Position numbers and translations under genes: made by a program
Notes under the pieces: model-generated
Databases searched by the model: none
What the model saw: the letters and a program-made list of their open reading frames with translations, nothing else
Told to the model about the DNA's origin: nothing
Shown: positions 1-64,000 of the stretch, piece by piece
Layout: each line of letters opens with the position of its first letter
How positions within the stretch are numbered: the first letter of the stretch is position 1
DNA from: Deroplatys truncata
Lineage: Eukaryota > Arthropoda > Insecta > Mantodea > Mantidae
NCBI GenBank assembly: GCA_030765065.1
Contig: CM060978.1
Coordinates: forward strand, 54,030,421 to 54,094,420
Reading direction: 5' to 3'
Length of the DNA stretch: 64,000 nt

Positions 1-444
1 TTCAGTAGAAATGCAGCATTTGAGTAATCTAGAAAAAAAATCCTGTACACTTATGCTTTAGTTCCCAGTGTTAAGCATAGCTTTAAAAAAACACCTTCAA
101 CCCCTTCCTTACAGAATGCATCCCTTCTGAGTAAGACGTTTATTTTGGAAAGCAGTTGAGAAACAAAAAAAATCTTTAGGAAAATGTAGAGCTCGTTTAA
201 TTACACAATTTGTGGCAAATATTTTTTTCGTAGCGTTAACCATAACCGAGATATTCATTTCTTATCGTTTCAATTTTCCAGTATATTATGACATGCGCTT
301 TTAAGTGCTCGTCCTTTATTTCTCCTGAAAAAAAAAGATATTTGAAATTATATCTACCAAAATTCATGAACAGGGAATAGATAGAAATTTTTTATATCAA
401 CAATTTGTGAAGAAATTCGTCTAATTGAAACTCATCAGACTTTT
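1..444 (+). repeat. Degenerate H-B-like fragment
   Basis: Contains diverged versions of interior H-superfamily blocks in plus order: a 'gtagagctcgttta' block resembling gtagatctcgttaa, then 'acacaatttgtg' and 'cgagatattc'. No terminal repeat is visible. The first 100 bases show nothing I recognise. No gene is evident. Confidence 0.35.
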
Positions 445-582
445 TGCTTTATCCACCACTAACTTATAGCAAATAGAGGAAGTATAGCATTCCCCAAAAA
501 GTCGATACTAAGATTTACCGGAAATACACGATTTGAGACGTCCTGAATAAAAAAAAAAGCAATATATCCTTAGAAAAACATC

Positions 583-620
<38 letters not shown>

Positions 621-760
621 CAGCGTAATTCCAAAACGAAGAGTTGCTGAAACACCAAACTTTATATTTAAGTTGAGGATCTCCAAAGATACAAGACAAT
701 TTTCAAGAAAATTCCCCTGCAACAAACTAAGGTATATATGAAAACTTTAAAGCGGGTTAT
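445..760 (+). mobile_element. Degenerate, truncated H copy with GT tract
   Basis: Follows the H-superfamily order from the H end (gaggaagtatagcattcc) through the GT microsatellite to the 'ttttcaagaaaattccc' block, then stops. The 12-bp terminal repeat is mutated and the 3' two thirds are missing. Short minus-strand reading frames rich in His-Thr come from the microsatellite and are not genes. Confidence 0.6.
583..620. repeat. (GT)n microsatellite
   Basis: Uninterrupted GT dinucleotides at the position where nearly every H copy in the window carries a GT/GTCT tract. Confidence 0.95.
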
Positions 761-790
761 CAACATTATCAACATTATCAACATTATCAA

Positions 791-844
<54 letters not shown>
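758..844. repeat. (ATTATCAAC)n followed by (ATT)n
   Basis: About four copies of a 9-bp unit run directly into an ATT trinucleotide array of about 18 units. A slippage-generated compound microsatellite. Confidence 0.95.
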
Positions 845-845
<1 letters not shown>

Positions 846-905
846 CGATCGAAATCAAACATAACGACAAAAAATGCTGAAAAGAGATAAAGGGAAAAGA
901 GAATC

Positions 906-1218
906 TTCTTCTTCTTCTTTTTCTGTTTAACCTCCTCTTATGTAAGACTTACACCCCTCAGGACTTACAGGCGGGTGCCTGGGGCCAGAGGCCCGTCGAG
1001 GAGCAGACACTCATGCATCAGACAGAATATCCAGGATGGGTGATCAGCGCGATGCCTGGGAGCAGTTGGTGGAACGAATGGCGGGGGAAACCGGAGAACG
1101 CGGAGAAAACCGCCCAGACGCCGCTTTGTCCACCACAAATCCCACATGCGGGTCTCTGGGATTGAACCCGGGCCGCCTCGGTGAGAGTTGAGCGGTCTAA
1201 CCACTCGGCTACGGCGCC
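906..1218 (-). mobile_element. SINE-1 (tRNA-derived), full length
   Basis: On the minus strand it starts ggcgccgtagccgagtggtt, a tRNA-like head with A box, and has a B box in 'gggttcaatccc'. The body contains conserved 'tttcccccgccatt' and 'gatcacccatcctgg', and the element ends in an (AAG)n tail (seen as TTC repeats at 904-918). A 10-bp direct repeat AAAGAGAATC at 896-905 and 1222-1231 is its target duplication. Four more copies lie in the window. Head and tail show a Pol III SINE mobilised in trans by a LINE; the clade of that LINE is unknown. Confidence 0.9.
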
Positions 1219-2079
1219 TATAAAGAGAATCAATTTATAAAATAAAAAGACGCCCGCTCTGTAAATTCATGCTAGGAATTGCTTTTGCTGAAAAGGCAGA
1301 AAAACAATTTTTGTTTTCCTCGAAAGGAAAGCAGATGTACCTGCTATCGGCGACAAGAAGTCTACTAGAAGTTTCTCTTTTGTACTTTGGCTCAGACGTG
1401 AAGTTAACAGGGTCAGAAAGCATACGTGTCTTATCTCCGATCTAAGAATATTCGTGGGAAGATTTTAAACTCAAAATAAGTTGTAAGAAGCAGACGTGAA
1501 AGTTGTCAAAGTGGGGGTAGCCAATAATAAAATCAAGAAACAAAAATGATAGCCAATAAAAGGTCGCGTATACATTATATGATACGTTGAACTTAAAACG
1601 GAACGAAACATAAGAAAGGTGGGGTAAATTCTAAGTTTGGCGAAAGGCCGAGCCCACATTCGGGTAAAAACTAACCACGAAGACGGTTGATGAAACAAAA
1701 TAAGTAGAAAATAATCTGAAAGCTTGAAGTGTGAAATGAAGTTGTGAAATCTAGGCAATTCGAGGGCTAGTCGGAGGAAGACAAAAGTAACGACTTCGCG
1801 AAAGTTATGACAATAATAACGGTGGTTTTGACGACGAAGGTGGCGGGTCGACCACATAGGAATCTTTGTAACAAAAATAAAAAAATAAGAACTCAATCTT
1901 CGCCGGCGGCATTATCAATAACAAGGCAGCGTCACCACCCCTTAAAACCAGAACCTCAGCTCTACCAGAACACGTTTCTAATCCCTGCCATCTAACAATC
2001 GAACCCGGGACCATGAGTCTCCTGAAGTGACAGCAAGGAGCAACACAGATGTGTCAAAGGTCAGTGTCAACTTTCTCGT
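1219..2079. other. Low-copy stretch with a tRNA-like B box (minus strand)
   Basis: On the minus strand, 'ggtcccgggttcgattgtta' at about 1994-2014 fits a Pol III B box, and GC-richer sequence follows to about 1840. It may be a SINE not otherwise present here. The long minus-strand frame at 1471-1896 (141 codons) has no motif I recognise and runs through low-complexity sequence; I do not call it a gene. Confidence 0.35.
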
Positions 2080-2252
2080 TATATTTTATTTTTTCCAACG
2101 AATTTGATTAAAATACTATTATGCTTAAGATATTTTCATGACAAATAAATATACAACTTAAATTATCTGCGAATAGCCTGTAAAGATCTCTGCATTCTGA
2201 AGACTTTTGCATAACTTGTAAACGTAAAAGAAAGATAAAATATTACTATACA
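2080..2252 (+). mobile_element. H-B interior fragment interrupted by H-A
   Basis: Matches interior H blocks (gattaaaatactat, aagatattttcatgaca, cttttgcataact, taaaatattactat) and is cut at 2253 by the next H-A copy. Confidence 0.55.
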
Positions 2253-2384
2253 AGATCTTCTCTACTACGTATAGCAAGTACGGGAAGTATTGCATTCCAT
2301 CCAAAAATGCGATACTGACATTTCACAGAAAATACACGTCTTGAGGTGCCCTGAATCCAAATGAAGCATTTTTGGAAACATGTT

Positions 2385-2442
<58 letters not shown>

Positions 2443-3213
2443 TGTCAGTCTGTGAACAGCACAACTCAAAAACGAAAAGTAGGATAAATACCAAACTTGG
2501 TGCTTGAGTTTACTATCTGCCAAGGATGCGAAATGAAGATTTTCAAGAAAATCCCCCACTCCAGACTACCCTTAACGTGGAACATTTTTCAGAAGTTTGG
2601 ATTTTATCAAAAATGGCTCTAACGATTTTGATTAATGTATATGTTTAAAATATCTTCATGGCAAATGAAATGTTTATCGTGAATTTTCTGGGAATGTCCA
2701 TAAAAGCGCTTTTTATTCTGAATGACTTTCGTATAATCGGTAAACCGTAAGAGATATACAAAGCTTTACTACGCAAAAAATGTATATCTCGTTAAAACAC
2801 ACACTTTATGTCATATACATATTTTTTGTGGAGTGAACCATTTGCGAGATATTTCTTGTTATTTGCTTGAATTTTCCAATACTTTTTCTCAAATGGGAAT
2901 TCGTTATTCGTTTTTTTATGTCCTGGACACGCAAAGAGATTGAAATGCTCCACATAGCAACCAGCTCTTAAAACATTTGACTATCGCTTAAAGCCTACCA
3001 TATTCCTCTTACACCTACAAGAAAATTAGCAATAAGATAGTTTCTACAAATGTTTATCTCGATTAACATGAAGTAGATAGAGAATAAGCGTTTGTAAAAA
3101 TAGTTTATACAAGCTTCTGCTTGTTGTTTTATATCTACAACGAAATGTATAAACGTGTAAAAGTTTATCTCGATTAACAAGTAGAGGTAGAATAAACTTT
3201 TGTATCAGTGAGT
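2253..3213 (+). mobile_element. H-A copy, nearly full length
   Basis: H end with ttctctactacgtatag, GT tract at 2386-2441, interior blocks in order, then the usual tail. After the first 'agaataagcgtttgtaaaaatagttt' it carries a partial second version of the tail (3120-3213), so the T end is rearranged and lacks the ATCAGA terminus. Confidence 0.8.
2386..2441. repeat. (GT)n microsatellite inside H-A
   Basis: About 27 GT units, longest in the plus-oriented H copies here. It sits at the shared family position about 140 bp from the H end. Confidence 0.95.
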
Positions 3214-3353
3214 AGTGAAAGGCATATTAGGACAACACAAACTCTTAATTTCACATGTCAAGTTCACGTAACATATAATGTCGTAGTTTATAAAGTGATA
3301 GCACTATCTCAAGAAGAACACAGGGCTGCAATTTTCCAGTACACTTAAAAAGT

Positions 3354-4069
3354 TCTGATATGTTGCATTCACATGACTTTCTCATATCAATCTGCTATAA
3401 GCTATTCTTACAAAGTTTATTATTCTATACACCTCTTGTTAGTTCAAATAAACTTCCAAATGACATTCACAGATTTCATTGTAGGTACAGATAGTGAGTT
3501 GTTTAAGAGCGGATCGCTAGGTGATGACTTTGATGTTCGATGCTATTTGCACGACCACCGAAAAAAAAACAACGAATAACGACTTCCAACGTGAGAAAAG
3601 TGTATGTATTTGAAAATTCAAACCAATAACAAGGACCGTCTCAAAAAAAATTATTTGACTTAAATTGTGTGCTTTCAGAGATCAACATTTTTGTTCAGCA
3701 AGATTTTGTCTATCTCTTATTGTTTACCAAAGTCGTCCAGAAGAAACAGGGCTTCACAGGCTATTCGCAGAAAATTCAGGATAAACATTTTTATTTGTTA
3801 ACATATGTTATTTTAATTAAAATCGTTAGAGCTATTTTAAATAAAATCAAAATTTTCGAAACATTTTCCATACAAGGGTTAGTTTAAGGTGAAAGAATTT
3901 TCTTCAGAATGTTCTTGTCGTATCCTTGGAAGAGGCTGAATTTGAATACCATGTTTGGTATTTAACAGACTTTTCGGTTGCTCATAAACAGGCACATGAA
4001 CATTTTTCTAAAAATCTACTCCTCTATCTTCATTAGTGGGTATACAAACTATTCTTACTAAATCTTATT
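3354..4069 (-). mobile_element. H-B copy, cut by H-A at 4070
   Basis: T end 'tctgatatgttgcattcacatgactttctc', then H-B blocks (cctcttgttagttcaaataaac, gttaatttaa-type block, gttcttgtcgtatccttgg) running T to H. At 4020-4069 it jumps back to T-end-proximal H-B sequence (attagtgggtatacaaac), then is interrupted. No coding capacity is supported. Confidence 0.65.
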
Positions 4070-4904
4070 ACTTTCTCTACTACGTATAGTAAGCAGGGGA
4101 AGTATTGTATTCCACTCAAAAATTTGATACCGAGATTTCACCGGAAATACATGTTTTGAGACCTCCTGAATACAAAAAAAAAGCATTTTTGGAAACATGT
4201 CCGTGTGTGTCTGTGTGTGTCTGTGAACAGCATAACTCAGAAACGAACAATTGGATAAACACCGAACTTGGTATTTAGGTTCAGTATCTTCCAGAGATGC
4301 GACACGAAGGTTTTTAAGAAAGTTCCCCAACCCCAGACTACCTTTTACATGGAAAATTTTTCGAAAATGTTTATTTTCTCAAAAATGGCTCTAACGATGT
4401 TCATTAAAATATCATATGTTTAAGATATTTTCATGACAATCGAAATCTATATCTCGAATTCTCTGGGAATGTCTCCAAAAGTATTCTTCATTGTGAACGA
4501 CTTTTGCATAACTGGTAAACCATAAGAGATAGACAAAATTTTACTACAGAAAAAATGTAGATCGTCTTAAAATACACAATTTATGTCATATACATTTTTA
4601 TTGTTGGGTGAACAATTTTCGAGATTGCTTGTTATTCCCTTAAATTTTCCAATACTTGTACTTTTTCTCAAATTCGTTATTCATTTTTTGTCCTGGTAAT
4701 GCAAAGAGAATGGAATACTCCACATAGCAACCGGCTCTTAAAAGATTTGACTATCGCTTAAATACTACCATATTCCCCTTGTACCTACAAGAAAATTAGC
4801 AATAAGATTAATATCTCGATTAGCATGAAGCATATGGAGAATAAGCGTTTGTAAAAATAGTTTGTACAAGAGTAGAGAAAGTCATGTGAGTGTAACACAT
4901 CAGA
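4070..4904 (+). mobile_element. H-A copy, full length
   Basis: Starts ACTTTCTCTACT and ends AGTAGAGAAAGT followed by the CATGTG...CACAT hairpin and CAGA. Inserted in H-B just after 'ttactaaatcttatt'; a second H-A at 23061 sits at the same H-B position. Confidence 0.9.
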
Positions 4905-5447
4905 TTTTTTTGGGTGGAATGCAACGCTTCACTATTCTAGGTAGGTGGCAGAGAAAGTAACAAGGCCATTTGACATTCCAGATGACTTTTCTAACCATCT
5001 TATTGGTAAATAGCTTCGAGCCTAGACCTATACGCGCTACAGTGCTATTTCAAATACATCCTTGAAAACAATGCCCTTGGTCATTTACACAGAACTCCGA
5101 TACGTGACCTCTATCAGCCAATTTCTTCACCAGAAACAACTGCTTCACAAATGGATGTTGTTAGTAAACACAACTTCTGGCCTGTACCACTCGAGAAAAT
5201 TACCCTCACCAGCATTTTGAAACGTACGACTTAGGTTTTGAAACGCAGATGTTAAAAGGATGCATTTCGTCATAACCACACTCATCTGAAGGTTAATTGG
5301 TTTAATACACATCATTATTCTTCAGAAAGAATAGATAAATTATGTATTTATTTTAACGTCAACAGGCAAGACATCATAATTGCTTCCTTACGTAAGAAAC
5401 CCTTAACACTAATATATGAGGCACTAAAAGGCATCACTATTACATTT
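4905..5447. other. H-B end remnant then low-copy sequence
   Basis: 4905-4975 resembles an H-B H end in minus orientation (gggtggaatgcaacgc ... gagaaagtaa). The rest is AT-rich sequence with scattered CpG and no motif, repeat or splice-supported reading frame that I can identify. Confidence 0.4.
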
Positions 5448-5560
5448 TTACTTTCTCTACCAAGTACATAGTAGATAGAGAAGGTACTGCATTACACCCA
5501 AAGGTTTTATACCGATATTTCACTGGAAATAAATATTTCGAGGATGTTGAATCAAAAAAA
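5448..5560 (+). mobile_element. H-B H-end fragment
   Basis: Starts actttctctacc, continues through the 'gcattacacccaaa' and 'tttcactggaaat' blocks, then breaks off in an A-rich run beside the next H-B copy. Confidence 0.65.
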
Positions 5561-6228
5561 AAGAAAAAAAGAAAAATAAATAATCTGATGTGATACATTC
5601 TCTTGACTTTCTCAACTCTCTATCTTTATTAGTGGGCATACAAACTATCCTTACTAAAGCTTATTTTCACATCTACTTCATTTTAATTGAAATAAACCTT
5701 TGAAGAAATAGCTACATTACACATTTCGTTATAAATACAAAGAGAACAGTGATAGTTAAACGTTTAAGAACTGGACGCTATATGCTGGCCTTAAAATTCC
5801 ATACTGTTTCATGCAATCTTCTTCTTCTTCTTTCTCTGTTTAACCTCCTCTTATGTAGGAATTACACCCTCAGGACTTACAAGCCTGGGTTCTGTAGCGG
5901 GAACTATGATATACAGGGAACATAAATGTAATAGGAATAAGCTGAGTATTGTAACATATATGTAAAATGTGAAGCTAGCTAGCCGTGAGAAGAGAAACAG
6001 GCAGGTAGAAAGGGGTTTAGAGCTGGCAACACAGCTAAACAGTCACAGGCACGGAGAGAGATAGCAATAAGATGGAAAGAGAGGGAGAGAGATTTTGACA
6101 CCTTGGAAATCCCAAACTTATCAAGACTGCAGATTTGGAGGCAAATGTTTTCATAGCACGCTTAGGGGAGAACCAATAACAAAAAAGATTAGAAAAGAGC
6201 TAGGCGAACTTAGCGTCCCCTAAGCGAG

Positions 6229-6235
6229 TATAAAA
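6229..6235 (+). promoter_or_regulatory. TATA box of the solo LTR
   Basis: TATAAAA in a GC-richer context, about 40 bp upstream of TCATCT. Placement fits a U3 promoter driving left-to-right transcription. Confidence 0.6.
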
Positions 6236-6449
6236 GCGCACACGTGCAGAGCTCGCGCGTCTGTTCGTTTTCATCTGGTCCCGAAGAAGAGGTAACAATT
6301 CACGCCATATTTGTGTCGCTGCGTGTGAAGTTAGATATAGGAGACATAGCTAGCTTGGGGAGTTAAATTGTTGAAGATAGGCCCCTTTGCAGTACATATA
6401 GGTTTTAAAACACGGCTAGCGGCAGCACAAAACAGTATCATCACAATGC

Positions 6450-6455
6450 AATAAA
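6450..6455 (+). terminator. Putative polyadenylation signal of the solo LTR
   Basis: AATAAA about 175 bp downstream of the predicted start site, where the end of an LTR R region would be expected. Confidence 0.4.
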
Positions 6456-7488
6456 TTAAAGTTCGAGTCATATGGAGTTTCATTTTGTCTACCGTCACCA
6501 CACCCTGAAAAGAGTTTAGAAATACGGCAACACACAAGTGTACTAGGCTTGAATTACAGGAACCAGCCATCAACAGCTCCAAAAAGAAAGGAAGACGACG
6601 CCACGAGGAGGTCCGTTGCGTTCAGAGGCCCGTCGAGGAGCAAACACTCATGGATCAGACAGAATATCCAGGATGGGTGATCAGCCCGATGCCTGGTATG
6701 GGAAGAAGGAAGTTAATGAAACGAAATGTTGGTGAAATGGATGAAAGGAAAGGTGATGATGGGGCAGTTGGTGGAATGAATGGCGGGGGAAACCGGAGAA
6801 CCCGGAAAAAAACCCGCCCAGACGCTTTGTCCACCACAAATCCCACATGCGGTTCCCTGGGATTGAACCCGGACCGCCGTTTCCATGCAATCGCGAGAAA
6901 CAACTGAATGTTGAAAGACTTTAAACAATCACAATTTCAACCATTAAGGGATATCTCCGAACCGGCTTATGTCACAAAATAGTTATTTTAAATAAATTGT
7001 GTGTTTTAAAGAGATCTACGTTTTTTGCATAGTGCATTTTCGTCTATCGCTTAACGTTTACTAGTCTTATAACATGATATAAAATTCCTTTCGAATGAAG
7101 AGGACTTCAAAGGCTATTGCTAAAAAATCCGAAATATACATTTTATTTGTCATGAAAATATCATTAATGTATAGTATTTTAATCAAAATCCTATATCCAA
7201 TTTTAGAAAATAAAACAAACCATTCATCAAGTTTGGGGTTAGAGGTTTTCTTGAAAGTGTTCGTGTCGCATCTTTAGAAGGTAACCTAAATACCAAGTTT
7301 GGTATTTGTCCGACTTTTCGTTTTAGAGTTACGTTTTTTCACACATACATACACACACCTTTTTTTAAAAGTGCTTTTGTGAATTTAGGGGGCCCTCAAA
7401 ACACATTTACGTTGAAATCTCGGTATGGGATTTGTGGGTGGAATGCAATGCCTTCTATACATATTATGTACGTGGTAGAGGAAGTAAA

Positions 7489-8079
7489 AAGCATGTTTAG
7501 TAAAAGGCCTGTATGTGTGCTTTTGGGGAAATCTTTTAGAACCAAACATTTTAAACCATATGTGTTATAAGACTGTAAAATATATGATCCTGTGAGGTCC
7601 TGGCTCATAGGAGAGATTTATTGCTTTTGGGAAAATGTTTTTGGAACCAGAACAATTTTAAACCATAACTGTTTTAGAGTTTATTCCTTGTAAAGAGTTC
7701 AGGCATAATGAATTTGCTTTAATACGATACAGGTAGCAAAATAAGCCCAAGGCTGAGGTGGGTCCGGAGCAGTAGCAGAAATCTTCATTGTATAAGACAA
7801 GACAAGGCAAGATAAGTGATTTTATAATAAACCAGAACGTATGGTAACAACTAGCGCATGTATGTGATGTGAATTAATATTTTCCAACTCTAACTTTAAA
7901 GATAAGTGCTACTGTGGGTTAAAAGGATATATGAAATCGCATATAATTTCAAGAAAACCCAAATTATTAGCATAAAAAGTTTTGATAAGAACAGTAGCAA
8001 ACAATCGCCTCAGAAGCATGAACGCTGATAAAATCGATAATATATTAGCCATATTTAAGAGAAGAATCTTGAGCATCTT
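7489..8079. other. Low-copy sequence with a ~45-bp direct repeat
   Basis: Two related segments (7519-7562 and 7624-7668), each with 'ctttt-ggg-aaat', 'ggaacca-' and 'ttttaaaccata', are spaced about 105 bp apart. No family is recognised for the block, and no reading frame is supported. Confidence 0.4.
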
Positions 8080-8480
8080 TGAAGTATGGGCACGGAGATA
8101 TAACTTGCTTAAGAACCGGATTTTGTAGGATATATCAAAATCAAGAGGCTAAGATGTCCGGTCATTTGATGAGAGTACAAATCGCCTCACAGAAGATTGC
8201 CCACTATAGGATCAAAGCCATCCCGCAACAGGCTCGAAATGCTGTGAGTACCGGGACATCAGGGTATCTGTGGAAATGAAAAGCTAATCAGCTGGCTAAA
8301 AATGATACTAAGATACCTTGTGTTGGCCCTGAACCCTCGTCAATCAGTACATGTACCGCCAAAACCTCGGTAAAAACTTGGATTAGGGACACACACCAAT
8401 TCAGGTGGCAAACTGACCCTGGACAAAGACAAGGCAGGAAACTGGTCTTAGGTCCAGGCAACACTCTTTGCTCATTTCTC
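8080..8480 (+). pseudogene. LINE RNase H domain relic
   Basis: A broken reading frame retains the end of an RNase H domain: 'VSTGTSGYLWK' in place of the usual VPGHSGI..NE, a stop at about 8277, then KANQLAKNDTK, GPEPSS and a Trp/Gln-rich tail (WIRDTHQFRWQTDPGQRQ). This order is typical of the RNase H that follows the reverse transcriptase in jockey- and I-type LINEs. The catalytic start of the domain is not visible. It lies upstream of an RT fragment, the reverse of a normal ORF2, so at least two LINE fragments or a rearrangement are present. Confidence 0.6.
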
Positions 8481-8529
8481 TTGAGTTGGACAGAAAAGAA
8501 ATAAGGAAAGCAGTTGCATTAATTGAAAC

Positions 8530-9070
8530 CTAATCAGAGCCTTCAACCCAATACAGACACACCTCCGCCTCATCCAGCAATGGTGCCGGCGTTGGCGCAT
8601 GTCCGTTAACGCGGACAAGAGCCACGCCATGCTTCTAACGAAGCGCCACATCCCCACAGACTGCCCCACATTTCAATTTCGAGGCCGAAGGATTGAATGG
8701 AGGAATTCTATAACCTACCTGGGAGTGAAGTTGGATAAAGGTCTAACTTTCCGCGAACACATCCGAGACGTCTCGACCCGGGCGCAGGGGGCGATTGCCT
8801 CCTTGTACCCGATGCTGAGTTCGCTTAAAGCTACACCTTTTCCGAGCTTTGATAATCCCACTAATGCTATACGCCTGAGAGTTCTGGGACATGGGCACAG
8901 ACAGCTGGCTGCTATGGCTACAACGGGCGCAGAATAGGGGTCTCCTTCCCCATGAGACTACTACACGAAGCATCATCTCTTCCATATGTTGAAGATGAAA
9001 TTAGGCGCCGGGCTACTAAATTTTACGCCAGTTTACCAAACCATCAGAGTATCCTGGGGATTACAACCTA
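8530..9070 (+). pseudogene. Jockey-like non-LTR reverse transcriptase, C-terminal part
   Basis: The frame from 8599 reads CRRWRMSVNADKSHAML, then FQFRGRRIEW, ITYLGVKLDKGLTFREHI and a TRAQGAIASLYPMLS segment: the block after the YADD motif through the thumb of a jockey-clade RT. The frame is lost near 8840; a later frame reads VEDEIRRRATKFYASLPNHQ before a stop at 9069, typical of the end of such an ORF2. The catalytic YADD itself is upstream and not recognisable. Base composition is GC-richer than the neighbouring H repeats. A dead 5'-truncated LINE. Confidence 0.8.
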
Positions 9071-9600
9071 GAACTCGCCGTCTTCGGCGTCACCATGTTC
9101 CCCGCATGGCATGCGGGCACACCAGATAACCAAGGAGTTACACCAACAGCAACTAAAGCTGAACACCATAGTAATGCTACCCAAGAGATGATTGGTCTCA
9201 AAATTCAATCCCAACCAAAGAAACTGATAAACATAGACACACCAGGGAGCAGAAGGGCCGCTGCATCCTAACAGGCAGTTCGAGGAGCTACATGCTTCCT
9301 CCCTTCTTTCATTACTACCTAAAACTAAACCGTCATCCTTAACCATCATTTTTTCTACTAAAAATAGTCACCCTGTGGTTAAACCCTGATGAGAGTGGGC
9401 ACACAGCAAAAATTCACTCGGGCTAAAACTTAGCCTGCCAGCAGGCAGTCGGAGTTTGCATTAATTTCTGTACATGATCACTTCAGGAAACATTTACAAA
9501 GATGAACCCATCTGCAAAATGTGCAATCATCCTCCAATTTGAGGTTGAGGAAACTGCCTTGCATCACCCGTTTGATTAACCATTCGTGGCAAAAAATAGA
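9071..9600 (+). pseudogene. LINE relic with Cys-rich tail
   Basis: Mostly unreadable, but about 9490-9570 reads YKDEPICKMCNHPP and, after a stop, a frame with ETALHH. This resembles the C-x2-C...ETA-H segment that ends LINE proteins carrying RNase H. Several stops and at least one frameshift. Confidence 0.4.
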
Positions 9601-9997
9601 ATGGCCCTTTCTACAACCAGAAAAGAACTAGGAAAGGATGCTGGTATTGGAACCAAAATACAGCAACTCATTTAGGGAACAGATTTTGGGAAACAATGAA
9701 GGCATGTTTTCCCATGGAATTGCACAATAAACCTTTTAGGCTAACGTGCAGGAGGTCAATAAAATTACAACAAAATATTCCCCCCCCCCCGTTATCTACT
9801 CTAACCAGACAGAGTATGGATCCAGAGGACTTCGCAAGACCCAGATTAAGATAGGAGGATGGAATGGAACAGGAGAGTAAAACTCTGGGGGTAAGAAATT
9901 GGAAGCAATTAGCAAGAAATAGATATCCATCTAAGGAAAGTCAGGGGCCGCACTGGGCTGTAGAGCCCAGTGATGACGATGATGACAACGACTTTTT
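9601..9997. other. Unassigned sequence with poly-C run
   Basis: Possible 3' end of the LINE relic. A C homopolymer at 9780-9790 is the only local feature. The frame starting at 9864 runs into the next H-A copy and is not a gene. Confidence 0.3.
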
Positions 9998-10812
9998 ACT
10001 TTCTCTACTACGTATAGTAAGTAGGGGAAGTATTGTACTCCACCCAACAATTCGATACCGAGATTTCACCGGAAATACATGTTTTGAGACCCCTGAATCC
10101 AAAAAAAAACGTTTTTTGGAAACGTCCGGGTGTGTGTCTGTCTGTCTGTGAACAGCATAACTCAGAAACGAACTGTCGGATAAACACCAAACTTGGTATT
10201 TAGGTTCAGTATCTTCCAGAGATGCGACACGAAGGTTTTCAAGAAAATCCTCCCACCCCAGATTACCCTTACCATGGAAAATTTTTAAAAAAATTTAATT
10301 TTCTCAAAACTGGCTGTAACGATTTTGATTAACATATCATATGTTTTTGATATTTTCATGACAAATGAAATGTATATCTCGAATTCTCTGAAAATGCCTC
10401 CAAAATTGTTCTTCATTGTGAACGACCATAAGAGATAGACAAAATTTTACTACACAAAAAATGTAGATCACGTTAAAATACACAATTTATGTCATATACA
10501 TTTTTTTGTTGAGTGACCCATTTTCGAGATATTGCTTGTTATTCCCTCAAATTTTCCAATACTTTTACTTTTTCTCAAATTCCTTATTCATTTTTTATGT
10601 CCTGGACATACAAAGAGAATGGAATACTCCACATAGCAAACAGGTCTTAAAATATTTGACTATCGCTTAAAGCCTATCAATTCCCCTTGCATCAACAAGA
10701 AAATTAGGAATAAGATTAACATCTCAATTAACATGGAGCATATGGAGAATAAGCGTTTGTAAAAATAGTTTGTACAAGAGTACAGAAAGTCATGTGACTG
10801 TAAACACATCAA
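9998..10812 (+). mobile_element. H-A copy, full length (reference description)
   Basis: Order from the H end: ACTTTCTCTACT, hairpin ctactacgtatagtaagtag, 'attccaccca', 'tcaccggaaatacatg', a short GT/GTCT tract, 'gaacagcataactcag', 'aacaccaaacttggtattta', 'gcgacacgaaggttttcaag', 'accctttac(atgg)aa', 'gattttgatta', 'aaatgtagatc', 'ttcgttattcattttt', 'tgcaaagagaatgg', 'tgactatcgcttaaag', 'gagaataagcgtttgtaaaa', the subterminal repeat (here one base changed), the terminal hairpin and ATCAAA. T runs flank both ends. No protein motif and no long frame; a non-autonomous element. Confidence 0.9.
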
Positions 10813-11360
10813 ATTTTTCTACTATTTAGAATACTGTTGTATTCCACCCAAAAATTTGATATTAAGGTTTCACCGTAAATACATATTTTGAGTTCCACTG
10901 AATCAAAAAAGTTGTATTTATAGAAGAAGGTCAATGTATGTCTAAACAGTATAAAATAAAAACAAGCCAGTTAAATACCACATCGCATCTTCAAAGAATA
11001 CGCCAAGATGATTTTCAAGAAAATCCCTCCACCTCAACTATCCCTCACATGCAAAACCCTTTTTTTTATTTTATCAAAACTGGCTTACGATTTTGATTAA
11101 AACACCGAGTTATGTTTAATACATTTTACTGACAAATAAAATTTACCTATATCTTAAGTTTTCTGTGAATACCCTGTATTTCTTAATGAATTACGTACAC
11201 TTTTGTTTAACTGATAAAGCATAAGAGAGACTAAAATTTATTACACAAAATAATTTAGATCTGGTTAAAGCACACAATTTTTGTGCAATGTTTAGAAACC
11301 ATTTCTGCAACAAATCGTCGTTATTGGTTTGAAGTTTGCAATAACGTATCATAATGTTTA
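10813..11360 (+). mobile_element. Diverged H copy, 3'-truncated
   Basis: Plus order from 'ctactatttagaatactg' through 'tcaccgtaaatacat', a degraded GT zone without a tract, and the 'cgatttt gattaaaac' block; ends where another H copy begins. Older than its neighbours by divergence. Confidence 0.65.
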
Positions 11361-12190
11361 TCTTCTCTACTGCTTCTTTATAGTAAGTAGATGAAGTATT
11401 GTATTTCATCCAAAAATTTTAACCCAAGAGTTCATTGGAAATATGTGTTTTGAGATTCCCTGAATCAAAAACTGCATTCTTAGAAAAAGGTCAGTGGGTG
11501 TGTCTGTGAACAGCACAGTAAAAAAACAAAAGTCGGTTAAATACCAAAACTTGGTGTTTAAAATTCAACATCTTTCAAGAATGTGACACAAAGGTTTACC
11601 AGAAAACCCCCCACCCTTTATATGGAAAATTGTTCGAAAATTTTATTTTCTCAAAAATAGCTTTAACGATTTTGATTAAGATATCATATGTTTAAGATAT
11701 TTTCATGAAAAATGAAGTGTATATCTTGAATTTTCTTGGAATAGTCACAGAAGTCCTCTGTATTCTGAACTACGTTTGTTTAATTGGTAAACTGTAAAAG
11801 AGAGACAAAATCCTACTATACAAAACGGTAAAATTCATTAAAACACACATTTACGTCATTTTTTTTGTGGAGTTAGCATTTTTGAGATATTCCTTGTTAC
11901 TGATTTTAATTCTTAAATACTTATGCTTTTCTTAAATGGGTAGTCGTTACTCGTTTTCTTTTTCCGGTCATGCAAAGAGAAAGGAATTTCAAAGCCATCG
12001 CTATTAAAAAAATTGACTATCGCTTAAAGCTTACTGTATTCCCCGAAACTCTTGTACTTAAAGGAAATGCGAAATATGGAAATTTCTGCATATGTTTATC
12101 TTATTAGCATGAAGTAGGTGGAACAGTATTCATTTCTAAAGGTAGTTTGCACAAGAATGCGTAGAGAAAGTCACGCGAATGTAACATATA
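11361..12190 (+). mobile_element. Diverged H copy, full length
   Basis: H end with ttctctactgc...tagtaagtag, only a short GT tract (gtgggtgtgtctgtg), complete interior order, T end gtagagaaagtcacgcgaatgtaac with a changed hairpin. Confidence 0.75.
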
Positions 12191-12211
12191 AGATTTTTAA
12201 AAAGTATTTTT

Positions 12212-13154
12212 ACTTTCTCTACTACGTATAGTAAGTAGGGAAGTATTGTATTCCACCCAAAAATTCGATACCGAGATTTCACCGGAAATATATCTTTTGA
12301 GACCCCCTGAATCCAAAAAAAGCATTTTTGGAAACATATCCGTGTGCGTGTCTGTGTGTGTGTGTGTGTGTGTGTCTGTTAACAGCATAAATCAGAAACG
12401 AACAGTCGGATAAACACCAAACTTGGTATTTTGGTTCAGTATCTTCCAGAAATGCGACACGAAGGTTTTCAAGAAAATCCCTCCAACCCAGATTACCCTT
12501 TACATGGAACATTTTTGGAAAATTTTAATTTTCTCAAAAATAGCTCTAACGATTTTCATTAAAATATCATATGTTTAAGATATTTTCATGACAAATAAAA
12601 TGTATAACTTGAATTTTCTGGGAATGTCTCCAAAAGTATTCTTCATTGTGAACGACTTTTGCGTAACTGGTAAACCATAAGAGATAGACAAAATTTTACT
12701 ACAAAAAAAATGTAGATCGCGTAAGATACACCTTTTATGTCATATACATTTTTTTTGTTGAGTGAACCATATTCGAGATATTGCTTGTTATTCCCTTAAA
12801 TTTTTCAATACTTAATTTCTCAAATGGCAATTTGTTATTCATTTTTTGTCTTGCATATGCAAAGTGAATTAATCTGTCGCAAACGGAATGGTGCTGCACA
12901 TAGCAACCAGCTATTAAGAAATGAGTCTGTGCCTATATTACCGTTGCAAAATCAAAATAAGGGGAACATGGCCTTAAGCGATAGTCAAATATTTTTGAAC
13001 TGGTCGCTATGAGTAAAATGTAATTCTCTTTGCATGTCAAAAGATGGTTTCTGCAAATGTTTATCTCGATTAATATGAAATAGATGGAGAATAAGCGTTT
13101 GTAAAAATAGTTTGTACAAGAGTAGAGAAAATCATGTGAATGTAACACATCAGA
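12212..13154 (+). mobile_element. H-A copy, full length
   Basis: Perfect ACTTTCTCTACT start, GT/GTCT tract at 12343-12377, and an extra block near 12860-13010 (atctgtcgcaaacgg ... tactcataac) shared with the copies at 16039 and 42240, marking a longer H-A variant. Ends gtaacacatcaga plus T run. Confidence 0.85.
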
Positions 13155-13377
13155 TTTTTTTTCTTTGGGTTGCTCTAACCACTGAGCTTGCATGCAACAT
13201 GCTGGTAGACATTAAATTCTCCAGGTGACTCGCATTTTTCCCGTAAACTACAAGGAGATCCCAAATCGTTTTGAGATGACATATCCCAATGGATATGGTA
13301 TGTCGTAAGTACTTTGTAGTCCCAGGTTTCATTAGTTTAGCTATGACTACCTTTCCATCCTTGTCATATCTTCCCAA
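13155..13377 (-). mobile_element. tRNA-like element fragment (same family as 26862)
   Basis: Shares with 26862-27225 the sequence of a minus-strand tRNA-like head (gctctaaccactgagc), 'cccgtaaactacaaggagatc', 'tatcccaatgg' and 'gtaagtac'. Lacks both inverted ends. Confidence 0.6.
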
Positions 13378-13945
13378 GAAAATCTCTCCACCCCAAATTA
13401 CCCTTTACATGGAACATTTTTCAAAAATTTGATTTTCTAAAAAATGGCTAACCATTTTGATAAAAATACCACATATGAAAGACATTTGCATGACAAATAA
13501 AATGTATGTTGAATTTTTTGGGAATAGCCTTTGAAGTCCCCTTCATTCGGAAGGAATTTTGTATAATCTTGTATAACTTGTAAACGTTAAGCGATAGACT
13601 ATATCGTACTACATAAAAAATTAGATGTCCTTAAAACACATAATTTAATTTAAAAACGTTTTTTGTGGCATAAGGCATTTCTGAGATGTCCTTTATTAAA
13701 GGTTTTGATTGTTCAATACTTATCATTCTTTTAAAGTCCCGTCGATTTGTAGTTGTTGCGTATGAAATTTTAAAACCAGCATATACCATCCAATTCTTAA
13801 ACATGTTACTATCGCTGCTTTCTATTTGTAACGAAATGTGTAATGTAGCTATTTTTGCAAAGGTTTCCTTGGATTTAATTTAGTCGATAGAAAAATAAGC
13901 TTTAATAGGAATAGTTTGTATACGCACTAATAAAAATAGAGAAAA
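13378..13945 (+). mobile_element. H-B copy lacking its H end
   Basis: Begins in the 'aagaaaatctctccacccca' block and continues in plus order to an H-B T-end region (agtttgtatacgcactaataaaaatagagaaa). The terminal hairpin is missing. Confidence 0.7.
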
Positions 13946-14080
13946 TAGGTATTGAAAAATTTAAGGGAATAACAGGAAATATCTCGAAAATGGTTCACTC
14001 AACAACAAAAATGTATGACATAAATTGTGTATTTTAACGCACTTGGTGTTTATCCGACTGTTGGTTTCCGAGTTATGCTG

Positions 14081-14132
<52 letters not shown>

Positions 14133-14259
14133 CATGTTTCCAAAAATGCTCTTTTGGATTCAGGGGGTCACAAAACATGTATTTCCGGTGAAATCTCGGT
14201 ATCGAATTTTTGGGTGGAATACAATACTTCCCCTACTTACTATACGTAGTAGAGAAAGT
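13946..14259 (-). mobile_element. H-A copy with large internal deletion
   Basis: Runs T to H from 'ggtattgaaaaatttaaggg', jumps at about 14038 directly to 'acttggtgtttatccgactg', and ends with a perfect H end. The AC tract at 14084-14130 is the minus-strand view of the family's GT tract. Confidence 0.85.
14084..14130. repeat. (AC)n microsatellite inside H-A
   Basis: About 23 uninterrupted AC units at the conserved microsatellite position of the host element. Confidence 0.95.
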
Positions 14260-14264
14260 AAAAA

Positions 14265-14441
14265 TTAAGTTGACCCTAAAACGACCATCATAACGTCCTC
14301 CAAACAAAACACCAATGATGGTATTTACTTTCCCCCATAATACCAAGCAACTTTTATCCAAGACATTTCTTTCTACAACGCTTAGTTTTGGAGATATTCT
14401 ACAGTCTCAACTTAAATGGTTTGCTCTGTATATATATAAAC
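14265..14441 (-). mobile_element. Fragment of the TA-inserted MITE seen at 25889
   Basis: Shares 'cctaaaa-g-ccatcataacgtcctccaaacaaaac' and 'acgcttagttttggagatatt' with the 25889-26163 element, in reverse order. One end (ctcaacttaaatgg) is recognisable; the other is lost. Confidence 0.7.
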
Positions 14442-14949
14442 AATAAGATCAGATTCGAATATTTTCTCAGTTAATGACAAGATTAATTAAGATAAAGTAA
14501 AACCTAGAAAGATCACGTCGACAGAATGACAGATGCTAGATAACGAAAGAAGATAATGAGTTATCACCAACTGGGAAAAAAAATTGGATAGACCTCGCAA
14601 GAGATTATTGATAATGAAGACCGGAATCGATGATATCACCTAATCCTTGAAGGGGAGAGGAAAAGGAGAAGAAGATAAGTTTAGAGAAAATAACCGAGAA
14701 AGATGCGCATATAAATTCAATCGCATCTTAAGACCTCGTTTGGAACGCCTTGTATGATTCAACACACATTCTGTATTTTCAAAAGGTAACCATAAAAATA
14801 TCAGATGTAACACAGTAATATAGACGTAACAGTGTCAGCTGATAAAGCAACAAAAAAGCATTTAAGTCTTATATTTCACACAGTGGTTTTCAGGGTCACA
14901 TTTAATGGGTGTCAACAGCTGTGGGAGAAGACCAAGATTTATAGTTGGC
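14442..14949. other. AT-rich low-copy stretch
   Basis: No repeat end, tRNA-like head or supported frame that I can see. Confidence 0.3.
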
Positions 14950-14962
14950 GACATTGAAGTTA

Positions 14963-15322
14963 AGTGGTTTGACCGCTCGCCTCTCACCGAGACGCCCCGT
15001 GTTCAATCCCAGGGACCCGCATGTGGGGTTTGTGGTGGACGAAGCGGCGTCTGGGAGGGTTTTCTCCGGGTTCTCCGGTTTCCCCCGCCATTCATTCCAC
15101 CAACTGCTCCATCATCACCTTTACTTTCATTCATTTCACCATCATTTCGTTTCATATACTTCCTTCCTCTCTTACCAGGCATCGGGCTGATCACCCATCC
15201 TGGATATTCTGTCTGATCCATGAGTGTCTGCTCCTCGACGGGCCTCTGACCCCAGGCACCCGCCTGTAAGTCCTGGGGGGTGTAAGTCCTACATAAGAGT
15301 AGGTAAAACAGATAAAGAAGAA
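14963..15322 (+). mobile_element. SINE-1 copy, slightly 5'-truncated
   Basis: Starts inside the A box (agtggtttgaccgctc), B box 'tgttcaatccc', body with a longer internal segment (ttcatttcaccatcatttcg) shared with 6700 and 21200, tail aaagaagaa. Target duplication GACATTGAAGTTA (14950-14962) and GACATTGAAATTA (15323-15335), one mismatch. Confidence 0.9.
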
Positions 15323-15394
15323 GACATTGAAATTAGGTTTGTTATGGATATAACTGATTTACATTTAAAACAATATTAATGCATTTGAAGTTCT

Positions 15395-15580
15395 GTTTAT
15401 AAATTCTGCAACTCAGAAACTTCCTATCGTATAAATACCATATTTGGTATTTAAGTGAGATAGAGAATAACTTAGTTCCATAGAACGTAGATCTCGTTAA
15501 AACACACGATTTAAGCACAAAAATTATGTTTGTATCATTAACCATTTCTATAACATTCCTTATTATTGCTTGGAATGATC
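15395..15580 (+). mobile_element. Degenerate H fragment
   Basis: Diverged 'caactcagaaac', 'taaataccatatttggtattta', 'gtagatctcgttaaaacacac' and 'aaccatttct' blocks in plus order, with deletions. Confidence 0.5.
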
Positions 15581-15960
15581 AAATATGTCATTTGTTTCTA
15601 TATATTTTACTCGCTGCGAATTCGGACGGATCTGTTAGGTGTATGGCGGACAGTTAGCCTTCTAGGTCTAATTCCTGTAACGTACCATCTTATTTCGTCA
15701 CGTGTCAATAGAGGCCTTAGTGCTAGGCAACTGTACCTATGCTTCTATAGGCAACAGGTAGATGACTGCTTCACCAGAAGGCATTAGGGTGCCGTTCCAG
15801 GCTATCTGGTTTCATTATCTGTTGATAGATGGCAGAGCATTCAGTATTTTCATCTATGTTCATATTTTATACTGTTTTAGACTTAAGGTGGAATTTTGGG
15901 TCGTGGTATTAAATATTTAATCCGGTATTTACTTATCAAATAAGGGAACCTACGAAAAAA
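15581..15960. other. Low-copy sequence
   Basis: The frame at 15566-15787 has no recognised domain, and GC content is slightly above its surroundings. Nothing else seen. Confidence 0.3.
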
Positions 15961-15969
15961 AAAACAATC

Positions 15970-16037
15970 AGATTGGTCGACCCATGGGATTTGAACTCGA
16001 GACATTCCCGAATGAGAGCCACAGACATGGCCGCTCG
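15970..16037 (-). repeat. tRNA-like fragment abutting H-A
   Basis: On the minus strand: gccgagcggccatgtctg, 'ggctctcattcgggaat', 'gagttcaaatcccatgggtc'. This has a leucine/serine-like D-arm and a T-arm (GTTCAAATC), but the acceptor stem is cut by the H-A insertion at 16039. Best read as a SINE head or tRNA pseudogene. Confidence 0.6.
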
Positions 16038-16038
16038 G

Positions 16039-16970
16039 CTTTCTCTACTAGGTATAGTAAGGGAAATATTGCAATTCATCCAAAAATTCGATACTGAGAT
16101 TTCACCAGGAAATACCTGTTTGGAGACCCCTGAATCCAAAAAAAGCATTTTTGGAAACATGTCCGTGTGTGTGTGAACAGATAACTCAGAAACGAACAGT
16201 CCGATAAACACCAAACTTGGTATTTAGGTTCAGTATCTTCCAGAGATGCGACACGAAGGTTTTCAAAAAAATCCCCCCACCCCAGATTACCCTTTACGTG
16301 GAACATTTTTCGAAAATTTTAATTTTTTCAAAAATGGCTCTAACGATTTTGATTAAAATATCATATGTTTAAGATATTTTCATGACAAATGAAATGTATA
16401 TCTCGAATTTTCTGGGAATGTCTCTAAAAGTATTCTTCATTGTGAACGACTTTTGCATAACTGGTTAACCATAAGAGATACACAAGTTTTGCTACACAAA
16501 AAATGTATATCGCTTTAAAATACACAATTTATGTCAAACATTTTTTTTGTTGAGTGAACCATTTTCGAGATATTGATTGTTATTCCCTTAAATTTTTCAA
16601 TACTTATTTTCTCAAATGGGAATTCGTTATTCCTTTTTTTGTCTTGGATATGCAAAGAGTATTAATCTGTGGCAAGGAGAATGGTGCTGCACATAGCAAC
16701 CAGGTATTAAGAGATATGTTTATGCTTAAAGGCTACTGTATTTCTATATTGCCCTTGCAAATACAAAACAAGGGGAACATAGTAGGCCTTAAGCGATAGT
16801 CAAATATTTTTAGAACTGGTCGCTATGTGTAAAATGTAATTTTCTTTGCATGTCAAAAGATTGTTTCTGAAAATGTTTATCTCGATTAATATGAAATAGA
16901 TGGAGAATAAGAGTTTGTAAAAATAGTTTGTACAAGAGTAGAGAAAGTCATGTGAGTGTAACACATCAGA
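16039..16970 (+). mobile_element. H-A copy, full length, long variant
   Basis: H end slightly mutated (gctttctctactagg), short GT tract, the long-variant block (tctgtggcaaggagaatgg ... ggaacatag) and an intact T end with subterminal repeat and hairpin. Confidence 0.85.
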
Positions 16971-17675
16971 ATTTTTTTTGTATTTACTACATTGTAATCC
17001 AAGTAAACCTTTGCAGAAATAGCTACACTATACATTTCGTTATAGATACTTGTACAAAGGGAACAGCGATAGTCAAGTGTTTTAGAACTGGAAGCTATAT
17101 GCTGGCCTTAAAATTCCATACTGTTTCCATGACATCGCGAGAAACAACTGAATGCTGAAAGGACTTTAAAAGAATGACCAAGAAATGAAAAATCCGAACC
17201 TTTAGTAACGGATATCCCAGCTACAAGAAAACTTATTTTAAATAAATTGTGTTTTGAAGATATCTACAGTTTTTGTGTACACGTGTTCATCTATCGCTTA
17301 ACTTTTGCCAGTTATGCAAGATTATACAAAATTCCTTCGGAATAAAGTTGACTTCATAGGCTATTCCCCGACAGTTAAAGATATACATTTTAATTGTCAT
17401 ATTTTTCAAATAAATATCTTTAATATGGGGTACTTTAATCAAAATCGTTGGAGCCATTTTTTAGAAAATCAAAATTTTCGAAAAATTTTCCATGTAAAGG
17501 GTAATTTGGGATGGAGAGATTTTATTGAAAATTTTCGTGTCGTATATTTGGAATTTATTGAACTTAAATAGGAAGTTTAGTATTTATCCGACTTTTCGTT
17601 TTTGAGTTTATACGAATTTGTTTCCAAAATGTTTTATTTGAATTAAGGGCACCTCAAAAAATGTATTTCCGGTGA
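16971..17675 (-). mobile_element. H-B copy, both ends damaged
   Basis: Lacks the T-end hairpin; runs 'gtaaacctttgcagaaatagc', 'actggaagctatatgctgg', 'acatcgcgagaaacaac' and onward to 'atttccggtgaaatgcc', where a tRNA-like element replaces the H end. Confidence 0.8.
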
Positions 17676-17800
17676 AATGCCAAAGCCGGGATTTGAACCA
17701 TATATCTTCCGGTTTCTCTAACCAACTGAACTACAATGGCACAAGGAGACTTCGAATTCACTTCGAGACGACATCCGTGGTTCAAATCCCGACTATCACA
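17676..17800 (-). mobile_element. tRNA-like element fragment
   Basis: Minus-strand 'gccattgtagttcagttggttagagaaac' and 'ggttcaaatcccggctttgg' form a tRNA-like D-arm/T-arm pair; the following 'aaggagac' and 'cgagacgacat' match the 26862 family. Confidence 0.6.
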
Positions 17801-18484
17801 TTTACTTTTTCAGTTTAATAAGAATATTTTGTAAAAGAATGGGTAGGGATACTCATGTGAACGTATGACAAGGGTTATTTTGGGGGTATACCAATAACCC
17901 GTATAATTGCGCCGTAGTACACCTCCCATTGCAGCGTTTGTACTAGTGTTTTCTTATTCAGTGCGCATGTACTACAGAACATGCATTATGGAAAGGTGCG
18001 CAATTAACTTCTCTATATGACGTAAAAGACGGCATGCGACAGGAAATATTGTGTTTTTATTGTTATAATAATTGTCCGCGAGCGGTGGGATGTACCAGCA
18101 CGAACGTTATATTGACTGACTTCAGCGTGCCAAATCTTACAATGGGAACGTTGTCGTTTGTTTTCTTTTATTTGTATTCAAGGAACATTAAGCGTTTTGT
18201 GTTAGCTCCAAGCAAGCTTCCGAAGGTTGCCATCGTTATAATTTGCACGTCGACTACTAAGGTCATGGACAACAAGAATAAATCGTTCCGGAAGTATAGG
18301 AACACGGAGGAAAATTTGCCAGTCCTCGTGGACGAACCCTAGCCACTAGTGGTTTGTGTTTTGTTGGGTAGTGAACCGCGGGTTCGAGTCCTGCCTCACG
18401 TATTAGTGTTTTGTGTCCATGTAAATGTGCATTTGGGGGGGGGGTGTAAAATTAAGAACGAATGAAGGCATTTCTTTTTGAAAA
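17801..18484 (+). other. Low-copy, CpG-containing stretch with a 102-codon frame
   Basis: The ATG frame 18034-18342 encodes a Cys-containing N-terminus (CFYCYNNCP), a hydrophobic segment (about residues 38-48, LSFVFFYLY) and a basic/acidic C-terminus. I recognise no domain. It is followed by tRNA-like T-arm sequence (gcgggttcgagtcctgcc, 18377-18394). It could be an exon or repeat-derived; evidence for a gene is weak. Confidence 0.25.
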
Positions 18485-18823
18485 TATCTTATGTATACTC
18501 TATTGTTTATTAGCGGGTACAAAATTATTCTTACAAAAGTTTATTTTCCTGTCTACTTCATTTTAATCCAAACATTAGTTATATTACAGATTAGTTACAG
18601 ATACAAAGAGAACAGTGATAGTCAAATGTTTAAGAACTGGACGCTATAAGCTGGTCTTAAAATTCCATAGTGTTTCCATGTAATTGCAAGAAACAACTGG
18701 AAATCGATGGGACTTGAAAACAATAGCCAAGCATTGAAAAATAACGGCTATCTCGGAAATGGATGATGTTCACAAAAAAAAAGGCACCAGAAATAAATTG
18801 TGCGTTTTAAACAGATGCATATT
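18485..18823 (-). mobile_element. H-B copy, first half (interrupted)
   Basis: T-end-proximal H-B sequence through 'aactggacgctataagctgg' and 'gcaagaaacaactgg' to 'acagatgcatatt', where an H-A copy is inserted. Continues at 19604. Confidence 0.8.
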
Positions 18824-19603
18824 ACTTTCTCTACTACGTATATTAAGTAGGGGAAGTATTGCATTCAATCCAAAAATTCAATATCAAAATTTCACCGGAA
18901 ATACATGTTTTCAGGTCCCCTGGATAAAAAAGTATATTTACAAAAACGTCTATGTGTGTGTCTGTGGGCAGCATAACTCAAAAACGGAAAGTCGGATAAA
19001 TACCAAACTTGATATTTAGGTTCAGTATCTTTCAAAGATGCGACACGAAGATTTTGAAGAAAATCCAAATCCCCCGGATTACCCTTTGCATAGAACATTT
19101 TTCGAAACGTTTGATTAAAATATCATATGTTTAACATGCTTTCATGGCAAATGAAATGTATATCTTAAATTTTATGGGAATATCCCCAAAAGTCCTCTTC
19201 ATTCTGAAATAATTTCGTGACTCGTAAACCGTAAGAGATAGACAAAATTTTACTACACAAACAATGTAGATCTCGTTAAAATACATAATTTATGTCATAT
19301 ACATATTTTTGTCGAGCGACCATTTCAGATATTCCTTGTTATTTGTTTGAATTTTCCAATACACTTTTTCTCAAATGGGAATTCGTTATTCTTTTCTTTT
19401 ATGTCCTAGACATACAAAGAGAATGGAATGCGCCACATAGCAACCAGCTCTTAAAATATTTGACTATCGCTTAAAGCCTACCAATTCCCCTTGCACCTAC
19501 AAGAAAATTAGCAGTAAGTTTCTAGAAACGTTTATCTCGATTAACATGAAGTAGCTAGAGAATAAGCGTTTGTAGAAATAGTTTCTATAAGAGTAGAGAA
19601 AGT
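18824..19603 (+). mobile_element. H-A copy inserted in H-B, ending at the 12-bp repeat
   Basis: Begins ACTTTCTCTACT and stops exactly at AGTAGAGAAAGT, without the usual 22-bp hairpin extension; H-B resumes in the next base. GT tract is reduced to gtgtgtgtctgtg. Confidence 0.85.
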
Positions 19604-19999
19604 CGTCTTTCACTTGACGTTTACCAGTTATGCAGAATTATTTAAATTTGCTTAGCAATGAAAAGCTCACAAGCCATTCCCAAAATATCCAAGATATAAT
19701 TTTATTTTGTTATATAAATATCTTTAATACATGGTATTTTAATCAAAATCGTTAGAGCCGTTTTCCAGAAAATCAAAAAATAATAGAAACTGTTCCATGT
19801 AAAGGGTAGTTTGGAGTTGGTGAATTTTCTTGAAAAACTTCGTGTCGGCGCTTTGGAAGGCACTCAACTGAAACACCAAGTTTGGTATTTATCTGAAGTT
19901 ATAATTTTGAGTCATGCTGTTGACATACACACGGTCCTTTTTCTAAAAATATTGTTTTATTCGGAGGCCTCAAAATATGTATTTAATGTCGACATTTCT
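19604..19999 (-). mobile_element. H-B copy, second half
   Basis: Resumes 'cgtctttcacttgacgtttaccag' (compare H-B 'cgtctatcgcttaacgtttacc') and runs toward the H end, which is cut by another H-A at 20000. Confidence 0.8.
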
Positions 20000-20815
20000 A
20001 CTTTCTCACTACGTATGTATTGTATTCCAACCAAAGGTTCGATACCAAGGTTTCACCGGAAATACATGTTTGGAGACCCCCTGAATCCAAAAAAAAGCAT
20101 TTTTGGAGACATGTCCGTGTGTGTGTGTGTGTCTGTGTCTGTGTCTGTGAACTGCATAACTCAGAAACGAACAGTCGGATAAACACCAAACTTGGTATTT
20201 AGGTTCAGTATCTTCCAGAAATGCGACACGAAGGTTTTCAAGAAAATCCCCCCACCCCAGAGTACCCTTTACATGGAACATTTTTTGAAATTTTTAATTT
20301 TCTCAAAAACGGTTCTAACGATTTTGAATAAAAGATCATATGTTTAAGATATTTTCATGGCAAATAAAACGTATATCTTGAATTTTCTGGGAATGTCTCC
20401 AAAAGTATTCTTCATTGTGAACGACTTTTGCATAACTGGTAAACCATAAGAGATAGACAAAGTTTTACTACACAAAAAATGTAGATCGCGTTAAAATACA
20501 CAATTTATGTCATATACATTTTTGTTATTGATTGAGCCATTTCAAGATATTGCTTGTTATTCCCTTAAATTTTCCAATACTTATACTTCTTCTGAAATGG
20601 AAATTAGTTATTAATTTTTTTTGTGCTGGTAATGCAAATAGAAATAGCTCTTAAAATATTTGAGTATCGCTTAAAGCCTACCATATTCCCCTTGCATCTA
20701 CAAGAAAGTTAGCAATAAGATTAACATCTCGATTAACATGAAGTAGATGGAGAATAAGCGTTTGTAAAAATAGTTTGTACAAGAGTAGAGAAACTCATGT
20801 GAATGTAACACATCA
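20000..20815 (+). mobile_element. H-A copy, full length
   Basis: H end with a short deletion (actttctcactacgtatgta), GT/GTCT tract at 20115-20149, T end tagagaaactcatgtgaatg with one change in the subterminal repeat. Confidence 0.85.
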
Positions 20816-21071
20816 AGATGAAGACAGGTAGAGGAAGTGTTACATCCCACCCAAAAGGTCCATGATATTTCGCCGGAAATAGACCTTTTTTGTCTTTTGA
20901 ACCCGTAAAGGTTCAAAAGTTCAGCGTCTTCCAAGCGTCTTCAATGATTTTAAAGACAATTCTTTCACTCCAAACCACCCTTCTCATATCAATTATTATT
21001 TTATATTGTTTTTTAAAATGGCTCTAAATTTGTTTATGTGAACACCATATGCTTAAGATATTTATGTTAGT
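20816..21071 (+). mobile_element. H-B copy, first part
   Basis: Diverged H end (ggtagaggaagtgttacatcccaccc) through the 'ttcactccaaaccaccctt' and 'atggctctaaattt' blocks to the SINE-1 target duplication. Confidence 0.65.
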
Positions 21072-21447
21072 TCATTCATTATCTGTTTACCCTCCTCTTA
21101 TGTAGGACTTACACCCCCAGGAGTTACAAGTGGGTGCCTGGGGTCAGAGGCCCGTCGAGGGGCAGACACTTATGGATCAGACAGAGTATCCAGGATGGGT
21201 GATCAGCCTGATGCCTGGTATGGGATGAAGGAAGTAGATGAAACGAAATGTTGGTGAAATGGATGAAAGGAAAGGTGATCATGGAGCAGTTGGTGGAATG
21301 AATGGCGGGGGAAACCGGAGAACCCGGAGAAAACCCGCCCAGACGCCGCTTCGTCCACCACAAATCCCACATGCAGGTCCCTGGGATTGAACCCGGTCCG
21401 CCTCGGTGGGAGGCGAGCGGTCTAACCACTCGGCCACGGCGCCGCCC
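21072..21447 (-). mobile_element. SINE-1 copy, full length
   Basis: Minus-strand head ggcgccgtggccgagtggtt, B box 'gggttcaatccc', longest internal segment of the family. The tail is not AAG-rich (ggtaaacagataatgaatg). Target duplication ATTTATGTTAGT (21060-21071) and ATTTATTTTAGT (21448-21459). Inserted in H-B. Confidence 0.9.
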
Positions 21448-21900
21448 ATTTATTTTAGTAATAAACTATATATCTTGAAGTTTATATGAAGACCGCTTCA
21501 TTCGGAATTAGCTTTATAAAATATTATATAACTGGTAAAGCCTAACAGATAGACTAAAATTATTGCAGGAAAAATGTAGATCTCATTAAAGCTTATAATT
21601 TATATCAAATCAGATTTCTTGTACCATAAATAATTTCCACAATAAACTTTAAAATACGTGCAAGTCGCCATTTGATTGTTTCTCGTGGTGCTGCTAGGGG
21701 TATGGGGTTTCAAAGCACTTATATACAGACGGGCTTTTCAAAGATTTGGCTATGACTTCAACCTCAGGGAAGGTCTTGTGAATGTTACACATCTGACTGT
21801 TTTAACGAATATTAACATCCTGCAAGCATCACTGTCACACTTGTACTCTAAAGTTGTGTTATCTCGTTCAGTGTACTCGTGATTTGTATGGAACTTCCCG
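21448..21900 (+). mobile_element. H-B copy, second part, decayed
   Basis: 'atatatcttgaagtttat', 'taactggtaaagcctaacagatagac', 'aatgtagatctcattaaag' and 'tgattgtttctcg' appear in H-B plus order. A T end is not recognisable. Confidence 0.6.
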
Positions 21901-21924
21901 AGAAGAGACTTGAAAAAATTAAAT

Positions 21925-22206
21925 TGAGTTTTATTTATGGACGCTCTTTAACTACTATGGTTCTTAACGTCCCATTCCATATTGGGCGTGATAGACCGGT
22001 AATTTTGCTCAGAGGCCTCTATCAGGCTTGAGGTTCTTTTACGTGTCGTAAATATACGACACGGGACCACCGGCTTTACTTCCCTTCCGAAGGAAGCCAT
22101 GCTAAGGATATTTACGCCCGAAAAAATCCATCGCCCTCCGCCGGGTTTCAACCCGCGACCTTGGGAACTAGAGGCTAGCACTGTACCACTAGTCCACGGA
22201 GGACGA
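21925..22206 (-). mobile_element. SINE-2 (tRNA-derived) copy
   Basis: Minus-strand head: tcctccgtggactagtgg, 'gtgctagcctctagttccc', 'cgcgggttgaaacccgg' (B box GGTTGAAACCC), resembling a Glu/Gly-type tRNA. The body has 'gaagtaaagccggtggtccc', an internal palindrome around 'gtcgtatatttacgac', 'aagaacctcaagc' and 'gatagaggcctctgagcaaaa', and it ends 'gcgtccataaataaa'. A second copy is at 46497. Confidence 0.85.
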
Positions 22207-22434
22207 TATGAAGCAGGATGGTGCTACTGCCCACTAGCGAGAATCTCTCGAAAGCTACGGAACGGAAGTACACCCGAGGCAGTTATACAGATTCCATGAC
22301 CAGACACACGTTGCTTTCACTAAAACAAACAGACCTGGTGCTGACCTTCACTTTCAGAAGAGTGAAAGCGCTGGTTAGTTCAGCCTCCAAGGCAGTGCCG
22401 CAAGAGCTGAGTGAAAATCTTCTCCTCATGAGAA
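22207..22434. other. Unassigned sequence
   Basis: GC-richer than average. The frame at 22218-22532 has no recognised motif and runs into a repeat. Confidence 0.25.
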
Positions 22435-22565
22435 AAACCCTCATGTGTTGCATTCACATTAATTTCTCTCTCATTCTTCGACAAAATATTTTTACTAAAG
22501 GTTATTCCTCTATCTGCTTCAGGTTAATTTAGATAAATATTTGCAGAAATTATTTTACTACACTT
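22435..22565 (-). mobile_element. H-B T-end fragment
   Basis: 'catgtgttgcattcacat' followed by 'ctttactaaaggttattcctctatctgcttcag' and 'tttgcagaaattattttactacac', the first ~130 bp of H-B in minus orientation. Confidence 0.65.
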
Positions 22566-22880
22566 CAGAATGTCCCAGGTTCAAATTCTATCTAACCAAA
22601 CTGACCGAAGTTTTTTTCGCGGTTTTCTTCGGTCGCTAGGAGAACGTTGGGTTGTATAATTTGATCCACGAATTTTCCTATCACCACTTTCATCACATTT
22701 AATTTCCTTTTTCTTCACTGCCATACAAGAAACTGCGCTGATCACCCATACCGGATATGCTATGATCCAGAGTTTGCTTGCTCCTCGACAGGTTACTGAC
22801 CAAGGTATTGCACTGCATGTCCTTGGGGGGGGGTGTAAGTCCTACAAAGAAGAGAATAATCAGTTAAAGAAGAAGGGGGT
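22566..22880 (+). mobile_element. SINE-1 copy, diverged
   Basis: Retains the B-box region (ccaggttcaaattc), 'ctgcgctgatcacccata', 'gctcctcgacagg', 'tgtaagtcctaca' and an aaagaagaaggg tail. The middle is replaced by unrelated sequence. Much older than the other copies. Confidence 0.7.
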
Positions 22881-22974
22881 TGTAGGTACAATGAGAATAC
22901 AGTAGATTAAAGGGACAGTCAATTCTTTTAAAAGCGTGTCGTTAAGCGATGCTTGCTCTTCGCATGACAACTAG

Positions 22975-23060
22975 AAAAATCTAATGTAATACATTCACAT
23001 GACTTTCTATCCTCTATCGTTTACTAGTGGGTATGCAAACTAGTCTTAGTAAAGTTTATT
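22975..23060 (-). mobile_element. H-B T-end fragment cut by H-A
   Basis: 'tctaatgtaatacattcacatgactttc' through 'tagtcttagtaaagtttatt', where H-A begins at the same relative position as at 4070. Confidence 0.75.
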
Positions 23061-23601
23061 ACTTTGTCTACTACGTATAGTAAGTAGGGGAAGTATTGTA
23101 TTCCACCCAAAAATTCGATACCGAGATTTCAAATGAAATGTATATCTCGAATTTTCTGCGAATGTCTCCAAAAGTATTCTTCATTCTGAACGACTTTTGC
23201 ATAACTGGTAAGCCATAAGAGATAGACAACATTTTACTACACAAAAAATGTAGATCGCGTTAAAATGCACAATTTATGTCATATACATTTTTTTTGTTGT
23301 TGAGTGAACCATTTTCGAGATATTGCTTGTTATTCCCTTAAATTTTCCAACAGTTATACTTTTTCTCAAATTCGTTATTCATTTTTTTGTCCTGGTAATG
23401 CAAAGAGAATGAAATGCTGCACATAGCAAGCAGGTCTTAAAATATTTGACTATCGCTTAAAGCCTACCAATTCCCCTTGCATCTACAAGAAAGTTAGCAA
23501 TAAGATTAACATCTCGATTAACATGAAGCATATGGAGAATAAGCGTTTGTAAAAATAGTTGTACAAGAGTAGAGAAAGTCATGTGAGTGTAACACATCAG
23601 A
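23061..23601 (+). mobile_element. H-A copy with deletion of the microsatellite region
   Basis: H end through 'gataccgagatttc' joins directly to 'aaatgaaatgtatatctcg', removing about 290 bp including the GT tract. T end intact. Confidence 0.9.
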
Positions 23602-24067
23602 TTTTTCTTTATCTTTGACTACCTAAAAATTGGTTCTAAGCATTTTGGTTAAAATACTATATCTGTAAGATATTTCTATGTCTATGAAGTCCTCTTTATT
23701 TCAAATGACTTTTGTATAACCAGTAAACTGCAAGTGATAGATAAAATGTTACTGCACAAAACACGTAGATCTCAAAGTACAGAATTTATGTCAAATAAAA
23801 TTTTTAACCATTTCCTAAATAGCCGTTATTATTGTTTTGAACGCTTAAATTGTTTTGAATTGTTCAATACCTTGTCATTCTTTAAAGTGCTGTCGCTATT
23901 CAGTTGTTTCTCGCTATTCCTGGAACGAGGATGGATTTTTAAGACTAGCACATAGCGACTAGTTTTCAAATATCGATTCTGTTACCTCGGTCCGTGCGTG
24001 CTCCGAAATTTATTAATAAATTTATTAATTATTTCCGCAAAGGATAAACTGGATTTAAGTTCAAGTA
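23602..24067 (+). mobile_element. H-B copy interrupted by palindromic mariner
   Basis: H-B interior in plus order from 'ctacctaaaaattggttctaagc' to 'ggataaactggatttaagttc'; resumes after 25084 and ends near 25180 with a degraded T end (gtcatatgaatgtaacag). Confidence 0.7.
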
Positions 24068-24165
24068 CGAGGCTCGTCCAATAAGTAAGCTTTCCTTTTT
24101 CATAAAAAATATTACACTCACTAGATCATTTGAATTAATTTTATTTATATTGTACAATCCTTCTG

Positions 24166-24447
24166 TTACTTGTATACATAGTCAACGTGTTTTTCCAAGC
24201 ATTTTTGGGAACGCGACACAAGTTTTTCTAAGCCAGTGTTGTACCAAGTCGGGTCCTGTGTTCGCAACCACTTGTTCACTGATTTGACTTCATCATCGGT
24301 GTTAAAAGTGCTTACCTTTGCGTTGTAGGAACATGTGAAAATCACTTGGGACAAGCTCCGGTGAATACGGAGGATACGAGAAAACTTCCAAGTTGAATCT
24401 TGACCCAGGCGGAGCTCAGAAGATTCAACAGGGAAGTTTTCTCGCAT
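24166..24447 (-). pseudogene. Mariner transposase C-terminus, left arm
   Basis: The minus-strand frame ends with FNTDDEVKSVNKWLRTQDP, WYNTGLEKL and QKCLEKHVDYVYK, the C-terminal segment of mariner-type transposases. The final ~90 residues of a protein normally about 345 long; DD34D catalytic residues are absent. Its upstream portion is antisense to its own copy because of the palindrome. Confidence 0.85.
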
Positions 24448-24560
24448 CCTCCATATTCACCAGATTTTTTCCCACGTGATTTTCACATGTTCCGCTGGCT
24501 CAAAGGTCATCATGGAGGTAAGCACTTTAACACCGTGACGAAGATGAATGACAAGTGAAC
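24440..24560 (+). pseudogene. Mariner transposase fragment, inner left
   Basis: Reads DFHMFRWLKGHHGGKHFN before losing frame: the segment after the third catalytic Asp of mariner transposases. Its inverted partner lies at about 24590-24710 on the minus strand. Confidence 0.8.
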
Positions 24561-24795
24561 CAGAAGTCGAGTCCTGTGTCGCAACCAGCTGTTCACTTCT
24601 GATTCATCTTCGTCACGTGTTAAAGTGCTTACCTCCATGATGACCTTTGAGTCAGGGGAACATGTGAAAATCACTTGGGAAAAGATCTGGTGAATATATA
24701 GGATACGAGAAAACTTCCCGGTTGAATCTTCTGAGCTCCGCCTGGGTCAAGATTCAACTTGGAAGTTTTCTCGTATCCTCCGTATTCACCGGAGC

Positions 24796-24984
24796 TTGCC
24801 CCAAGTGATTTTCACATGTTCCTACAACTCACAGGTAAGCACTTTTAACACCGATGATGAAGTCAAATCAGTTAACAGCTGTTTGCGAGCACAGGACCCA
24901 ACCTGGTACAGCACTGGCTTGGAAAAACTTGCGCCACGTCCTCAAAAATGCTTGGAAAAACACGTTGACTATGTAGAAAAGTAA
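24796..24984 (+). pseudogene. Mariner transposase C-terminus, right arm
   Basis: Reads FNTDDEVKSVNSCLRAQDP, WYSTGLEKLAP and QKCLEKHVDYVEK, then stops. It is the inverted duplicate of the left-arm fragment with a modest number of substitutions, so the arms have drifted since the palindrome formed. Confidence 0.85.
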
Positions 24985-25084
24985 CAGAAGGATTGTACAA
25001 TATAAATAAAATTAATTCAAATGATCTAGTGAGTGTAATTTTTTTTTAAAAATAGGAAAACTTACTTATTGGATGCCCCTCGTA

Positions 25085-25180
25085 TATAGAAAAATTAACT
25101 TTAAAAGAATATTTTGAAGTATGAAAGTAAAGGATAGCAGGTTAAGTAAGTCATATGAATGTAACAGACCATAAAATATA
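25085..25180 (+). mobile_element. H-B copy, 3' remainder
   Basis: Resumes the interrupted H-B copy (aaaattaactttaaaagaat...) and ends in a degraded 'gtcatatgaatgtaacag' T end. Confidence 0.55.
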
Positions 25181-25888
25181 TATTCTTTTAAAAATTTAAT
25201 AGCCCCGCACTTGAATATCTAATATATTTTGAAGCTGAACGCGCCCGGTTGTGATCCTATGCCAGTTTATTGTCACTTCTTTAACTCTTGCTTTATTCTC
25301 TGCATGTACTTTATTGCCATGACAGTGACCTCAAAACTTTACAGTGTAATTCTTGTTATACCGAGGTTGCAGAGGTTAAAGAACACCTATTCGTCTCCCA
25401 CGTTTCAAGGCGCAAACCAACCATAAAGCATTCCTTCAATACCCCGTTAGGGTCATGGAACTTCTCTCAGCCTTTGTTGTTTTGCTGGTATTTCAGTATG
25501 CTTGACAGAACACTGGTTTTTGTATCAGCTTTACCCCATGTTGTTTTCTGGAACATCCGTTTTATTTTAGATCCCAGAAATATAAAGACCGTATGTATAA
25601 GTATTACACCAAATTTTCTGAAGTATCTTCAGATTCAGCATTGAAGATGAACACTTTTTCAATAACTTCCACTGTTTTCTATACCTATTTTCTAAGTGTT
25701 TAATGTTAATCATGACTATTTCACTAAAGTTGGGCAAATGGAGATAGAAGCGATCTACATTTGAGATAATCGCTGTTGACTATCCTGGCAGTTTTATCGT
25801 TTTAAATTTATCGCTCTCATTTTATCATCTCGAAGTGCACTTAATGTGGGATTCATTGGAATGCAATGGCTTAGGAATATTGCATATA
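25181..25888 (+). other. Low-copy stretch with possible decayed zinc-finger frame
   Basis: Frame 25288-25644 includes LQCNSCYTEVAEVKEHLFVSH, a C-x2-C then H-x4-H arrangement with a spacer three residues shorter than a classic C2H2 finger. The rest is hydrophobic and unrecognised, without a clear start. It could be a fragment of a zinc-finger exon or chance. Confidence 0.25.
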
Positions 25889-26163
25889 CAGGGTGGACCA
25901 TTTAAGTTGAGATCGTAAAATATCTCCAAACCTAAGCGTTGTAGAAAGAAATGTCTTTGATAAAAATTGCTTGATATTATGGAGGAAATTAAATGCCATT
26001 AGTGGTGTTTTGTTTGGAGGACGTTATGATAGCTATTTTAGGGTCAAATAGCTTTTAAACAGGCAACCTACATTTAGAGTCTAATTAAATTGATCCTAAA
26101 ATGTCCATCACGACGCTTAGTTTTGGAAATATTGTACAATCTCAACTTAAGTGATCTATCCTG
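25889..26163. mobile_element. Small TA-inserted MITE
   Basis: 275 bp, TA on both sides, inverted ends CAGGGTGGACCATTTAAGTT and CAGGATAGATCACTTAAGTT extending imperfectly about 50 bp. No coding sequence. Other pieces at 14265 and 46363. TA target and CAGGG-type ends fit a Tc1/mariner-superfamily derivative. Confidence 0.8.
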
Positions 26164-26199
26164 TACATTTTCCACACACGCGCACACACATTACATGTG

Positions 26200-26674
26200 T
26201 AGGGTTATTAAAAAAGAAGGAAAAGATTTTAAATATTCATTTCTAATGAACAATAGCTAACAGAGGAAAGTTCAAAGTTTTAATCCCGCGCCTATTAATT
26301 CCATTCAGTGCTTACAGTGGCGCTGGGTTTGTTTACAAGAAAATGGCGACGCCACAGAAAAAGTCGTTTGTGTGCTGCCGTATGCAAAGAGTGAATCCAT
26401 TGTTTCATTGCAGCGTGCATTTCGATTTAGGTTCAACAAAGAGCCGCCTCCTCATAAAATAATTTACAATTGATACAATAAAATCGTTGAAGTTGATTGT
26501 ATGCAAAGGAAAAAACACTGGTCGTCCTCGAATAACAAATTTTACTCATTTTGAATGCGTAAAACAAAATTACGAACTTTCCTCTATCCAGTAATGCATC
26601 ACATGTGTCGCTATCTATAGTCGTTGATTGGAAATAAATATTTAAAGTGTGATCCTACTTTTTGATTAACCCTG
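26200..26674. mobile_element. Internally deleted mariner-type element
   Basis: Ends AGGGTTATTAAAAAAG and (inverted) AGGGTTAATCAAAAAG, with a second matching block (tttaaatattcattt / tttaaatatttattt). It encloses a transposase N-terminal relic and a short remnant further in. TA follows the right end (26675-26676); the left terminus is mutated. Confidence 0.65.
26343..26570 (+). pseudogene. Transposase N-terminal (HTH) relic
   Basis: From ATG at 26343: MATPQKKSFVCC, then, after a frame change, QRAFRFRFNKEPPPHK, then CKGK and TGRPR(I/V)T, and VKQNYEL. This is the order of the N-terminal DNA-binding part of the arthropod mariner-type (DDE_3) transposases that begin MATPQ. Several frameshifts. 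The catalytic half is deleted; a related C-terminus occurs in the 56405 palindrome. Confidence 0.65.
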
Positions 26675-26689
26675 TATATGGAGAAGGAG

Positions 26690-26861
26690 AGAAGCAACTA
26701 CTAAAGGTTTTTGGAAAGAGGTAAAATTAAAATTTGAAGGTATAGAAAAACAAAACCTGATCACTGGTTAAACAGAAAAGAGATAATTGTATATAATGTT
26801 AAGTTGAGATGTTCATGGGATAAAGAGAAATACATTGATAAAGTAAACAAGGAGGAAGGAT
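26690..26861 (+). pseudogene. LINE ORF2 C-terminal fragment, left of insertion
   Basis: Reading with frame changes: FWKEVKLKFEGIEKQN, then EKYIDKVNKEEGLKR. Similar phrasing resumes at 27265, across the tRNA-like insertion. Confidence 0.45.
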
Positions 26862-27225
26862 TGAAAAGGTAAAATCAGATTGAAAAATTCAATGCCGTAG
26901 CCGGGATTTAAACCACGGATGTTCTGGTTTCCGTCCGAGTGCTCTAACTAACTGAGCCACCATGGCATTTTTCCCCGGTAAACCACAAGGAGATCTCAAA
27001 TTCAGTTTGGGATAATATACCCCAATGGCAATTTACAATGTAGTAAGTACTCTTAAGTCCCGTCCTTCATAGTTTTACCAACTATTAGGTCAATTAATGA
27101 AATGCAAGCCAGTTGGGGAATTTAATGTCACGTCAGGCACGTTGCCAGGTAGCTCAATTGGTTAGAGCACCCGGCAGAATCCTATGGCATTGTATTTTTC
27201 AGTCTGATTCTACCTTTTCAACCTT
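26862..27225. mobile_element. Inverted-repeat element with two opposed tRNA-like heads
   Basis: Ends GGATTGAAAAGGTAAAATCA and (inverted) GGTTGAAAAGGTAGAATCA are followed by matching 'tgaaaaat-caatgcc'. Next to the left end, on the minus strand, is gccatggtggctcagttagt...gtttaaatcccgg; next to the right end, on the plus strand, is gttgccaggtagctcaattggttagagcac. It is a non-coding element with Pol III-like sequence facing inward from both ends. Fragments at 13155 and 17676. Confidence 0.65.
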
Positions 27226-27411
27226 GTTCTACACATGGCTTGTACGACAGAACAATTAATTACCAAGGAGGAAAGGTTCAAATCATGGGCAAGAACTGAA
27301 GTATGGAAGCTAACAGATCAGAAAAATGGTTTTGTACAGAGACAGTGTCCATTATGTGGAGGGGAGGAAGATCAAGAGCACATAATGTTTGACTGTTAGG
27401 TAACTAAAAAA
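27226..27411 (+). pseudogene. LINE ORF2 C-terminal fragment with Cys-His motif
   Basis: Reads KEERFKSWARTEVWKLTDQ then CPLCGGEEDQEHIMFDC and a stop at about 27397. The C-x2-C...H...C arrangement is the usual last motif of many LINE ORF2 proteins. The 5' portion and RT are not adjacent. Confidence 0.65.
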
Positions 27412-27423
27412 AACAAAAAATTC

Positions 27424-28230
27424 TAATTCTCTACTCTTGTACAAACTATTTTTACAAACGCTTATTCTCCATATGCTTCATGAGATATCGAGATGTTGAT
27501 CTTATTGCTAATTTTCTTGTAGATGCAAGGGGAATTGGTAGGTATTTTAAGAACTGGTTTCTATGTGGAGTATTCCATTCTCTTTGTATTACCAGGAAAA
27601 AAATGAATAAGGAATTCCCATTTGAGAAAAAGTATAAATAATGGAAAATTTAAGGGAATAACAAGCAATATCTCGAACATGGTTCACTCAACAACAAAAA
27701 TGTATATGACATAAATTTTGTATTTTAACGCGATCTATATTTTTTGTGTAGTAAAATTTTGTCTATCTCTTACGGTTTACCAGTTATGCAAAAGTCGTTC
27801 ACAATGAAGAATACTTTTGGAGACATTCCCAGAAAATTCGAGATGTACATTTCATTTGTTATGAAAATATCTTAAAGATATGATGTTTTAATCAAAATCG
27901 TTAGAGCCATTTTTGAGAGAATTAAATTTTTCGAAGAATGTTCCATGTAAAGGGTAATTTGGGGCGAGGGGATTTTCTTGAAAACTTTCGTGTCGCATCT
28001 CTGGAAGATACTAAACATAAATAGCAAGTTTGGTGTTTATCTGACTGTTCGTTTCTGAGTTATGCTGTTCAGAGACACACACATACACACAGACACACAC
28101 GGACATGTTTCCAAAAATGCTTTTTTTGGATTCAGGGGGCCTCAAAACGTATATTTCCAGTGAAATCTCGCTATCGAATTTTTGGGTGGAATACAATACT
28201 TTCCTACTTACTATACGTAGTAGAGAAAGT
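27424..28230 (-). mobile_element. H-A copy, T hairpin lost
   Basis: Starts at the subterminal repeat region (ttctctactcttgtac), full interior, ends with an intact H end. Confidence 0.9.
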
Positions 28231-29770
28231 AAAAACAAGGAAGGGGTCTGAGAAAGAAGACCAGTTAAAAACACAAGATTTATAGCATAAAGTAAAAGCA
28301 TGGGTCAGCATTTGTATAATGATAAAATACGTGGAAATGAACTGAGAAGAGAGAGAAAGTTTCGTTATCGGTAGTAATCTTTAGTTATTAAATTTGTATG
28401 AATTGTAGCAATTGCCTTCGAATGCATTTCAGTAAACAAACCAATTATAATTTCTTCTTGGCGCTTTACCAAACAAATAAAAATAATACTTAGTGCACTA
28501 AGAGTGAATTAATGGGACTACAAACATTTTTATCTTATCCTTTTTACTGTTAAAGGAAATTAAAATGACGTTCTGGACGTTCATAGATATAACTGAAGGA
28601 AATAGTAAAACAGATACAACCCCAGTTCCAAAATATATACAGTGACTCCAGAAAATATTCGTCTCTATTTTAGGAAATTCTTCTAACCACCAATTTGTAA
28701 TAATTTGTTATTTTTAAGCGCTGTGCTTTTCAATTGCTTCTCGCAATTTCATAAAAACAGTATGGAATTTCTAAGCAAGCATTTAGCGACCCGGTTTTTA
28801 AGCACTGATGCCGTAATTATTGACAGTATGGCATAAATAATTAAATAAAGAACAGTAAAATAGAGAAATAATTGTAATAAATAATTTCCGTATATTAAAT
28901 CAATGTATTATGTAATAAGCTCGAGTTGAAAAGGAGGAAATGGTAATTAGCGAGCAAAGTCATTAGTAATAGCTAAGGAGCGAACGCGTTAGTATAAAGA
29001 TTCCTAGGATGCAGTTAAGGTTATAAGTTCAGTACGTTTGTAGTCACGTGGGCAGAAAGACTGTAAAAGAGAAAGGGAATGAAATTCTGAGATTCGGGGA
29101 GGCACCGCTTAGTAATTGTCACATACGCATACTTAAAGAGTTTTGAGACTGGAACGCATATGAAGGAACCTTGGTGGGGTAGTTCTAAGGTTATTTTCTT
29201 CGTGTACAGTCTTTTACGGTGCTCGCAGTTCGCAGCGCCTAAGTCCGCGTTGGGTTATTAGTTACTAAGCGGTAGCCGCGAGGCGTTTTTCTGGTAAGTA
29301 TTTTAGCAACTCACGGCAAGTTACGATTCTAGTTTCTTTTATTGCGTAAACTGTTATTTCAAATCGTAAAATTGATATTGTAGAAGTTAGTAGACACAAT
29401 AAGCCAATTGTTATAGTTTCAAGTGCTACGATTCAAAACCAGTTCATTTTTTATCTTCAAATGGTCGGTAACTCGCTTCAACAGCTCAAGTATTCGGTCA
29501 CATTAAATTTCTTAGTCAATTTAAACTGGTGTTACCCTTTCACACCCGCTCATGCGTACTCTGAGAGAAAGATCTCATAGCCAATCACTGTAGCAGCCGG
29601 GAGCAGAATCAACATCAGATATTGGAGACGATGTTAATAGGTGACACCAGCGTTTCTCGTCAACATCTAACTATCGATTCGGTTATCTATCTCTCTTGTA
29701 CCTTCAACGAAATGTATATTGAAACTATTTCTGTAAAGCTTCATCTAGAAAACATGATGTAGATAGAAAA
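28231..29770. other. Low-copy region with small H-B fragments
   Basis: 28690-28805 and 29685-29770 resemble H-B blocks. The remainder has CpG-containing, GC-richer sequence (29140-29300), unlike the repeats. No protein domain seen. See the promoter-like site within. Confidence 0.4.
28990..29300 (+). promoter_or_regulatory. Promoter-like segment with splice-donor-like site
   Basis: TATAAAGA near 28994, an arthropod-type initiator TCAGTA near 29029, and a CTG|GTAAGTATT donor consensus near 29293 in CpG-rich sequence. This order could be a first non-coding exon of a host gene, or the U3/R of an unrecognised LTR. No downstream exon is visible. Confidence 0.25.
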
Positions 29771-29773
29771 AAA

Positions 29774-30655
29774 TCTGATGTGTTACACTCACATGACTTT
29801 CTCTACTCTTGTACAAACTATTTTTACAAACGCTTATTCTCCATCTACTTCATGTTAATCGAGATAAACATTTGCAGACTATCTTATTGCTAATTTTCTT
29901 GCAGATGTAAGGGGAAAATATATTTACAAGGGCAATATAGAAATACAGTAGCCTTTAAGCACATACATATCTCTTAATACCTGGTTGCTAGGTGCAGCAC
30001 TATTCCCTTTGCCACAGATTAATACTCTTTGCATATCCAAAACAAAAAAATGAATAACGAATTCCCATTTAAGAATATAAATATTGAAACATTTAAGGGA
30101 ATAACAAGCAATATCTCGAAAATGGTTCACTCAACAACAAAAAATGTATATGACATAAATTATGTATTTTATCGGATCTACATTTTTGTGTAGTAAAATT
30201 TTGTCTATCTCTTATGGTTTACCAGTTATGCAAAAGTCGTTCACAATGAAGAATACTTTTGGAGAAATTCCCAGAAAATTCAAGATATACATTTTATTTG
30301 TCATGAAAATATCTTAAACATAGGATATTTTAATTAAAATCGTTAGAGCCATTTTTGAGAAAATTAAAATTTTCGAAAAATCTTCCATGTAAAGGGTAAT
30401 CTGAGGTGGGGGATTTTCTTGAAAACCTTCGTGTCGCATCTCTGGAAGATACTAAACTTAAATACCAAGTTTGGTGTTTATCCGACTGTTCGTTTCTGAG
30501 TTATACTGTTCACAGACACACACACGGACATGTTTCCAAAAATGCTTTTTTTGGATTCAGGGGTCTCAAAACATGTATTTCCGGTGAAATCTCGGTATCG
30601 AATTTTTGGGTGGAATACAATACTTCCCCTACTTACTATACGTAGTAGAGAAAGT
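29774..30655 (-). mobile_element. H-A copy, full length
   Basis: TCTGATGTGTTACACTCACA start, ends ACGTAGTAGAGAAAGT; T/A runs on both sides. AC tract is short (cacagacacacacacgg). Confidence 0.92.
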
Positions 30656-31647
30656 AATAAACAATAGTAGTGCATAAGATTGTTTTGAGAGTTACCTAAG
30701 GTTACAGAAAGTTGGACTGAAACTATCTAATAGAAGTGGCGTTACTGATGAGAAAATGCTGAAATTCCAGTAATAATTTCCTCATAATAGTAAATAGTTT
30801 TTGGGTCGAGAGTACCCCAATCGGAATCAACAGGAAATTTGAACGTTAGGAATCAATAACCGCCAGCTCCTTCCTGCTGACCTCACGTCACGCCGTTACT
30901 TCTTTGTCGCAAGAGGTGAAAGGTCAGTTAGATTCAAAGGCAAGATTAAACAGCTGCAAATCAAGAGGGAGGACAAAAGAACATTAATATGTTTATCGTC
31001 TCTTGTCCCTTGCATTTTACAAACTAATAAAATACAAGGAAGGTTGTTCACCTTAATCAGGCAAATCGTTTTGTCATTAATCCTATAACGACTTTGACAC
31101 TGACATCAAGATGCAAATGTTTTTGTTCCAGTACAAGAATTCCAACGAGTCTCCCTAGAGGTAGTACGATGACCCCCAGTTGCATGCGTATATGTGCGAG
31201 ACAACCTCAGAGGTCATTCATTACATTTATGGTCTTAAATTATTGTCTGTGACGTATGCGTGCCTCTTGGGTAATATCATACTGAATTATTCCCATAATA
31301 ATATAATGAGATCTCCACAATTATCTTCAGAGTATCTGTATTTCGAACTATATTTATTTTAACTATTTTAGGACTAAAAGAAAAAAGCCTCTGTCAAGAC
31401 TCTGTTTGATCTTTACTTAAATAAAATAAGAGGAATGAAGAAAAAAATATGTGCCAAAGTGAAAAGCAGTAAGCAATAATAATACGAATACCACATTATT
31501 TGCAGACAACCAAATATTGAAAGATAACGTCTATGAATTACATGAATCAGTTAATACTTTAAATGAGACTATAAAGGCTATAATATGGAAATGCCTTGTA
31601 AAAAGACTAAGCCATACCAAGAAAGACAAATTGAAAATAAAGATCGT
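30656..31647. other. Low-copy region
   Basis: No recognisable repeat end or domain. The frame 31180-31362 has no motif. Confidence 0.3.
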
Positions 31648-31728
31648 GATTGAAGACTGAAAATTTTTTTTTCGAAAAGTGTTCCGTGTAAAGAGTAATC
31701 TGGGGTAGGGGATTTTCTTGAAAACACA
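31648..31728 (-). mobile_element. Short H-A fragment
   Basis: 'cgaaaagtgttccgtgtaaa' and 'ggggtaggggattttcttgaaaa', an 80-bp interior block without ends. Confidence 0.6.
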
Positions 31729-31861
31729 GTCGAACCAATATACCAGATAAATCAACCTCTCCTATGTTTCCGAAGTTATGCGGCCTCTGAAAACATCGCC
31801 CCTTTTGCCTCTCCCCCCAAAAAAGCCTGCTGTGTTTCATTGACGTGACATTAACCATTCC

Positions 31862-31970
31862 TACTAGCTAATCTACAAAGGTTTGTTTTTCTACCTACTT
31901 TGTGTAAATCGAGGTAAACATTTGCGGACATAGTTTTACACATTTTGTTGAGGTATAAGGAGACTCCCTT
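31862..31970 (-). mobile_element. Short H-B fragment
   Basis: 'caaaggtttgtttttctacctactttg', 'tcgaggtaaacatttgcgg' and 'tacacattttgttgaggta' are T-end-proximal H-B blocks. Confidence 0.5.
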
Positions 31971-33796
31971 CTAGTCACTCACTAGAGCGTTGAACTTAGG
32001 GCCCTTCTTCTCTGAGGAAATAGCTGTATGGAACTGAATCGAATAACACAGCGATCAGCCTTACTTTTAAACCCGAGCGACGCCAGGCCGGTTGGAGAAA
32101 ATTCCGTAGTTTTCTGCTCACGTCACGATAGCAATTCTGGGCAGTTCGATAAACTGAGAGCATCTCTGCTTCTTCTCTACAATCAAACACGTCAGCCGGT
32201 GCCGAAACCAGGCCCTGCCTGAGGCGGAGCATACTCAGCTAGCATGATGCATATGACAAAGTATTATCAAATTGAAGACGTTGATTAGCATAAATTAAAT
32301 AGTAACATACAAGTCTGAATATATAATTATATTGCTGTATACAATAATAGGTGGAGAAAGGTATGTACCTTTTTGTGAAATACTTCAAAGTTTAATAAGA
32401 TACGATATACAGGATGAATTCTAAAAGCATTTTCGAAGATCAGGCCGTGATATTGTAACCATGAAATTTAATATGGGAATTGTCATGGCATTATGATCAG
32501 TTATGCATATAAAGACAATTTTATTATACACAAAGTTATTGATTCATAGCCACGTTCCTATGTGTGCCAGTTTTTAAGCATTCAGGCACAAGGTTGTTTT
32601 CCAACCTCTCTCAACATGAAATGCCTGTCTGAGTACTCCGCTGTACTGTAAGCCAGAGCAGGTTTGTTTTCAATATGTAAGAATACATATCTATTTTGAA
32701 TTGTGACGTAAATATGCGATGTTTAGAATGCTTACGTCAAATAGGCGCTGGTTCTAAAGCGTGTTAGGCGACCTACCCGTTCTCGAGGGTTGAACTGTAA
32801 TCCTGGCAAACCTGCGTGCGCAGTGCTTGCACAGACGAAAGAGTAATTTGGAAGCGTGGGATGTTCGACGAGGTCTGAGTTTTAGGGGGCCGATTGATGA
32901 AAATTGGACAACAATGGTCAAACATTCAATGTGTTATAAAATCCTATTATTTAGGAAGTCTTGAATTAAAAAAATACTCGTTATTCGAATGAAATGAAAC
33001 ACATGTGTTGATTTAAATAACCCGACTTTAGCAGAAGACTTACAGTTTTTCTAGATCTCTCAAAAAGTTTTCCAAATTTTCTACAAATGTTGCAAAGTTT
33101 GACGTACTTCTTTAATAGTTTTAGTTATTACACATGGCACTACAGGCGGTGGACATTGATGATACATGAAATAAAGTGATAATTGGGAAACGAAATTTGG
33201 GAAGGAAACCTTCTACTCTAAGTTTAGGGTCTCTCTCCTTGCCAGTTATGAGTACTTAGGAAAACCTGGAAAAATCCCTTAGGAAGGACGGTCCTGTCGG
33301 TGTTTGAACCGCGATCTCCCGTTCACGAGTCGTACCTTAACGACCTCGGCTATCCTTATCGGTCATTTAGAGCACTGTGTGTGAATCATGTTTTAAATGT
33401 ATTTAAGTAAAACTTAAACTATTTAATGAAAAAGACACAAATGCAATTTCAGATCAGTTAGTACGTGTGTGTTTTCAAACGTAATTTTTTCTTTTTGACA
33501 TTCAAAATGCTCCTTATAATACGGGTTTTAAGTTATCAAAATGACATTTTGTAAATAGTTTTTTCAATACATGCTAACTAAAACTTGGTATGTAGTTAGG
33601 TATCACTAAAAGACAGTATTATGCTACCAAGTTCATTAAGTTTGATAAGCGATTTTTGTTGGCAAAATTGTGACTCATAATTGAAAAATAATTATTTTTG
33701 AAAATTTATCATATTTTAGCAAACTTATTTTCTAGCTAAAGAAGGAGTATAAACTAAAATTCTTTTCTATAAATTATGAACATTGATTCCGACGCT
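31971..33796. other. Low-copy region with a tRNA-like fragment
   Basis: The minus-strand frame 31996-32232 and the plus frame 32028-32222 overlap and neither has a recognised motif. The rest is AT-rich without repeat ends, except the tRNA-like segment at 33296. Confidence 0.3.
33296..33364 (-). repeat. tRNA-like pseudogene or SINE head
   Basis: Minus strand: gataaggatagccgaggtcg, 'ttaaggtacgactcgtgaacggg', 'gcggttcaaacaccgac'. D-arm and T-arm sequences are recognisable, but the acceptor stem does not pair and the T-arm is imperfect, so it is not a functional tRNA. Confidence 0.55.
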
Positions 33797-33802
33797 CATT
33801 TT

Positions 33803-33896
33803 TACTTACTCTACTACGTAAATTAAACTAGGGGCTGTATTGTATTCCATCCAAAAATTCGATATCAAGATCTGTGTTTTGAGACCACATAACAAA
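33803..33896 (+). mobile_element. H-A H-end fragment
   Basis: 'ttacttactctactacgta' through 'ccatccaaaaattcgatatc' to 'gttttgagaccac', then interrupted by the next H-A in opposite orientation. Confidence 0.7.
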
Positions 33897-33900
33897 CAAA

Positions 33901-34768
33901 TCTGATGTGTTACACTCACATGACTTTCCCTACTCTTGTACAAACTATTCTTAGAAACGCTTATTCTCCATATGCTTCATGTTAATCGAGATATCGAGAT
34001 GTTAACCTTATTGCTAATTTTCTTGTAGATGCAAAGGGAATTGGTAGGCTTTAAGCGATAGTCAAATATTTCAAAAGCTGGTTGCTATGTGGAGTATTCC
34101 ATTCTCTTTGCATTACCAGAACAAAAAAACTGAATAATGAATTTGAGAAAAAGTATAAATATTGGAAAATTTAAGGGAATAACAAGCAATATCTCGAAAA
34201 TGGTTCACTCAACAAAAAATGTATATGACATACATTCTGTATTTTAACGCGATCTACATTTTTTGTGTAGTAAAATTTTGTCTATCTCTTATGGTTTACC
34301 AGTTATGCAAAAGTCGTTCACAATGAAGATTTCTTTTGGAGACATTTCCAGAAAATTCGACATATACATTTCATTTGTCATGAAAATATCTTAAACATAT
34401 GATATTTTAATTAAAATCGTTAGAGCCATTTTTGAGAAAATTAAAATTTTCGAGAAATGTTCCATGTAAAGGGCAATCTGGGGTGGGGGGATTTTCTTGA
34501 AAACCTTCGTGTCGCATCTCTGGAACCTACTGAACCTAAATACCAAGTTTGGTATTTATCCGACTGTTCGTTTCTGAGATATGCTGTTCACAGACAGACA
34601 GACACACACACATACACACACACAAACAAACACACGGACATGTTTCCAAAAATGTTTTTTTTTTGGATTCAGGGAGTCCCAAAACATATATTTCCGGTGA
34701 AATCTCGGTATCGAATTTTTGGGTGGAATACAATACTTCCCCTACTTACTATACGTAGTAGAGAAAGT
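33901..34768 (-). mobile_element. H-A copy, full length, first of a composite array
   Basis: TCTGATGTG start, intact H end; directly followed by 'taatagacacattaatatac', the start of a LINE fragment. Confidence 0.92.
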
Positions 34769-35190
34769 AATAATAGACACATTAATATACTTTCCGGTAG
34801 TCAAGTAGCCTATAAGGCTCTTGAACGTAGAGAACTAAATCTAAACTGGTATGGAAAGTATGGAGGCTCTAACAGCATATTCGTGGAGTTGGTGTGGGTG
34901 CCAGGGCACAGAGGAATCATTGGCAATGAAAGAGCAGATATTCTGATGGAGAAATGAGCAGAAAACGCTTTTGTAGGTTCTGAACGTAGGCCCGTTTATC
35001 CTATGGACTAATCCGGGGGGAGCAGGTAATCTGGGAATGGTTTAGGAAGAAACATAATGAGTACTGGAAGTCTTTATCAGAACGCAAGCACACCAAGGTT
35101 CTTATTAAAGGGATAACACAAATAAGGACACAATCACGACTTAAAATTGGTGGAACTGCAGTAAAACAAACAATTGGTCTATTAACGTGG
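34769..35190 (+). pseudogene. LINE RNase H tail, copy 1
   Basis: Reads ILSGSQVAYKALERRELN (RNase H 'SDSQ' region, here SGSQ with the Asp lost), then VELVWVPGHRGIIGNERAD, a stop at 34955, then WEWFRKKHNEYWKSLSE, KVLIKGITQIRTQSRLKIG and GLLTWQS. The fragment is truncated at the H-A H end on the left. The VPGHRG.IGNE.AD motif is characteristic of LINE RNase H. Neighbour copy at 37298 has the same left boundary. Confidence 0.8.
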
Positions 35191-36130
35191 CAAAGTTGAG
35201 GCAGTATTTTTAAACACAAATGATTTCAGTCTAATTATATAATATAAAATATAATAACAACCCGCCTTAAAACAAAATGTGTATAACAATATATAAAAAT
35301 GCATGTAACAGTCATTGTGTTAATGTTTATATTATTATTTACATGTTCAATAATGTTATGTGAATGTATTACGAAATTTAATAATGTAGGAGCTGTGAGA
35401 AATGGGTCAAAAGTTGGTAACAATGAGGTAACCTTGAGGCAATAATGAATTTGAAGGTTTAATAATACTACTGGTAATTCTTGGAAACAATAATATACTT
35501 TTTGAGACAGTTTATTAAATAGCCAATCAACAACCAGAAAAAGCTTAAGTTAAATAAAAGTGTTCTATTGGAGTAGGATTAGCCAATGTGAAACTAAAAT
35601 GGAGCAAAATTTACAAATTCAGAAGTCAGTTGCTAGCAGACAGTGTTCCTAACCGGACGCGAGATGCTTCCTCGAGAAGTTTAATACGTATTCAGTGTGA
35701 GACGAAAGTAATTTACGTGTTAAAAAGTGCAAGTAATTAATAAAATAATCTCACAGGTCTCTATATCAGGGAAGTGTTATTTAAATGGTGTCAAGGATTA
35801 ATAAATGGAGTGAAGTAAAATTATAATCTGTGTAAGCCTACATTCCTCGGCCGCACCACTCCCTGCTAAGACATTCATGTCTCTAAAAATAAATACTGAC
35901 GCAGCCGAGGCAAACATAAACATATAATATTTAAAGAAACAGTCAGATTGCAAAGTTAATATTTTTAAACTTGGGGCAAAGCCACCGGAAAGTAAATTTG
36001 GGGCAAAGGCTACCGGGAACATTTTTCTTACTATACGTGCGGTTGCAACTACTTCAAGTTCGGCTCCCCAACATAAGAACTACAATACAACTCCTACTTC
36101 AAATTGGCTTTCCATACGTGAAGCAACAAT
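35191..36130 (+). mobile_element. LTR-like block, copy 1
   Basis: Begins with LINE-derived 'gaggcagtatttttaa', then AT-rich sequence, TGTAGGAGCTGTGAGAA (about 35384-35400) and, about 360 bp on, its near-complement 'tctcacag' (about 35748), giving an LTR-like interval with CCAAT-like motifs. Beyond lies a conserved leader ('gcctacattc', 'gcaccactccctgctaagac', 'gacgcagccgaggcaaac'). Three copies in the window. No gag/pol motif. LTR identity is inferred from end structure only. Confidence 0.5.
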
Positions 36131-36436
36131 CTACTTCACAGTCAGTTGTATGGGCATCTCTACAATATCGGCAAAGTAGTCGATCAAGTATGTAGAAGAT
36201 GCACGAGAACAAATGAAGCAGTATTTCATTTGCTCTCACAGTTCTTAGGGTTATATATTTTAATCAGAAAATCATGCGATTGCAAGCATTTTAAGAAGTT
36301 CCTACTAAGAGACTTGAAGACTATACGAAGGAGGCAAAGATCTTAGGGAATTAAATGCAGGGAAGGACAATAGAATACAACTGGTCGCAGTGCATTTTTT
36401 CCCTTCTTATCCTTTTAAAATAAAATTTAAAAAATA
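36131..36436 (+). pseudogene. LINE 3' end, copy 1
   Basis: Reads YNIGKVVDQVCRRCTRTNEAVFHLL (a C-x2-C...H-type tail), then KHFKKFLLRDLKTIRRRQRS and a stop at 36344, followed by a 3' untranslated end finishing ttttaaaataaaa, where H-B begins. Confidence 0.7.
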
Positions 36437-37297
36437 TCTGATGTGATATACTCACATGACTTTCTCTACCCTGTTTACTGGTGGGAATACAAATTATTCT
36501 TATTCCAGCTTATTTTTCTATCTACTACATTTTAATACCGCTAAACCTTTGCAGAAATAGCTACATCACACGTTTTAGATACAAAGGGAACAGCGATAGT
36601 CAAATGTTTAAGAACTGGACGCTATATGCTGGCCTTAAAATTCCATACTGTTTCCATGACATCGCGAGAAAAACTGAATCTTGACAGAAGTTAAAGAGAA
36701 TAACCAAGAAATGAACAAATCGAACCTTTAATAACGGATATCTCGGAAACGGCTTATGCCACAAAAAGAAAGTTATTTGATATACATTATATATTTTAAA
36801 GAGTCTACACATTTTGTGTAGTACACTTTCGTCTATCGCTTAACGTTTAGCAGTTATACAAGATTATATAAAATGCCTTCCGAATGAAGAGAACTTCGGA
36901 GGCTGTTCCCAAAAGTTCAAAATATTTGTAATCTAAATATCTTTAATATATGATATTTTAATCAAAATCGTTTGAGCCATTTTTTAGAAAATAACAAATT
37001 TCGAAAAATTTTTCGTGTAAAAAAGTCTGGTAAAAAGGGATTTTCTGAAAATGTTCGTGTTGTATCTTTGGACGATACCGAACCTAAATACCAAGTTTGG
37101 TGTTTTTAGTGTTTATATGACTATAGTTTTGAGTTAGGCTGTTCAACGACGTATACACACGGACCTTTTCCTAAAAATTATTTTTTTTTTGGCTTCAGGA
37201 GGCCTCAAAACATGTATTTCCGGTGACATCTCCGTAGAGAATTTTTGGGTGGAATGCAATACCTTCTCTACCTGCTAAATACGTGTTAAATAAAGCA
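36437..37297 (-). mobile_element. H-B copy, full length (reference for H-B)
   Basis: T end tctgatgtgatatactcaca then tgactttctc; blocks specific to H-B: 'actggacgctatatgctgg', 'ccttaaaattccatactg', 'atgacatcgcgagaaa', 'cgtctatcgcttaacg', 'gaatgaagagaacttcgg'. H end mutated (acgtgttaaataaagc). Shares with H-A the terminal repeats, the 'ccaagtttggtg' and 'tttccggtga' blocks and the microsatellite position. Confidence 0.88.
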
Positions 37298-37600
37298 AAA
37301 ATAGACACATTACTATACTTTCCGATATTCAATCAGTCCTAATGGCTCTTGAGGGTAGGAGACCAAATCGTAAGTGCCTGAGATTGTATGGAGGCTCTAA
37401 GTAGTGACCCTACGCAATTCAGGGGAGTTAGTGTGGGTGCCAGGGCATAGAGGGATCCATGACAATGAAAGAGCAGGTGATATGGCGAAGAAAGGAGCAG
37501 AGAGTCCTTTTGTGGGTCCTGTACCTAGACTCGGGCTATCCTATGGACTAATGGGGGGGGGGGTAATCTGTGAATGGATCAGGATAAATGAGGCAGTATT
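37298..37600 (+). pseudogene. LINE RNase H tail, copy 2
   Basis: Starts 'atagacacattactatactttcc' as in copy 1, with frames carrying ELVWVPGHRGIHDNERAGD and AKKGAESPFVGPVPRL. An internal deletion joins 'gtgaatggatc' to 'aatgaggcagtattt'. Several frameshifts. Confidence 0.8.
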
Positions 37601-38193
37601 TTTAACACTTAAATGATTTTAGTCAAATTATATAATATAAAATATAATAACAGCCTGCTTTAAAGCAATGTGTGTACGTAATAATATATAAAAAGTATAT
37701 ATTACAGTCATTGTATATGTTTATATTATTGTATACATGTAATAATGTTATCTGAATGTATTACGTAATTTAATAATGTAGGAGCTGTGAGAATAATAAG
37801 TTAAAAGTTGCTAACAATATGGTAACAATGAGGTAACCTTGAGGCAATAATGAATTTTAAGGTTTAACAATGCTACTTGTGATTCTTGGAAGCAATAATG
37901 TAATTTTTTTGACAGTTTATAAAATAGCCAATCAACAACCAAAAAAAGCTTTAGTTAAATGAAGGTATTCTATTGGACTAGGATTGGCCAATCACAAACT
38001 AAAATGAAGCAAAATTTTAAAATTCTGAGTTCAGTTGCTTGTAGACAGCGCTCATAACTGGACGCGTTGCTTGTAGACAGTGTTCCTAACCGTACGCGAG
38101 ATGCGTGCTCGAGAAATTTAATACATATTTTGTGTGAGACAAAAAAATAGTTTACATGTTAAAAAGTGCAACTAATTAATAAAAAATTCTCAC

Positions 38194-38246
<53 letters not shown>

Positions 38247-38589
38247 GATATATCAGTCAAGTGTTATTTAAATTGTGTCAAGCGTTAATAAAAGGAGTGA
38301 AGTAAAATTATAATGTGTAAGCCTACATTCTTCAGTCGCACCACTCCCTGCTAAGACATCCATGTCTCTAACAACAATACTGACGCAGCCGAGGCAAACA
38401 TAAATATATAATATTTAAAGAAACAGTCAAAATTGCAAAGTTAATATTTTTTAAACTTGGAGCAAAGGCCACTGGAAAGTACATTTGAGAAGAAGGCTAC
38501 CGGAAACTTTTTACCATACGTGCGGTTGCAACTACAATTTCGGTTCCCCAACAGTCGAAATAAAATACAACTCCTACAATACAACAACT
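37601..38589 (+). mobile_element. LTR-like block, copy 2
   Basis: Same order as copy 1: AT-rich start, 'tgtaggagctgtgagaa' near 37777, complement 'attctcacag' near 38190, then a CT/AT microsatellite, then the same leader blocks to 'ggttccccaac'. Confidence 0.5.
38198..38252. repeat. (CT)n(AT)n compound microsatellite
   Basis: About 16 CT units followed by about 9 AT units at the 3' edge of the LTR-like interval. The third LTR-like block also has a CT-rich run here (63508-63546). Confidence 0.95.
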
Positions 38590-38961
38590 TCTTCAAAAAA
38601 CATCAGTACCGGAAGACCCACAAGCACCACAAGGCTCTCATTAAAGAGATAATAAAATTCAGGAAGCAATTATTGCTTAAAATTAGTGCAACTGCACTAA
38701 AAGAACATTTGATCTATTAACGGGACACTATCATCTCTACAATATCGGCAAAGAGTCGATCAAGTATGAAGAAGTTCATAGGGTAAATACTTTAATCAGA
38801 AAATCATGCAATTGCAAGGATTTCAAGAAGTTCCTATTAAGAGACTTGCAGACTATGCGAAGAAGGCAAAGATCTTAGGTAGCACAATAGATCACAACTG
38901 GTCGCAGTGCAGAGGATATTTACTGTCCTCTCTTTCCTTTTAAAATAAAACAAACAAAAAA
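38590..38961 (+). pseudogene. LINE 3' end, copy 2
   Basis: FKKHQYRKTHKHHKALIKEI and KFRKQLLLKISATALKEHLIY correspond to the KKHNEYWKSL...KIGGTAVKQ segment of copy 1. A frameshift follows, then NCKDFKKFLLRDLQTMRRRQRS and the same 3' end. The segment after the LTR block is thus longer than in copy 1. Confidence 0.7.
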
Positions 38962-39779
38962 TCTGATGAGTACCTACTCTTGTACAAACTATTTTTACAA
39001 ACGCTTATTCTCCATATGCTTCATGATAATCGAGATATCGAGATATTAATCTAATTGCTAATTTTCTTGTAGATGCAAGGGGGATTGGTAGGCTTTAAAT
39101 GATAGTCAAATATTTTAAGAGCTGGTTGCTATATGGAGTATTCCATTCTCTTTGCATTACCAGGACAAAAAAAATGAATAACGAATTTCCATTTCAGAAA
39201 AAGTATAAGTATTGGAAAATTTAAGGGAATAACAAGCAATATCTTGAAAATGGTTCACTCGACAAAAAAATGTAAATGACAAACTGTGTATTTTAACGCG
39301 ATCTACATTTTTTGTGTAGCAAATTTTGTCTCTTATGGTTTACCAGTTATGCAAAAGTCGTTCACAATGAAGAATACTTTTGGAGACATTCCCTGAAAAT
39401 TCGAGATATACATTTCATTTGTCATAAAAATATCTTAAATGTATGATATTTTAATCAAAATCGTTATAGGCATTTTTTAGAAAATTAAAATTTTCGAAAA
39501 ATGTTCCATGTAAAGGCTAATCTGGGGTGGGGGGATTTTCTTGAAAACCTTCGTGTCGCATCTCTGGAAGATACTGAACCTAAATACCAAGTTTGGTGTT
39601 TATCCGACTGTTCGTTTCTGAGTTATGCTGTTCATAGACACACATACGGACATGTTTACAAAAATGCTTTTTTTTGGATTCAGGGGGTCTCAAAACATGT
39701 ATTTCCGGTGAAATCTCGGTATCGAATTTTTGGGTGGAATACAAAACTTCCCCTACTTACTATACGTAGTAGAGAAAGT
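38962..39779 (-). mobile_element. H-A copy with small T-end deletion
   Basis: tctgatgag joins directly to 'tacctactcttg', removing the subterminal repeat. Interior and H end intact. Confidence 0.9.
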
Positions 39780-40189
39780 AATAATGCTCTGGTTTTCAAA
39801 AAACGCCATTTAATATGCGGCCTTCTTAAATCAGAATAATTGCTTATTCACGCTAGTAACATAGAGGAACGACGAATTTATCGCTAAAGACGCAACGCCA
39901 AGGACTAGGATTTTTTGCCCGTTCGTCTGTTTCGCAAACGAAAATACCTGCGTGTCAGCTGCACATGATTTACTGTCAGGCAAAACGCGCTGTAATAGAC
40001 TTTACGTAACTTAGAAATTGCGCGATAAACACGGTTATTTCCACGTCCACGCTTCCGGTTTATGATTGGTGCAAGTACCATTTCATTTAATTACCTTTAT
40101 TGCGGGGTTAATGCACAGAGCTCAATTAAATTGCGGATATGAATACTTTTAATTGCCCAAGAGTTTTCACTATTTTCAACGCGCTTTAA
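39780..40189. other. Low-copy, CpG-containing stretch
   Basis: No repeat ends, no tRNA-like head and no long frame. Its composition differs from the H repeats; it may be ancestral unique sequence. Confidence 0.35.
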
Positions 40190-40335
40190 AACAACCTAAT
40201 CTACTACATTCGCATGCCTTTCTCTATGCCTTCTTCAACAAACTATTATTGCAAAGGTTTATTCTCCTATCTACTCCATTTTTATCGAGATAAACACCAG
40301 CAGAAATGGTTTTACTACATATTAATACAGTACAT
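40190..40335 (-). mobile_element. H-B T-end fragment
   Basis: 'tctactacattcgcatgcc', 'caaaggtttattctcctatctactcc', 'tatcgagataaacacc', about 145 bp. Confidence 0.6.
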
Positions 40336-40965
40336 TACTTTCGCCAGAAAAAACAAATTCAACACAATTTGCTCTTAGGTCTTTCATTAATTTTATGTGC
40401 TTACTACACTTACTAAAAATTATTTGTTTCCTGACATTCAGTTGTTACCTATGATGTCATTTACTAGTCGGCCACGATATGAGTGTATCCGGTGGGAAGA
40501 GGAACTAAACAGTTACGGAACAAGTGGGTGGATGACCGGAAGGACAGTCAGGTAAAGGCATACACATTTCTGAGTTGCATTTGTCTAATGTTTTCGTTGT
40601 ACAACTGTACATTCCCCTATCGCCTTGCCCCTCGCTCCCCTCTGAGTCCTATACTAAACAAGTTACAAATTATAACAATACCTGTTTTTAGAAATTATAG
40701 AAACAATGCCCTTTCACCACACACATTACCTTCTTCAACTCAATTGTAAATAAGAAGTTTTATTGAAAAGAAGTAAAAACGTGCAAAATGAAAAATTTTT
40801 ATAGTAGATGCCCTTATGAAAAGGTTCAATACTTGCAGAACTAATGAATGTTTTTGAACGATAATTTTTTAGAATGAAGTTATTATAATAATTTAGTGCA
40901 ATTTATTAGTAGAGGTCAAATTCACCCCCTTCGGGCGTTTTAGCAGGTAAGAAACATCAGACGTT
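40336..40965 (+). other. Low-copy sequence with an 88-codon frame
   Basis: Frame 40483-40749 has a basic start (RGTKQLRNKWVDDRKDSQ) ending at a CAG|GTAAAG donor-like site near 40551, then low-complexity hydrophobic sequence. The basic piece could be part of a Myb/SANT-like exon, but it is too short to assign. Confidence 0.25.
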
Positions 40966-41618
40966 CTAGTGTTAAGCGATAGTCAAATATTTTAAGAGCT
41001 AGTTGCTATGGAAAGCATTCCATTCTCTTTGCATATCCATTACGTAAAAAATGAATGACGAAACCCCATTTGAGAAAAGGTATAAGTATTGGAAAATTCA
41101 AACAAATAACAATAAATATCTCGGAAATACTTGACTCCACAAAAAATGTATATGACATAAATTGTGTTTTAACGAACTCTACATTTTGTGTAGAAACAAT
41201 TTGTCTATCTCTTACGGTTTACCAGTTATGCAAAAGTCATTCAGAAAGAAGAGTACTTCTGGGGACATTCCCAGAAACTTCAAGTTATATATTTTGTCAT
41301 GAAAATATCTTAAATATATGATATTTAAATCAAATCTTTCGAAAATGTTCCATATAAAGGGTAGTCTGGGGTAGGAGAGTTTTCTTGAAAATCTTCGTGT
41401 CGCATCTTTGAAAGATACTGAAGCTAAATGCCACGTTTGGCATTTATCCAACTTTTTGTTTTTGAGTTATGCTGTTCTCACACACACACAGACCGTTTTC
41501 TAAAAAATGCTTTTTAGGATTCAGGGTGCCTCAAAACATGCATTTCCGGTAAAATCTCGTTATTGAATTTTTGGGTGGACTACAATACTTCCCCTACTTA
41601 CTATACGTAGTAGAAAAA
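40966..41618 (-). mobile_element. H-A copy lacking its T end
   Basis: Begins at 'gttaagcgatagtcaaat' and runs to an H end with one extra base (gtagtagaaaaaggt). AC tract is short. Confidence 0.85.
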
Positions 41619-41626
41619 GGTAAAAA

Positions 41627-41830
41627 CCAATAGCGATTTTCCAACTAAGAAAAGTACCTATAAATATTTGAAAATTCAAACCAATAACAAAGAGTATCTC
41701 GGAAATGAATAATGTCACTAAAGTATATTTGAATTAAGTGGTGCACTTTAACGAGATCTACATTTTTGTACAGTAAGGCATTGCCAATCTCTTATAGTTT
41801 ACCAATTATACAGAAAACATCTCAGTGCAG
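41627..41830 (-). mobile_element. H interior fragment
   Basis: Diverged 'gaaaattcaaaccaataac', 'atctcggaaatg', 'aacgagatctacattttt' blocks. Confidence 0.55.
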
Positions 41831-42239
41831 GAAGCTAAACATGGCCCATTGACCACGAACATAAAAGCTTGCGAAAATCTTTATTCGCCTTCTTTATCGC
41901 ACAGGTAAAGCAGCATTTGCGGCTAGGTACTCTGGCGATTAACATCCTGCCCGGGTAAACCTGGGCGACCTGCTCTCGATTGCTGGATTGCTTGCTAGGG
42001 TCGTTTCGTCGCCCTCTCGCTGAATTCTTCGCCTTTGCTGGTACGGCGGGTGTTTCAACTTGGAAATATTAGGGACTCCGTGCGTCTCTGTGGTCCTCCG
42101 CTCCTTCCCTTCTTCTCTACCTCCCGATGGTATAGCCACAATAGATCTAGTTGCTCGCACTGGCGAGGTGTTCCCCTCCGGTAAATACCTACACACCTCA
42201 TGGATTGAAAAGTGTCAAGATGAATTTAATGGAAAAAAA
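41831..42239 (-). other. GC-richer unassigned block
   Basis: The minus-strand frame 41939-42196 is Arg/Glu-rich (HPPYQQRRRIQREGDETTLA, then ESRSPRFTRAG) and ends at a 'cccaggtttacccgggc' palindrome. I recognise no domain. Composition unlike the surrounding H copies suggests an inserted repeat or old exon. Confidence 0.3.
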
Positions 42240-43124
42240 TCTCTACTACGTATAGTAAGTAGGGGAAGTATTGCATTCCACCCAAAAATTCGATGCCGAG
42301 ATTTCACCGGAAATATATGTTTTGAGACCCCCAGAATCCAAAAAAACATTTTTGGAAACATGTCCGTGTGTATGTCTGTATGTGAACAGTATAACTGAGA
42401 AACGAACAGTCGGATAAACACCAAGCTTAGTATTTAGGTTCAGTATCTTCCAGAGATGCGATACGAAGGTTTTCAAGACAATCCCTCCACCCCAGATTAC
42501 CCTTAACGTGGAAAATTTTTCCGAAATTTTAATTTTCTCAAAATGGCTCTAACGATTTTGATTAAAATATCATATGTTTAAGATATTTTCATGACGAATG
42601 AAATTAATATATCTTGCATTTTCTGGGAATGTCTCCAAAAGTATTCTTCATTGTGAACGACTTTTGCATAACTGGTAAACCATAAGAGATAGACAAAATG
42701 TTACTACACAACAAATGTAGATCGCGTTAAAATACACAATTTATGTTATATACATTTTTTTGTTGAGTGAATCATTTTCGAGATATTGCTTGTTATTCCC
42801 TTAAATTTTTCAATACTTATTTTCTCAAATAGGAATTCGTTATTCATTTTTTTTGTCTTGTATATGCAAAGAGTATTAATCTGTGGCAAAGAGAATGGTG
42901 CTGCACCTAGCAACCAGCTATTAAGAGATATGTATATGCTTAAAGGCTACTGCATTTCCATATTGACCTTGTAAATATATATTCCCCTTACATCTACAAG
43001 AAACTTAGCAATAAGATAGGGTCTGCAAATGTTTATCTCGATTAACATGAAGTAGATGGAGAATAAGCGTATGTAAAAATAGTTTGTACAGGAGTAGAGA
43101 AAGTCATGTGATTGTAACACATCG
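42240..43124 (+). mobile_element. H-A copy, long variant
   Basis: Lost the first five bases of the terminal repeat (begins tctctactacg), otherwise complete, including the 'aatctgtggcaaagagaatgg' long-variant block. T end ggagtagagaaagtcatgtg. Confidence 0.88.
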
Positions 43125-43799
43125 GATTTTTTTCATGTGTTCTCATAAAACAAATTGTTAACATATGTAAGCATATATAAGCACGTTACCTCTGCTCCCA
43201 AGCGGTGAACAGTTCCAAGAATTACACTATTCCACCGTAACATTTGCTTGTTTTCTTAAATTATTGTTGACTTCACATAAAAATTGTTATTATTTATACC
43301 CTCGAATAGCTTTTTGATTATGCATTTTAAGAAGAGAAACTGTTCATTTCTGTACATATACTTTGAACGCTAAAATTCTCATTATTATCTGAATCGGTGA
43401 TGTAGATGATGCAGTAACAATAAGAGTGATTATCCTTCCCCTGAGGAAAACCTAGTGGCCCGGCATTTGACGGTATAATGAGACATGCTCTCTATTATCA
43501 CTGTAATTTGCTTACAATATTGTTATTTATTTACGCCAAGTTACAGAGACCTAGACCTTGACAACAACTATTCATTTCGTGATTGCAGACTCAAGACTGT
43601 GACAATAAAAACACTCCTTTTCTTTGGAAATGCTACCTAAAATAATGATGGTCGCATGGGCTGTCAGACAAAATGTTGTTGCACAATAATGGTGTGTTAC
43701 TGCGTTATAAAACCACGGCATTGCATGAATCAAATGAAGCAGATTCACAAACTCAAAATTATTAATATTACGTTTGTCTACAATGTTTACCATCTCTAT
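43125..43799. other. Low-copy AT-rich region
   Basis: Overlapping opposite-strand frames at 43572-43853 have no recognised motif. No repeat ends. Confidence 0.3.
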
Positions 43800-43880
43800 T
43801 ACATACCTGCATTTTCTATTCTATCCAAAAATTCCATATTGGTATTTTACTGAAAATACACTATTTTAGGTGCCCTAAAT
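43800..43880 (+). mobile_element. H-B H-end fragment
   Basis: 'tctatccaaaaattccatattgg' and 'tttactgaaaatacac' blocks, cut by the next H-A. Confidence 0.5.
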
Positions 43881-43888
43881 AAAAAAAT

Positions 43889-44700
43889 ATGTGTTACACT
43901 CACACGAGTTTCTCTACTCTTGTACAAACTATTCTTACAAACGCTTACTCACCATATGCTTCATGTTAATAGAGATATCGAGATGTTAATCTTATTGCTA
44001 ATTTTCTTGTAGATGCAAGGGGAATTGGTAGCCTTTAAGCTATAGTCAAATATTTTATGAGCTGGTTGCTATGTGTAGTATTGCATTCTCTTTGCATTAC
44101 CAGTACAAAAAATTAAAATCCATAAAGTATTTTGAAAATCTAAGAGAATAACAAGCAATATCTCTAAAATGGTTCACTCAACAAAAAAAAATGTATATGA
44201 CATAAACTGTGTATTTTAACGCAATCTACATTTTTTGTGTAGTAAACGTTTGTTTATCTCTTATGGTTTACCAGTTATGCAAAAGTCGTTCACAGTGAAG
44301 AATACTTTTGGAGACATTCCCAGAAAATTCGAGATATACACTTCATTTGTCATGAAAATATCTTAAACATATGATATTTTAATCAGAATCGGTAGAACCA
44401 TTTTTGAGAACATTAAAATTTTAGAAAAATGTTCCATGTAAAGGGTAATCTGGGTTGGGGATTTTCTTGAAAACCTTCGTGTCGCATCTCTGGAAGATAC
44501 TGAACCTAAATACCAAGTTTGGTGTTTATCCGACTGTTCGTTTCTGAGTTATACTGTTCAACACACACGGACATGTTTCCAAAAATGCTTTTTTTTTGGA
44601 TTCAGGAAGTCTCAAAACATATATTTCCGGTGAAATCTCGGTATCGAAATTTTGGGTGGAATACAATACTTCCCCTACTTACTATACGTAGTAGAGAAAG
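43889..44700 (-). mobile_element. H-A copy, near full length
   Basis: T end slightly mutated (atatgtgttacactcacacg), complete interior, intact H end. AC tract reduced to caacacacacgg. Confidence 0.9.
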
Positions 44701-44704
44701 AAAA

Positions 44705-45457
44705 AAGAATCTGTGATACATATACATGACATAAAATTAAAGATAAACTTTTGCAGAAACAGTTACATTAGACACTTCGTTATAGATACAAAGAGAACAG
44801 CGATAGTCAAATGTTTAAGAACTGGACGCCATATGCTGGCCTTAAAATTCCATACTGTTTGCATGCAATCGCCAGAAACAACTGAATGTTGACATGACCA
44901 AGAAATGCATAATTCGAAACATTAATAAGGATATCTGAGAAAAGGCTTATGCCACAGAAAAACTTGTTCGAAATAAATTATGTGTCTTAAAGACATCTAC
45001 ATTTCTTCTTTAATGAATTTCTGTCTATTGCTTAATCTTTACAAGTTATACAGGATTATACAAAATTCCTTCCAAACGAACAGGACTTAATAGGCTATTT
45101 CCAGAAAATTCAACATCTACAGTTTATTTATGATATAAATATTTTCATAGATAGTTTTTTAATCAAAATCGTTAGTAATTTTTTGGAAAATTTGAAAAAT
45201 ATTCCATGTAAAGGGTATTTTGTGTGGGAACTTTCTTGAAAATCTTCGTGTCGTATCTTTGAAAGATACTGAATCTAAGTAGCAAGATAAGTATTTTTCC
45301 GACTTTCGTTTTCCAGTTGTATGCTCACACACACATTTTTCTAAAAACCCTTTATCTGGATTCAGGGGGCCTCAAAACATTTCCGATGAAATATCGACAA
45401 AGAATTTTTGGGTGGAATGCATTACCTTCTCTACCATGTACTAGGCAGAGAAAGTAA
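44705..45457 (-). mobile_element. H-B copy
   Basis: T end damaged (tctgtgatacatatacatgac), H-B interior in order, H end 'taccatgtactaggcagagaaagt' retains the terminal repeat. Confidence 0.85.
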
Positions 45458-45470
45458 AAAGAAAAAGGGC

Positions 45471-45598
45471 ATTTTGTGTGTGTGTGAAAGACATAATAAA
45501 TTATAAACGAAAAGTTGGGTAAATACTAAACTTTGTATTTATGTTCACCATCTTACAAGAGTACAACATGAAGATTTTTAAGAAAATTCTCCCACCTC
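45471..45598 (+). mobile_element. H-B copy, first part
   Basis: GT tract, 'aaactttgtatttatgttcacc', 'aagaaaattctcccacc', then an abrupt switch to GC-rich sequence; resumes at 45986. Confidence 0.7.
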
Positions 45599-45985
45599 AC
45601 TTAGGGGGGCTCCTACCCCCTTTAGCTGCCGTGGTGCGAGCGCTGCGTAACCCTAGCACTGGTGGTATTTCTGACGTTACTAGAAGTGCGTCGGGCCGAA
45701 CATTTGAGCCCCTCCCAGTAGGAGAGCTGTTCGGATTGGGTTGGTCTCGGCGGGATAGTGGTTCCCAAAACGCATGGGTGATTGGGTAAATGTGAGCGGT
45801 GATATCCAAGCAGGGTTGTGAGACACGTCAATGTCCTCCTGTACGAGCCTGGAGCACTGGGAGACGGCGTGTTAGATCATTGTCGGCCACACCGAGGTTC
45901 ACTGGTAGTCTTCCCTATGGGGATGACACGTGTAAGCTGTGTACACACTTCCGTCCCTGCGAAAGCGGGAGACCCTTTTAGGAAA
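45599..45985. other. GC-rich 387-bp insert of unknown family
   Basis: Sharp composition change inside H-B. It begins with a small palindrome (ggggggctcctaccccc) and contains 'gagcccctcccagtaggag' and, at about 45880-45900, 'cacaccgaggttcactgg', weakly B-box-like. Frames on both strands are open by chance (GC-rich) and lack motifs. No clear target duplication or A tail. Confidence 0.45.
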
Positions 45986-46362
45986 CCAAGTATAGGCTTT
46001 ATTTTTTATTTTCTTACAAAAGACTTATTGATTTTGTTTAAAATACTAATAATATATTTAAGATATTTACATGCCAAAAGGTATATCTTGAATTTTATTG
46101 TAAGAGCCCATAAACTCCACTTCCTGAATGAATTTTATATAAGTGGTAAAGGATAAGAGAGAAAAAATTTATCTCTCTTTAAAACCAAATTTATTTCAAA
46201 TAACTTTTATTGTAGCATCAGCCTTCCGAGATATCTGTGGTTGTTTTGTTTTGAATATTTCAATACTTTTATCATTTTTTAAAAGTAGCGCCTCAATTCA
46301 GTTGTTGGAAACTGTTGTTGTTTCATGTCATAGAAAGAGTATGGATTTCAAAGCCAGCATAT
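45986..46362 (+). mobile_element. H-B copy, second part
   Basis: 'gattttgtttaaaatactaat', 'catgccaaaaggtatatcttg', 'ataagtggtaaaggataagagag' and 'gtatggatttcaaagccagcat' in H-B plus order; T end replaced by a MITE fragment. Confidence 0.7.
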
Positions 46363-46470
46363 AGGGTGGACCATTTAAGCTGAGATAGTACAATATCTCC
46401 AAAAACTAAGCGTAGTAGAAAGAAATTCTTTAATACAAGTTGTTGATATTAGGGGATAGTCTAGGAATAT
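46363..46470 (+). mobile_element. Fragment of the 25889-type MITE
   Basis: Starts 'tagggtggaccatttaagct' and continues 'gagatagtacaatatctcc', 'aaactaagcg', 'gtagaaagaaat' as in the full copy; the right end is missing. Confidence 0.75.
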
Positions 46471-46496
46471 CATGCTAGTTTCCAGTTCCCAAGGAC

Positions 46497-46712
46497 GCAG
46501 ATTCAAACTTGGCGGAGTTTCGGGCGCAAAAACCCTTAGCATGGCTAACTTGGAATGGAAGTAAAGCCGATGGTCCCGTATCGTAGATTTATGGCACGTA
46601 AAAGAACCTCAAGCTTGATAGAGGCCTCTGAGCAAAATTTGTGGACTTTCACGCCCAATATAGAATGGGAATAGTAGTTAAAGAGCGTCCATAAATAAAG
46701 CTCAGTTTAGTC
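46497..46712 (+). mobile_element. SINE-2 copy, 5'-truncated
   Basis: Begins in the B box (cagattcaaacttgg), then 'ggaagtaaagccgatggtccc', 'aagaacctcaagcttgatagaggcc' and 'gcgtccataaataaa', colinear with 21925-22206 but with several substitutions. Confidence 0.85.
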
Positions 46713-46744
46713 TAATTTTTCCACCTTCAAATAACTAACTTTTG

Positions 46745-47040
46745 TCTCCACTCAGCCGGTATTAAGTATGTGACTGACCTGAAAAACAATACAGGGACAA
46801 GTAACCAATGATCAATGTTTCTCACGTCGGAATTCTGGGAAATGAATCAGCTGACCAGGTGGCCAAAGAAGCCAACAAACATTCCCTTCAGGACATCAAG
46901 ATCCCACACACGGACATCACCAAAAAGACTTGCATTAATCAATGGAGACAAACATGGAAAGCCAAATCTAGAAGCAAGTTACACGACTATATTTCCGAGT
47001 ACAAACTTCAACACTATCATCTCAAGTTGTATTAACTTGC
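46745..47040 (+). pseudogene. LINE RNase H fragment
   Basis: The frame reads INVSHVGILGNESADQVAKE (RNase H 'HxGIxGNExAD' signature), then TDITKKTCINQWRQTWKAKS and SKLHDYISEYK. The sequence before it suggests loss of frame at the catalytic region. Different enough from the 34769/37298 copies to be another LINE family. Cut at its 3' side by the 47046 element. Confidence 0.75.
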
Positions 47041-47477
47041 TACTAGGGTGGAATTCTTAAACGTTCCTAAAATACGCTCTTAAGGCTTCCTTCGTTAAGG
47101 ACGTAATAAGGAATGTACCTCCCTTAAATGTGAAATCCTATTCTTGAAGTTTCCTTACGGTTACCTTAACGAAGGAAAGAACCAAAGGTCTCCTTCTACT
47201 GCCGGAAATAGTCGGCATCCAAATAAAGATAAATATTCCCAAGTGTTAATCGTAAAATTAATACAATGCATAAATAATTACTTTGGTATAATAAATACAT
47301 TCATAGTTTGATGCCATTATGCATTCTAATTAAAATTTGTTTCTAATAGCACACTGCATTTGGGTAGAAGAGGAATGGAAGTTTAAAGGAAAATTAGTTT
47401 ATGTTGGCAACGAAAGCAACGTGCTAGCAAGGTCCCGCGCTTCTCGCGTATCTATAATCAGGGTGTTCTTGTAATTG

Positions 47478-47856
47478 TGTTTGAAACGGAAAAGAAGCGA
47501 ACTTTCTATTGCATCTTATAAACAAATACAAGAGTGCAGTGGAGAATAAAGAAACAGATGGTGCAACCCTTCAAGAAAAACGCAAAGCTTGGACCGAGAA
47601 ACAAGAACGGTTCAATTACGAATCGGACAATTTGGAGGTTAGTTACCCATTCCTGCTTATTAATACCACATTAAACAGTTATTGGTTTATTTAGTTTGGT
47701 TTTTTTTCGTTAATGTGATGAGTCAGTTATTACCTTCTGTTGTAGGGAACCGTTACCCAACTTCAAAAATGTTGGGACAACATTAAAACCAAAAGAAAGC
47801 GACAGTTGGCCGCTGCCAAACGGGCCAGATTGGCAACAGGAGGTGGTCCGATATAA
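47478..47856 (+). pseudogene. Myb/SANT-like DNA-binding protein, two exons, damaged start
   Basis: Exon 1 reads FLLHLINKYKSAVENKETDG then LQEKRKAWTEKQERFNYES and ends at 47637. Exon 2 (47746-47856) reads GTVTQLQKCWDNIKTKRKRQ then AAAKRARLATGGGPI and a stop. The Trp in KAW, the VTQLQKCWDNIK helix and the terminal TGGGP are hallmarks of the Myb/SANT-like domain of MSANTD3/zeste-type and Harbinger Myb-like proteins. Joined, the exons give about 100 residues covering the domain. There is no ATG in frame: the upstream KRKR-encoding bases are in another frame, suggesting one frameshift. The stop right after GGGPI truncates the usual C-terminus; readable sequence continues after it (NEKEVNGMYSSRDG). 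Predicted nuclear DNA-binding, by family. Confidence 0.7.
47638..47745 (+). other. Intron of the Myb/SANT-like gene
   Basis: 108 bp, GAG|GTTAGT donor and a pyrimidine-rich TTCTGTTGTAG|G acceptor, phase 0. Removing it restores the expected family order ...NLE-GTVTQLQKCW... It is AT-rich, like invertebrate short introns. Confidence 0.7.
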
Positions 47857-48079
47857 ACATCAAAAGATGATAACAAACCAGCGGATGCTGTCATTCTACA
47901 TGCAACAAATGAAAAAGAAGTAAACGGGATGTATAGCTCAAGAGATGGCATGATAACTTGCATTGCAGTTGTACACTGTTTTAAAATATGGAAGTGCAAG
48001 CATAAAGTTTGAAATAAAATTCTATGCTAACAACAGTGTAAAATTGGTCCTTAAACTAAAATATTTTCAAATTAAAAGA

Positions 48080-48919
48080 TCTGAAGTGTTACACTCATAT
48101 GACTTTCTCTACTCTTGTACAAACTATTTATACAAACGCTTATTCTCCATCTATTTCATGTTAATCGAGATATTGAGATGTTAATCTTATTGCTAATTTT
48201 CTGTAGATGCAAGCGGAATTTGTAGGCTTTAAGCTATGGTCAAATATATTAAGAGCTGGTTAGCTGGTTGCTATGTAGAGTATTCCATTCTCCTTGCATT
48301 ATCAGGACAAAACTAATGAATAACGAATTTGAGAAAAAGTATAAGTATTGCAAAATTTAAGGGAATAACAAGCAATATCTCGAAAATGGTTCACTCAACA
48401 AAAAAAATGTATATGACATAAGTTGTGTATTTTAACGCGATCTACATTTTTGTGTAGTAAAATTTTGTTTGTCTCGTATGGTTTACTAGTTATGCAAAAG
48501 CCGTTCACAATGAAGAATACTTTTGAAGACTTTCCCAGAAAATTCGAGATATACATATCATTTGCCATAAAAATATCTTAAACATATGATATTTTAATCA
48601 AAATCGTTAGAGCCGTTTTTGAGAAAATTTTCGAAAAATTTTCCATGTAAAGAGTAATCTGGGGTGGGGGAATTTTCTTGAAAACCTTCGTGTCGCATCT
48701 CTGGAAGATACTGAACCTAAATACCAAGTTTGGTGTTTATCCGACTGTTCGTTTCTGAGTTATGCTGTTCACAGACGCACACACACACGGACATGTTTCC
48801 AAAAATGCTTTTTTTGGATTCAGGGGGTCTCAAAACATGTATTTCCGGAGAAATCTCGGTATCGAATTTTTGGGTGGAATACAATACTTCCCCTGCTTAC
48901 TATACGTAGTAGAGAAAGT
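48080..48919 (-). mobile_element. H-A copy, full length
   Basis: T end tctgaagtgttacactcata, H end intact. Inserted in the 47046 element, therefore younger than it. Confidence 0.92.
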
Positions 48920-49764
48920 AAAAATTATAAATTCTTATCTTTAAATAATCCGACATGAGTTTCTCTGTTCATAAAGGGATTTAATATGGAGGCACCTTAT
49001 TCTTATGCCCACATTTATCTTAAATTGCACCTTTCCCCAACTTCTATTCTAGGCGCATTTCTTTCTGTAATCCATTAAGATGCATCGATGAAATTGTTAG
49101 TCTAGAAGCTCTGTTCCACCCAAAATTAATTTAACTAATTGCTAATTATAATTTATCAAAAATTACCTACATGTAAAAATTAGAATGATTCCTACGCTAA
49201 AAATGAAAAATGATTTTCTTTGTTTCTGATTATAACAAAAACATTTAGCTGGAATGTTTCAAGGAAGCCGTCACAGTTTTCAAGACGTTCACCCAAAAAC
49301 AAGATAGTTTATGAGAAATGTGAAACTGAAGATTCTTCCAAAAGTGAGTACTTTAAAACAAAAAAATAATAATAATAAAAATAATCGTGGAACATTCTCA
49401 TGTAAGTCGTCGTCTATTACATAATTCATAAACTCAATAAAATCAACTGCAAACAAAGCCATTACGCTACCTCTTATGCAGTAGTATAACCTCTAAAGAC
49501 CATGAAGGAGAAACAAAGGTAGTTCTTTAGCTTCCTTCAGTCTTTAAGGAAAGGAACGTTCCTTTCCTTCTTCTATACAGTAAAGGAAGCTTTATGAATA
49601 GCAAAACTAGCCATGTAAGGAAGGTTTAAGGCTATCTTACAACTCTAAAGAGTCTTCCTTTCTTAAATACAAGGGCGATTTCAGAATTCGAAAAGCTATG
49701 TAAGGAGGATTGAAGATGAATTTCAAGTGAAGAAGCTTCAAAGGAGTGTTTGAGAACTCCACCC
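48920..49764. other. Right half of the 47046 element, non-coding
   Basis: AT-rich, with no nuclease motif found. 49480-49740 is a cluster of short 'ctttcctt/aaggaa' inverted repeats (for example aaggaaaggaacgttccttt at 49548), comparable with 47080-47190 at the left end and likely subterminal transposase-binding sequence by position. Confidence 0.45.
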
Positions 49765-49766
49765 TA

Positions 49767-49897
49767 AAACTATATGCTACTCTAACTTTTCGGTGGCATG
49801 GTGGGCATTTCTCCAAATCAATCTCTTTTCTCAAAACTTTCGAATTCACCACACCTGTCCTAGCCCATGCAAGTCCTGCTCTCACTGTTTTATCACA
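49767..49897 (-). pseudogene. LINE ORF2 C-terminus, beyond the Tc1 insertion
   Basis: Minus frame RAGLAWARTGVVNSKVLRKE, then CPPCHRKVRVAY: the Cys-containing tail of the same LINE whose RT lies at 51138-52345. The two parts are separated only by the Tc1 element and its TA. Confidence 0.6.
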
Positions 49898-49899
49898 TA

Positions 49900-51135
49900 C
49901 ACTATGTGATCAAAGGTATCCGGACACACCCACAAACATACGTTTTTCATCTTAGGTGCTTTGTGCTGCCACCCTACTGCATTGTACTCATTATCCGCGA
50001 CCTCAGTAGTCATTAGACATCGTGAAACAGCAGAATGGGACGCTCCGTGGAACTCGAACGTGGTCAGGTGATTGGGTGTCACTTGTATCAGAAGTCTGTA
50101 CGCGAGATTTCCACACTCCTAAACATCCCTAGGTCCACTGTTTCTGATGTGATAGTTAAGTGGAAACGTGAAGGGACATGTACAGCACAAAAGCGTACAG
50201 GCCGACCTCGTCTGTTGACTGACAGAGACCGCCGACATTTGAAGAGGGTCGTAAAGAGTAATAGGCAGACATCTATCCAGACCATCACACAAGAATTCCA
50301 AAGTTCATCACGATCCACTCCAAGTACTATGACAGGCGTGAGGTGAGAAACCTTGGATTCCATGGTCGAGCGACTGCTCATAAGCCACACATCACGCATG
50401 AAAATGCCAAACAACGCCTCGCTTGGTGTAAGGAGCGTCAACATTACACGATTGAACAGTGGCAAAACGTTGTGTGGAGTGACGAATCACGGTACATAAT
50501 GTGGCGATCCGATGGCAGGGTGTGGGTATGGTGAATGCCCGGTGAACGTCATCTGCCAGCGTGTGTAGTGCCAACAGTTAAATTCGGAGGTGGTGGTGTT
50601 ATGGTGTGATCGTGTTTTTCCTGGAGGTGGCTTGCAGCCCTTGTTGTTTTGGGTGGCACGATCACAGCGCAGACCTACATTGATATTTTAAGCACCTTCT
50701 TGCTTCCCACTGTTGAAAAACAATTCGGGGATGACGATTGCATCTTTCAACACGATCGAGCACCTGTTCATACTGCACGGGCTGTGGCGGAGTGGTTACA
50801 CGACAATAACATCCCTGTAATAGACTGGTCTGCACAGAGTCCTGACTTGAATCCTATAGAACACCTTTGGGATGTTTTGGAACGCCGACCTCATGCCAGG
50901 CCTCACCGACCGGCATCGATACCTCTCCTCAGTTCCGCATTCCGTGAAGAATGGGCTGCCATTCCCCAAGAAACCCTCCAGCACCTGATTGAAAGTATGC
51001 CTGCGAGAGTGAACGCTGTCATCAAGGCTAAGGGTGGGTCAACACCATACTGACTTCCAGCATTACCGATGGAGGGCGCCACGAACTTTTACGTCATTTT
51101 CAGCCAGGTGTCCGGATACTTTTGATCACGTAGTG
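49900..51135 (+). mobile_element. Tc1-type DNA transposon, near complete
   Basis: 1,236 bp. Terminal inverted repeats of about 29 bp with two mismatches (CACTATGTGATCAAAGGTAT / CACTACGTGATCAAAAGTAT), TA duplications at 49898-49899 and 51136-51137. Encodes a decayed transposase on the plus strand. Sits in a minus-strand LINE. Confidence 0.95.
50035..51053 (+). pseudogene. Tc1 transposase (DD34E), inactivated
   Basis: The protein would bind the terminal repeats and cut and paste the element. Residues 1-100 from ATG 50035 include a helix-turn-helix (VREISTLLNIPRSTVSDVI, about 22-40) and GRPR at 56-59. The frame shifts near 50310-50335; the second frame carries WSDES (first catalytic Asp), then stops at 50532-50534 (expected Arg) and 50607-50609 (expected Trp). 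The last part has FQHDRAPVH (second Asp), SPDLNPIEHLW (Glu) and ends KAKGGSTPY. The second Asp to Glu spacing is exactly 34. One frameshift plus two nonsense changes; overall length is normal for the family. Confidence 0.95.
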
Positions 51136-51137
51136 TA

Positions 51138-52345
51138 TATCAACATACTGTTCCCTACTCCATCCTACTTTCATATCTCTGTATAATCTCAGTGAGCTCT
51201 TAAAAGTAAAACTCGCTAATAAATCTTTTTTTTCCATATTCTTTATTCTTGTCCTAATTTCATTGCAGAAACCTATTTGTAATAATTCTTTAGCTCTCCA
51301 AATCTTCCCAATACCTATCTTCATCAAGATTCCCTTTATCTTAACTAGCCAAGACTCTTTATGATTAAGTCTTTCCTGCACTGTCAAACATTGATGTAAA
51401 ATACTCTGATCAACATTTCTAGTTCTAATCCAATATTTTAACTCTCTTTCCACAATTTTCCTTTAATTCCCATTCTTCCTAATTCGGCTTGAGCTACTCC
51501 GTTGGGTGATCATCTTGGTAAGCCCAATATTTGTTTACAAAAGCTTTTATGGATCATGTCTATATTTACCCACCCTTCTTCCAGGCCCCAAATCTCTGCT
51601 CTATATAACATTTTCGCGTCTACTACACTAGTATAAATTCTCTCAATCATTTTAATTGCATTTCTGGTAATTTATTATACAAGTTTTCATGGATTTTATT
51701 GTCATTTTTCCTTCAGCTAATACTATTCTCTTTTGTTCGCTCCATCCCCCATTACTGCTTAGTCGTATTCCTAAATAATCAACTTTTTGGACTACTTTAA
51801 TTTCTCTTCCATGTCAATACCATTTCTCATCTTTCCGTAATGTATTGCCCTTTTTAAATACCATAATTTGTTTTTATTTACATTAATTCTTGCCACTCCA
51901 TTTTTGGACAATTTATCTATCACTTCAATTGTTCTCGCCAATCACACATTACTTATAGATCCCGAGACTAAATCATCTGCAAATCACAAACCAGGTATTT
52001 CCTTATTATTAATTATTGGCACATGTCTATTCTATACTCTAATTGGTTCCAAAATATCGTCTATGAACAGATTAAATAATACAGGACTCAATATACAACC
52101 TTGTATTAGAGGAATATTATTCGGAATGCTTCTCGTTAATTTATTATTAGTAATTTTAATACAAAACTGATTATCCGTATGGATTCTTTGAAGTACTCTT
52201 ATAAAGGTGGTACTCATCCCTTTATTGCTTAGTTTAAACCACTGTGCTTCCCTATTTATCGTGTCAAAGGCCTTTTCAAAATCTACAAATAACATGTATA
52301 ATCCGACTTTCTTGTTGGTTAAATATTTATTTACCATTGTGCTTA
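51138..52345 (-). pseudogene. Non-LTR retrotransposon ORF2, RT domain to C-terminus
   Basis: Minus frame 52337-52032 reads FVDFEKAFDTINRE (RT palm, first catalytic Asp), then GCILSPVLFNLFIDD. After an in-frame stop (52032-52034) and another just upstream of it, FADDLV at 51983-51966 supplies the catalytic Asp pair in the same frame. Downstream frames give IERIYTSVVDAKMLYRAEIW, EEGWVNIDMIHKSFCKQILG and a C-terminal frame (51453-51100) starting MERELKYWIRTRN. N-terminal endonuclease absent; cut at 52346 by H-A. Clade not assigned. Confidence 0.85.
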
Positions 52346-52352
52346 TAAAAAA

Positions 52353-53138
52353 TCTTATGTGTTACACTCACATGACTTTCTCTACTCTTGTACAAACTAT
52401 TTTTACAAACGCTTATTCTCCATCTACTTCATGTTAATCGAGATAAACATTTGCAGACTCTATCTTATTGATAATTTTCTTGTAGATGTAAGGAGAATAT
52501 ATATTTACAAGGGCAATATAGAAATACAGTAGCCTTTAAGCACATACATATCTCTTAATAGCTGGTTGCTAGGTGCAGCACTATTCTACTTTCAACAGAT
52601 TAATACTCTTTGCATATCCAAGACAAAAAAAATGAATAACGAATTTCCATTTAAGAAAATAAGTATTGAAAAATTTAAGGGAATAACAAGCAATATCTCG
52701 AAAATGGTTCATTCAACAAAAAAAATGTATATGACATAAATTGTGTATTTTAAAGCCATCTACATTTTTTGTGCAGTAAAATTTTGTCTATCTCTTATGG
52801 TTTACCTGTTATGCAAAAGTCGTTCACAATGAAGAATACTTTTGGAGACATTCCCAGGAAATTCAAGACATACATTTTATTTGTCATAAAAATATCTTAA
52901 ATATATGATATTGTAATCAAAATCGTTAGAGCCATTTTTGAGAAAATTAAAATTTTCGAAAAACCTTCCATGTAAAGGGCAATCTGGAGTGGGGGGATTT
53001 TCTTGAAAACCTTCGTGTCGCATCCTTGGAAGATACTGAACCTAAATCCCAAGCTTGGTGTCTATCCGACTGTTCGTTTCTGAGTTATGCTGTTCACAGA
53101 CAGACACCCAGACACACACACGGATATGTTTCTAAAAA
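52353..53138 (-). mobile_element. H-A copy interrupted before its H end
   Basis: T end tcttatgtgttacactcaca, full interior through the AC tract to 'gatatgtttctaaaaa', where another minus H-A starts; the last ~140 bp are not adjacent. Confidence 0.88.
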
Positions 53139-53929
53139 TCTGATGTGTTACACTCACATGACTTTCTCTACTCTTGTACAATCTATTTTTACAAACGCCT
53201 ATTCTCCATATGCTTCATATTAATCGAGATATCGAGATGTCAATCTTATTTGTAATTTTCTTGTAGATGCAAGAGGAATATGGTAGCTTTTAAGCGATAG
53301 TCAAATATTTTATCGCTGGTTGCTATGTGGCGCATTCCATTCTCTTTGCATGTCCAGGACATAAAAAAATGAATAACGAATTTGAGAAAAAGTATAAGTA
53401 TTGGAAAATTTAAGGAAATAACAAGCAATATCTCGAAAACGGTTCACTCAACAACAAAAATGTATATGACATAAGTTGTGTATTTTAACGCGATCTACAT
53501 TTTTTGTGTAGTAAAATTTTGTCTATCTCTTATGGTTTACCAGTTATGCAAAAGTCGTTCACAATGAAGAATACTTTTGGAGACATTCCCAGAAATTTCG
53601 AGATATACATTTCATTCCTCAGGACATTATCTTAAACATATGATATTTTCATCAAAATCGTTAGAGCCATTTTTGAGAAAATTAAAATTTTCGAAAAATG
53701 TTCCATGTAAAGGGTAGTCTGGGGTGGGGGGATTTTCTTGAAAATCTTCGTGTCGCATCTCTGGAAGATACTGAACGTAAATACCAAGTTTGGTGTTTAT
53801 CCGACTGTTAGTTTTTGAGTTATGCTGTTCACAGACACACACACAGACACACACACAGACACACACACGGACATGTTTCCAAAAATGCTTTTTTTGGATT
53901 CAGGAGGTCTCAAAACATGTATTTCCGGT
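53139..53929 (-). mobile_element. H-A copy, T end to near H end
   Basis: TCTGATGTG start; ends at 'atgtatttccggt', where it meets an inverted H-A. Its H end may be the fragment at 55601-55708, which repeats the last ~36 bp. Confidence 0.85.
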
Positions 53930-54486
53930 TTGAGAATCACTGAATCCAAAAAAAGCATTTTTGGAAACATGTCCGTGTGTGTGTCTGTGTGTCTGTCTGT
54001 CTGTGTGTCTGTGTGTCTGTGAACAGCATAACTCAAAAACGAACAGTCGGATAAACACCAAACTTGGTATTTAGGTTCAGTATCTTCCAGAGATGCGACA
54101 CGAAGGTTTTCAAGAAAATCCCCTCACCCCAGACTACCCTTTACATGGAAAATTTTTCGAAAATTTTAATTTTCTCAAAAACGGCTCTAACGATTTTGAT
54201 TAAACTATCATATGTTTAAGATATTGTCATGACAAATAAAATGTATATCTCGAATTTTCTGGCAATGTCTCCAAAAGTGTTCTTCATTATGAACGACTTT
54301 TTCATAACTGGTAAACCATAAGAGATAGACAACATTTTACTACACGAAAAATGTAGATCGCGTTAAAATACACAATTTATGTCATATACATTTCTTTTGT
54401 TGAGTGAACCGTTTGCGAGATATTGCTTGTTATTACCTTAAATTTTCCAATACTTATACTTTTTCTCAAATTCGTTATTCATTTTT
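53930..54486 (+). mobile_element. H-A copy, H end lost, interrupted at its T side
   Basis: Starts at 'ttgagaatcactgaatcc', GT/GTCT tract at 53975-54019, plus order to 'attcgttattcattttt'; interrupted by H-A and resumed at about 55372. Confidence 0.85.
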
Positions 54487-55371
54487 ACTTTCTCTACTAC
54501 GTATAGTAAGTAGGGGAAGTATTGCATTCCACCCAAAAATTCGATACCGAGATTTCACCGGAAATACATGTTTTGAGACCTCCTGAATCCAAAAAAAGCA
54601 TTTTTGGAAACATGTCCGTGTGTGTGTCTGTGTGTCTGTGTGTGTGTGTGTCTGTGTGTGTGTCTGTGTGTGTGTGAACAGCATAACTCAAAAACGAACA
54701 GTCGGATAAACACCAAACTTGGTATTTAGGTTCAGTATCTTCCAGAGATGCGACACGAAGGTTTTCAAGAAAATCCCCCCACCCCAGACTACCCTTTACA
54801 TGGAACATTTTTCGAAAATTTTAATTTTCTCAAAAATGGCTCTAACGATTTTGATTAAAATATCATATGTTTAAGATAACGTCATGAGAAATGAAATGTA
54901 TATCTCGAATTTTCTGGGAATGTCTCCAAAAGTATTCTTCATTGTGAACGACTTTTGCATAACTGGTAAACCATAAGAGATAGACAAATTTTTACTACAC
55001 AAAAAATGTAGATCTCGTTAAAATACACAACTTATGTCATATACATTTCTTTTGTTGAGTGAACCGTTTTCGAGATATTGCTTGTTATTCCCTTAAATTT
55101 TCCAATACTTATACTTTTTCTCAAATTCGTTATTCATTTTTTATGTCCTGGACTTGCAAAGAGAATGGAATGCGCCGCATAGCAACCAGCGTTAAAATAT
55201 TTGACCATCGCTTAAAAGCTACCATATTCCCCTTGCATCTACAAGAAAAATACCAATAAGTTTGACATCTCGATATCTCGATTAACATAAAGCATATGGA
55301 GAATAGGCGTTTGTAAAAATAGATTGTACAAGAGTAGAGAAAGTCATGTGAGTGTAACACATCAGATTTTT
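54487..55371 (+). mobile_element. H-A copy, full length, nested in H-A
   Basis: Perfect ACTTTCTCTACT start, 60-bp GT/GTCT tract, perfect subterminal repeat and terminal hairpin, ending ATCAGA in a T run. One of the best-preserved copies. Confidence 0.93.
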
Positions 55372-55600
55372 TTATGTCCTGGACATGCAAAGAGAATGGA
55401 ATGCGCCACATAGCAACCAGCGTTAAAATATTTGACTATCGCTTAAAGCCTGCCAATTCCCCTTGCATCTACAAGAAAATTACCAATAAGATTGACATCT
55501 CGATATCTCGATTAACATGAAGCATATGGAGAATAGGCGTTTGTAAAAATAGTTTGTACAAGAGTAGAGAAAGTCATGTGAGTGTAACACATCAGATTTT
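55372..55600 (+). mobile_element. H-A 3' module, remainder of the outer copy
   Basis: About 228 bp from 'tatgtcctggacatgcaaag' to ATCAGA, repeating the end of the preceding copy. Explained as the outer element's tail after the nested insertion. Confidence 0.85.
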
Positions 55601-55708
55601 TTGGATTCAGGGTGTCTCAAAACATATTTCCGGTGAAATCTCGGTATCGAATTTTTGGGTGGAATACAATACTTCCCCTACTTACTATACGTAGTAGAGA
55701 AAGTAAAA
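55601..55708 (-). mobile_element. H-A H-end fragment
   Basis: 'ttggattcagggtgtctc' to an intact H end; probably completes the minus copy at 53139. Confidence 0.8.
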
Positions 55709-56329
55709 CATGTTGTTTTAAGTTGTAATAAGCGAAAATTGGTAGAGGAAGCCATGTGAATGAAGCACAACTCTTTTCTCAGGTCGATTAGAGGAGTGTG
55801 TGCAGAAGTCACGTTTTACTCTCACGAAATTTTGGAACTAACTACTTACATCTTACATAACCTAGGTACATGGAATTCGCAAAGTAATAAATGCCTGGAG
55901 CAATACGAAAAGAGCAACCTACATACTAATATAGAGCGAAGATGTAATCACCACAGAAACACTTCCTGGGGATGACTATGTAACCCAGAGTTATGCAAAC
56001 TGCTAGAAGGGCAGCCATTGAATATTGTGGTCATAATAAACATATTCTTACGTGACAGAAGATTTCAGCTTCGTCATTCTCTCAGCCCCAGAGATAACTT
56101 TCCCTCGACGAGAAAAAGAAAACTATATATGCTTCTGACTACAACTTGTCAGTAATAATAATCATCACTAGAGAGAGAAAATCACTGACAAAAAGTGTAC
56201 AGTTACGATTACATTCACAGAAGTTTCACTTCTGGTCATGGGGCAACTGGATGGAGATGAACCTGACTCAATTATAGCAGCTGTATCAATGTGAACGACA
56301 ATCCAAAGAATCACTGATAAATGTCACTA
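55709..56329. other. Low-copy region
   Basis: Frame 55760-55975 has no recognised motif. No repeat ends seen. Confidence 0.3.
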
Positions 56330-56404
56330 CCTCCTCTACTCCCTACCCTAGCATTGCATTCCACCCAAAATTTCTACAACGATATTTCATCGGAAATACA
56401 TATA
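56330..56404 (+). mobile_element. H-B H-end fragment interrupted by palindrome
   Basis: 'cattgcattccacccaaaatttc', 'tttcatcggaaatacata'; resumes after 57000 with 'taattttcaggctccctgaatga'. Confidence 0.6.
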
Positions 56405-56998
56405 AGGTAGTTAAATTATATTCGAACCCACTCGCGGCCTCTCTCTACTGCGCGAGACAGTCGGCAGTCGCCGGGGAAATTACGCCGGCAGATGCGGACT
56501 AAAATTCTTACCTTATAATAGATGCTAGAAATGTTGACCTGCTCTCAAACAGGCAGCATATCTGGTGTAAATATTCTGGCTCACTCTCCGAAGCTCAGCA
56601 GCAGGAATTCTTGTGACTTCTTGCACAATGTTTTCTCTAAGTTCCTGTAGTGTGCGATGACAGAATAATTAGTGTTGATTTGTGGACCTCTAGTTCTCCT
56701 GACTTAGCGAGTTGTGATTTTTATTTATGGGGTTCTTTAAAAAACAAAGTGTATCGTTCCAATCCTCGCACAGTACAGGAACTTAAGAGAAAACATTGTG
56801 CAAGAAATCGCAAAAACTTCTGCTGCTGAGTTTTGGAATGTGAGCGAGAATATTTACACGACATATGCTGCCTGTTTGAGAGCAGAAGGTCAACATTTCG
56901 AGCATCTATTATAAGGTAAGCATTTTAGTCCGCCTCTGCCGGCTGTCTAGCGCAGTAGAGAGAGGCCGCGAGTGGGTTCAAGTATAATTTAACTACCT
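56405..56998. mobile_element. Palindromic derivative of a mariner-type transposon
   Basis: 594 bp, TA on both sides (56403-56404, 56999-57000). Ends AGGTAGTTAAATTATA and its inverse are followed by 'cccactcgcggcctctctct' in both arms. Each arm then carries the 3' end of a transposase gene, so the element is two 3' ends joined head to head, like the mariner palindrome at 24068 but from another family. Confidence 0.85.
56690..56916 (+). pseudogene. Transposase C-terminus in the right arm
   Basis: Reads SSPDLASCDFYLWGSLKNKV and YRSNPRTVQELK; after one frameshift, ENIVQEIAKTSAAEFWNVSE, then a Tyr-Ala-Ala-Cys-Leu segment ending GQHFEHLL and a stop. The PDL..DFYLWG.LK motif carries the third acidic residue region of mariner-type (DDE_3) transposases. 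The left arm (about 56510-56670, minus strand) holds a diverged copy of the last half. Confidence 0.8.
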
Positions 56999-57035
56999 TA
57001 TAATTTTCAGGCTCCCTGAATGAATGAAAAATTTC

Positions 57036-57345
57036 GAAGTGTTACAGTCACATGACTTTCTCTAACCTCTATCGCTTTTTTTAATGGGTATACAAATCCT
57101 TCTTTCGAAAGTTTAATGTCCTATATACTTCATTTTATTCGAGATAAAACTTTTCAAAATAACTGCATTACACATTTCGTTATAGGCGCAAAGGAAATAG
57201 CGGTAGTCAAATGTTTAAGAACTGGACGCTATACGCTGGTCTTGAAATTCCAAATTCTTCCCATGACATCACGAGAAACAGCTGAAAATCGATAGGATTC
57301 GAAGAGAATGGCTAAGTATTGATCAATTCGAAGTTGTTGCGTTTA
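57036..57345 (-). mobile_element. H-B copy, T-end part
   Basis: 'gaagtgttacagtcacatgactttctc', 'actggacgctatacgctgg', 'catcacgagaaacagctg'; ends after about 310 bp. Confidence 0.75.
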
Positions 57346-57907
57346 ACTCTATACTATATAAGGAACTAAAGGAGTCGAGATTTCAAGTTATTGCCTCGCA
57401 CGTGTCCTCCAAGGGTTGCTGAACTATAGTTCTTGCGTTTCCTGTGAGTGAGTCAATGCAACATTCCATCGACACTTGTGTCTAAATAAAAACATGCAAA
57501 GCAATGGGGAAAAAATGTACTTGTGTAGCATGCAGCGTTAACAGAGATCTGAATAAAGCTGATTTAACTGTTGCACTAAATCACGTTTCGGGACTCACAC
57601 TCAGCCATTATGTGTACCTACTCCGGTGACCAAAATCTGTGAATCTAACAGAAACAAATCAAGATGTGAGATAATACAGGTATTTGTTGTTTATTTGTTT
57701 GCGTTTCAAAATTGCAGAATACACAACTGCTAGTCCTATTTGTTTTTATGGGTAGAAAATCCTTTTAAAAAAAGCCAACACAAAATATAGTTTTATATAA
57801 AAGGGGAAGTAAAGAAATTATTATTATTACTGTTGTTATTATTATTATTATTATCCTTGACTAACAATAGGGGATATATAGACTGTGGAATTATAAAGCA
57901 AAAAAAT
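57346..57907. other. Low-copy region with ATT array
   Basis: No domain recognised. ATT-rich microsatellite at 57816-57853. Confidence 0.35.
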
Positions 57908-58620
57908 TCTGATGTGTTACACTCACATGACTTTCTCTATTCTTGTACAAACAATTCTTACAAACGCTTATTCTCCATATGCTTCATGTTAAACGAGATG
58001 TTAAACTTATTGCTAATTTTCCTGTAGATGCAAGGGAAATATGGTAAGCTTTAAGCGATAATCAAATATTTTAAGAGCTGGTAAGTATTGGAAAATTTAA
58101 GGGAATAACAGGCAATATCTCGAAAATGGTTCACTCAACAACAAAAATGTATATGACATAAATTGTGTATTTTAACGCGGTCTACATTTTTGTGTAGTAA
58201 AATTTTGTCTGTCTCTTATGGTTTACCAGTTATTCAAAAGTCGTTCACAATGAAGAACACTTTTGGAGACATTACCAGAAAATTCGAGATATACATTTCA
58301 TTTGTCATAAAAGTATCTTAAAAATATGATATTTTAATCAAAATCGTTAGTCATTTTTAAGAAAATTAAATTTTCGTAAAATGTTTCATGTAAAGGGTAA
58401 TCTGAGGTGGGGGGATTTTCTTGAAAACCTTCGTGTCGCATCTCTGGAAGATACTGAACCTAAATACCAAGTTTGGTGTTTATCCGACTGTTCGTTTCTG
58501 AGTTATGCTGTACAGACACACACACGGACATGTTTCCAAAAATGCTTTTTCTGGATTCAGAGGGTCTCAAAGCATATATTTCTGGTGAAATCTCAGTAAC
58601 GTATACGTAGTAGAGAAAGT
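57908..58620 (-). mobile_element. H-A copy with two deletions
   Basis: T end intact; deletion at 58081 (agctggtaagtattgg) and near the H end (ctcagtaacgtatacgtag); terminal repeat intact. Confidence 0.88.
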
Positions 58621-58639
58621 AAAAACTACTAAGAACATA

Positions 58640-59023
58640 ATTTGGTGAACAACCTCTCGCCCTTATAGATTTTTATCAAGTGAGTATCGAGTATCGATGC
58701 TGAAAAGTAGGAATCAGATTCGAGAAATAGCGGTATCGTTCGTTCAATACTTTCTGGAAGGAAACCAGTACGATTTACGAGTTGTTTTATTGTCTTCGGC
58801 GTTACTTGCTTCCAATACTGTTGCTCTACACATACAGAAATTTCAGAAGAGGCAATTTGTGGGTTTAAATTCACAATTTTCATCATCACCTTTGTTCCCT
58901 AGAATTTAGTCACTGTGGGCGGTCCACCCTCTGTTCATTTATTAGAATATGGGATTCTTTAAAATATTTAAAGACATTCTGCACTGTCGAACCACTGCGA
59001 CTTATTTCAGAATATTATTTTTA
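58640..59023 (-). pseudogene. Tc1-like transposase N-terminal fragment
   Basis: Minus strand: ISRSGSTVQNVFKYFKES (helix-turn-helix of the S.STVQ.V...YKE type), NEQRVDRPQ in place of the usual G(R)RP, then KIVNLNPQIASSEISVCVEQ and VTPKTIKQLVNRTGFLPES, the second DNA-binding subdomain of Tc1 transposases. The catalytic domain is missing, and the plus-strand frame at 58697 is its shadow. A different Tc1 family from the 49900 element. Confidence 0.6.
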
Positions 59024-59533
59024 CATATTTTTGGAAACATGTCCGTGTGTGTGTGTGTGTCTCTGTGTGAACAGCATAACTCAGAAACGAACAGTCGGAT
59101 AAACACCAAACTTGGTATTTAGGTTCAGTATCTTCCAGAAATGCGACACGAAGGTTTTCAAGAAAATCCCCCCACCCCAGATTACCCTTTACATGGAACA
59201 TTTTTCGAAATTTTTAATTTTCTCAAAAATGGCTCTAACGATTTTGATTAAAATATCATATGTTTAAGATATTTTCATGACAAATAAAACGTATATCTTG
59301 AATTTTCTGGGAATGTCTCCAAAAGTATTCTTCATTGTGAACAACTTTTGCATAACTGGTAAACCGTAGGAGATAGACAAAATGTTACTACACAAAAAAT
59401 GTAGATCGCGTTAAAATACACAATCTATGTCACATACATTTTTGTTGTTGAGTGAACCGTTTTCGAGATATTGCTTGTTATTCTCTTAAATTTTTCAATA
59501 CGTATTTTCTCAAATGGGAATTCGTTATTAATT
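59024..59533 (+). mobile_element. H-A copy, H end lost, interrupted at its T side
   Basis: Starts at 'atatttttggaaacatgtcc', plus order to 'attcgttattaatt', where H-A 59534 is inserted. Same relative break point as at 54486. Confidence 0.85.
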
Positions 59534-60374
59534 ACTTTCTCTACTACCTATAGTAAGTAGGGGAAGTATTGCATTCCACCCAAAAATTCGATACCGAGAT
59601 TTCACCGGAAATACATGTTTTGAGACCTCCTGAATCCAAAAAAAAGCATTTTTGGAAACATGTCCGTGTGTATGTCTGTGTGTGTGTGTGTGTGAACAGC
59701 ATAACTCAAAAACGAACAGTCGGATAAACACCAAACTTGGTATTTAGGTTCAGTATCTTCCAGAGATGCGACACGAAGGTTTTCAAGAAAATTCCCCCAC
59801 CCCAGACTACCCTTTACATGGAACATTTTTCGAAAATTTTAATTTTCTCAAAAATGGCTAACGATTTTGATGAAAATATCATATGTTTAAGATAATGTCA
59901 TGAGAAATGAAATGTATATCTCGAATTTTCTGGGAATGTCTCCAAAAGTATTCTTCATTGTGAACGACTTTTGCATAACTGGTAAACCATAAGAGATAGA
60001 CAAAATTTTACTACACAAAAAATGTAATCGCATTAAAATACACAACTTAAGTCATATACATTTCTTTTGTTGAGTGAACCGTTTTCGAGATATTGCTTGT
60101 TATTTCCTTAAATTTTCCAATACTTATACTTTTTTCTCAAATTCGTTATTCATTTTTTTTTGTCCTGGACATGCAAAGAGAATGGAATGCGCCACATAGC
60201 AACCAGCGTTAAAATATTTGACTATCGCTCAAAGCCTACCATATTCCCCTTGCATCTACAAGAAAATTAGCAATAAGATTAACATCTCGATTAACATGAA
60301 GCATATGGAGAATAAGCGTTTGTAAAAATAGTTTGTACAAGAGTAGAGAAAGTCATGTGAGTGTAACACATCAG
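59534..60374 (+). mobile_element. H-A copy, full length, nested in H-A
   Basis: Perfect start (one change in the hairpin, ctacctatag), GT tract, complete interior, perfect T end. Confidence 0.92.
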
Positions 60375-60829
60375 ATTTTTTTTTCTTGTCCTGGTAATGC
60401 AAAGAGAATGGAATGCGCCACATAGCAACCGGCTCTTAAAAGATTTGACTATCGCTTAAATACTACCATATTCCCCTTGCATCTACAAGAAAATTAGCAA
60501 TAAGATTAACATCTCAACTAACATGAAGCATATGGAGAATAAGCGTTTGTAAAAATAGTTTGTACAAGAGTAGAGAAAGTCATGTGAGTGTAACACATCA
60601 GATTTTTTTTTCTTGTCCTGGTAATGCAAAGAGAATGGAATGCGCCACATAGCAACCGGCTCTTAAAAGATTTGACTATCGCTTAAAAGCTACCATATTC
60701 CCCTTGCATCTACAAGAAAATTAGCAATAATATTAACATCTCGATTAACATGAACCATATGGAGAATAAGCGTTTGTAAAAATAGTTTGTACAAGAGTAG
60801 AGAAAGTCATGTGAGTGTAACACATCAGA
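60375..60829 (+). repeat. Two further H-A 3' modules in tandem
   Basis: Two ~228-bp units (about 60379-60606 and 60607-60829), each from 'cttgtcctggtaatgcaaag' to ATCAGA plus T run, following the same module of the full copy. They are almost identical to each other (differences include tactacc/gctacc and aactaa/gattaa). Confidence 0.9.
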
Positions 60830-61440
60830 TTTTTTTTCTGTTGATGTAATGAAACAATGATCTTTCTTAGGTCTAAAGATGTTTCCTTTCCTTTGCGACC
60901 TATTTTGACCTTCTACTGCTACCCAGCCACTCATACAACACGATTAGTATGCAGCACTGCAGCTATGGGCGACAGGCACGTTGTGGGTTACTAGCTAACC
61001 TTTTGTTCTGTGTTTGCCATCGCTTTGGGAATACTTACCTCCCGCGTAAAATGCAGTGCTTGAGTAGCAACTTTTTTGTATTTTTCGTAAACACCTAAAT
61101 GTAATACCAATACATAAGAATGTAAGTAGGATGTTAAAAGTTCACTTGTGTGACAAATGTTTGCATTTTTAAAAGTAGAAATATTTAAAATAAAACAGTT
61201 TGGTTTCTTTTTGCAGCTTCACGAATACTTAGGTCCATGACTGTAGATTCTTCTTACCTTCCAAAATTGAGGATCCAAAGAGATGAAATCATCTCCCCAG
61301 TGCCTCGCAATTTAACAGTATGCTCTGTATGCAGCTGTTATCCCCTTGGTGGATGCCTACAGTCTCCAAATACTTTTGAACAATCTACGCCCAGTTTTAT
61401 GTTTAAAGTCCATGTCTATCTCATGGATTACCAATAGTAT
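60830..61440 (+). other. Low-copy region with exon-like segment
   Basis: A pyrimidine-rich 'tttctttttgcag' at 61203-61215 precedes a short frame (61237-61437) with four Cys (CSVCSCYPLGGC). Could be an acceptor and exon, but no partner exon or domain is recognised. The left part (60840-61200) shows nothing. Confidence 0.25.
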
Positions 61441-61722
61441 GCAAGTATACAAAATACAATCAGGCTAATTGCAAAAAATTCCAGTTATCATTTCGTCGTC
61501 AAAATTTTTTACATATGTTACTTTAACCAAAATAATTGTCATTTGTGACAAAACAAAAATAAAGGCAATTTTACATGTAAAATGAGTAGTTTGAAGTGGA
61601 GGGAATTTTCTTTCTTGTCGTATACTAAGAAAATGCTAAACTTAAACACACAGTTTGATGCTTTTCCTACATTTCATTTTTGAATTATGCTGTTCACGCA
61701 CACATTTTTTAAATAAATTTTT
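61441..61722 (-). mobile_element. H-B copy interrupted by H-A
   Basis: Diverged H-B interior (attgcaaaaaattccagttatc, tgtaaaatgagtagtttgaagtgg, gaattatgctgttcacgc); resumes 62537-62610 with a degraded H end (gaagagaaagtaag). Confidence 0.65.
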
Positions 61723-62536
61723 ACTTTCTCTACTACGTATAGTAATTAGGGCAAGTATTGCATTCTATCCAAAAATTTGGTATCGATATTTCATTGGAAA
61801 TACATGTTTCGAGTTACCCTGGATCCTAAAAAGCATTTTTAGAAAAAGGTCCGTGCGTGTGTCAAAAACGAAATTCGGAAAAAATACCAAACTTGGTATT
61901 TAGGTTCAATATTCTTCAAAGATGTTACAGGAAGGTTTTCAAGAAAATCCCCCACCCCAGACTACCCTTTACATGGAACATTTTTCAAAAAATCTTAATT
62001 TTCCCCACAAATGGCTCTAACGATATGGATTAAAATATCGTGCTTAGGATATTTTCTTGGCCAATGAAATGTATATCTTGAATTTTCTGGGAATGTCCCC
62101 AAAAGTTCTCTTCATTCTGAATACCTTTTGCATAACTGGTGAATCCCTAAGAGATAGACAAAAGTGTACTACACAAAAAATGTAGATCTCGCTAAAACAC
62201 ACAATTTATGTCATATACATTTTTCGTGTAATGAATCATTTCCGAGATATTCCTTGTTATTTGTTTGCATTTTGCAATACTGATACTTTTTCTCAAATGG
62301 GAATTTGTTATTCGTTTTTTTATGTCTGGACATACAAAGAGAATGGAATACTCCACATAGCAACTAGCTCTTAAAATATTTGACTATAGCTTAAAGCGTA
62401 CCAATTCCCCTTGCACCTACAAGAAAATTAGCAATAAGATTAACATCTCGATTAACATGAAGCATATGGAGAATAAGCGTTTGTAAAAATAGTTTGTACA
62501 AGAGTAGAGAAAGTCATGTGAGTGTAACACATCAGA
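61723..62536 (+). mobile_element. H-A copy, full length
   Basis: Perfect start and end, with only a minimal GT tract (gtgcgtgtgtc). Inserted in a T run of H-B. Confidence 0.92.
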
Positions 62537-63008
62537 TTTTTTAATCAAGTAATTGGTTGGAATACAATACTACCTCTACTTATAAACAGGTAATATCGAA
62601 GAGAAAGTAAGACTACAATAAATTGGTATTTTAACGAGTTCCAAATTTTTCTGAAGTAGTTTTTGTCTAACATATATGGTTTAAAAATTATACAGATTTA
62701 TACAAAATATATTCAGAATGAACAGGGTTTCAGGCTATTCGCGAAAATTCAAGATATGCATTTTATCACTAAATATGTGGTATTCAATGGAAATCGTTTG
62801 GGTCATTTTTGAGTAAATAAAAAAATAACCGAAATATTAGATTTTGCATTATTATATTCTTTTTTTAGCTATTTTGTTTCCCAACACATGGTATTTTCCC
62901 AAAAATGCTTTCTAGGAGATGGAATTAATTGATTTGCAAAACATTATTTTCGGTGAAATTATCGAAATTTGGTGAAATTCACCAGTTAACTGGTAGGGAA
63001 AGTAAATT
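62537..63008 (-). mobile_element. H-B remainder and a second H-B copy
   Basis: 62537-62610 completes the interrupted copy. 62611-63008 is another minus H-B fragment from 'aacgagttccaaatttttc' to an H end 'ctggtagggaaagta'. Confidence 0.6.
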
Positions 63009-63019
63009 TTTTTAGAAAT

Positions 63020-63700
63020 TGAGGCAGTATTTTTAACTTTTAAATGATTTCAATATATATAAATTCAATAACACCCCGTCTTAAACCAATCTGTATAAAA
63101 TAATATATAAAATATATGTAACAGTCATTGTATTTTTATATTATTGTATATATGTTTAATAATGTTATGTGAATGTATTACGTAATTTAATAATGTAGGA
63201 GCTGTGAGAATAATAGGTTAAAAGTTGCTAATAATGAGGTAACAATGAGGTAACTTTGAGCCAATAATGAAAAAGAAAGTTTAAATGCTACTGGTAATTC
63301 TTGGAGCAACAATAATGTAATGTATTCTATTGGACTAGGATTAGCCAATCAAAAACTAAAATGAAGCAAAATTTACAAATTCAGAAGTCAGTTACTAGCA
63401 GACAGTGTTCCTAACCGGACGCGAGATGCGTCCTCGAGAAATTTAATACGTATTTTGTGCGAGACAAAAATAGTTTGTGTTAAAAAGTGCAAGTAATTAA
63501 TAAACAATTCTCTCTCTCCCTCCCTCCCACACCCTCCCCCCCTCTATCTTTGTAAGCCTACATTCTTCAGTCGCACCACTCCCTGCTAAGACATTCATGT
63601 CTCTAAAAAAAAATATAGACACTGACGCAGCCAAGGCAAACATAAATATATATTTCAATACAACAAAACAAACCATCTTCAAATTGGCTCCCAAAGCGTG
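63020..63700 (+). mobile_element. LTR-like block, copy 3
   Basis: Same order as 35191 and 37601: 'gaggcagtatttttaac', 'tgtaggagctgtgagaa' near 63195, 'gcaagtaattaataaa', a CT-rich run at 63508-63546, then 'gcctacattcttcagtcgcacc' and 'gcagccaaggcaaac'. Preceded almost immediately by an H-B H end, as in the composite array. Confidence 0.5.
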
Positions 63701-63775
63701 GGGCAAATAATAAAAAGAACATTACAACAAAATAACGTTCTTCAAATTTCAAGATTTAAAAATGTTACCTTATAG

Positions 63776-64000
63776 TGATACGTTGTTGGAATACAAGGGA
63801 TCCGTAGTGAATGGCATTGGATGTGTAGAGAAAGTCATGCAAATGTTACAGATTAAGACTTTTTCGCTTTTCCCTTAGGCCGTGTGTTGAGATGGGTGAT
63901 ACAGACAGCCATGTAAAACACACAACAGCCATTAGACTGGTTGCCTGCCACCAATTCTTTGCATAGGTTCCGCATCGATGGATTACGTGCTCGTGGCAAA
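63776..64000 (+). mobile_element. H T-end fragment, then unassigned sequence
   Basis: 'tgtagagaaagtcatgcaaatgttacagatta' at 63818-63849 is a diverged T end with subterminal repeat. From about 63870 to the window edge I see no repeat or supported frame. Confidence 0.45.

Follow-up and report, generated by a model that had tools for sequence, protein, structure and literature searches.

The repeat family H of the mantis Deroplatys truncata is very probably a family of non-autonomous Helentron-associated interspersed elements (HINEs) with the architecture of DINE-1. DINE-1 is a fruit-fly repeat that is thought to copy by a rolling-circle mechanism. The assignment of H is based on its subTIRs, an inner inverted repeat at the 5' end, a GTCY-type tract, a 3' stem, insertion at T-rich (WTT) sites and the lack of coding sequence. 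Every structural feature of the HINE/DINE-1 layout that was tested was found in H, in agreement with the first-pass annotation of the window, which is the whole 64,000-base stretch of DNA analyzed here.

H is abundant in the window. The 5' repeat ACTTTCTCTACT, with at most one mismatch, is found 45 times in the 64,000 bases, compared to a mean of 0.46 and a maximum of 4 in 100 dinucleotide shuffles, and the family is therefore real. Longer queries identified 22 5' ends (24-nt query, up to 6 mismatches) and 29 3' ends (34-nt query, up to 9 mismatches, with 4 of the 29 at this limit), and five first-order Markov simulations of the window contained no match to either query. The ends first described as "about two dozen" thus exist, but their number is approximately twice that. 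H-A and H-B-like queries (E ≤ 1e-5) match 29,087 of the 64,000 window bases (45%), close to the half estimated previously, and one shuffled window had no match to the H queries at 1e-3. An H-A consensus, whose construction the first-pass annotation had suggested, was derived from eight genomic copies, including the named copy of the window (L001). This 820-bp consensus alone covers 25,009 window bases, and its identity to near-full H copies is 80-94% for 14 of the 16. The genome is composed of 4,289,915,091 bases in 818 contigs. A search of this genome with the named copy returned 9,422 first-look candidates; 40 of these were scored, resulting in 43 matches, so the copy number of H is a lower bound. 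Viral contigs and prokaryote genome contigs yielded 0 and 0 matches to the H 3' end. The copies in the window and the parts of the named copy are listed in Table 1.

Table 1. Positions of H copies and of H features in the window
Feature	Position	Strand	Evidence or detail
Named full-length H-A copy	9998..10813	+	93.8% to consensus positions 1-818 (consensus includes this copy)
TTTTT next to the 5' repeat, either a tail of the element or target sequence	9993..9997	+	TTTTT 17, TTATT 7 of 31 5' ends
5' subTIR ACTTTCTCTACT	9998..10009	+	
Inner inverted repeat AGTAGGGGAAGT, pairs with 5' subTIR	10020..10031	+	Fold and pairing
GT/GTCT tract	10130..10150	+	Equivalent place in 15/16 near-full copies
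3' subTIR, here AGTACAGAAAGT, one change from AGTAGAGAAAGT	10779..10790	+	
3' stem ATGTG...CACAT	10792..10809	+	89.1% of 129 cells paired
Near-full H-A copy	4070..4904	+	91.5% to consensus
H-A copy, both ends, interior rearranged	12212..13154	+	Consensus match and end search
Near-full H-A copy	29774..30655	-	84.0% to consensus
Near-full H-A copy	33901..34768	-	90.4% to consensus
H-B-like copy, 3' subTIR GGTAGAGAAAGT	36437..37337	-	5' part H-A-like, tail different
Near-full H-A copy	43885..44701	-	87.5% to consensus
H-B-like copy, 5' arms ACTTTCTCTGCC / GGTAGAGAAGGT	44702..45455	-	
Near-full H-A copy	48080..48919	-	89.6% to consensus
Full H-A copy nested in the T run of a second H (first empty site)	54487..55366	+	
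H-A copy, both ends, interior shortened	57908..58620	-	Consensus match and end search
Full H-A copy nested in the T run of a second H (second empty site)	59534..60375	+	
Tandem pair of 227-bp units, both with a T run followed by H consensus 599-820	60376..60602, 60603..60829	+	
Near-full H-A copy	61723..62536	+	83.1% to consensus

H is approximately 820 bp in length. On the 5' side the order is (TTWTT), ACTTTCTCTACT, 10 nt and AGTAGGGGAAGT. The inner inverted repeat, absent from the earlier description, pairs with ACTTTCTCTACT over 12 bp that include two G.T pairs. The fold of this repeat pair has a z of -2.44, and 7 of 200 shuffles are equally good. The stem is paired in 90.0% of 240 cells. 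In H-B-like arms the innermost pair is C-G in place of T-A, which applies to 3 of the 20 distinct sequences. In 15 of 16 near-full copies the start of the GT/GTCT tract falls within element positions 131-145, and in the remaining one it falls at 158; the place of the tract, first described as fixed, is thus nearly constant. On the 3' side, the subTIR AGTAGAGAAAGT, the counterpart of ACTTTCTCTACT, is internal and is separated from the 3' end by 22 nt (CATGTGAGTGTAACACATCAGA) that contain the 5-bp stem ATGTG/CACAT and the terminal ATCAGA, after which T's follow. This arrangement is as first described; the named copy itself ends in CAAA in place of CAGA at 10810-10813.

The 3' stem is paired in 89.1% of 129 cells in 26 ends, versus 6-57% when the arms are slid. 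No compensatory change on both sides was found among these 26 ends, and folded by itself the stem does not exceed shuffled sequence in stability (88 of 200 shuffles fold equally well). Covariation was rejected as support for either H stem, because neither exceeds the shuffles. The selections of 28 and 26 ends were chosen by hand, and identical 3' ends were thinned in the set of 26. The named copy was left out of both selections as well as of the 21 full copies and the 31 5' ends considered below, and was included among the sequences searched for nested empty sites.

H does not appear to encode a protein. Twelve near-full window copies contain no reading frame longer than 108 aa, and the six window frames overlapping H copies have no Pfam match over the cut-off. 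Among nine window frames compared to Pfam, one exceeded the cut-off, a Tc1-like DDE_3 transposase fragment at 50610-51053 (E 2.7e-10). Two other coding remnants are below the cut-off: a reverse-transcriptase-like fragment at 8527-8937 (RVT_1, E 1.9e-5) and an RNase H-like scrap at ~34880-34950 (E 3.5e-4), just outside of the H copy at 33901-34768.

The insertion sites of H are rich in T. All 22 5' ends have A or T at position -3, and T occupies position -2 in 19 of them and position -1 in 18. The five bases that precede 31 5' ends are TTTTT in 17, TTATT in 7 and another sequence in 7. Because TTWTT precedes 24 of these 31 ends, the element may extend beyond the 5' repeat, which casts doubt on the earlier placement of this repeat at the extreme 5' end. 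A 5' T run of at least three is present in 15 of 21 full copies and is exactly five long in 13, compared to 10% of T runs of this kind in the window background, while the 3' run ranges from 0 to 10 in the same copies. T runs on both sides, as first described, are therefore usual at the 5' end and variable at the 3' end. Since the 5' run is usually exactly five and the 3' run is spread, TTWTT belongs to the element or reflects a tight choice of target.

Empty sites are provided by H copies that are nested in other H copies. Two such sites were found among the matches listed, both within the run of T's close to position 600 of the consensus, and both place the insertion among T's, as had been proposed. 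The filled sites contain 12 T's (5+7) at 54487 and 11 (2+9) at 59534, and 23 unfilled H sites, which were picked by eye with two changed sites (L003 and window 3579) left out, contain 5-9 T's with a mode of 7. In the two empty sites the target thus gained only T's (~4-5 net), and the alignment revealed no other target duplication, including any non-T duplication of 2-10 bp. The flanks of the 21 full copies agree: 5-mers with at least two non-T bases are shared between flanks in 2 of 21 copies, versus a shuffled mean of 1.6. The first-pass claim that no target duplication is visible therefore holds beyond the T's.

The net gain of T's at the two filled sites, together with the inverted repeats of H, could be explained by a cut-and-paste MITE with subterminal inverted repeats and a T-only target duplication (TT up to TTTTT), a reading that was formerly held for DINE-1, according to PMC2374699. 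We consider this improbable for H. The 3' repeat lies 22 nt inside of the end, and no non-T duplication accompanies the element in the two empty sites, a combination that departs from DDE-type MITEs. A T run that stays close to five bases at the 5' end and varies over 0-10 at the 3' end is unlike a duplication, and ATT, which ends the 5' flank in 5 of 21 full copies, begins the 3' flank in 0 of those 5. Furthermore, the Tc1-like fragment is the sole DDE match in the three non-H window frames scanned.

The genome encodes a candidate source of the HINE machinery. PF14214, the Rep family, has 152 matches in the genome and none in 14 control genomes. Among the matches listed, at least 18 are in frames of ≥2,000 aa (counted by hand; 5 of the 18 belong to the ten loci whose motif was read). 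These ten loci (L029-L038) have similar scores and are 96.1-99.3% identical over ~3.5 kb. In the Rep motif, an S between G and P is a sign of a Helentron (PMC4067079). All ten loci have GSPH and read VEFQMRGSPHEH, and the motif is visible in 13 of the 20 other Rep loci, all 13 of which have GL, the Helitron sign. Judged by this motif, the genes at L029-L038 are of the Helentron type. The piece at L030 matches Helitron_like_N and DUF6570 in Pfam. Several frames at L029-L038 exceed 2,000 aa, and their N-terminal part is composed of repeated charged units. Examples of the long Helentron-type Rep frames are those of G000:C4:193702201-193702776 (minus strand) and G000:C9:66068003-66068578 (plus strand). 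The partial Rep of L030 has no relative in the PDB at 1e-3, and helicase and endonuclease domains were not seen in the Rep loci, taken as pieces of ~3.5 kb. The window itself has no similarity to Rep at 0.01 with L030 and L009 as queries. The Helentron-type Rep genes are likely the candidate helper class for H. Identity among the ten Rep loci is 96.1-99.3%, compared to 80-94% between 14 of 16 near-full H copies and the H-A consensus. H is thus older than this Rep group, and it may have been moved by a different and earlier helper.

The 13 loci with the GL motif also raise the possibility that H is moved by a canonical Helitron family of the same genome and not by Helentrons. At L018 (1154-1950), H positions 1-332 are in fact fused to a Rep fragment of this kind, on the opposite strand. 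The locus was considered as a Rep gene with the 5' end of H in front of it, and this was rejected. The H and Rep pieces are each truncated where they meet, and the Rep piece shares 94-96% identity with other Helitron loci, so that L018 looks like a rearranged relic. Canonical Helitrons have 5'-TC and CTRR-3' ends and an A|T site (PMC4778049), none of which are found in H, with its (TTWTT)ACTTTC and ATCAGA ends; they also lack inverted repeats, which H has in its subTIRs. Movement of H by such Helitrons is thus very unlikely. The idea of a SINE-like retroelement with a T-rich tail, which draws on the T run after most 3' ends, is scarcely credible, because T's are present on both sides in the same strand, no duplication flanks the element, and ARAGORN detected no tRNA genes in the window.

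The HINE assignment is consistent with elements of this type in other arthropods. The Drosophila DINE-1/INE-1 elements share with H subTIRs of 12-13 bp and a partial inverted repeat beside the 5' subTIR, and further a GTCY-type tract near the 5' end, a stem-loop after the 3' subTIR, WTT insertion and a lack of coding sequence (PMC2374699, PMC4067079). The likeness is one of architecture. The subTIR letters differ, with ATACCCGTTACTC in D. melanogaster (PMC2374699). DINE-1 also has a central tandem-repeat block, which was not seen in H, and its 3' stem is given as 7-11 nt, compared to 5 bp in H. HINE-Mo of the mite Metaseiulus occidentalis resembles H in being non-coding, with subTIRs of 12-15 bp, a 3' palindrome of 5-10 bp, insertion at T-rich sites that are otherwise unchanged, and a variable number of T's at its ends (PMC4067079). 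Unlike in H, the HINE-Mo subTIRs are palindromic themselves, and the 3' one is 38-60 bp inside of the end, versus 22 nt (34 including the repeat). By description, the (GTCY)n "MITEs" of Lepidoptera are similar to H as non-coding elements with a GTCY microsatellite, and these are counted among DINE-1-like elements in PMC4067079.

The first-pass annotation divided H into two HINE subfamilies, H-A and H-B. By the rule quoted from PMC4067079, a family shares at least 11 identical subTIR bases and a subfamily is at least 80% identical over the last 60 bp. H-A and H-B have 11 subTIR bases in common and are one family under this quoted rule. In those 60 bp nine H-A copies match H-A at 92-100%, and by the same rule H-A is one subfamily. 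Five diverged copies that were taken as H-B-like are 67-75% identical to H-A in this region. Their 5' arms are ACTTTCTCTACC or near, and GGTAGAGAAGGT. The copy at 36437-37337 is 71.1% identical to H-A over positions 2-540 and 91.7% over 785-820, with an unlike stretch between. H-B-like copies are 72-75% identical to each other (two comparisons, last 60 bp), which is below 80%, so H-B does not stand as a single subfamily. Judging from this divergence, H-B is older than H-A and is probably composed of several subfamilies. The original division is thus correct in setting H-A apart as one subfamily and fails for H-B, which is too diverse. As a whole, the first interpretation is sound in its testable HINE/DINE-1 structure and not in its two tidy subfamilies; Helentron-type Rep genes are present in the genome as a putative partner.

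As a HINE, H would be moved by a Rep/helicase protein that is encoded elsewhere in the genome and nicks the 5' end of the element. One strand would be peeled off and copied by rolling-circle replication. The Helitron Helraiser requires its 5' sequence and uses its 3' hairpin as a terminator (PMC4778049). By analogy, the 5' end of H may mark the start of single-strand copying, and the 3' subTIR and stem may provide its stop signal. The single strand would then be joined into a T-rich site, and joining of this kind would leave no duplication from a staggered cut.

The tandem 227-bp units at 60376-60829 are 221/227 identical and directly follow a full H that is nested in another H. Termination bypass has been proposed for tandem Helitrons (PMC4067079), and these tails could be the result of such bypass or of unequal crossing-over between T runs. 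At L006 (612-2327), two full H copies are arranged head to tail with seven T's alone between them. A more far-reaching and rather unlikely reading is that H belongs to a Helentron lineage in which the copied strand carries its own TTWTT 5' tail and is pasted at the edges of genomic T runs, including the one near position 600 of H itself, in which the bare 3' tail can be amplified in tandem, and in which dense self-nested arrays come to occupy a large share of the genome.

Among the Helentron papers listed, no title or beginning of an abstract describes the H family. The architecture and the proposed mechanism have already been published for DINE-1/HINE, and H is a further member of this type. 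If the far-reaching reading were true, self-nested H arrays would constitute a large share of a multi-gigabase genome. Were H as dense throughout the genome as it is in the window, a single DINE-1-like family would be among the main builders of these 4.29 Gb. In that case, the long-frame Helentron-type Rep genes, with ten loci that are 96-99% identical, would be candidate helpers with which to test Helentron movement and the choice of T runs.
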